Origin: a virus
Length of the DNA stretch: 24,508 nt
Virus record (IMG/VR): IMGVR_UViG_3300034198_028150
Location: 1 to 24,508 of that record
Reading direction: 5' to 3' (one strand)
In this document: one piece after another, positions 1 through 24,508 of the stretch
How the letters are laid out: every line of letters starts with the position of its first letter
How positions within the stretch are numbered: the stretch's first letter is position 1
Translations under genes and position numbers: made by a program
The notes under the pieces: generated by a model
What the model was told of the DNA's origin: nothing
What the model saw: the letters and a program-made list of their open reading frames with translations, nothing else
Database searches by the model: none

Positions 1-246
1 AACCTGGACGACGCAGACGTGGACCGCCTGGAAGAGCAGGGTCTGCCGGGCTATACCGATCCCAACGCCCTGGCTCGTCCGGCGGGGCTCAGTGATTTCG
101 AGCGGCGCATGGACGCCTACCTGCAGCGTCTCGGGGTTTCGGCCCAGGGTGCCAGGCAGCGGCCTGCGCATATCCCGGCGCACCTCTGGCCCAAGTTCGT
201 CGAGCAGGCCCAGTGGGCAGTGGGGAGGGGCTATGACCGCGCGTGA
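1..246 (+). CDS. 3' end of an unrecognised phage protein (partial)
   Basis: The frame is open from the first base of the window to TGA at 244-246, so the gene starts upstream and only its last 81 residues are seen. An in-frame GTG lies at 19, but nothing marks it as a start. The visible part is acidic and then helix-prone, with a segment (DFERRMDAYLQRLG) that could form an amphipathic helix. I do not recognise the family. The gene belongs to the run of small virion or ejection-type genes upstream of the terminase. A CCCTGCTGCCCC repeat follows two bases after the stop codon. Confidence that it is coding is good, because the frame is open and codon third positions are GC-rich. No function is assigned. 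Confidence 0.6.
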   Translation, partial: NLDDADVDRLEEQGLPGYTDPNALARPAGLSDFERRMDAYLQRLGVSAQGARQRPAHIPAHLWPKFVEQAQWAVGRGYDRA

Positions 247-248
247 GC

Positions 249-260
249 CCCTGCTGCCCC
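249..260 (+). repeat. CCCTGCTGCCCC dispersed 12-mer (family entry)
   Basis: Perfect copies on the + strand lie at 249-260, 1566-1577, 3731-3742, 6553-6564, 11928-11939 and 16282-16293. Reverse-strand copies lie at 13972-13983 and 23166-23177. Copies lacking the first C lie at 6701-6711 and 18729-18739. Near matches lie around 2731, 9247, 11557, 13539, 14906, 15530, 17646, 21697 and 24422. Three copies are intergenic, just past stop codons (249, 6553, 18729). The others are read in several frames as PPAAP, LLP, GAAG or GQQG, so protein coding alone does not explain them. The function is unknown. Confidence 0.75.
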
Positions 261-273
261 TTGGTGGCGTTCG

Positions 274-279
274 TAGGAT
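274..279 (+). promoter_or_regulatory. TAGGAT box (putative -10-like promoter)
   Basis: TAGGAT lies 21 nt before the ATG at 301, in a 54-nt intergenic gap. It matches the CTAG(G/A)(A/C/G)T element seen before many genes here. No -35 hexamer is visible. Confidence 0.4.
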
Positions 280-300
280 TGCTGAATCGGTAATCACATC

Positions 301-534
301 ATGAGCAAGGAGGCCGAAGCGCGCGACCTGTCGAGTGCGTTCCTCAGGATGAGCCGGCCCGCCAGCAAGGGCGGCACGGGCGGTACGTTCACCGCGGCGG
401 CGACCAAGGCTGGGCATGCCGACAGTCCTGGCGGTCGCTCGGCTTTTGCGCGTGAGGTGTTGAATAACCCAGACGACTACTCACCCAAGATGCGACGTAA
501 AGCGCAGTTCTATCAGAACGTGATTTCTAAGTGA
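301..534 (+). CDS. Small basic protein of unknown function
   Basis: This 77-residue protein starts at ATG 301, after the TAGGAT box at 274-279. No clear Shine-Dalgarno sequence precedes it. It is rich in Lys, Arg, Ser and Ala, with a Gly-rich centre (KGGTGGTF) and a charged C-terminus (DDYSPKMRRKAQFYQNVISK) that looks helical. No membrane segment or catalytic motif is visible and I do not recognise the family. It sits at the head of a series of small genes leading to the terminase, so a minor virion component or packaging accessory is possible. That role is inferred from position only. Confidence 0.6.
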   Translation: MSKEAEARDLSSAFLRMSRPASKGGTGGTFTAAATKAGHADSPGGRSAFAREVLNNPDDYSPKMRRKAQFYQNVISK

Positions 535-539
535 GTGGC

Positions 540-545
540 TAGGAT
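540..545 (+). promoter_or_regulatory. TGGCTAGGAT box (putative promoter)
   Basis: TAGGAT sits inside the exact 10-mer TGGCTAGGAT, 20 nt before the ATG at 566. The same 10-mer recurs before the genes at 3645 and 4918, all three times in non-coding gaps. Confidence 0.5.
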
Positions 546-565
546 CGGGTCACTGCAGCTCGGTG

Positions 566-940
566 ATGCCGTTTCGTTCGACCAACGATCCCGAAAGGGT
601 TGCAGCTGGTATCGAGCAAGGGGCTCGCCTGGCTGAGCAGCGCGGGCCCGTTGGTGATCGCATTGGCGTCGCCAGTGGCTTTGGGAAAAGCTTCCCCCCG
701 GCTGACCTGCAGCGTGCAACAGCGGCTAATGCACCTGGGTCCGTGTATCCCGAGAGGGGTGCAACGTTGGCCGCGAATCAGGGCGCGGTGAACAAATTGC
801 CCGGGGCAGGGCCGCCGCCATTGCGATTTGCTGGTGAAGATGTGGGCAAGCAGGCTATGGAGCTGGCGACCTTGTTGAGCAAGTTTTCGTTCGGACCCCA
901 GGCCAAGCAGTCCGCTGACAGTTCATCCGGGAGGGCTTGA
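566..940 (+). CDS. Unrecognised Ala/Gly-rich protein
   Basis: A GTG at 563 is followed directly by an ATG at 566. I take the ATG, giving 124 residues. The N-terminal half (DPERVAAGIEQGARLAEQRG) looks helical. The middle is Pro/Gly/Ala-rich and low in complexity, and a second helix-prone stretch (GKQAMELATLLSKFSFG) lies near the C-terminus. I do not recognise the family. It is preceded by TGGCTAGGAT and overlaps the next gene through TGATG (stop 938-940, start 940), which suggests translational coupling. Composition and context are like those of internal or ejection-type virion proteins, but that is inference. Confidence 0.6.
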   Translation: MPFRSTNDPERVAAGIEQGARLAEQRGPVGDRIGVASGFGKSFPPADLQRATAANAPGSVYPERGATLAANQGAVNKLPGAGPPPLRFAGEDVGKQAMELATLLSKFSFGPQAKQSADSSSGRA

Positions 941-1749
941 TGATACCGCTGCTCTCCACATTGCTTGGCGTTGGTGGCACGACCGCCGCAAGAACAGCCG
1001 CAGGGGCCGGGGTTCGCGCGGTGGCAGGTGCGGCGACCAGGGCTGCAGCTGGTGAAGCCGCGGAGGCTGCGGCGACCAGAGCCGTGCCGGGCTTCGGGCG
1101 CTGGGCGGGTGACATCTGGAACAGCCGCATAGCCGGGGCCATGCCGAAGACGGCGGGCGAGCTGGCCTTCTCCGTGGTGCCGGACCTTGGCTTTGCTGCC
1201 ATGACTGCGGCCATGATGCCCGGCGCGGACCGCGGGATCGGCTACAGCGGCAGCTCCGTCGCTGATCGAGCGCTGGCCGGTGGATTCGATTTCGGCGTCA
1301 ACACTCTTGCCGGCCTGAGCGGTCGCGTCGTGGGCCACAACTTGGGTCGCGGCCGGCCCGGCATCACGGGCCTTGCGGAAATGGGAGCGCAGATGGCGTT
1401 GCCCATGCTCCTGCGCAATCCGATCATGGAGAAGGAGTTCGCGAGGCAGCAAGAGAACGCTCAGCGTGTGGGGCTGCAGCAACAGGAGGAGGTCATTCGG
1501 CAAGAGGTGGCACGTCGGACCCAGGCCGCCGGCGGTGGCGGCCTGGGCGAAGTCGCCCCCTCGCCCCCTGCTGCCCCTGGACTCCGGCAGCTCGGAGGGT
1601 CTGAGCTGACTCCACTGGGTGTGACCGATCCGTCGCAGTACGCGGCCAACACGTTGCGGCCATTCACGCGCGATATGTACGACGCCCAGAGGCCTCTGCG
1701 TGACGCGCTGAACATGTTGAACATGAGCGCACTCGGACTTCCCGGGTGA
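940..1749 (+). CDS. Ala/Gly-rich putative internal virion (ejection-type) protein
   Basis: The start ATG at 940 overlaps the previous stop and has a good ribosome site (GGGAGG) about 6 nt upstream. The 269-residue product opens with a hydrophobic stretch (MIPLLSTLLGVGG). About 45 residues of near-pure Ala/Gly/Arg/Thr helix follow, then a hydrophobic Met/Ala segment, then a Gln/Glu-rich probable coiled coil (about residues 165-195). The linker SPPAAPGL is encoded by a copy of the 12-mer repeat. Such Ala-rich amphipathic proteins beside terminase and portal are often carried in the capsid and ejected with the DNA. No specific family is recognised, so the role is inferred from composition and neighbours. 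Confidence 0.6.
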   Translation: MIPLLSTLLGVGGTTAARTAAGAGVRAVAGAATRAAAGEAAEAAATRAVPGFGRWAGDIWNSRIAGAMPKTAGELAFSVVPDLGFAAMTAAMMPGADRGIGYSGSSVADRALAGGFDFGVNTLAGLSGRVVGHNLGRGRPGITGLAEMGAQMALPMLLRNPIMEKEFARQQENAQRVGLQQQEEVIRQEVARRTQAAGGGGLGEVAPSPPAAPGLRQLGGSELTPLGVTDPSQYAANTLRPFTRDMYDAQRPLRDALNMLNMSALGLPG

Positions 1750-1761
1750 TCACAGGGAGGT

Positions 1762-1773
1762 ATAGGGCGAAAC
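1762..1773 (+). repeat. ATAGGGCGAAAC 12-mer, copy 1 of 3
   Basis: This copy lies between the ribosome site (GGGAGG at 1755-1760) and the ATG at 1775. Identical copies lie at 14008-14019 and 23572-23583, all on the + strand. A variant, GTAGGGCAAAACGCT, lies near 22240. Its role is unknown. Confidence 0.6.
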
Positions 1774-1774
1774 C

Positions 1775-3112
1775 ATGAACGAGCAGGCGCCACTCACCCG
1801 GGACTACGCGGCAAAGATCTTCGCGGACGCCTTCAGGAAAGATCCCGGGTCCATGACCCGCGCGCTGGGAGACGGAGACGCCTCTCCGCTTCGGGACATG
1901 CTGGCGTCACCGGTGATCGACCTGGTGCAGCAGGCACTCCCGGGCAATGTGGGTGAAACGGGCTGGGGGTCCAGGCTGTTTGAGACCGTGGCCGGAGATG
2001 CCGCTCCCGACTCCTGGCGCACGAAGGCCGCACAGGCGATGGCGGCGGTGCCCCTGGGTGGTTACGACCAGCGCCGCAAGGAGCTGATCACCCGGGCGCG
2101 GCAGGAAGATCCGACCCTGCGTCACGGCACGCTCGAGCTCGGCAAGGTTCCGGCGATGACGGGCCCAGGGGAGGTGTCGACCAAAGGACGGCCGTCTCTT
2201 GCTGCCACCCAGGCCGCGGGAGTGGTGGCCGGTGACCTGATGACAGACGGCCTGCGCAATGTCTGGTGGTTCCTGAATGCACCGCAGGCCTTGTCGGTGT
2301 TGGCAACGCTGTCCGCGATTCACTCCCAGGGGCAACCGTTCAAGACAGAGGCCGGCATCGATCAGGGGCCGCTGATTCGGTCTCGACGCATGCGACTGGC
2401 GGCCACGGCGCCGGCGTGGATTGGGATGGCGGCCGCAATTGGCAATGCTGTTCGGCAGCCGGGGTACGGAGCCGTGATTCCCAGCGAGGGAGACCGGACC
2501 CAAAGCGAGAATCCCGTCCTGGAGGGCTTGAGTCGGTTCTTTCTGGGGCGCACGGGCAACCTGCTGCCCTACGAAGATTTCGTCAAGGAGCGCCCTGATG
2601 TCAGCCGGGGCGAGTACGAGCGCTACAAGCAGTACCTGTTCGAGAGCGATGCTCCTTTGAAGGCAACCCTGGAGGGCATTAACGGCCCCGAGGTCACCTT
2701 TATGGGCAAGAGCATCCCGGTAGCGACGGGCCTGCTGCCCGCGGTGGCTGGCGTGGTGGGCGCTGGCTGGGGGATTCGGAAAGCGGGGCAGAGCCTGAGG
2801 CGGAGTAATCAGCTTGCCAGGTTGCGCGGACTGAATAAGGAGCGGGCAGAGGCGCGGGGTGCCCTGTGGCGCGCCGAAAATCCGCTTGATGGTGAGAAGT
2901 ACAGCGAAAGTGATGTGGCAGATGCGCGCCGGAAGTACGAGCAGGCGTCGCATGACTACCACGAGCAGGAGAAGGTACACGACCACGAGTTGGTCAAGAG
3001 CGCCCTGCTGCATAGTGGTGGCGCACTGGCTGGAACCGCGGCACTGGGGGCCGCACTCGAGGCGTTGCGTCGGGGGATGCCTGATTCCGATAATCCTCAG
3101 GGTCCGCGCTGA
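1775..3112 (+). CDS. Putative membrane-interacting internal virion protein
   Basis: This 445-residue protein starts at ATG 1775, with GGGAGG upstream and an ATAGGGCGAAAC element directly before the start. Hydrophobic, helix-prone segments lie near residues 141-182, 206-226, 313-334 (IPVATGLLPAVAGVVGAGWG) and 408-431 (Ala/Gly-rich). Between the last two is a charged helix (about 345-408; many Glu, Arg, Lys) that probably forms a coiled coil. Several short membrane-like segments in a soluble-length phage protein fit a DNA-ejection or internal virion protein. No lysozyme or transglycosylase motif is visible. I do not recognise the family, and the function is inferred from architecture and from its place between other Ala-rich genes and the terminase. 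Confidence 0.6.
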   Translation: MNEQAPLTRDYAAKIFADAFRKDPGSMTRALGDGDASPLRDMLASPVIDLVQQALPGNVGETGWGSRLFETVAGDAAPDSWRTKAAQAMAAVPLGGYDQRRKELITRARQEDPTLRHGTLELGKVPAMTGPGEVSTKGRPSLAATQAAGVVAGDLMTDGLRNVWWFLNAPQALSVLATLSAIHSQGQPFKTEAGIDQGPLIRSRRMRLAATAPAWIGMAAAIGNAVRQPGYGAVIPSEGDRTQSENPVLEGLSRFFLGRTGNLLPYEDFVKERPDVSRGEYERYKQYLFESDAPLKATLEGINGPEVTFMGKSIPVATGLLPAVAGVVGAGWGIRKAGQSLRRSNQLARLRGLNKERAEARGALWRAENPLDGEKYSESDVADARRKYEQASHDYHEQEKVHDHELVKSALLHSGGALAGTAALGAALEALRRGMPDSDNPQGPR

Positions 3113-3119
3113 GTCGCAT

Positions 3120-3125
3120 TAGACT
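3120..3125 (+). promoter_or_regulatory. TTAGACT box (putative promoter)
   Basis: TAGACT lies 7 nt after the stop at 3112 and 35 nt before the ATG at 3161. The same hexamer occurs before the genes at 12422, 14347 (-) and 16875 (-), and within the portal gene at 9838. Confidence 0.4.
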
Positions 3126-3160
3126 GGTCCTGAGCGTATGCGCGTTGGGGACCCCGGTTC

Positions 3161-3568
3161 ATGGCTTCACTCTCCGCTGGATCGAGCCTTGCGCAGGGGC
3201 TTTACAACCAGTCCTTTGGCTCGGCCTCGAAGCGCTTCAAGGGAGAGGACAGCGAAGGTATCGGCGGGGCACCGATCAGTAATGCGGCGACACAGGCGTT
3301 TGCCGATGCGCAGAACAAGGACTACATGAAGAGCGTGGGCCCGACAGTGGAAGGCGTCGCAAATGCGTTCTCGGCCAAGGCGCAGGCCATGAGCAATGTC
3401 AACTCGGCGTATTTGAATGCGTTTGCGCAGATGGCCGCACCCAAGCAGCAGGGCTCGGGCGGTGATGGGATCCTAGGTGCAGCGATTGGGGCGGCAGGAA
3501 GTATCCTGGGTGGACCGACAGGTGGAGTGGCTGCCAAGGGATTGTCGAAAGTATTCAACTTTGGCTAG
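3161..3568 (+). CDS. Small Gly-rich putative internal virion protein
   Basis: This 135-residue protein starts at ATG 3161. The N-terminal two thirds are Ala/Ser/Gln-rich and helix-prone. The C-terminus carries a hydrophobic glycine-zipper stretch (GILGAAIGAAGSILGGPTGG, about residues 104-123) followed by a short basic tail. A glycine zipper of this kind is typical of small phage proteins that insert into membranes or are ejected. I do not recognise a named family. The stop codon TAG at 3566 lies in GGCTAGCC, so one CTAG here is explained by the stop codon rather than by a promoter box. Confidence 0.6.
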   Translation: MASLSAGSSLAQGLYNQSFGSASKRFKGEDSEGIGGAPISNAATQAFADAQNKDYMKSVGPTVEGVANAFSAKAQAMSNVNSAYLNAFAQMAAPKQQGSGGDGILGAAIGAAGSILGGPTGGVAAKGLSKVFNFG

Positions 3569-3608
3569 CCCTGGCGCAGGTCGCGAGAAGCCAACGAAGT
3601 GCCCTGGC

Positions 3609-3614
3609 TAGGAT
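3609..3614 (+). promoter_or_regulatory. TGGCTAGGAT box (putative promoter)
   Basis: TAGGAT within TGGCTAGGAT, in the 76-nt gap between the genes at 3161 and 3645, 30 nt before the GTG start. No -35 sequence is recognisable. Confidence 0.5.
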
Positions 3615-3644
3615 GGCGAGAGAACTGCTGTAGGGACGAGGACC

Positions 3645-4364
3645 GTGGAAACCTGGAGCGGGAATCGGCGATACCTCAATATGCCCGAACCTCGCGCTTC
3701 GGGGCCCGCGGTTGCGCCGTCTGACCTTCCCCCTGCTGCCCCAAGTACTGCTGACCCCCGTGGAGCAGCCACTGGTCGCGTCGCCGGAGAGCGTTTGGCG
3801 GCAGCAGGTGATTATCTGGCTCAGGTTCGCAGGTCTTTTTATGATCGGCTGGGTCCGAACATACCCAGGCTGGGCACGCTGGCCGCGCTGGGTGGTTTGG
3901 CGGCGGGAGTGGCGTTGCCTCAGTTCGGTGATCAAGCGGGCAGCTCTCTGCAGAACACGGCCAGTGGGTTGACGGCGCTTGGGATTCTGGGCGCTCCGGC
4001 ACTGATGAAGCGTAACTTGGGCGTGCGTGGCGTGCTGGGCGCAGGCGCACTGGCGGCTCTTGGGGCCCAGGGCGCTCGGGCTGCGGTGGAGACAGTCGAG
4101 GGGCCGGGTGGACGCGCCAGGCAGGAGGCCCTGCAAACGATGCGTGATCAGCTGGACCTGCAGAGCGCAGCGGCACAGCAGGCCCTGGCGATTGAGCAGC
4201 AGCGTGCCGAGATGGCACGTCGGAACCTGTACGAGACGCTGCCAGCGCAGGCTGCGGTGGTGAGCATTCAAACGACGCCGGCACTGATGATGCAGGCCCT
4301 GCAGAGCCAAAGTGCCAATTCGCAGGCCCTGATCAATTCCCTGGGCCAGATCTACGCGAGCTGA
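3645..4364 (+). CDS. Ala-rich putative internal virion protein
   Basis: The start is GTG 3645, with GGGACGAGGA just upstream as a plausible ribosome site. It gives 239 residues. The N-terminus is Pro-rich (LPPAAPSTADP, encoded by a 12-mer repeat copy). Two hydrophobic Ala/Gly/Leu helices follow (about 78-95 and 130-150), then a Gln/Ala/Glu-rich probable coiled coil (about 160-205). The architecture resembles that of the gene at 940-1749, and the two may be functional relatives. I do not recognise the family. The stop is linked to the next gene by TGATCATG, so the two are probably co-translated. An ejection or capsid-internal role is inferred. Confidence 0.6.
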   Translation: METWSGNRRYLNMPEPRASGPAVAPSDLPPAAPSTADPRGAATGRVAGERLAAAGDYLAQVRRSFYDRLGPNIPRLGTLAALGGLAAGVALPQFGDQAGSSLQNTASGLTALGILGAPALMKRNLGVRGVLGAGALAALGAQGARAAVETVEGPGGRARQEALQTMRDQLDLQSAAAQQALAIEQQRAEMARRNLYETLPAQAAVVSIQTTPALMMQALQSQSANSQALINSLGQIYAS

Positions 4365-4366
4365 TC

Positions 4367-4855
4367 ATGGCCTTTGAACTCGCTACGAATTTTCTGGGTG
4401 CGCGCAACGCTGCACAGATGCGCCCCTTTGAGATGCCTGCGCACATCCTGAGCAATGAGGCGACGACGGCGTTTCGAGAGACGGCCGTGAAGAACACCGA
4501 GGCCCTGGCTTCCGCGCTGCCGACCGCAATTCAAGCCGTGGGGGCGGTCAAGGGAGAACAGGAGCGGCTGAAGGGCGTGATCGCAACCCAGGCCGGAAAC
4601 CTTCTGGCACAGCAGTCTCTGAACGAGACCAGCCTCACCCTGCAGCGCGAGAAGATTAACGCCAACAAGCGAGCGAACCTGCTGAGCAATCTGGCGGGGA
4701 TGGCTCAGGGTAGTTTTCAAGCGCCCCCTCCGGCAGCAACGGCGGATCCGATAGCCATGAAGCAGGCGGTGGCGACGCTGCTGGCGGGGTCGAGAGCGCC
4801 AAGTGCTGTTGCAGAGGCTCTGAGGAGCTTGAACACCGACAATCCAGCCGGTTGA
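4367..4855 (+). CDS. Unrecognised Ala/Gln/Thr-rich helical protein
   Basis: This 162-residue protein starts at ATG 4367, two bases after the previous stop (TGATCATG). It is almost wholly helix-prone and free of Cys and Trp. A Gln/Asn/Leu-rich region (about 60-110) is likely coiled coil, and an Ala/Pro linker follows. The stop at 4853-4855 ends a two-gene unit begun by the box at 3609. I do not recognise the family. Its place among Ala-rich genes and its fibrous composition suggest a minor virion component; no direct functional evidence is visible. Confidence 0.6.
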   Translation: MAFELATNFLGARNAAQMRPFEMPAHILSNEATTAFRETAVKNTEALASALPTAIQAVGAVKGEQERLKGVIATQAGNLLAQQSLNETSLTLQREKINANKRANLLSNLAGMAQGSFQAPPPAATADPIAMKQAVATLLAGSRAPSAVAEALRSLNTDNPAG

Positions 4856-4886
4856 ACAGTTTCAAAGCGGATCGCCGTTCTTGGCT

Positions 4887-4892
4887 AGGATG
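4887..4892 (+). promoter_or_regulatory. TTGGCTAGGAT box (putative promoter)
   Basis: Third exact TGGCTAGGAT, in the 62-nt gap after the stop at 4855 and 25 nt before the ATG at 4918. Confidence 0.5.
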
Positions 4893-4917
4893 ACATCAGA
4901 GAATGTTTTGAACCAAT

Positions 4918-5628
4918 ATGGCCAGTAGCGCGCCATGGACGTTTGAAGTTTTGCCGGCGGGCTTGGCCAAGTTCTTCGGCAAGCCAGATCTTGGGCAGCT
5001 CATGGCCATGCCCGAAGATGTAGCGATCAAAGCAGCTCAGTACGCTCCCCTCGATAAGAAGTATGGACTGCTTGCCGAGATGGAGAGGCGCCGACGAGAT
5101 TTGAATCTGGCCAATGCCAACGCTGCGCAGGGCGTTCAATTCCGGGGCGCTCAGCAGGGTCTTGCAATCCAGGAGCAGCTGGGCAAGCTCCAAAGGATCA
5201 ATCAGGGATGGGTCAGTTCCCTGGCAAACGACGCAGCCAGCCAGCGGAGTGGCTTGAAAATCAACGAAGCCAAGGCAGGCACGGAAAATCAACTGCAAGT
5301 TCAGGGTGCGGCTCACACGCAAGATCTTGAACTTAGAGATGCTGATACACGGAATACCAACCTGATTAGTGACAACACAACAGAGAACCTGGGCAAGTTA
5401 ATTGGCCAGAAAGGCGTGCTTCAGCGAATGCTGATTGGAGACCTGACCAGGGACGAGCAACTTAAGCAACAAGGCATTCTGGATTACAGCAAATACGTTT
5501 ACGACGATTCTGCCAAGTACCGCGATCGAGTGTTGGAATACCAACTCCAGCAAAATCGAGATCCGTTAAACAGAATTACCCGGTTCGCGGGGAATCTCGC
5601 CCCGCTCATTGCGGCTTTCAGCGGCTGA
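4918..5628 (+). CDS. Unrecognised Gln/Asn-rich helical protein
   Basis: This 236-residue protein starts at ATG 4918, 25 nt after the TAGGAT box. The first 60 residues contain LAKFFGKPDLGQLMAMP. The rest is a long run of Gln, Asn, Asp and Leu, predicted by eye to be mostly helix (about 65-220), with a short hydrophobic tail (NLAPLIAAFSG). The DNA is more AT-rich than its neighbours between about 5280 and 5600. I do not recognise the family. Its long helical body and position suggest an internal or fibrous virion protein, by inference only. Confidence 0.6.
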   Translation: MASSAPWTFEVLPAGLAKFFGKPDLGQLMAMPEDVAIKAAQYAPLDKKYGLLAEMERRRRDLNLANANAAQGVQFRGAQQGLAIQEQLGKLQRINQGWVSSLANDAASQRSGLKINEAKAGTENQLQVQGAAHTQDLELRDADTRNTNLISDNTTENLGKLIGQKGVLQRMLIGDLTRDEQLKQQGILDYSKYVYDDSAKYRDRVLEYQLQQNRDPLNRITRFAGNLAPLIAAFSG

Positions 5629-5632
5629 CAAC

Positions 5633-6049
5633 ATGGCTTCTTACGCATCTCCGTCTGACAATTCCGGGTCTGACTACGACTTCAAGACCATCCCGGGCCA
5701 GCTGGTCAACAGCGGACTGCAGGGACTGAAAGACCTGGCGACCAAGTACAAGGACAACGAGGTCGTCGGCAACCTGGCCGTCGGCGGAATCGCCGATGTC
5801 AGCAAGACCCAGGCCAACACGGGCCTCGCTGCTGCCTACAACGATGCGTTTCTCGGCAGTCTGCACAAGTTTTCGGCGGCTCAGAACGAAAACCAGGCCA
5901 CCACGGCGCAACAGTTGGCGTCCTACCAGAGCGGCCTGGAGTCTAAGCGCGAGAGGGAGACGATCGACCGCGCCGATGAATCCAAGGAGCGCGGCTTCCA
6001 GAATCAGGTGAATCGGATCGATCAGTTCTCCCGGCGACAGTTCGGCTGA
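5633..6049 (+). CDS. Unrecognised small helical protein
   Basis: The chosen start is ATG 5633, four bases after the previous stop; upstream in-frame starts would overlap the preceding gene. The product has 138 residues: a Ser/Gly/Asp-rich N-terminus, then helix-prone sequence with a Gly/Ala hydrophobic patch (NLAVGGIADVSKTQANTGLAAA). The C-terminal half is highly charged (ESKRERETIDRADESKER) and probably coiled coil. The stop TGA overlaps the next ATG (TGATGG, 6047-6051), implying coupled translation with the candidate small terminase. I do not recognise the family. Confidence 0.6.
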   Translation: MASYASPSDNSGSDYDFKTIPGQLVNSGLQGLKDLATKYKDNEVVGNLAVGGIADVSKTQANTGLAAAYNDAFLGSLHKFSAAQNENQATTAQQLASYQSGLESKRERETIDRADESKERGFQNQVNRIDQFSRRQFG

Positions 6050-6552
6050 TGGCAGACCTGGATCCGGTTCTGGATTTCATCGCGACCCTGGACGACGATC
6101 GCCGGGACGCCTTCCTGGAGTGCGCTGAGCATGTGTACTCGGTCTACGAGATCTGGCTCTACGCGGGGGTGCTGGGCTATCAGGGTGGTTTCGCGTCGCT
6201 GGAGCGCTGGGTGCAGCAGCGGTTCCGCAAGCTTGACCGGCGCCGGCTGATCCTGGATGAGATCGGCAAACTGAAGGACGACATCGGTGTCCTGCGCGAA
6301 CAGGTGCGTCAAAGCTTGGTGGAGGCCAATGACGCCGCACCGCGGATCGCTCAACTGTCCAAGGAGCTGCGGGGGCATGTCGTCGAGGTCGAGAAGATGA
6401 CCCGAGCGACCGACCGCCGGGGCCTGATTCTGGCCGGTGCCGATCGCGTGATCCGCGAACTCAAGACAATCTTCAAGGGCAACGACGACATGATGAACGC
6501 CCTGGGCCTGGCTTGCGAGTCGGTGTGGGCCGCTATCGAAGAAGACCGCTGA
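6049..6552 (+). CDS. Candidate terminase small subunit (by position)
   Basis: This 167-residue protein overlaps the previous stop by one base and lies directly before the large terminase gene. The N-terminal 60 residues are acidic and aromatic (YSVYEIWLYAGVLGYQGGFASLERWVQQRF), ending in a segment that could be a helix-turn-helix. From about residue 65 onward it is a charged, probably coiled-coil helix. A DNA-binding N-terminus plus helical oligomerisation region, just upstream of terL, is the usual small-terminase plan, in which the subunit recognises phage DNA and delivers it to the large subunit. No family signature is certain, so a helical accessory protein remains possible. A 12-mer repeat begins on the base after the stop. 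Confidence 0.5.
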   Translation: MADLDPVLDFIATLDDDRRDAFLECAEHVYSVYEIWLYAGVLGYQGGFASLERWVQQRFRKLDRRRLILDEIGKLKDDIGVLREQVRQSLVEANDAAPRIAQLSKELRGHVVEVEKMTRATDRRGLILAGADRVIRELKTIFKGNDDMMNALGLACESVWAAIEEDR

Positions 6553-6586
6553 CCCTGCTGCCCCACAGTCCTGCGAAAGACTGGGC

Positions 6587-6592
6587 TAGGGT
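6587..6592 (+). promoter_or_regulatory. GGCTAGGGT box (putative promoter for terL)
   Basis: TAGGGT lies 19 nt before the terL ATG, in GGGCTAGGGT. A second TAGGGT follows at 6600-6605, where AGGG probably also serves as ribosome site. The gap also contains CCCTGCTGCCCC at 6553-6564. Confidence 0.4.
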
Positions 6593-6611
6593 AAAACAGT
6601 AGGGTGAATCC

Positions 6612-8147
6612 ATGGCTGGATCTTCGATCGCGCTGGCCAAAAGACGGACGGCTCAGCTCGCGGCTCAAGCAATTAAGAAGCAGCAGGAGCCAGAGCTGAT
6701 CCTGCTGCCCCACGTCGTGAAAGCGCGGGCCAGCTTGTCGTACTTCTGCGAGCTGATGGGAAAGACACCGGCTCGGCACATGCAGATCTGGCATCGGGAG
6801 TTTGTCACCGGTCGTAGCAACAACAATTTGCTAGATGTAGCTGGCCCTAATACGGCGTTGCTATCTCCACGCGGGTCGGCCAAGTCGACGTTCGTCTGCC
6901 TAACGCTGGCCTGGTTGATTGGTCGGCATGCGCTGGCCCAGAAGTTGTTGCGGATTCTTTACGTTTCATTCAACGTTGACGTGGCCCGCAGCAAGTCGGC
7001 CGCCGTCAAGAACCTGATCAGCAGCGACGAGTACCAAGAGATCTTCCCGATGGTGCGCCTGAGCAAGACGCGAACCAGTGACGAGCTCTGGGCCTTGGAT
7101 TGGGACCATGCCGCCATCGACGTCCGTGGTGAGGATGCGTTCACGATCGCCTGTGCGGGCCTGAAGGGCACGATCACCTCCAAGCGATCTTCGCTGATCA
7201 TCGTGGATGACGCCATCAAGAGCGCCGCGGCGATCGCCAACCCGGACATCCGCCGGGAGATGGAGACGAACTGGACCAACGTGGTCATGCCGACGATGCT
7301 GCCGGGCGGCCGGGCCTTTGCGTTGGGGACGCGGTTTCACTTCGACGACTTGTTCGCGACGTTGTTCACCGAGAAAGCCGGCTGGAAGGTGATCACGCAG
7401 GCCGCCCTCGAGTACGACGACAACGGGCAGGCCAAGTCGTACTGGCCGCAGTGGCATTCGGTGAAGTTCCTGTTGCAGCAACAGAATCTGGATCCGATCG
7501 CATTCTCGTATCAGTACCAGAACAAGCCCGTTCGCTCCACCGAGCTGGGGATCATGCCGGAGCTGTTCGTCCGCGGCGAGGTTCCCGACTCCTACGACCA
7601 GATCGGCGTCGGGATCGACCTGTCCGCCGGCCTGCGGGAGCGTCACGACTGGACGGTGTTCACCCTCGCCGGGCGCCTGGGCGACAAGTGCTACGTGATC
7701 GACTACCGGCGTATGCGGTCGATGGGCAATCTGGAGAAGATCGAGGCCCTGTGCGAGCTCCTGGAGGAGTGGAACCTGCTGCAGGTCAACGATCTGGGCC
7801 AGTATTTCGCCACAGCCTCGGAAGTGACCATCTGGCCGGAGGTCGTCGCGTACCAAAAGAGCTTTGAGGGCGACCTGAAGCGCATTTTATTCCAGGAATG
7901 GAATCTCCATAATCTGAATGTGTCGCCCATCAAGGGGTTCCGCGGCGACAAGCTGGCCCGGTTGCGGGGGATTATGGGTCTGTTCCAGGAGAAACGGGTG
8001 ATTTTCAACAAGTACCGAGACTTTGACTTGATGGTCAGCGAGATTGTCAACTTCGGGCACGCCGTGCACGACGACTGCGCGGACTCGTTGAACATCGTGG
8101 TCCAGGCGCTGATGCGACGGGGCAACGTACAAATCGAGTACGACTGA
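6612..8147 (+). CDS. terL: Terminase large subunit (packaging ATPase/nuclease)
   Basis: TerL pumps DNA into the procapsid using ATP and cuts the concatemer. The 511-residue product has a usual TerL length. The ATPase domain shows a Walker A-type loop SPRGSAKST (about 85-93), a Walker B LIIVDD (195-200) and a coupling-type segment ALGTRFHFDD (237-246). The nuclease domain begins with VGIDLSAG (about 333-340), whose Asp fits the first metal-binding acid, and ends with HDDCADSLN near the C-terminus, supplying the last acids. The start ATG 6612 has AGGG seven bases upstream. The gene follows the candidate small subunit and precedes the portal gene, the standard packaging order. A 12-mer repeat core lies at 6701-6711, read as ILLPH. 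Family assignment is secure. Confidence 0.92.
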   Translation: MAGSSIALAKRRTAQLAAQAIKKQQEPELILLPHVVKARASLSYFCELMGKTPARHMQIWHREFVTGRSNNNLLDVAGPNTALLSPRGSAKSTFVCLTLAWLIGRHALAQKLLRILYVSFNVDVARSKSAAVKNLISSDEYQEIFPMVRLSKTRTSDELWALDWDHAAIDVRGEDAFTIACAGLKGTITSKRSSLIIVDDAIKSAAAIANPDIRREMETNWTNVVMPTMLPGGRAFALGTRFHFDDLFATLFTEKAGWKVITQAALEYDDNGQAKSYWPQWHSVKFLLQQQNLDPIAFSYQYQNKPVRSTELGIMPELFVRGEVPDSYDQIGVGIDLSAGLRERHDWTVFTLAGRLGDKCYVIDYRRMRSMGNLEKIEALCELLEEWNLLQVNDLGQYFATASEVTIWPEVVAYQKSFEGDLKRILFQEWNLHNLNVSPIKGFRGDKLARLRGIMGLFQEKRVIFNKYRDFDLMVSEIVNFGHAVHDDCADSLNIVVQALMRRGNVQIEYD

Positions 8148-8155
8148 ACCACCGG

Positions 8156-8161
8156 TAGAAT
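8156..8161 (+). promoter_or_regulatory. GGTAGAAT box directly before the portal start
   Basis: TAGAAT ends only 6 nt before the portal ATG at 8168 and no Shine-Dalgarno sequence fits between them. If it acts as a -10 element, transcription would begin at or next to the start codon, giving a leaderless mRNA. Confidence 0.4.
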
Positions 8162-8167
8162 CGTCTT

Positions 8168-10357
8168 ATGGAACAGCCAGTCACTGAGCGTTTTCAGCGG
8201 ATTCTGGAGTCGGCCCGCCGCCGCGACGGATCTGCTGGTGTCGACACCATGATCGTGAACTCGCATCTGGCGCAGATGCGGATGTTCATGATGCGGCAGG
8301 GGATTGAGTTCTACCCAATCCAGGATACCTTCGGTTTTCGGCGTACATTTATCAATGCACTGGTAGAAGAGAACGAAATTGACGTCCGATTGGAAGGAAT
8401 TATTGATGATTTCCTGATTGATGGCTTGGGATTGTGGTTTTTTCGCCCGGTTGGTGACTCTTATCGGGTGATGTGGTTCAGCAAGGAAAACTATCGGGCC
8501 TATTACGACGCACTGGGCCAGATTGATGAGCTTGAGCTGGTGTATTCCTTCTCAGTACGGCAGACCGGCTTCATGCCGCCGGGGTTGCCGGGCACGAATG
8601 GGCAGCAGCAGTGGGTGAAACTGGTGGTTCGCAAGGATGTCATCACCGAAACCATCTCCAGCGAGAAGCCAGCGTTCGATTCGGCGCTGTCGACCATGGC
8701 TGCCACCGGCGGTAAGACCCGCGAGGTGATCAACAGCCTGGGTTTCATCCCGGCGGTGGAGGCATTCAACAATATGCGCTCCAGTGGCATGGATGCCACA
8801 GGTGAGTTCGCGCGATTCGGCGAGCATATCGTGGTTCACGACGATCTCGTCAAGAACATCCGCAGCAACATCCGATTTTTCGGAAGTCCGACCCTGGTTT
8901 CGAGTCGGCCCAAGTCGGATCTGGTTGAATCGGGCGGATCGGACGGGGCTCGACCGACCATCAGCTCTCAGGCGGGGTTCTATTCCGCTGGTCAGCCCTC
9001 ATCTCGGGTGAGCGCCCCGACTGGCGGCGGCATCCTGGGCGGTCGCGTCCCCAGAATCATCGCCAACATCGAGCCGACGGATCGAGCGGTCTACTTGACC
9101 CCGGATGCGGTCTCAGGCGACCAGAATCTCTACACCAGGCAGTACCGCGAGGAGATTCGCAACGCTCTGGGCGGTGTCGACGAGCTGGGCATCAGCACGG
9201 GCGCCACGGCCTACGAGATCAAGTCTCTGTTCGGGCGAGCCGCCACCACTGCTGCCCGTAAATGCCGGGGCCTGCTGACTTACGGACTGGCCAAGCTGCT
9301 GGCCCTGGTGATTTACCACGAAGAACGCATTTTTAAGGATTCGTTTGCCGCGGCAACCGGGCTCAAGAAGCCTGAACCGCCGATTCGTGAAACATTTGAG
9401 GATGACGCCAGGTTCAGCAAGGCGCTCGAGAAGTTTCAGGCAGCCGGGAAGGCGTATGAGGCCAAGCTGGATGCGGCGATCCGTGCTGCCGTCCAAAAGG
9501 CCAAGATGCCGCCGGGTGTGGTCGGCCTGATCCCTGATGGAGACCGTCGCGTGGCCTGGCGCTGGAAAGGCCCGGTGTTTGAGGAGTCGACCGAGGACGT
9601 GGTGAATAACAGCATCGTCGTTCGGAACTTACAAGAGCTCGGGGTCAACAGCATCGAGGCATTGAAGTATTTGTTCCCCGATAAGACCGACGGGGAGCGC
9701 AGCGCGATGTTGAGTGGCTATCCGTTTAGGATGGCTCAAGCCACACAACAGAGCATTGGCACGTTCCTGTCTCTGATCCAGCAGATGCAGCAGATCCCGC
9801 ACCCACAGGCGCCGAATCTCCCGCTGCTGGCAGATCCTAGACTGGATCTGACGCCACTCATCCAACGAGCGTTTGAATTCCTCCGCCGGGAGCTTACCTA
9901 TGCAGGACAGTACGACGATGCAACCGTCGGTGGCGACCCAGCCACCCTCGATGCCCTCCAGCGGGGTCGCGCCGAGCGTGGCTTATCAGCCAACGCCAGC
10001 CCCGACGGCCCAACCTTCGTACCAACCCCAGGCGCCGGTTTCGGCTCCGCAGGTTTCGGCGCCCCAGGCCAATCCCTGGCAGGAGGCGTTCAATCGCCTG
10101 TTCAGCGAGAGTTCGATCGGGACGCAGAGTTACCAGTCCCCGGCAGCCTCCTCGGCGGCGATCCCACCGGGAATGCCTTATCCGGCTACCTACCCTTCGG
10201 CACCGGTGGCCTACCCGGCGGCTCCGCAAGGATGGGCGCAGCCGACCTGGCAGCCCCAACCAACGCCGGTCTACCAGCAGCCCCTGGTCTCGCCGGTGGC
10301 CCCGCAGTATCCGCAGACCGCGCCCGCCAGCGACGAGTACCTGGGAAGCGTAAGTAA
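8168..10357 (+). CDS. Portal protein
   Basis: The portal forms the dodecameric ring at one capsid vertex through which DNA enters and to which the tail attaches. The 729-residue length matches the long portals of N4-like and other podoviruses. Position directly after terL, and a mixed beta then long-helix body, support the call. The body includes an aromatic segment (DGLGLWFFRPVGDSYRVMWF) near residue 90 and a helical stretch (ATAYEIKSLFGRAATTAARK) near 345-365. The start ATG 8168 lacks a ribosome site and lies 6 nt after TAGAAT. From residue 578 to the end the protein is low-complexity Gly/Pro/Ala, ending PGKRK. This tail is encoded in a region shared, in another frame, with the scaffold gene, so its sequence may be constrained by overprinting. 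Confidence 0.8.
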   Translation: MEQPVTERFQRILESARRRDGSAGVDTMIVNSHLAQMRMFMMRQGIEFYPIQDTFGFRRTFINALVEENEIDVRLEGIIDDFLIDGLGLWFFRPVGDSYRVMWFSKENYRAYYDALGQIDELELVYSFSVRQTGFMPPGLPGTNGQQQWVKLVVRKDVITETISSEKPAFDSALSTMAATGGKTREVINSLGFIPAVEAFNNMRSSGMDATGEFARFGEHIVVHDDLVKNIRSNIRFFGSPTLVSSRPKSDLVESGGSDGARPTISSQAGFYSAGQPSSRVSAPTGGGILGGRVPRIIANIEPTDRAVYLTPDAVSGDQNLYTRQYREEIRNALGGVDELGISTGATAYEIKSLFGRAATTAARKCRGLLTYGLAKLLALVIYHEERIFKDSFAAATGLKKPEPPIRETFEDDARFSKALEKFQAAGKAYEAKLDAAIRAAVQKAKMPPGVVGLIPDGDRRVAWRWKGPVFEESTEDVVNNSIVVRNLQELGVNSIEALKYLFPDKTDGERSAMLSGYPFRMAQATQQSIGTFLSLIQQMQQIPHPQAPNLPLLADPRLDLTPLIQRAFEFLRRELTYAGQYDDATVGGDPATLDALQRGRAERGLSANASPDGPTFVPTPGAGFGSAGFGAPGQSLAGGVQSPVQREFDRDAELPVPGSLLGGDPTGNALSGYLPFGTGGLPGGSARMGAADLAAPTNAGLPAAPGLAGGPAVSADRARQRRVPGKRK
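9838..9843 (+). promoter_or_regulatory. CCTAGACT box inside portal, before the scaffold gene
   Basis: TAGACT lies within the portal coding sequence, 56 nt before the chosen scaffold ATG at 9900. The hexamer is the same as before the genes at 3161, 12422, 14347 (-) and 16875 (-). It could give the overlapping gene its own transcript. Confidence 0.35.
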
Positions 10358-10880
10358 CGAATCCCTGGAGGTTCTTCAGCATTTCGGCGGCGAAGCACCG
10401 GCCCTGCTGAACCGGTACGCCTGCACCGTGGAAGATGCCCTGCTGAACCAGGCTCAGCAGACGGTGGCCGCCCTGCAGCGCGTGGAGCAGCTGGAGCAGG
10501 CGATGGAAGACGCCCGCACGGTGATCGTCGCCGCCGCGGAAGACAACGCCGCCTATCACGCGATCCTGACGACCCCGCAGACCCTGGCCGAGTACACCAG
10601 CGGTTTCTTTGGACCCGAGGGCCCGCACCCGGTGGAAACTTCCCGTGATCGCCTGGCTGCCGAGGTGGCGATGGAAGACGCTCGCTACGCCCCCAGCGAG
10701 CAGTACCTGCGCCCGCAGATGGACATGCCCTATCCGGGTGTTCAGGCCCGTGCCGGTGGCCCGGACTTCATGTCGACGTTCTCGCAGATGTTCGACAAGA
10801 ACCCCGCCGCTGCTGCCCAGTACCTGCTGACCGCCACGCCGGATGACCTGCGCGGCAAGTTGCTCGTCACGGACGGCTGA
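9900..10880 (+). CDS. Putative capsid scaffold protein overlapping the portal gene
   Basis: The chosen start is ATG 9900, with CGGGAG about 7 nt upstream; an in-frame TTG at 9873 is weaker. The 326-residue product lies in the +1 frame relative to portal and shares 458 nt with it. Residues 1-145 are Pro/Gln/Ala/Tyr-rich and disordered-looking, interrupted by NPWQEAFNRLFSE, a likely helix. Residues 150-235 are acidic and helical (EDALLNQAQQTVAALQRVEQ), probably coiled coil. The C-terminus contains a short helical segment (FMSTFSQMFDKNPAAAAQYL). A disordered N-terminus plus coiled coil, directly after portal, fits a scaffold that templates capsid assembly. The capsid gene lies on the other strand some 9 kb away, which is unusual. 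The role is inferred, but the gene is clearly coding beyond 10357. Confidence 0.65.
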   Translation: MQDSTTMQPSVATQPPSMPSSGVAPSVAYQPTPAPTAQPSYQPQAPVSAPQVSAPQANPWQEAFNRLFSESSIGTQSYQSPAASSAAIPPGMPYPATYPSAPVAYPAAPQGWAQPTWQPQPTPVYQQPLVSPVAPQYPQTAPASDEYLGSVSNESLEVLQHFGGEAPALLNRYACTVEDALLNQAQQTVAALQRVEQLEQAMEDARTVIVAAAEDNAAYHAILTTPQTLAEYTSGFFGPEGPHPVETSRDRLAAEVAMEDARYAPSEQYLRPQMDMPYPGVQARAGGPDFMSTFSQMFDKNPAAAAQYLLTATPDDLRGKLLVTDG

Positions 10881-10882
10881 TC

Positions 10883-11188
10883 ATGAAGGGACACGTGAAC
10901 CCGGCCATGACCGGCAGTGCGCCGGTCGGCAATCCCAACGCTCTCAGGCTGAACCACTTGGGTGGCGATGCCGTCGAGCGCGCCGTCCAGCAAACGACCC
11001 GAGCGGCTGAGCTGCGCGGACAAGAAGTGCGGGCCCAGCAGGCCAATCAGTTCCTGCGAACGACGGTTCAAGCCATGCGCGTTCGCGCTGGCATGCCAGA
11101 GCGGCTGCCCGTTGAGTCCGTGGGGCGGCGGGCAGCGGAAAATCCACAGCTTGCTGTTGATCTCGGGCTGACAGTTCCTACTGCTTGA
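10883..11188 (+). CDS. Small unrecognised protein between scaffold and endolysin
   Basis: This 101-residue protein starts at ATG 10883, linked to the scaffold stop by TGATCATG and to the endolysin start by a second TGATCATG. This suggests a translationally linked trio. The product is Arg/Ala/Gln-rich, with a long helix-prone centre (AVERAVQQTTRAAELRGQEV, then QQANQFLRTTVQAMRVR). No signal peptide or membrane segment is seen, so it is not an obvious holin. I do not recognise the family. It could be a small virion or assembly factor. Confidence 0.6.
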   Translation: MKGHVNPAMTGSAPVGNPNALRLNHLGGDAVERAVQQTTRAAELRGQEVRAQQANQFLRTTVQAMRVRAGMPERLPVESVGRRAAENPQLAVDLGLTVPTA

Positions 11189-11190
11189 TC

Positions 11191-12384
11191 ATGACAACCA
11201 GCTCAGCAGCTCTGGCCAAGGCCATCGAGCTGATCGAGGGCTTCGAGGGCATTGAACTCAAGGCGTACCTCGATCCCATTGGCGTGCCAACAATTTGCGC
11301 CGGCCTGACGCAGTACCCGGATGGCTCGCCGGTCCGCCTCGGGGAGACCTGCAGCGCCGAGGTGTGCCGCGGCTATCTGGAAGAGTCCCTGCGAGCCGAG
11401 TACCAGCCGGCGCTGGAGCGGATCCCGGGCTGGTATCGGCTGTCCGCTGAGCAGCAGGCGGCACTGTTCTCGTTCGCCTGGAACCTGGGCAGTGAGTTCT
11501 ACGGCAGCGCAGGCTTTGAGACGATCTCCAAGGCCCTGGCCGATGGTGCCAAGGACCCTGCTGCCTACCAGGACGTGCCAAGGGCTCTGAACCTGTACGT
11601 CAACGCCGGGGATCGACCATTCCCGGGGCTTGTGATTCGCCGCAAGAAGGAAGGCGAGGTCTGGCAGTCGGGTTCCTCCCCGGTGCTGCAGTTCAAGGCG
11701 CTGCAGGACACGGTGCTCAAGAAGGCGCCAATCGATCGGAAGTACCTGTCCAGTGAGGGGCTGCAGGGTGCGGAAGCGGGCGCCGTGATCAGCGTGTCGC
11801 GCGTGGACGAGATTCCCGCCAACGCACACGTCTGGTTCACGTTGGCCGGCACAGGCGAGCGCTGGGCCGCGTTTGCACCGCACTGGCAGCAGGTGGCCCC
11901 GCAGGCTGCCACCCCTCCCAGTACGCCCCCTGCTGCCCCCAAGCCTTCGGACTCCGCGGACTGGGGTGATTTCGGCGCCAAGGTCGGCAAGTACATCACG
12001 GTCGGCGAGGTGCTGCAGTACGACGCTCGCCGCAAGCCGGTCCCGGGCAGCCAGGCGGAGAAGAACCTGCTGCGTGTCTGTGCCGAGTTCGATGCCATTC
12101 GGGTGGCCTGGGGTGGGCCGATCGGCGTGACCAGCGGCTATCGCCCGGAGCCGATCAACAGCCAAGTGGGCGGTGTGCCGAACTCCAGGCACGTCACTGG
12201 GCAGGCGCTGGACATCTACCCGGTGTCGGAATCCTTGGAGAAGTTCTATCACTGGTTGGCGCAGCGCTGGACCGGCGGTCTTGGTGATGGGCGCCGCAAG
12301 GGATTCATTCACGTCGATACCCGTGATGGCGGGTACTTCGAGTCCAAGGCCGGCGTGCGACCCGCGGTGGTTTGGGACTACTGA
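11191..12384 (+). CDS. Modular endolysin: GH24 muramidase, SH3-like domain, M15 peptidase
   Basis: The enzyme should cut both glycan strands and peptide stems of peptidoglycan at lysis. The start ATG 11191 follows the previous stop (TGATCATG) and gives 397 residues. Residues 10-155 are a T4/P22-type muramidase with the Glu-x8-Asp-x5-Thr signature at E19, D28 and T34, and the usual NLGSEFYGS and GLVIRRKKE segments. Residues about 165-240 form a small beta-rich, SH3-like module. A Pro-rich linker (TPPAAPKPS, near 245-255) encoded by the 12-mer repeat follows. The C-terminal domain is an M15-type D-Ala-D-Ala/L-Ala-D-Glu peptidase with zinc ligands H334, D341 (SRHVTGQALDI) and H374 (FIHVD). No export signal is seen, so a holin elsewhere is expected. 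A virion-associated role is a less likely alternative. Confidence 0.88.
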   Translation: MTTSSAALAKAIELIEGFEGIELKAYLDPIGVPTICAGLTQYPDGSPVRLGETCSAEVCRGYLEESLRAEYQPALERIPGWYRLSAEQQAALFSFAWNLGSEFYGSAGFETISKALADGAKDPAAYQDVPRALNLYVNAGDRPFPGLVIRRKKEGEVWQSGSSPVLQFKALQDTVLKKAPIDRKYLSSEGLQGAEAGAVISVSRVDEIPANAHVWFTLAGTGERWAAFAPHWQQVAPQAATPPSTPPAAPKPSDSADWGDFGAKVGKYITVGEVLQYDARRKPVPGSQAEKNLLRVCAEFDAIRVAWGGPIGVTSGYRPEPINSQVGGVPNSRHVTGQALDIYPVSESLEKFYHWLAQRWTGGLGDGRRKGFIHVDTRDGGYFESKAGVRPAVVWDY

Positions 12385-12390
12385 CAGAGC

Positions 12391-12396
12391 TAGACT
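12391..12396 (+). promoter_or_regulatory. GCTAGACT box (putative promoter)
   Basis: TAGACT lies 6 nt after the endolysin stop and 25 nt before the ATG at 12422. Confidence 0.4.
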
Positions 12397-12421
12397 GATC
12401 ACAAAGAAACTGCTACGAGCG

Positions 12422-12877
12422 ATGACGGTCATTGACAAAGTCAACCGCAAGGGCGTGACCGGCAAGCGTGTACTGACGGGCCCTACGGAACTGGTGGGGC
12501 CGCGTCTTGCTGTACCAGTTCGCTTCTCTTCTATTACAGGCATCACAGCCGCCGATGATTATGAGATCACCGACGGCTCCGGGGCCAATGCTGCGACCTA
12601 CAGGGTGACGGTGCGGCCCTACGCCGAAAGCGGCCTGACCTCGAACCAACGTGGCGTGGGTCGCGTCGCCCTGGTCAAGCAGACCGGCGGCGTCAGCAAT
12701 CCCACCGTCAGGGCCGCGGTGGTGGCATCTGGGCGCGTGCGTGACACTCGCACGCCGCTGACGATCGGCCCGGTGACGACGACGACGACCGATCGCCTGT
12801 TCCTGATCGTCGAGCGCAAGGATGCGTCCGCTCTGAAGTATCAACTGGAAGTGGATCGGGTGCTGACGACGCCCTGA
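12422..12877 (+). CDS. Beta-rich protein of unknown function
   Basis: This 151-residue protein starts at ATG 12422; an earlier in-frame Met would overlap the endolysin. It is dominated by short beta-prone stretches (YRVTVRP, VALVKQTGG, RLFLIVERKD, YQLEVDRV) and rich in Thr, Val and Gly, as in small phage decoration or tail proteins. I do not recognise the family. Its stop TGA (12875-12877) is the left half of TGATCA, and the right half is the stop of the opposing gene, so two convergent operons meet here with no terminator between them. Confidence 0.65.
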   Translation: MTVIDKVNRKGVTGKRVLTGPTELVGPRLAVPVRFSSITGITAADDYEITDGSGANAATYRVTVRPYAESGLTSNQRGVGRVALVKQTGGVSNPTVRAAVVASGRVRDTRTPLTIGPVTTTTTDRLFLIVERKDASALKYQLEVDRVLTTP

Positions 12878-13009
12878 TCAGCGGCCCTGGCCAATGGGTA
12901 GTTTACGACCGCGGCGAGGCTTGCTCCCGCGGCCGTTGCCTTGGCGGGTTTTCTTGTGGATGGGCTCCTTGTGAGGGAGCGCCATGATGCTGAGACGGGG
13001 TTTGGCCAT
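12878..13009 (-). CDS. 43-residue highly basic protein
   Basis: This short gene reads from ATG at 13009-13007 to TGA at 12880-12878. Its start overlaps the stop of the upstream minus-strand gene (TGATG), and its stop abuts the opposing stop in TGATCA. The product has a centre rich in Lys, Arg, Gly and His (HKKTRQGNGRGSKPRRGRK), with no acidic residue beyond one Glu. Tight packing between two stops, coupling and a distinct composition argue that it is real. It may bind nucleic acid or act as a structural peptide. I do not recognise the family. Confidence 0.6.
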   Translation of the reverse strand: MAKPRLSIMALPHKEPIHKKTRQGNGRGSKPRRGRKLPIGQGR

Positions 13010-13431
13010 CAGACGTTGCGCACCACGAGGCCGCCGGTGTTGAACTGAACCGTGTCACCGTTCTGAACCTCGAGGTTCGCGGTGAGCGTGCCGGAGGAGA
13101 GGAAGTTGCCGCCGGTGATTGCGTCCCAGAGCCCGAAGTGCGTCAAGGTGACGGGGCTGGCGTTGGCGGCGCTGGATGTGATCTGCACGGTGGTGGTGTT
13201 GGAGATCTCAAATCCGCCACCCACCGAGGCCCCGACGGCGCTGAAGTTGGTGCTGGCCACCGCGGTGCGATTGGCAGTGCCCTTGACGGTCGCGGTCTGG
13301 TCATTGCCGGTGCCAGCAATACCTGGGTTGCCGGAGTGAACCGACACGTAGACATTGCTCAGGGCCGACGGGTACGACGTCCCCTTGTACCACTCCAGGA
13401 TCTTAGTAGCCAGGTATTGAGAGAAGGCCAT
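13009..13431 (-). CDS. Phage virion structural protein (FGLWDAxTGG type)
   Basis: This 140-residue protein starts at ATG 13431. It has a helical N-terminus (FSQYLATKILEWYKGT), then beta strands (NVYVSVHSGNPG), a Gly/Ala/Ser/Thr-rich middle, and the segment TLTHFGLWDAITGGNFLSSG. The pattern of short helix, a vYVslhtgdPg-like strand, and thFGlwDAaTGGnll-like ending recurs in many phage genomes as a small virion or tail-associated protein of unsettled role. The stop overlaps the start of the 43-residue gene. No clear promoter box or ribosome site precedes it. Confidence 0.65.
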   Translation of the reverse strand: MAFSQYLATKILEWYKGTSYPSALSNVYVSVHSGNPGIAGTGNDQTATVKGTANRTAVASTNFSAVGASVGGGFEISNTTTVQITSSAANASPVTLTHFGLWDAITGGNFLSSGTLTANLEVQNGDTVQFNTGGLVVRNV

Positions 13432-13480
13432 GCACAGTCGCCACGGTTCTTCTATTTTGGCAAACCTGCAGTTCTACGTC

Positions 13481-14347
13481 TTAGAGGCCAAAGCCGCCCA
13501 GGGGGATCACCAGTTCGCCGAGATTGGAGGAGGTGCCGCCACTGCTGCCCGTCAGACGCCGCACCGGAGCCACGGTCCCGCGCGAGAGGTCGGCGCCCTG
13601 GGCGACACCGGTGGCCTTGTAGTTCGCCTGCAGTCGACCACGGCTGAGATCTTGTTGTACCGCCACACCCCGGGGCACGAAGATCGTGAGCTGGTTGAGC
13701 GAGGTCCCCAGGGCGCTGCCTTCGAGGCTGCGAACCAGGCCCGAGGGGTAGAACTCGCCGTAGGAGCTGTCGGCGCCCAGGGCGACACCGCTGAGCTTGC
13801 CCAGGGCGATGCGTGCAGTCGGGTTGAGTGTACCGAGCGCGACCCCCTGCAGCACCCCCTGTGGCTCGATCAACAGCAGCACTTCGTAGGGGATGGCCGC
13901 AAACGCACTGCAGCTGATCACGAAGTAGAACTCGCCCGGCGGGAAAAACAAGACCTGCCGGTCGACACCCTGGGGCAGCAGGGACAGCTTGGGCAGGGGG
14001 CTGGGTGATAGGGCGAAACCAGTGTCACCAAGGGGCAGGGGCTTGCGATCGGCGCCCAGCATGCCCAGGGCGATGTACTTGTTCTCGTACGGGTTGGCGT
14101 GGAGATTGAAGAGGCCCAGGCGCGAGACCGCGGTGGTCCTCACCTTGAAGAAGACGGTGTTGGAGCCGACTTGCGAACCGAGCGTGCCGGCGGCGATGAA
14201 ATCCAGGGTGGCGCGATCACCGAGGTCGTGAGCCTTGTCGAGGGAGTTGGCGACGACGTACTGCGGACGATTCAGGGATGGGGCCGCACGATCACTGCCG
14301 CCATAGTGACGACGGAAAAGCTCCTGCTGAGCGGTCTGATCGAGCAT
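13481..14347 (-). CDS. Putative virion protein with degenerate VALG repeats
   Basis: This 288-residue protein starts at ATG 14347, 21 nt after a TAGACT box. It is beta-rich. The first half has strands such as NTVFFKVRTT, GLFNLHANPY and GEFYFVISC. The second half has loosely repeated units around GVALGTLN, IALGKLSG, GVALGADS and SALGTSLN, spaced about 15-30 residues, suggesting a repeating beta structure. I do not recognise the family. The genes around it point to a tail or fibre-associated structural protein. A reverse-strand 12-mer repeat (SLLPQ) and an ATAGGGCGAAAC copy both lie inside the gene. Confidence 0.6.
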   Translation of the reverse strand: MLDQTAQQELFRRHYGGSDRAAPSLNRPQYVVANSLDKAHDLGDRATLDFIAAGTLGSQVGSNTVFFKVRTTAVSRLGLFNLHANPYENKYIALGMLGADRKPLPLGDTGFALSPSPLPKLSLLPQGVDRQVLFFPPGEFYFVISCSAFAAIPYEVLLLIEPQGVLQGVALGTLNPTARIALGKLSGVALGADSSYGEFYPSGLVRSLEGSALGTSLNQLTIFVPRGVAVQQDLSRGRLQANYKATGVAQGADLSRGTVAPVRRLTGSSGGTSSNLGELVIPLGGFGL

Positions 14348-14368
14348 CGTACGGCTAGATTTTTGATA

Positions 14369-14374
14369 AGTCTA
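14369..14374 (-). promoter_or_regulatory. CCTAGACT box (putative promoter, minus strand)
   Basis: TAGACT on the minus strand lies 9 nt after the stop of the 478-residue gene and 21 nt before the ATG at 14347. Confidence 0.4.
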
Positions 14375-14382
14375 GGCCTGCT

Positions 14383-15819
14383 CTACTTGACAATCACGGG
14401 GCAGAGCGGGTTGGCGGTGTCGACGAACTCAAGCATGGGCACGCGCTGGATGCCGTTGATATAGACCGAGCTCTGGAACTGACCGCGGACCTTGTTGAAG
14501 ACCCGCAGCTCCTGGGTGCCGCGCTGAACCCACCAGTCGTTCTCCAGGCAGTTGGCGGGATCGGGGGCCTGGTCGTCGGTCCAGAGCATGGGCCGGCCGT
14601 CGACGCGGTTGCCCTGGCGGACATCACCGGGCGGGATGACGACGACGCCTGCGGTGTCGGCGACAGCGACCACGTAGTTGTCGTAGGTGAGGCGCTGCTT
14701 GAGGACGTAGGCCGGCATCTCGTCACTGAAGATCTGGCGTTGGTCCGCGGACAGAGCCGACAGCCATTCCCGTTCATTGGCGGTGGGGTAGTCGTCAGGC
14801 TCGAGCCAGGGCACCCCACAGGACCAGCGCACGGCATGGATGTGCTTGCAGTCGCGGCGTTCATCGCGCCTCAGGGGCAGGGTCTTCCACTGCCGGTAGT
14901 AGGCCGCCCCCTGCTGCTCCCATGCCGACCCCAGAGGCCGCGACGCATTGGGGATGGGAAAGTTGTCAGCGCTCCTGGTAGTCTCGCCCGGGATCTGCAC
15001 GTTCACGTAGGTGGCGTGCATGTGGTCGGGGCAGGTGCAGAAGAACTTGAACGATGAGCACAAATACTTACCACCACCCGTGTCCCAGGCTTCTGGGTTG
15101 AGCACGTCGTATGGCAGCCGGGTCCAGCTGATGCGGCCCTGGTAGCGCTGGCGGCCGTAGCGCTTGGACAGGTCAAAGACCAGCGTGCGGGTCGCCGGCA
15201 GGACGTTGATCAGGGTCAAGGCGACGCTGCCGACCGGGGTGGGCAGCAGGTCGTTCGGGTAGTTGGGGCCAGCGGCGGAGTCCTCGAACTGGTCGCCGAT
15301 GAACGGGTAGAAGCCGCGCATCTGGGCCTCTGAGTAGAAGTCGCCGCAGTTGTAGAACAGTGTGTGGGTGGTCGGATCGATCACCTGGGTGTTGAGGCGG
15401 ATGTGCTCGGACAGGATCGGCACGGGGAAGATCAGGCTGCCGCGGGTCCGGCAGCTGGTGTACCAGTTCTGTTCACCGCCACCGCCAACCTTGGGGAACA
15501 TCGTGACGATGTCCCGCGAACCATCGGGCAGCAGGGCGTCCTCCGCTGCCCTGTAGATGTAGCGAGCCAAGCTCCTGTACTCGAAGTCGGTCCAGGTCTT
15601 GCCGATCCCGAAATAATACTCCTGGCCGAGCTTCCAGCGCTTGAAGTCTGAGTTGCGGTTGTAGGACTCGAGGAGGGTGGGCACCGCGGTGCTGCCCAGC
15701 TGTCCGTAGCCGGAGCCGAGTCGGGGGTATTGGCCGGGGGACTGACTGCGGAGGGCGCGGGTGTTGCCGAGCCCGCTGTTGTTGAGCCGCAGAGCGTGGC
15801 CGTTCAGTCCCTTGGCCAT
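14383..15819 (-). CDS. Large structural protein with a SWIM-like Cys/His cluster
   Basis: This 478-residue protein starts at ATG 15819, six bases after the previous stop. It is rich in aromatic residues, Pro and Arg (LGQEYYFGIGKTWTDFEYRS near residue 64). A CxC pair (C261, C263; FKFFCTCPDHMHATY) is followed some 60 residues later by CxH (C324, H326; DCKHIHAVRW). This resembles a SWIM-type zinc motif with an unusually long spacer; C334 is nearby. In this operon the protein is most likely a tail or baseplate component, perhaps using metal for stability, but the motif is also known from DNA/protein-binding proteins. I do not recognise a named family. The gene has no good ribosome site, so coupling to the upstream gene is likely. 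Confidence 0.65.
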   Translation of the reverse strand: MAKGLNGHALRLNNSGLGNTRALRSQSPGQYPRLGSGYGQLGSTAVPTLLESYNRNSDFKRWKLGQEYYFGIGKTWTDFEYRSLARYIYRAAEDALLPDGSRDIVTMFPKVGGGGEQNWYTSCRTRGSLIFPVPILSEHIRLNTQVIDPTTHTLFYNCGDFYSEAQMRGFYPFIGDQFEDSAAGPNYPNDLLPTPVGSVALTLINVLPATRTLVFDLSKRYGRQRYQGRISWTRLPYDVLNPEAWDTGGGKYLCSSFKFFCTCPDHMHATYVNVQIPGETTRSADNFPIPNASRPLGSAWEQQGAAYYRQWKTLPLRRDERRDCKHIHAVRWSCGVPWLEPDDYPTANEREWLSALSADQRQIFSDEMPAYVLKQRLTYDNYVVAVADTAGVVVIPPGDVRQGNRVDGRPMLWTDDQAPDPANCLENDWWVQRGTQELRVFNKVRGQFQSSVYINGIQRVPMLEFVDTANPLCPVIVK

Positions 15820-15825
15820 GGTGGA

Positions 15826-16365
15826 TCAGTAGAAGCCGCCTTGTGCTGCGACGATGATGCGCGTGGCGGTGCTGGGTGAGGTGATCGGGGTGCTCACGCC
15901 GGCGTAGAGGCACTTGCCGGCGGGGACGTAGAGACCGGTGTTCTTCTTGTCGGTTTCGCTCGGGTAGGCCGAGGTGCCGATGGACGCCGGGGCCAGCTGC
16001 GGGACGGGTACAGACAGGGGCGGCAGGGGGATGTGAATCCGTTGGCCCGGGATCGTGCCACCGGGGATCGTGACACTGGCGACCGGCAGGGTGTTGACCG
16101 CCGAGACCAGGGCCGAATCGGTGGCGTAGCTCAGGAACAGCAGCACAGTGACTGTCGAGGTGGCGCCTTCCGTGGTCAGGACGGAGACGCTGTCGACGGC
16201 GGCGCCATCGTTGCTGATGCAGTTGACCAGCTGAGCGCAGCCGGAGCCGAGTGGCGTGTTGAAGTTGGACGGGGTCGTCAGCCCTGCTGCCCCACCAATG
16301 GCGACGGCTTCATGGAGCGGCCGATCGACGAGCATCGGCTGCTTGGAGGTACTGGTTTGGGCCAT
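15826..16365 (-). CDS. Beta-rich virion protein of unknown family
   Basis: This 179-residue protein starts at ATG 16365, three bases after the previous stop, without a visible ribosome site. It is Thr/Ser/Val/Pro-rich, with beta-prone stretches (STVTVLLFLSYAT, RIHIPLPPLSVPV, CLYAGVSTPITS, TRIIVAAQGGFY). It looks like a compact beta-sandwich structural protein. A + strand copy of CCCTGCTGCCCC is read here as GGAAGL. Neighbours indicate a tail or virion role. I do not recognise the family. Confidence 0.6.
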   Translation of the reverse strand: MAQTSTSKQPMLVDRPLHEAVAIGGAAGLTTPSNFNTPLGSGCAQLVNCISNDGAAVDSVSVLTTEGATSTVTVLLFLSYATDSALVSAVNTLPVASVTIPGGTIPGQRIHIPLPPLSVPVPQLAPASIGTSAYPSETDKKNTGLYVPAGKCLYAGVSTPITSPSTATRIIVAAQGGFY

Positions 16366-16368
16366 GGA

Positions 16369-16875
16369 TCAAGAAGCGGGGGCGGTGGCTGGGGTGCTGG
16401 ACGGAGGCGGCTGGTTGCGTCCTGTGCCGCCGGACGACTGGAAGCCGGTGTTGGTGCCCGCCTGAGAGGTGGAGGCCATGCTGGCGTCGATGCGGTGGAT
16501 CGGTGACCTGGGATCGCCGACGCTGTAGCCACCGATGTGACCGAGTTGTGTCAGGTTGGGCGTGACGGGAGAAGAATGCCAGCCCGGCTCCAGACTGCGG
16601 TTGTAGATCGTGGGAGTAGCGACGGCCATGGGAACCTTGCCGACGCCGTCGCGGTAGGGATTGGTCCACGTGGCTTCGACTGGAGGGTTGTAGCTCCTGC
16701 CGTCCTGGGGGCTGAACGTGCCCACGGGTTGGTCGAAGTTGATGGGGTTGGTCGTATTCCTGCCGAACGAAGCACCCAATCGATCGGCGTTCAGTGTGAC
16801 ATCACGGTTTTGCGCGTTGGGGCGCAAGTACGTGGTGCTCATGCCCGAAGGCTTAGATCTGAAAGACTGGGGCAT
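16369..16875 (-). CDS. Asn/Pro/Ser-rich virion protein of unknown family
   Basis: This 168-residue protein starts at ATG 16875 with a clear ribosome site AAAGGAGT about 5 nt upstream, one of the better sites on this strand, and a TAGACT box 18 nt upstream. The product is low in Leu and rich in Asn, Pro, Gly, Ser and Thr, with no predicted long helix and a disordered tail (PPPSSTPATAPAS). Repeated aromatic-Pro patches (SYNPPVEATWTNPY) suggest an extended structural or connecting protein. I do not recognise the family. Confidence 0.6.
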   Translation of the reverse strand: MPQSFRSKPSGMSTTYLRPNAQNRDVTLNADRLGASFGRNTTNPINFDQPVGTFSPQDGRSYNPPVEATWTNPYRDGVGKVPMAVATPTIYNRSLEPGWHSSPVTPNLTQLGHIGGYSVGDPRSPIHRIDASMASTSQAGTNTGFQSSGGTGRNQPPPSSTPATAPAS

Positions 16876-16893
16876 GGAAGACTCCTTTGCTTA

Positions 16894-16899
16894 AGTCTA
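16894..16899 (-). promoter_or_regulatory. CTTAGACTTAAG box (putative promoter, minus strand)
   Basis: TAGACT on the minus strand, in the 40-nt gap after the stop of the 16916-18160 gene and 18 nt before ATG 16875. The wider element CTTAGACTTAAG is partly palindromic. Confidence 0.4.
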
Positions 16900-16915
16900 A
16901 GAGTCGCGGCTCGAA

Positions 16916-18160
16916 CTACCGATTCTGCAGGCGGAAGCGCCGCAGGTAGTCGGCGGGGAGTCCACCACCCTGGTAGCCGGCCATCATGGCGTCGCGATCT
17001 TCCTGAGGGATCGGCGCCATCAGGCCCTTGCCGGAGTAGGGGGCCTCTGCTGCCATGGCTGGCGTGTTGTTGCCGTAGGCAGCGACGGCGGCGTTCGTGG
17101 TGGCAGGCGAGAGTGCATTGATGTCGTTGCCGCGGTAGCCGTTCAGCATCTGTTCACGAGCGCCCGCAGAGATGGGGGCCATCAGCCCTTTGCCTTCGTA
17201 GTGGACGGACGAGGGGATGCCGATGCCGCCGCCCTGGAAGCCTTGCACAGATGCGCGCTGGGCATCCGGCGACAAGGCCTGGCCGTAGTTCGGGGGTGCA
17301 GGGCTGAAATCGCCGTAGCGACCTTGGTAGGCAGCAGCGGGGTCAACGCCGGTACTGGCGGGGAAGGCGGGACCATCGCCGGACCGCGGGGTGACGAAGG
17401 TGTCGTCCATGCCGTAGCCAGCGGCGATGGCCGAGTCAGCGGGTTTGCCGAATGCTCCTGCATAGGGCGAAGCGGTGTTCCGCCGGTCCCAGGCGATGCC
17501 GTTGCTGCCGTCCTGCTGGAGCGCAGGCAGGCCCTTGCGAGCGCGCAGCTCATTGGCAAGCTTGAGGTTGGCACCAGACCACTGTCGGATGTCTGCACGA
17601 TCCCAGTAGGCCTCCTGACCGGGATCCGTCGTGCGATCGGCCGCCCCTGCTGCCTCCCTGGCTCCGGGAGCCCAGGTGTCGGAGCTGGCACCGGCCTGTT
17701 GAACCATGCGATTCATCTCGGCGCGGCGGTTCTCTGCACGGCTGCCGGTGGGCATGGGTGCGTAGCCGGAGCCCGGGGTGGCTTGAGCGACTGGGCGGGC
17801 GGCAGGGGCGGAGTTCGTTGCAGTGGGACGAGCCGCCGGAGCGGGGCTGCTCCCTCCCGGAGACAATGTGGCGTTCTGCGGGTTGAGGAGAAGATTCCGA
17901 CTTGAGTCCATGATTCCCCACCGTCGAAGCAGGGCTTCGCCTTGGCGGCGGTCAGCGGAGAGCGACGGAGAAGGAACAGGGCCTACGGTCGGTACTGGTT
18001 GCGACATGCCGGACCACGACAGCTCCGCGTCGCGCCTCATGTTTAGAACGCCCTGGTCCGGCCCGGGTTGAAAGGCTGCGCGAATACCAGGTCCCGAGGA
18101 TTTTTGTCCAGCCAGTTTTAAGATATTATTTGTGATGGCATTGCCGGTTGGATTGCCCAT
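16916..18160 (-). CDS. Virion protein with C-terminal tandem repeats
   Basis: The chosen start is ATG 18160, giving 414 residues; a TTG at 18169 in the same frame is also possible. Most of the protein is Gly/Ala/Pro/Ser-rich and disordered-looking, with conserved-looking Tyr, Trp and Arg spread through it. The last ~110 residues carry three related units: QALSPDAQRASVQGFQGGG, then GKGLMAPISAGAREQMLNGY, then GKGLMAPIPQEDRDAMMAGY. The pattern is a MAPI-like turn, a short Arg-containing helix and a GYxGG ending. Such repeats could each bind a symmetric partner in the virion. I do not recognise the family. A TAGAAT box lies 21 nt upstream of the ATG. Confidence 0.6.
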   Translation of the reverse strand: MGNPTGNAITNNILKLAGQKSSGPGIRAAFQPGPDQGVLNMRRDAELSWSGMSQPVPTVGPVPSPSLSADRRQGEALLRRWGIMDSSRNLLLNPQNATLSPGGSSPAPAARPTATNSAPAARPVAQATPGSGYAPMPTGSRAENRRAEMNRMVQQAGASSDTWAPGAREAAGAADRTTDPGQEAYWDRADIRQWSGANLKLANELRARKGLPALQQDGSNGIAWDRRNTASPYAGAFGKPADSAIAAGYGMDDTFVTPRSGDGPAFPASTGVDPAAAYQGRYGDFSPAPPNYGQALSPDAQRASVQGFQGGGIGIPSSVHYEGKGLMAPISAGAREQMLNGYRGNDINALSPATTNAAVAAYGNNTPAMAAEAPYSGKGLMAPIPQEDRDAMMAGYQGGGLPADYLRRFRLQNR

Positions 18161-18181
18161 GTCACTCAAAAGTCTTGCGCT

Positions 18182-18187
18182 ATTCTA
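18182..18187 (-). promoter_or_regulatory. GGTTAGAAT box (putative promoter, minus strand)
   Basis: TAGAAT on the minus strand lies 21 nt before ATG 18160, in the short gap after the gene at 18204-18698. It resembles the GGTAGAAT box before the portal gene. Confidence 0.4.
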
Positions 18188-18203
18188 ACCGCGGAGCTTG
18201 CAC

Positions 18204-18698
18204 CTACCGCCACCGCATCGCACCCGTCGCTTGATCAATACGAGTGCCCACTGCAGTATCCGCGGGGCCCGGGATGGCCATGATGAATTCGGCGCCGGAG
18301 CGCTCAAAGGCGTAGCGCCGCACGTCGGGTCGGCGGTAGTTGGGAACGTAGAGCGTCTCGGCCAGGCGATCGACTTCGCGGAGGTAGATCTCCCAGTAGT
18401 CGCGGTCGGCCTTGAGCGGGTCTGAGGTGAAGTACGCCCGCTCGGTGTCGCCGGTGACACGCTCGACGCGACTGGGCCTGGGTTGGTCCGAGGATTGCAA
18501 CACCTCGGACAAGCGGTACGCCTTGTCGCAACGGTCCAAGTGGCCGACAATCCGCTCGTAGAAGTGCGAGTCGGGAATGCGCGCAAAGGCTTCCTCGGCG
18601 CGGGCAAGGTCACCAGCCGGGATGTTGGCGCCCGTGTTCAGGCCCAGGTGAAACCGAGCTCTGGATTTTTCGTAATCACCAAGCTCCAACGCCAACAC
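18204..18698 (-). CDS. Putative head-tail adaptor protein
   Basis: This 164-residue protein starts at GTG 18698, with a TAGGAT box 14 nt upstream. It opens with ALELGDYEKSRARFHLGLNT, followed by IPAGDLARAEEAFARIPDS and HLDRCDKAYRLSEVL, which look like three amphipathic helices. The rest is a mixed region ending with beta strands (EFIMAIPGP). Helical proteins of this size between capsid and tail genes are often connector or head-completion proteins that join portal to tail. That role is inferred from size, helical start and place. I do not assign a named family. Confidence 0.6.
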   Translation of the reverse strand: MLALELGDYEKSRARFHLGLNTGANIPAGDLARAEEAFARIPDSHFYERIVGHLDRCDKAYRLSEVLQSSDQPRPSRVERVTGDTERAYFTSDPLKADRDYWEIYLREVDRLAETLYVPNYRRPDVRRYAFERSGAEFIMAIPGPADTAVGTRIDQATGAMRWR

Positions 18699-18712
18699 CG
18701 CGGCCTGGCATT

Positions 18713-18718
18713 ATCCTA
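18713..18718 (-). promoter_or_regulatory. CCTAGGAT box (putative promoter, minus strand)
   Basis: TAGGAT on the minus strand lies 14 nt before GTG 18698. A 12-mer repeat core (18729-18739) lies between this box and the upstream stop codon. Confidence 0.4.
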
Positions 18719-18742
18719 GGGCCGCTTCCTGCTGCCCCCAGG

Positions 18743-19174
18743 TCAGCCGATGTAGATCAGGTCTTCCTTGATGATCTGATCCCAGTTGGCCCGGGGGATG
18801 CGGCGCAGTTGCTCGAGCTCACGGAAGCGCTCGCCAGGGAGCGACATCCGGTATTCGCAGATTTTTTTGGCTGTCGAGTAGCCGACGCCTTTGAGGGTCT
18901 TGGCGATGGACTCGGGCGTGGCCGTGTTGATATTGAGGCGGGTATCAACTGGGAGGGCTTCCGAGGGGATGGCGTCTTCGTCGACGGCACCGATGGCCGA
19001 CTGCGGTGACAGGGTCTCGCCGGTGCGACCGACGCCGGCCTCGTAGGAGATCAGGTCCGTGAGCGGGACATAGGCCGCCTTGCCGCCTGAGGTGCGGACC
19101 AAGGCAAAGTCCTTGTCGTGGTGGGAGATGAATTCAACAATCTGACCGTTCCTGGTGTTTTGGTACAGGGCCAT
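18743..19174 (-). CDS. Helix-hairpin-helix (ComEA-like) protein in the structural operon
   Basis: This 143-residue protein starts at ATG 19174. Residues 1-45 are a small beta domain (QIVEFISHHDKDFALVRTSG). Residues 46-78 are a linker. Residues 80-126 form a clear helix-hairpin-helix pair: LNINTATPESIAKTLKGVGY, then AKKICEYR, LPGERFRELEQLRRIP. This is the ComEA-type fold (the LNINTA opening is diagnostic), which binds DNA without sequence specificity. In a head-gene cluster it may be a DNA-contacting connector or head-completion protein; that role is inferred. The U-tract of an upstream terminator runs to within three bases of the start codon, so no normal ribosome site is present. Confidence 0.7.
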   Translation of the reverse strand: MALYQNTRNGQIVEFISHHDKDFALVRTSGGKAAYVPLTDLISYEAGVGRTGETLSPQSAIGAVDEDAIPSEALPVDTRLNINTATPESIAKTLKGVGYSTAKKICEYRMSLPGERFRELEQLRRIPRANWDQIIKEDLIYIG

Positions 19175-19213
19175 AAGAAAAAAGCGGAATGCCCACCGCA
19201 GTAGACATTCCGC
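19175..19213 (-). terminator. Rho-independent terminator abutting the next start codon
   Basis: On the minus strand GCGGAATG (19213-19206) pairs with CATTCCGC (19191-19184), with a 14-nt loop, followed by TTTTTTCTT and then ATG at 19174. It lies 29 nt after the stop of the gene at 19243-19899. Placement before a start codon suggests attenuation between the capsid genes and the rest of the operon. Confidence 0.8.
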
Positions 19214-19242
19214 ATTGTAGGGAAAGACGCCCAGAAGAAAAA

Positions 19243-19899
19243 TCAGGCGCTTTCGTTGATGAACGGCAGCCAGATGTCGTTCAGGTCGCTGGGCTCGTCG
19301 TTCAGGTAGTAGTAGGCATCCACGATGATCGGGGTGCCACCGGCCTGAGTGGAGCTCAGCGTGGAGCCAGCAGCCGTGCCAGCACTGGTGGTGACGTAGA
19401 CCTTGAGGGTCCGCGCCGCCGTTTGCAGGGCAGGAACGTAGCTGTTGGCCAGGTCGATCGACTGGATCGAGGTCCCAGGAGCAATGGTGCCGCTGGCGAC
19501 GGCGATGTCCGAGGACTTCGTCGAGATGTTGTTGTCGATCAGTTCGTCGTCGTTACCGACGGCGTTGGCGACCTTGAGGCGGTTGGTGTTGGTGCCGACC
19601 AGCCCGGTGAACGCCGTACCGACGGCCCGATCTTTGCGCATGTCGGGCACGCGCAGGGACAGGGCATACAGAGCCGCACCCGAGGGGATCACCAGGCTGG
19701 TGATGTCAGGACGAGGCTTGTCGTCTTGGCGACGATCGGGGGAGGGGATGGTGATGTCGAACGAGGTGCCGCCCGTCGCACTCACCAGCGCATAACCGGT
19801 GACGTGATAGAAGACACGTCCGGGCTGGGCAACGACCGGCTGCCCCTGGTAGGAGCTGAGCCGGTTGACGTAGTTGCCGGGGTAGATTTTCTTCGCCAT
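19243..19899 (-). CDS. Putative head decoration protein
   Basis: This 218-residue protein starts at ATG 19899, 13 nt after the capsid stop, with a strong ribosome site (GGAGG, 7-8 nt before ATG) that overlaps the capsid stop region. It is beta-rich and Thr/Ser/Ala/Gly-rich (VFYHVTGYALVSATGGTSFD, AALYALSLRVPDMR, RTLKVYVTTSAGTAAG). An aspartate-rich C-terminus (NDEPSDLNDIWLPF) follows. Position directly after the major capsid gene and high expected translation fit a capsid decoration or stabilising protein. I do not recognise a named family. A terminator follows its stop. Confidence 0.65.
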   Translation of the reverse strand: MAKKIYPGNYVNRLSSYQGQPVVAQPGRVFYHVTGYALVSATGGTSFDITIPSPDRRQDDKPRPDITSLVIPSGAALYALSLRVPDMRKDRAVGTAFTGLVGTNTNRLKVANAVGNDDELIDNNISTKSSDIAVASGTIAPGTSIQSIDLANSYVPALQTAARTLKVYVTTSAGTAAGSTLSSTQAGGTPIIVDAYYYLNDEPSDLNDIWLPFINESA

Positions 19900-19912
19900 G
19901 TCAGAGCCCTCC

Positions 19913-20947
19913 TCAGTAAACGAAAGAGTAGGCGATGGTCACGAAGTCCTTGTTCAGGATCTCGAAACCGGCGAAGATCGACCAGATCATAATGATGAAA
20001 CGACTGAAGTCGTCGTTGTTGTTCAGCATGATCTGAGCGTTGTCGCCACCGATGCCCACACCCACAGCCTGAGGCCCGAAGAAAATCATCGGGGCAGCCG
20101 TGGTGACGGCGTTGGTGATCGCAGCGTCAGTGATGGTGACCTGCAGGGACTTCTCGGCCAGGTTGGTGCTCTCAAACCAGCGGACGCCCTCAAAGAGGAA
20201 GCCGCTCGGCATGACAGGTTGACCAGCCACAAAGCCGGCTTGACCGTAAGCAGGGCCCATGCCGCGGAAGAAGCTCGCATTGGGGGCGAGTTCCGGCTGC
20301 ATCGGGTTGACCATGCCATTGCCCGCGTAACGAGCAATTTCACGGAAGCTGTCGTTCTGGCGCAGGTGCATCATCGCAGTGGGGTCTGCGATACAGCGGT
20401 AGTAGCCGTCAGCGAACGTGGGAACGTTGCGCTTACGCATATCCTTGACAACTTCAAGGAGATCCGTCTTGACGTCGAACTTCGCCGATTCCCCAGCGGC
20501 ATAGCTCAGGAACGGGGCAGAAGCCGCTTTGGACTTCTTGAGGGGGTAGTAGTAGCCGCCCTTGGTGCCATCAGCAGCACCGTTAGTCTCCGCCGTGAAA
20601 AGCTCATCGGAAAAGACACGGTCACGCCAGCGTCTGTAGTCATCCAGGAGGGTGAGACTGCCGATTGACTGATGGAAAATGTTTAGGTTTCCAGAGTCGA
20701 GCAACAGGCGCTGAGCCGTAAGAAGCGTCTCCCGGGCAACCTTGAAGGTGCTGGGGGCGGTGGCATCGGTCGGGTCAGCAGGTCCGGTGTACTCGACGAG
20801 AGTCACCAGGACCTTGTCCTTAACAATGGAACGAGAAGATGCGGTTCCGAGTGTTTGATCAGCCGTACGTGCTCGCGAATCTTTCGTGCCAGGGGCACCC
20901 CAGAAGCGATACCTGTCTAACTGAACTGTTTGTCCGGGTTGTTTGGT
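19913..20947 (-). CDS. Major capsid protein, exon 3 (N4 gp56-like)
   Basis: This exon encodes the last 344 residues of the major capsid protein. Coding clearly extends upstream of the GTG at 20806: the same frame reads TKQPGQTVQLDRYRFWGAPG, then RTADQTLGTASSRSIVKDKV and VLVTLVEYTGP, a block typical of the N-terminal part of N4 gp56-type capsid proteins. Later hallmarks are VPTFADGYYRCIADPTAMMH, NDSFREIARYAGNG and FEGVRWFESTNL. The exon starts right after the 3' end of a group I intron (last intron base G at 20948). Joined to exon 2 and the predicted exon 1, it gives 383 residues, close to the roughly 400 of N4 gp56. TGA at 19915-19913 is followed by the decoration-like gene. Confidence 0.85.
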   Translation of the reverse strand, partial: TKQPGQTVQLDRYRFWGAPGTKDSRARTADQTLGTASSRSIVKDKVLVTLVEYTGPADPTDATAPSTFKVARETLLTAQRLLLDSGNLNIFHQSIGSLTLLDDYRRWRDRVFSDELFTAETNGAADGTKGGYYYPLKKSKAASAPFLSYAAGESAKFDVKTDLLEVVKDMRKRNVPTFADGYYRCIADPTAMMHLRQNDSFREIARYAGNGMVNPMQPELAPNASFFRGMGPAYGQAGFVAGQPVMPSGFLFEGVRWFESTNLAEKSLQVTITDAAITNAVTTAAPMIFFGPQAVGVGIGGDNAQIMLNNNDDFSRFIIMIWSIFAGFEILNKDFVTIAYSFVY

Positions 20948-21250
20948 CTGAATACGCCGTAGGCGTCGCAGGGTTCTTTATCCCTGCTCACCGTCTTAAG
21001 GGCGACGGTGCATAGACTATATCATCACCCACAGCGTGATCTGTTTGGGTGCCCCGCGCTCGTGTCACCTTATCGGCTTCTTGGAGATAGTTCTCCCGGT
21101 CAGCCTCGGTGTTAGTCGTTGAACCTTCCGCCCATTTCGGAGCGGCTTGGCTGCTGATTAGCCTCCCTGCTTTCGCAGGGTCCGGCCTTCCAGCAATTCA
21201 CGGGGTTTTCGACCAGGCTTTCACCTGGAAGCTTCGAGGCCCTGCAGCCC
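20948..21250 (-). ncRNA. Group I intron B in the major capsid gene
   Basis: On the minus strand all core elements are present. P-like segment: GTGAATTGCTGGAA (within 21201-21184). P5 hairpin CCCTGCGAAAGCAGGG (21180-21165). Q: TAATCAGCAGCCAAGCC (21160-21144). R: GTTCAACGACTAACACC (within 21124-21105). S: GATGATATAGTCTATGC (21026-21010). GACTA in R pairs with TAGTC in S as P7, and TGCTG with CAGCA as P4. Three 3' hairpins follow: CACCGTC/GACGGTG, GCAGGG/CCCTGC and ACGCC/GGCGT (20966-20954). Intron end: ATTCAG, with terminal G at 20948. The 5' splice site is probably after T 21251 (P1 CUUU/GAAG); T 21257 is an alternative in the same phase. About 303 nt, with no internal ORF. Confidence 0.85.
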
Positions 21251-21342
21251 AAAGTCATGAACAACCACGGGTTCCACCGCCATTTCCACCACATAGGAGG
21301 GGTGGGGACGGTAGAGCTCGGCACCGAGCACCTTGGGGAAAT
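21251..21342 (-). CDS. Major capsid protein, exon 2 (92 nt)
   Basis: Between the two introns lies a 92-nt exon. Reading AT, then TTC CCC AAG and on, it encodes FPKVLGAELYRPHPSYVVEM and AVEPVVVHDF. It ends on a codon boundary and joins exon 3 as ...VVVHDF/TKQPGQTV.... The two leading bases complete a codon begun in exon 1; with a T from exon 1 this would be Tyr. The hydrophobic, acidic segment fits the N-terminal region of an N4 gp56-type capsid protein. If the downstream 5' splice site is instead at 21257, the exon loses its last two residues. Confidence 0.7.
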
Positions 21343-21612
21343 CATTCAGTGTTTCCTGGGTTTCCCCAGGGACTGGACCATCTCTTCACCCCAGAGGGGT
21401 GCCGGGCGCTGATGGCGTATTACTGGGAGAGCGCTCCCAACCGCCTGGCCTCTGCACGTTCCAGCCACGCTTGGCTGGCTTCGCTCAGGATTGCCCTCGT
21501 CTTGACGTTAGGGTTTCCCTGAATTCACCCGGTTTTCACCGACCGATTGCTCGATCGGGCGACAACTTGAGCGCTCCACTGATACAGTTCAGATGATTTA
21601 GGGAGTGATAAG

Positions 21613-22146
21613 TTGGAACCAGTTCAGGTTCCGGGATTTGAAAACCTTTGGATCACGAGGGATGCTCAGGTTTTTGAGGGCGAGACGCCCTTCTCCCTGC
21701 TGCCCTTACGCGTGAGCTGTAGCAGCACGTACGCAAGGGTCTCCGTCTTGGTGAATGGTCGGCGACAACGCATTCACGTGCATGTCTTGATGGCTCAAGC
21801 GTTCCTTGGCCTGGACCCGACGAAGCGGGGCACGCAAGGAGACTCGTTGCAGGTAGACCACAAAGACGGAAACAAGCGCAACAATCACATCGACAACCTT
21901 GAAGTGGTGACCAAGCGGGAGAACTACCGCCGTGCGCAAGGCAGGGGGTGTTACGACCGCAATGGCTACGCATCCAAGGGTCGCCCAAAAATGGGCCTCA
22001 GGCGTTTCAGCCCAGCCGACATTGACCAAATGTTCGAGTTGCGCAACCAGGGGTTGAGCTATCGAGAGATTGGTCGTCGGTTTGGATGCGATCACAAGGC
22101 TGTCTATCAGATCATCAAGGGAACCACGTACCAGGCGTGGAGCTAG
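21613..22146 (+). CDS. HNH homing endonuclease with C-terminal HTH
   Basis: This 177-residue protein starts at TTG 21613, with AGGGAGTG about 6 nt upstream. The N-terminus (VPGFENLWITRDAQVF) is a NUMOD4-like module. The HNH core spans about residues 53-108: IHVHVLMAQAF, then VDHKDGNKRNNHIDNLEVVT (D82-H83 and N90/N91/N95 in the expected places) and KRENYRRA. Residues 133-170 form a helix-turn-helix (LSYREIGRRFGCDHKAVYQI). Free-standing or intron-borne enzymes of this type cut intronless alleles to spread the element. The gene runs antisense to the capsid gene, next to the intron A core and inside the intron on the exon 1 model. A GGAACC/GGTTCC hairpin (21615-21632) overlaps its start. Confidence 0.88.
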   Translation: MEPVQVPGFENLWITRDAQVFEGETPFSLLPLRVSCSSTYARVSVLVNGRRQRIHVHVLMAQAFLGLDPTKRGTQGDSLQVDHKDGNKRNNHIDNLEVVTKRENYRRAQGRGCYDRNGYASKGRPKMGLRRFSPADIDQMFELRNQGLSYREIGRRFGCDHKAVYQIIKGTTYQAWS

Positions 22147-22204
22147 CTATCGATCCACATGGGATGAAATGCTCCTTGGTGTGAGGTGTACGAGAAGGCG
22201 CGCA

Positions 22205-22957
22205 ATGCGTCTTCCTTGTCGTATGGTATGGGTATGTCGTAGGGCAAAACGCTTGGACGCTGGAGACGTGCGAGGACTATTAGGCCTCCTGCTGCCTGAT
22301 GGAAGTTTGGTTTCTTACCGGACGCCCACCGGCGGCTACGTGCAAATGATCTTGACTGCGGGTATTGGCGAGTCGGCGTTCCTGCAGGACAAGATCGACG
22401 AGTTCAAACGCTTTCTGCCGACTAAGGCGCAGATCGTGCCGTACCGCACCGGTCGCCCGGGACGCGGTCGCACAACGACAGTGCTGCGGTTTCGGGTGTC
22501 GACGGATCAGCTGCGACCGGTCTACAACCTGCTGTACCCGGGCGGCGATCGCATGATCACAAGCGCCTGTCTGGAAATGCTCGGTGCTCGCGCTGCTGCC
22601 TGGCTATGGGCAGAAGGCGCCAGACCCCATGGTGATCGCGTTGACCTGGCTCGCGTGGGCTTCACGCTGTATGAGGCTGAACTGGTCTCGCAGTGGCTAG
22701 CCACAATCACCGGGGCGACCAGCGAGATTGCCGAGGAATGGGTTCGCCCCCGGCTGCGCTTCGATGCGGAACAAGCCGAGAAACTGCGGACGGCGCTGTG
22801 GTCCTATGCGCCGACCAGTCGTCGGCACCTGTTCACGAACGAAACCTGGGATGTCAGCACCATTCGTAGCGCTCGCACTGAGCTATTGCATGGGGAAGGG
22901 ATCGATCAGCCTGAAGGGCCGTCGCCAGGGGCCCTGGCTGGAGATCTGCCGGCCTGA
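22205..22957 (+). CDS. LAGLIDADG homing endonuclease, N-terminal domain (frameshifted)
   Basis: The chosen start is ATG 22205, with GAGAAGG about 7 nt upstream; ATG 22223 is possible. The domain shows the LAGLIDADG_2-type pattern: DVRGLLGLLLPDGSLVS with the catalytic Asp, then VYNLLYPGGDRMITSACLEM, then ARAAAWLWAEGARPHG in place of the usual AxWyMDDGS, then ARVGFTLYEAELVSQWL. A second copy of the domain lies in the +1 frame downstream. In this frame the second LAGLIDADG helix begins (ELLHGEG, ending at 22900) but continues with unrelated sequence to TGA at 22957. The natural protein is probably the frame-joined form ending at 23429. Antisense to the capsid intron A. Confidence 0.75.
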   Translation: MRLPCRMVWVCRRAKRLDAGDVRGLLGLLLPDGSLVSYRTPTGGYVQMILTAGIGESAFLQDKIDEFKRFLPTKAQIVPYRTGRPGRGRTTTVLRFRVSTDQLRPVYNLLYPGGDRMITSACLEMLGARAAAWLWAEGARPHGDRVDLARVGFTLYEAELVSQWLATITGATSEIAEEWVRPRLRFDAEQAEKLRTALWSYAPTSRRHLFTNETWDVSTIRSARTELLHGEGIDQPEGPSPGALAGDLPA

Positions 22958-23429
22958 AACCGAGCGGTCTTACCTGCTGCACCAGGTCAAGCAATTGCGT
23001 CAGTGTCATGACGGCCCCCTGGAGGTCGTGCATGACCGCTTGCCTGGAACTGGTTTTTATGACGACGAGCGTGTTCGGATCCGATCGGAAGCTCTGCGTC
23101 GGGCATACGAGTTGCTGTACCCCAGGGACGAACGTTTCCTCAGTGAGCGGGTGCTGTCGATCGTGGGGCAGCAGGGGCTGGCTGCCCTGTGGTCCGATCA
23201 AGCGGAGTTGAACGGGAACTTCGTGGTTTTTAAGATGCGGCGTTCGGCGGAGGAGGTCGAGTTGCTGCGTTCCTGGCTGCAGGGGATGGGCCGGGTGTCA
23301 GAGCCGTGGCCCTCAAAAGGCAAAATCCAGGGTTTTAAGGTGCGCTTGATCACGGGCCGAAAGATATATCGCTCCCTGATGCCCCTGCTGCACGGTGATG
23401 TACGCAAGAACTGGAGAAGTCTTTGCTAG
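22851..23429 (+). CDS. LAGLIDADG homing endonuclease, C-terminal domain (other frame)
   Basis: This frame encodes the second domain: SISLKGRRQGPWLEICRPET from base 22902, AYELLYPRDERFLSERVLSI, QGLAALWSDQAEL, and RRSAEEVELLRSWLQGMGRV, ending at TAG 23429. It aligns by eye with the first domain (YNLLYP/YELLYP; AAAWLWAEGA/LAALWSDQAE; YEAELVSQWL/EEVELLRSWL), so the two halves are a tandem duplication in one ancestral protein. ATG 22851 is the nearest sensible start if translated alone. Read in this frame, the motif before 22902 is CMGKG, with Lys where the other frame has Glu, so a +1 shift near 22898-22902 best restores the enzyme. It may be a decayed gene, a programmed shift or a base error. 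Confidence 0.65.
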   Translation: MSAPFVALALSYCMGKGSISLKGRRQGPWLEICRPETERSYLLHQVKQLRQCHDGPLEVVHDRLPGTGFYDDERVRIRSEALRRAYELLYPRDERFLSERVLSIVGQQGLAALWSDQAELNGNFVVFKMRRSAEEVELLRSWLQGMGRVSEPWPSKGKIQGFKVRLITGRKIYRSLMPLLHGDVRKNWRSLC

Positions 23430-23477
23430 CGTGGCGTTGTGCCCGATCCTCGAAGAAGAACCGCGACAGAGGGGGCC

Positions 23478-23559
23478 TGCCAGGAGCGCGGATTTTTGCG
23501 GTTTCTCCGCGCTGGAAACTGACCGCCGTGCCTCGTGAGGGGTGCGGCGGCACCTGGCG
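23478..23559. other. Predicted three-way-junction RNA structure
   Basis: A closing stem GCCAGG (23479-23484) with CCTGGC (23553-23558) encloses two hairpins. The first is AGCGCGGA (23485-23492) with TCCGCGCT (23506-23513). The second is CCGCCGTGCC (23523-23532) with GGTGCGGCGG (23541-23550), with two wobbles on this strand. No U-tract follows on either strand, so it is not an ordinary terminator. It fills the gene-free 203 nt between the endonuclease and the small + gene. On the minus strand it would fall in the 5' domain of intron A. Confidence 0.5.
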
Positions 23560-23603
23560 CATCCAGTGCAGATAGGGCGAAACGCTCTACACTCGCCGAG
23601 CAC

Positions 23604-23609
23604 TAGGAT
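23604..23609 (+). promoter_or_regulatory. CACTAGGAT box (putative promoter)
   Basis: TAGGAT lies 23 nt before ATG 23633 and directly abuts the predicted 5' splice site of intron A on the other strand. An ATAGGGCGAAAC copy lies at 23572-23583. Confidence 0.4.
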
Positions 23610-23634
23610 AGAACGCAGGCTTACGTGAGGCCAT
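23610..23634 (-). CDS. Predicted major capsid protein, exon 1 (25 nt)
   Basis: ATG at 23634-23632 on the minus strand reads MASRKPAF plus one base T. Splicing to exon 2 gives MASRKPAFYFPKVLGAELY in frame. The last seven bases, GCGTTCT, can pair fully (two G-U wobbles, including the required U-G at the splice site) with GGAGCGC just upstream of P2 in intron A. A local exon next to the intron core is excluded by in-frame stops and lack of a start codon. The ATG overlaps the ATG of the + gene at 23633 within CCATGCC. No strong ribosome site is seen. This exon is a prediction. Confidence 0.45.
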
Positions 23635-23863
23635 GCCTGCGATCACTCATAAAGGCAGGACTGTTGAAGAGGTCGCTGTTATCTCGCCTCACGGTCTCGG
23701 TGGCCTGGAGATTCCTGCGCATGATTACGTGGGCATGAGCTATACGGGTAGCAATCTGACGGGAGTGGTCTATAAAACGGGTGGCGCAAGTGGCACGACA
23801 GTAGCAACGTTGGTGCTGGCGTATGACGGCAGTGACAATCTTGTCTCTGTGACTAGGAGCTGA
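23633..23863 (+). CDS. Small phage protein preceding the tail fibre
   Basis: This 76-residue protein starts at ATG 23633, 23 nt after TAGGAT. The C-terminal half (IPAHDYVGMSYTGSNLTGVV, then YKTGGASGTTVATLVLAYDG) is a beta-rich module found in small phage proteins beside tail-fibre genes, with the YKTGGASGTTVA signature being characteristic. Its exact role is unsettled, perhaps fibre attachment or a small virion protein. The gene precedes the tail-fibre gene by 5 nt and is divergent from, and overlaps by two bases, the predicted first exon of the capsid gene. Confidence 0.75.
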   Translation: MPAITHKGRTVEEVAVISPHGLGGLEIPAHDYVGMSYTGSNLTGVVYKTGGASGTTVATLVLAYDGSDNLVSVTRS

Positions 23864-23868
23864 GTGCT

Positions 23869-24508
23869 ATGTCATCTTATCAGTATAATCCGTTTACAGG
23901 TACTTTAGACATTGTCGGTACCAGTGGTGGCGGTGGTGGCGGTGGTGGCGGTGGTGGTGACATCACTGCTGTCAACGCTGGAACCGGGCTGAGCGGTGGT
24001 GGCACGACTGGCAGTGTCACCCTGAGCCTGGCGAACACGGCGGTTACGGCAGGGGCGTACACCTACGCCAACATCACGGTTGACGCGCAGGGGCGCATCA
24101 CTGCGGCGGCAAGCGGAACGACGCCGCTCACGAGCGTCGGACTGAGCGTTCCCACTGGGTTCAGCGTGTCGGGCTCGCCGCTCACCAGCAACGGCAGCCT
24201 GACGGTCACCTATTCCGCCGGCTACAGCCTGCCGACGACGGCGAAGCAGGGCGATTGGGACACCGCCTACAGCGAGCGGCTGCGGTGGGACGGCGGCAGC
24301 ACCGGCCTGAACGCCACCACCGCCCGCACCTCGCTGGCCCTGGGCACAGCAGCACAGGCAAACACCGGCACTGGTTCCGGCAATGTCCCGGTTCTCGATG
24401 CCGGCGGCAAGGTGCCGAGTACCCTGCTGCCCTCGTATGTCGATGACGTGATCGAGGCCGCCAACCTGGCAGCGTTTCCGGCGACGGGTGAGACCGGCAA
24501 GATTTACG
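23869..24508 (+). CDS. Tail fibre protein, N-terminal part (partial)
   Basis: The gene starts at ATG 23869 and is still open at the window end (213 codons). It opens with SSYQYNPFTGTLDIVG, a short virion-anchoring-type segment, followed by eleven glycines. Repeats typical of tail fibres come next: DITAVNAGTGLSGGGTTGSV, ITVDAQGRITAAASGTTPLT, VGLSVPTGFSVSGSPLTSNG, then ARTSLALGTAAQANTG and VPVLDAGGKVPSTLLPSYVD. These segments are trimeric beta-fibre shaft units recognised in many phage adhesins. The receptor-binding tip lies beyond the window. A near match of the 12-mer repeat occurs at 24422 (STLLPS). Confidence 0.88.
   Translation, partial: MSSYQYNPFTGTLDIVGTSGGGGGGGGGGGDITAVNAGTGLSGGGTTGSVTLSLANTAVTAGAYTYANITVDAQGRITAAASGTTPLTSVGLSVPTGFSVSGSPLTSNGSLTVTYSAGYSLPTTAKQGDWDTAYSERLRWDGGSTGLNATTARTSLALGTAAQANTGTGSGNVPVLDAGGKVPSTLLPSYVDDVIEAANLAAFPATGETGKIY
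23926..23958 (+). repeat. GGTGGC-type microsatellite encoding Gly11
   Basis: Eleven glycine codons, GGT GGC GGT GGT GGC GGT GGT GGC GGT GGT GGT, form three near-perfect 9-bp units (GGTGGCGGT) plus a remainder, just after the anchoring segment of the tail fibre. Slippage by 9 bp would change hinge length in frame. Confidence 0.8.

Follow-up and report, generated by a model that had tools for sequence, protein, structure and literature searches.

How can a major capsid gene interrupted by two ribozyme-like elements be read as a single protein, and where in such a gene does translation begin? The locus that raises this question lies in a 24,508-base virus record (here termed the window), a single 24.5-kb metagenome contig rather than an isolate. 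A preliminary description of the window had proposed that two different group I introns interrupt its capsid gene, and had suggested a covariance-model search as a check. Interrogation of the minus strand with the Rfam group I model (RF00028; gathering score, 50) returned two matches, both above the gathering score and both full-length, which bears out the proposal. The limits of the gene were then fixed by spliced alignment and comparison with about 125 uninterrupted relatives, and place it at 19913-22160 of the minus strand, divided into three exons by introns that we designate A and B (Table 1).

Table 1. Coordinates of the capsid gene, its introns and associated elements in the window, with intron sites in related capsid genes
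Feature	Position	Strand	Basis or remark
Ribosome-binding site AAGGAG, capsid gene	22172-22177	-	Sequence; GGAG-like stretch at the same position in many relatives
Exon 1, ATGTGGATCGAT, encoding MWID, 12 nt	22149-22160	-	Spliced alignment; identical N-terminus MWID-NDFPK in uninterrupted relatives
Intron A, group I, 802 nt	21347-22148	-	Spliced alignment; same site in at least 143 loci
HNH homing-endonuclease gene, 177 aa, TTG start after GGGAGTGATAAG	21613-22146	+	PF13392, PHROG 59; antisense to capsid
Internal guide sequence of intron A, GUUGUCGCC	21558-21566	-	Inspection; exon/guide covariation
Ribozyme core of intron A	21354-21595	-	RF00028, 82.6 bits, E 6.6e-20, model 1-253, full-length
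Exon 2, 96 nt, NDFPKVLGAELYRPHPSYVVEMAVEPVVVHDF	21251-21346	-	Spliced alignment
Intron B, group I, 303 nt	20948-21250	-	Spliced alignment; site also occupied in L010
Ribozyme core of intron B	20989-21260	-	RF00028, 65.7 bits, E 7.6e-15, model 1-253, full-length
Exon 3, TKQPGQTVQLDRYRFWG to stop codon	19913-20947	-	Spliced alignment; PHROG 1357 major head protein
Predicted exon 1/exon 2 join in carriers of intron A	ATGTGGATYGAY + AAYGAYTTYCC		
Intron sites in the capsid gene across the lineage	after nt 12, 19, 54, 92, 107, 108, 111, 144, 159, 257, 261, 265, 321, 432, ~651, ~720, 849		

The reference for this structure is the uninterrupted state: among 80 capsid relatives from IMG/VR the gene is mostly one unbroken frame of about 380 codons, with the N-terminus MWIDNDFPKLLGAEL. 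When the window's exons (12, 96 and 1035 nt) are joined by computed splicing they yield a frame of 380 codons, and the predicted 380-residue product aligns end to end and collinearly with intronless relatives, as a comparison suggested in the preliminary description had anticipated. Both introns are in phase 0, A after codon 4 and B after codon 36; each 5' exon closes with U and each intron with G (GAU/CACTG for A, TTT/TTCAG for B); and exons 1 and 2 share the same phase and are free of stops. The capsid frame does extend from 20806 in the upstream direction, entering intron B, and beyond this intron a short exon joins in phase, as had been described, with the correction that this exon measures 96 rather than 92 nt. 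The four-codon first exon had been missed, together with the antisense HNH gene and the pattern across the lineage. Exon 2 was considered as the start of the gene and rejected, because relatives carry MWID upstream of it and the same residues are found 802 nt upstream in the window. The expectation that gene callers would report a truncated capsid from 20806 also holds, in that the open reading frame 20806-19913 is intact and the N-terminus lies upstream of it in the spliced frame; the residues absent from this shorter protein form a conserved N-terminus in all uninterrupted relatives. Annotation is affected elsewhere as well: in the GenBank record of Synechococcus phage S-EIV1 (L002, KJ410740.1; 60784-61545 and 61540-62010), an uninterrupted capsid frame appears as a truncated hypothetical protein and an antisense hypothetical protein.

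Computed splicing also improves the profile match of the product. The score against PHROG 1357 ("major head protein") rises from 61.6 bits for the unspliced to 71.5 bits for the spliced protein, and coverage of the profile extends from positions 136-344 to positions 58-344, corresponding to protein residues 34-377. The capsid had been assigned to the N4 gp56 type, an attribution that we do not retain: TIGR04387 (N4-gp56) scores 15.2 bits (E 0.01) against a curated cut-off of 60, so that kinship with N4 gp56 is at best remote; the capsid match is to PHROG 1357. Among 50,697 phage records, the sole match to the capsid frame was that of S-EIV1, at 62.8% identity.

The two introns differ in their ends and content. 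Intron A begins with AGCTAGC and ends with CACTG; intron B begins with GGGCTG, ends with TTCAG and is without an endonuclease gene, and its RF00028 match extends over the final 10 nt of exon 2. In the P1 helix of intron A, the guide bases GUCG (21563-21560) pair with the CGAU that closes exon 1, placing a U.G pair at the splice site, and the GUU of the guide can apparently pair with either the intron start AGC or the exon 2 start AAU, which would fit the expectation for P1 and P10. An automatic search had offered a guide candidate at 21769, inside the HNH gene; that at 21566 is preferred, as it aligns with the guide of relatives. The corresponding 5' pairing of intron B is short (CUUU with GAAG, by inspection). 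Covariation between exon and guide is consistent throughout: exon nt 9, the wobble base of the Ile codon, and its guide partner are T-A in 94 loci and C-G in 48, without exception in the 142 of 143 loci scored (L167 being the one outside automatic scoring), a count that is inflated by the relatedness of the loci. Both states nevertheless appear in separate parts of the tree, the window's own clade among them, where the window has C-G and L007, L009 and L013 have T-A. Fourteen diverse intron A cores conform to one common fold of 52 pairs, of which 23 show compensatory changes, as computed by a program that does not represent the pseudoknotted P7. Translation of either intron would end early: an in-frame stop lies two codons into intron A (giving MWIDS and a stop), a sense stop at the second codon recurs in 83 of 93 distinct intron A sequences, and an in-frame stop lies in intron B as well.

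Most of the length of intron A is taken up by the antisense HNH gene, whose protein matches PF13392 (HNH_3; E 8.9e-13) and PHROG 59 (E 3e-29). Since the guide at 21566-21558 lies beyond this gene, inspection places the gene in the P1 loop. The HNH proteins encoded by intron A in L007 and L009 are 55-57% identical to that of the window, and a search with the window's protein identified 23 contigs with proteins 54-59% identical, in every one of which (23/23) the HNH gene sits directly upstream of exon 2 of the same capsid gene. The median pairwise dN/dS of the family is 0.11 (702 pairs with dS between 0.05 and 1), pointing to purifying selection; pairs that include the window's gene are saturated at synonymous sites and so contribute no dN/dS. 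An antisense reading frame of at least 150 residues is retained in all 72 distinct long copies of intron A, and is missing from 21 short copies, several of which retain both ends of the lost gene. Short copies with both ends of the HNH region kept were observed in L150, L160, L163, L164, L207, L231, L233 and L241, and appear to be endonuclease deletion derivatives.

A second candidate for the endonuclease of intron A, the LAGLIDADG reading frame at 22070-22957, was rejected: the homologous part of it lies outside the intron and is shared by 75 of the 80 window-like relatives, most of them intronless. This plus-strand gene (LAGLIDADG_2, 34.1 bits) adjoins another at 22728-23429 on the same strand, a distant paralogue 26% identical to the first. 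The pair is divergent from the capsid gene, and its two members occur in 75 and 72, respectively, of the 80 window-like relatives, intronless ones included; no such pair was seen in the S-EIV1-like set. The possibility of a frameshift between its members was considered and dismissed, as relatives also read them in different open reading frames.

Intron A occupies exactly one site in at least 143 IMG/VR loci, the window included, some of which share a contig; these represent 93 distinct sequences, and the 3' splice-junction pattern was found in at least 120 stretches. Its distribution among capsids is patchy. In two sets of 80 that were not chosen for introns, a few members of each being without the N-terminus, it is present in three window-like and 21 S-EIV1-like capsids. 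Mapped onto a tree of 178 capsids, the presence of intron A changes 20 times, compared with 59 times when labels are shuffled, and at least 10 changes are forced by well-supported branches, counts that cannot separate gain from loss. At the finest scale, the capsid genes of L153 and L281 are almost the same in sequence, and just one of them contains intron A. A comparison of L009 with L011 shows identity over roughly 100 nt ahead of the start codon and over the initial 80 nt of exon 2, with about 20% divergence in the sequence still further upstream, an arrangement that has the look of a tract of conversion or recombination surrounding the intron site.

Three other readings of the locus were weighed. 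Because the window is a single metagenome contig, its interruptions might be assembly chimeras, an explanation we consider exceedingly improbable given that the site, junction and HNH gene of intron A recur across many samples, at well over 100 loci, and that site 108, which intron B occupies, is filled in L010 too. Nor does it seem at all probable that the introns are decayed or defective and the capsid is made only from the short frame starting at 20806. That frame is indeed intact, but the N-terminal residues it would forgo are conserved in all uninterrupted relatives, core pairs and exon/guide pairing are kept with compensatory changes, and the first two exons remain in phase and stop-free. 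A less remote alternative is that the HNH gene is a passenger or has a regulatory role, and that intron A owes its distribution to vertical descent with occasional loss, not to homing. In its favor, all sampled members of the group L083-L105 carry intron A, in a sample biased by having been found through the HNH protein and the junction pattern; and the tree counts, blind to the direction of change, accommodate it as well. Against it, the intron comes and goes among near-identical capsids, and full-length HNH genes remain under purifying selection although HNH-minus copies exist at the same site, where intron A thus persists without the gene. We regard this alternative as unlikely. The reading that we favor with high confidence is that the capsid gene of this S-EIV1-like cyanophage is cut by two putatively self-splicing group I introns, of which A would be mobile by means of its HNH endonuclease and B is independent.

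The preliminary description considered two introns in one capsid gene unusual. Within this lineage they are not exceptional, as relatives carry three to six, and the capsid gene is, judging from the aligned sequences, a recurrent target for group I introns. About 17 intron sites were recognized in it; nearly every junction fits the rule of a U-ended exon and a G-ended intron, the same rule having been used to choose among equal alignments, and closely spaced sites (107/108/111 and 257/261/265) rest on that rule and may shift by a base or two. The most interrupted gene, that of L144 (IMGVR_UViG_3300020414_002119, 3648-6308), contains six group I introns, which follow approximately nt 12, 107, 257, 432, 651 and 720, with a U/G junction resolved at each and an Rfam group I core in all six. 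Five introns are apparent in L161 (three Rfam cores above threshold), and four each in L167 (two cores) and L013 (three above threshold, the fourth below it at 36 bits). Spliced alignment places those of L013 at nt 12, 54, 92 and 144, a junction assigned automatically at nt 77 being an artefact of skipping a 38-nt exon. The L013 intron at nt 54 (3560-4484), with a LAGLIDADG_2 gene and the sub-threshold match, may be reduced or divergent. Sense-strand LAGLIDADG_2 genes occur at some intron sites in L010, L013 and L059, and in L010 the intron B site (nt 108) is occupied by an intron with a LAGLIDADG gene. In L039, which is without intron A, a different group I intron (4055-4640; 86.2 bits) follows nt 19, a site read by eye, 7 nt past that of intron A; an automatic junction at nt 120 of the same gene was misplaced and is read as nt 107.

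The three-intron gene of phage Twort (orf142) is not known to be a capsid gene. Among the closest known parallels to the window is LittleE, a Cluster J mycobacteriophage with an intron of about 820 bp in its major capsid gene, the splicing of which was proved by RT-PCR (PMC3706429). The two share a U-ended 5' exon, a G-ended intron, an endonuclease gene on the opposite strand and closely related intronless capsids. They differ in that LittleE has one intron with a LAGLIDADG endonuclease, whereas the window has two, with HNH in A and a first exon of four codons, and in that splicing, proved in LittleE, is predicted from sequence in the window. There are precedents for phage genes with multiple group I introns, in Twort (Landthaler and Shub 1999, as cited in PMC11878797) and in Bastillevirinae, with two or three introns per gene (PMC11878797). 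The Bastillevirinae host genes encode polymerase or terminase; here the host gene encodes a capsid protein and holds two introns in the window, and relatives have as many as six. Three introns per phage gene was the maximum reported in the literature searched, and no account of introns in the capsid genes of S-EIV1-like phages emerged from a search that was not exhaustive.

Intron A had been likened to cyanobacterial tRNA introns, but no special closeness to these emerged. A strict pattern of its core was found in 11 genomes, none titled cyanobacterial and none with the match inside a tRNA called by ARAGORN, and blastn matched the core to phage introns, one of which, from psbA of cyanophage S-CBWM1, aligns with it at 69.5% over about 164 nt; a cyanobacterial tRNA origin is accordingly not supported. 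The psbA intron of the S-CBWM1/S-PM2 type likewise resides in a cyanophage gene, with a host gene and site different from those of intron A. The S-PM2 endonuclease F-CphI is described as free-standing (PMC3428280, citing Zeng 2009), whereas the HNH gene of the window lies inside intron A, in antisense. I-PfoP3I, an HNH nicking endonuclease from a DNA polymerase intron of cyanophage Pf-WMP3 (PMC3428280), resembles the window's enzyme in deriving from a cyanophage group I intron, and differs in gene and intron.

At this locus the sequences show intron cores, junctions, conserved exon-guide pairing, an endonuclease gene that has been maintained, and an intron gained or lost repeatedly. The course of events inferred for it is conventional. 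The transcript would fold, each intron would excise itself in two guanosine-initiated steps, and the exons would be joined. The HNH enzyme would introduce a cut or nick at the codon 4/5 boundary of capsid alleles that lack the intron, leading to the copying of intron A into them by homing; intron B would be an independent group I intron that carries no endonuclease. The early in-frame stops in both introns may serve to keep ribosomes that engage unspliced RNA out of the ribozyme cores. A ribosome starting translation covers a region that includes nt 9-12 of the reading frame. Because the P1 pairing of intron A involves these nucleotides, under the initiating ribosome, splicing and initiation on one RNA probably compete. 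It is conceivable, if doubtful, that splicing of intron A thereby controls capsid synthesis, the intron perhaps being kept by selection rather than being purely parasitic. Were this so, initiation and splicing would be mutually exclusive and unspliced RNA would give only MWIDS*, so that capsid output would be set by how fast splicing outruns initiation.

Each component described here is of a known kind, and the mechanism, self-splicing and homing, is conventional. The unusual aspects are how densely introns occur in one capsid gene across a lineage, and a first exon of just four codons with a P1 pairing that falls inside the footprint of the ribosome at the start site. The major capsid gene is a common kind of marker of viral diversity, and the lineage one of widespread uncultured cyanophages; its annotated capsids are truncated because of up to six introns and, often, the hidden four-codon exon. 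The locus raises the questions of how multiple introns are tolerated in a phage gene requiring very high expression, how the same twelve nucleotides can serve both ribosome start and splicing, and why a whole clade has fixed a LAGLIDADG pair beside its intron hotspot. The allele collection assembled, with well over 100 intron-plus and over 100 intron-minus members, covers about 17 intron sites within a single gene and includes introns that bear an endonuclease gene, introns from which it has been deleted and empty sites, and thereby makes models of the homing cycle testable.
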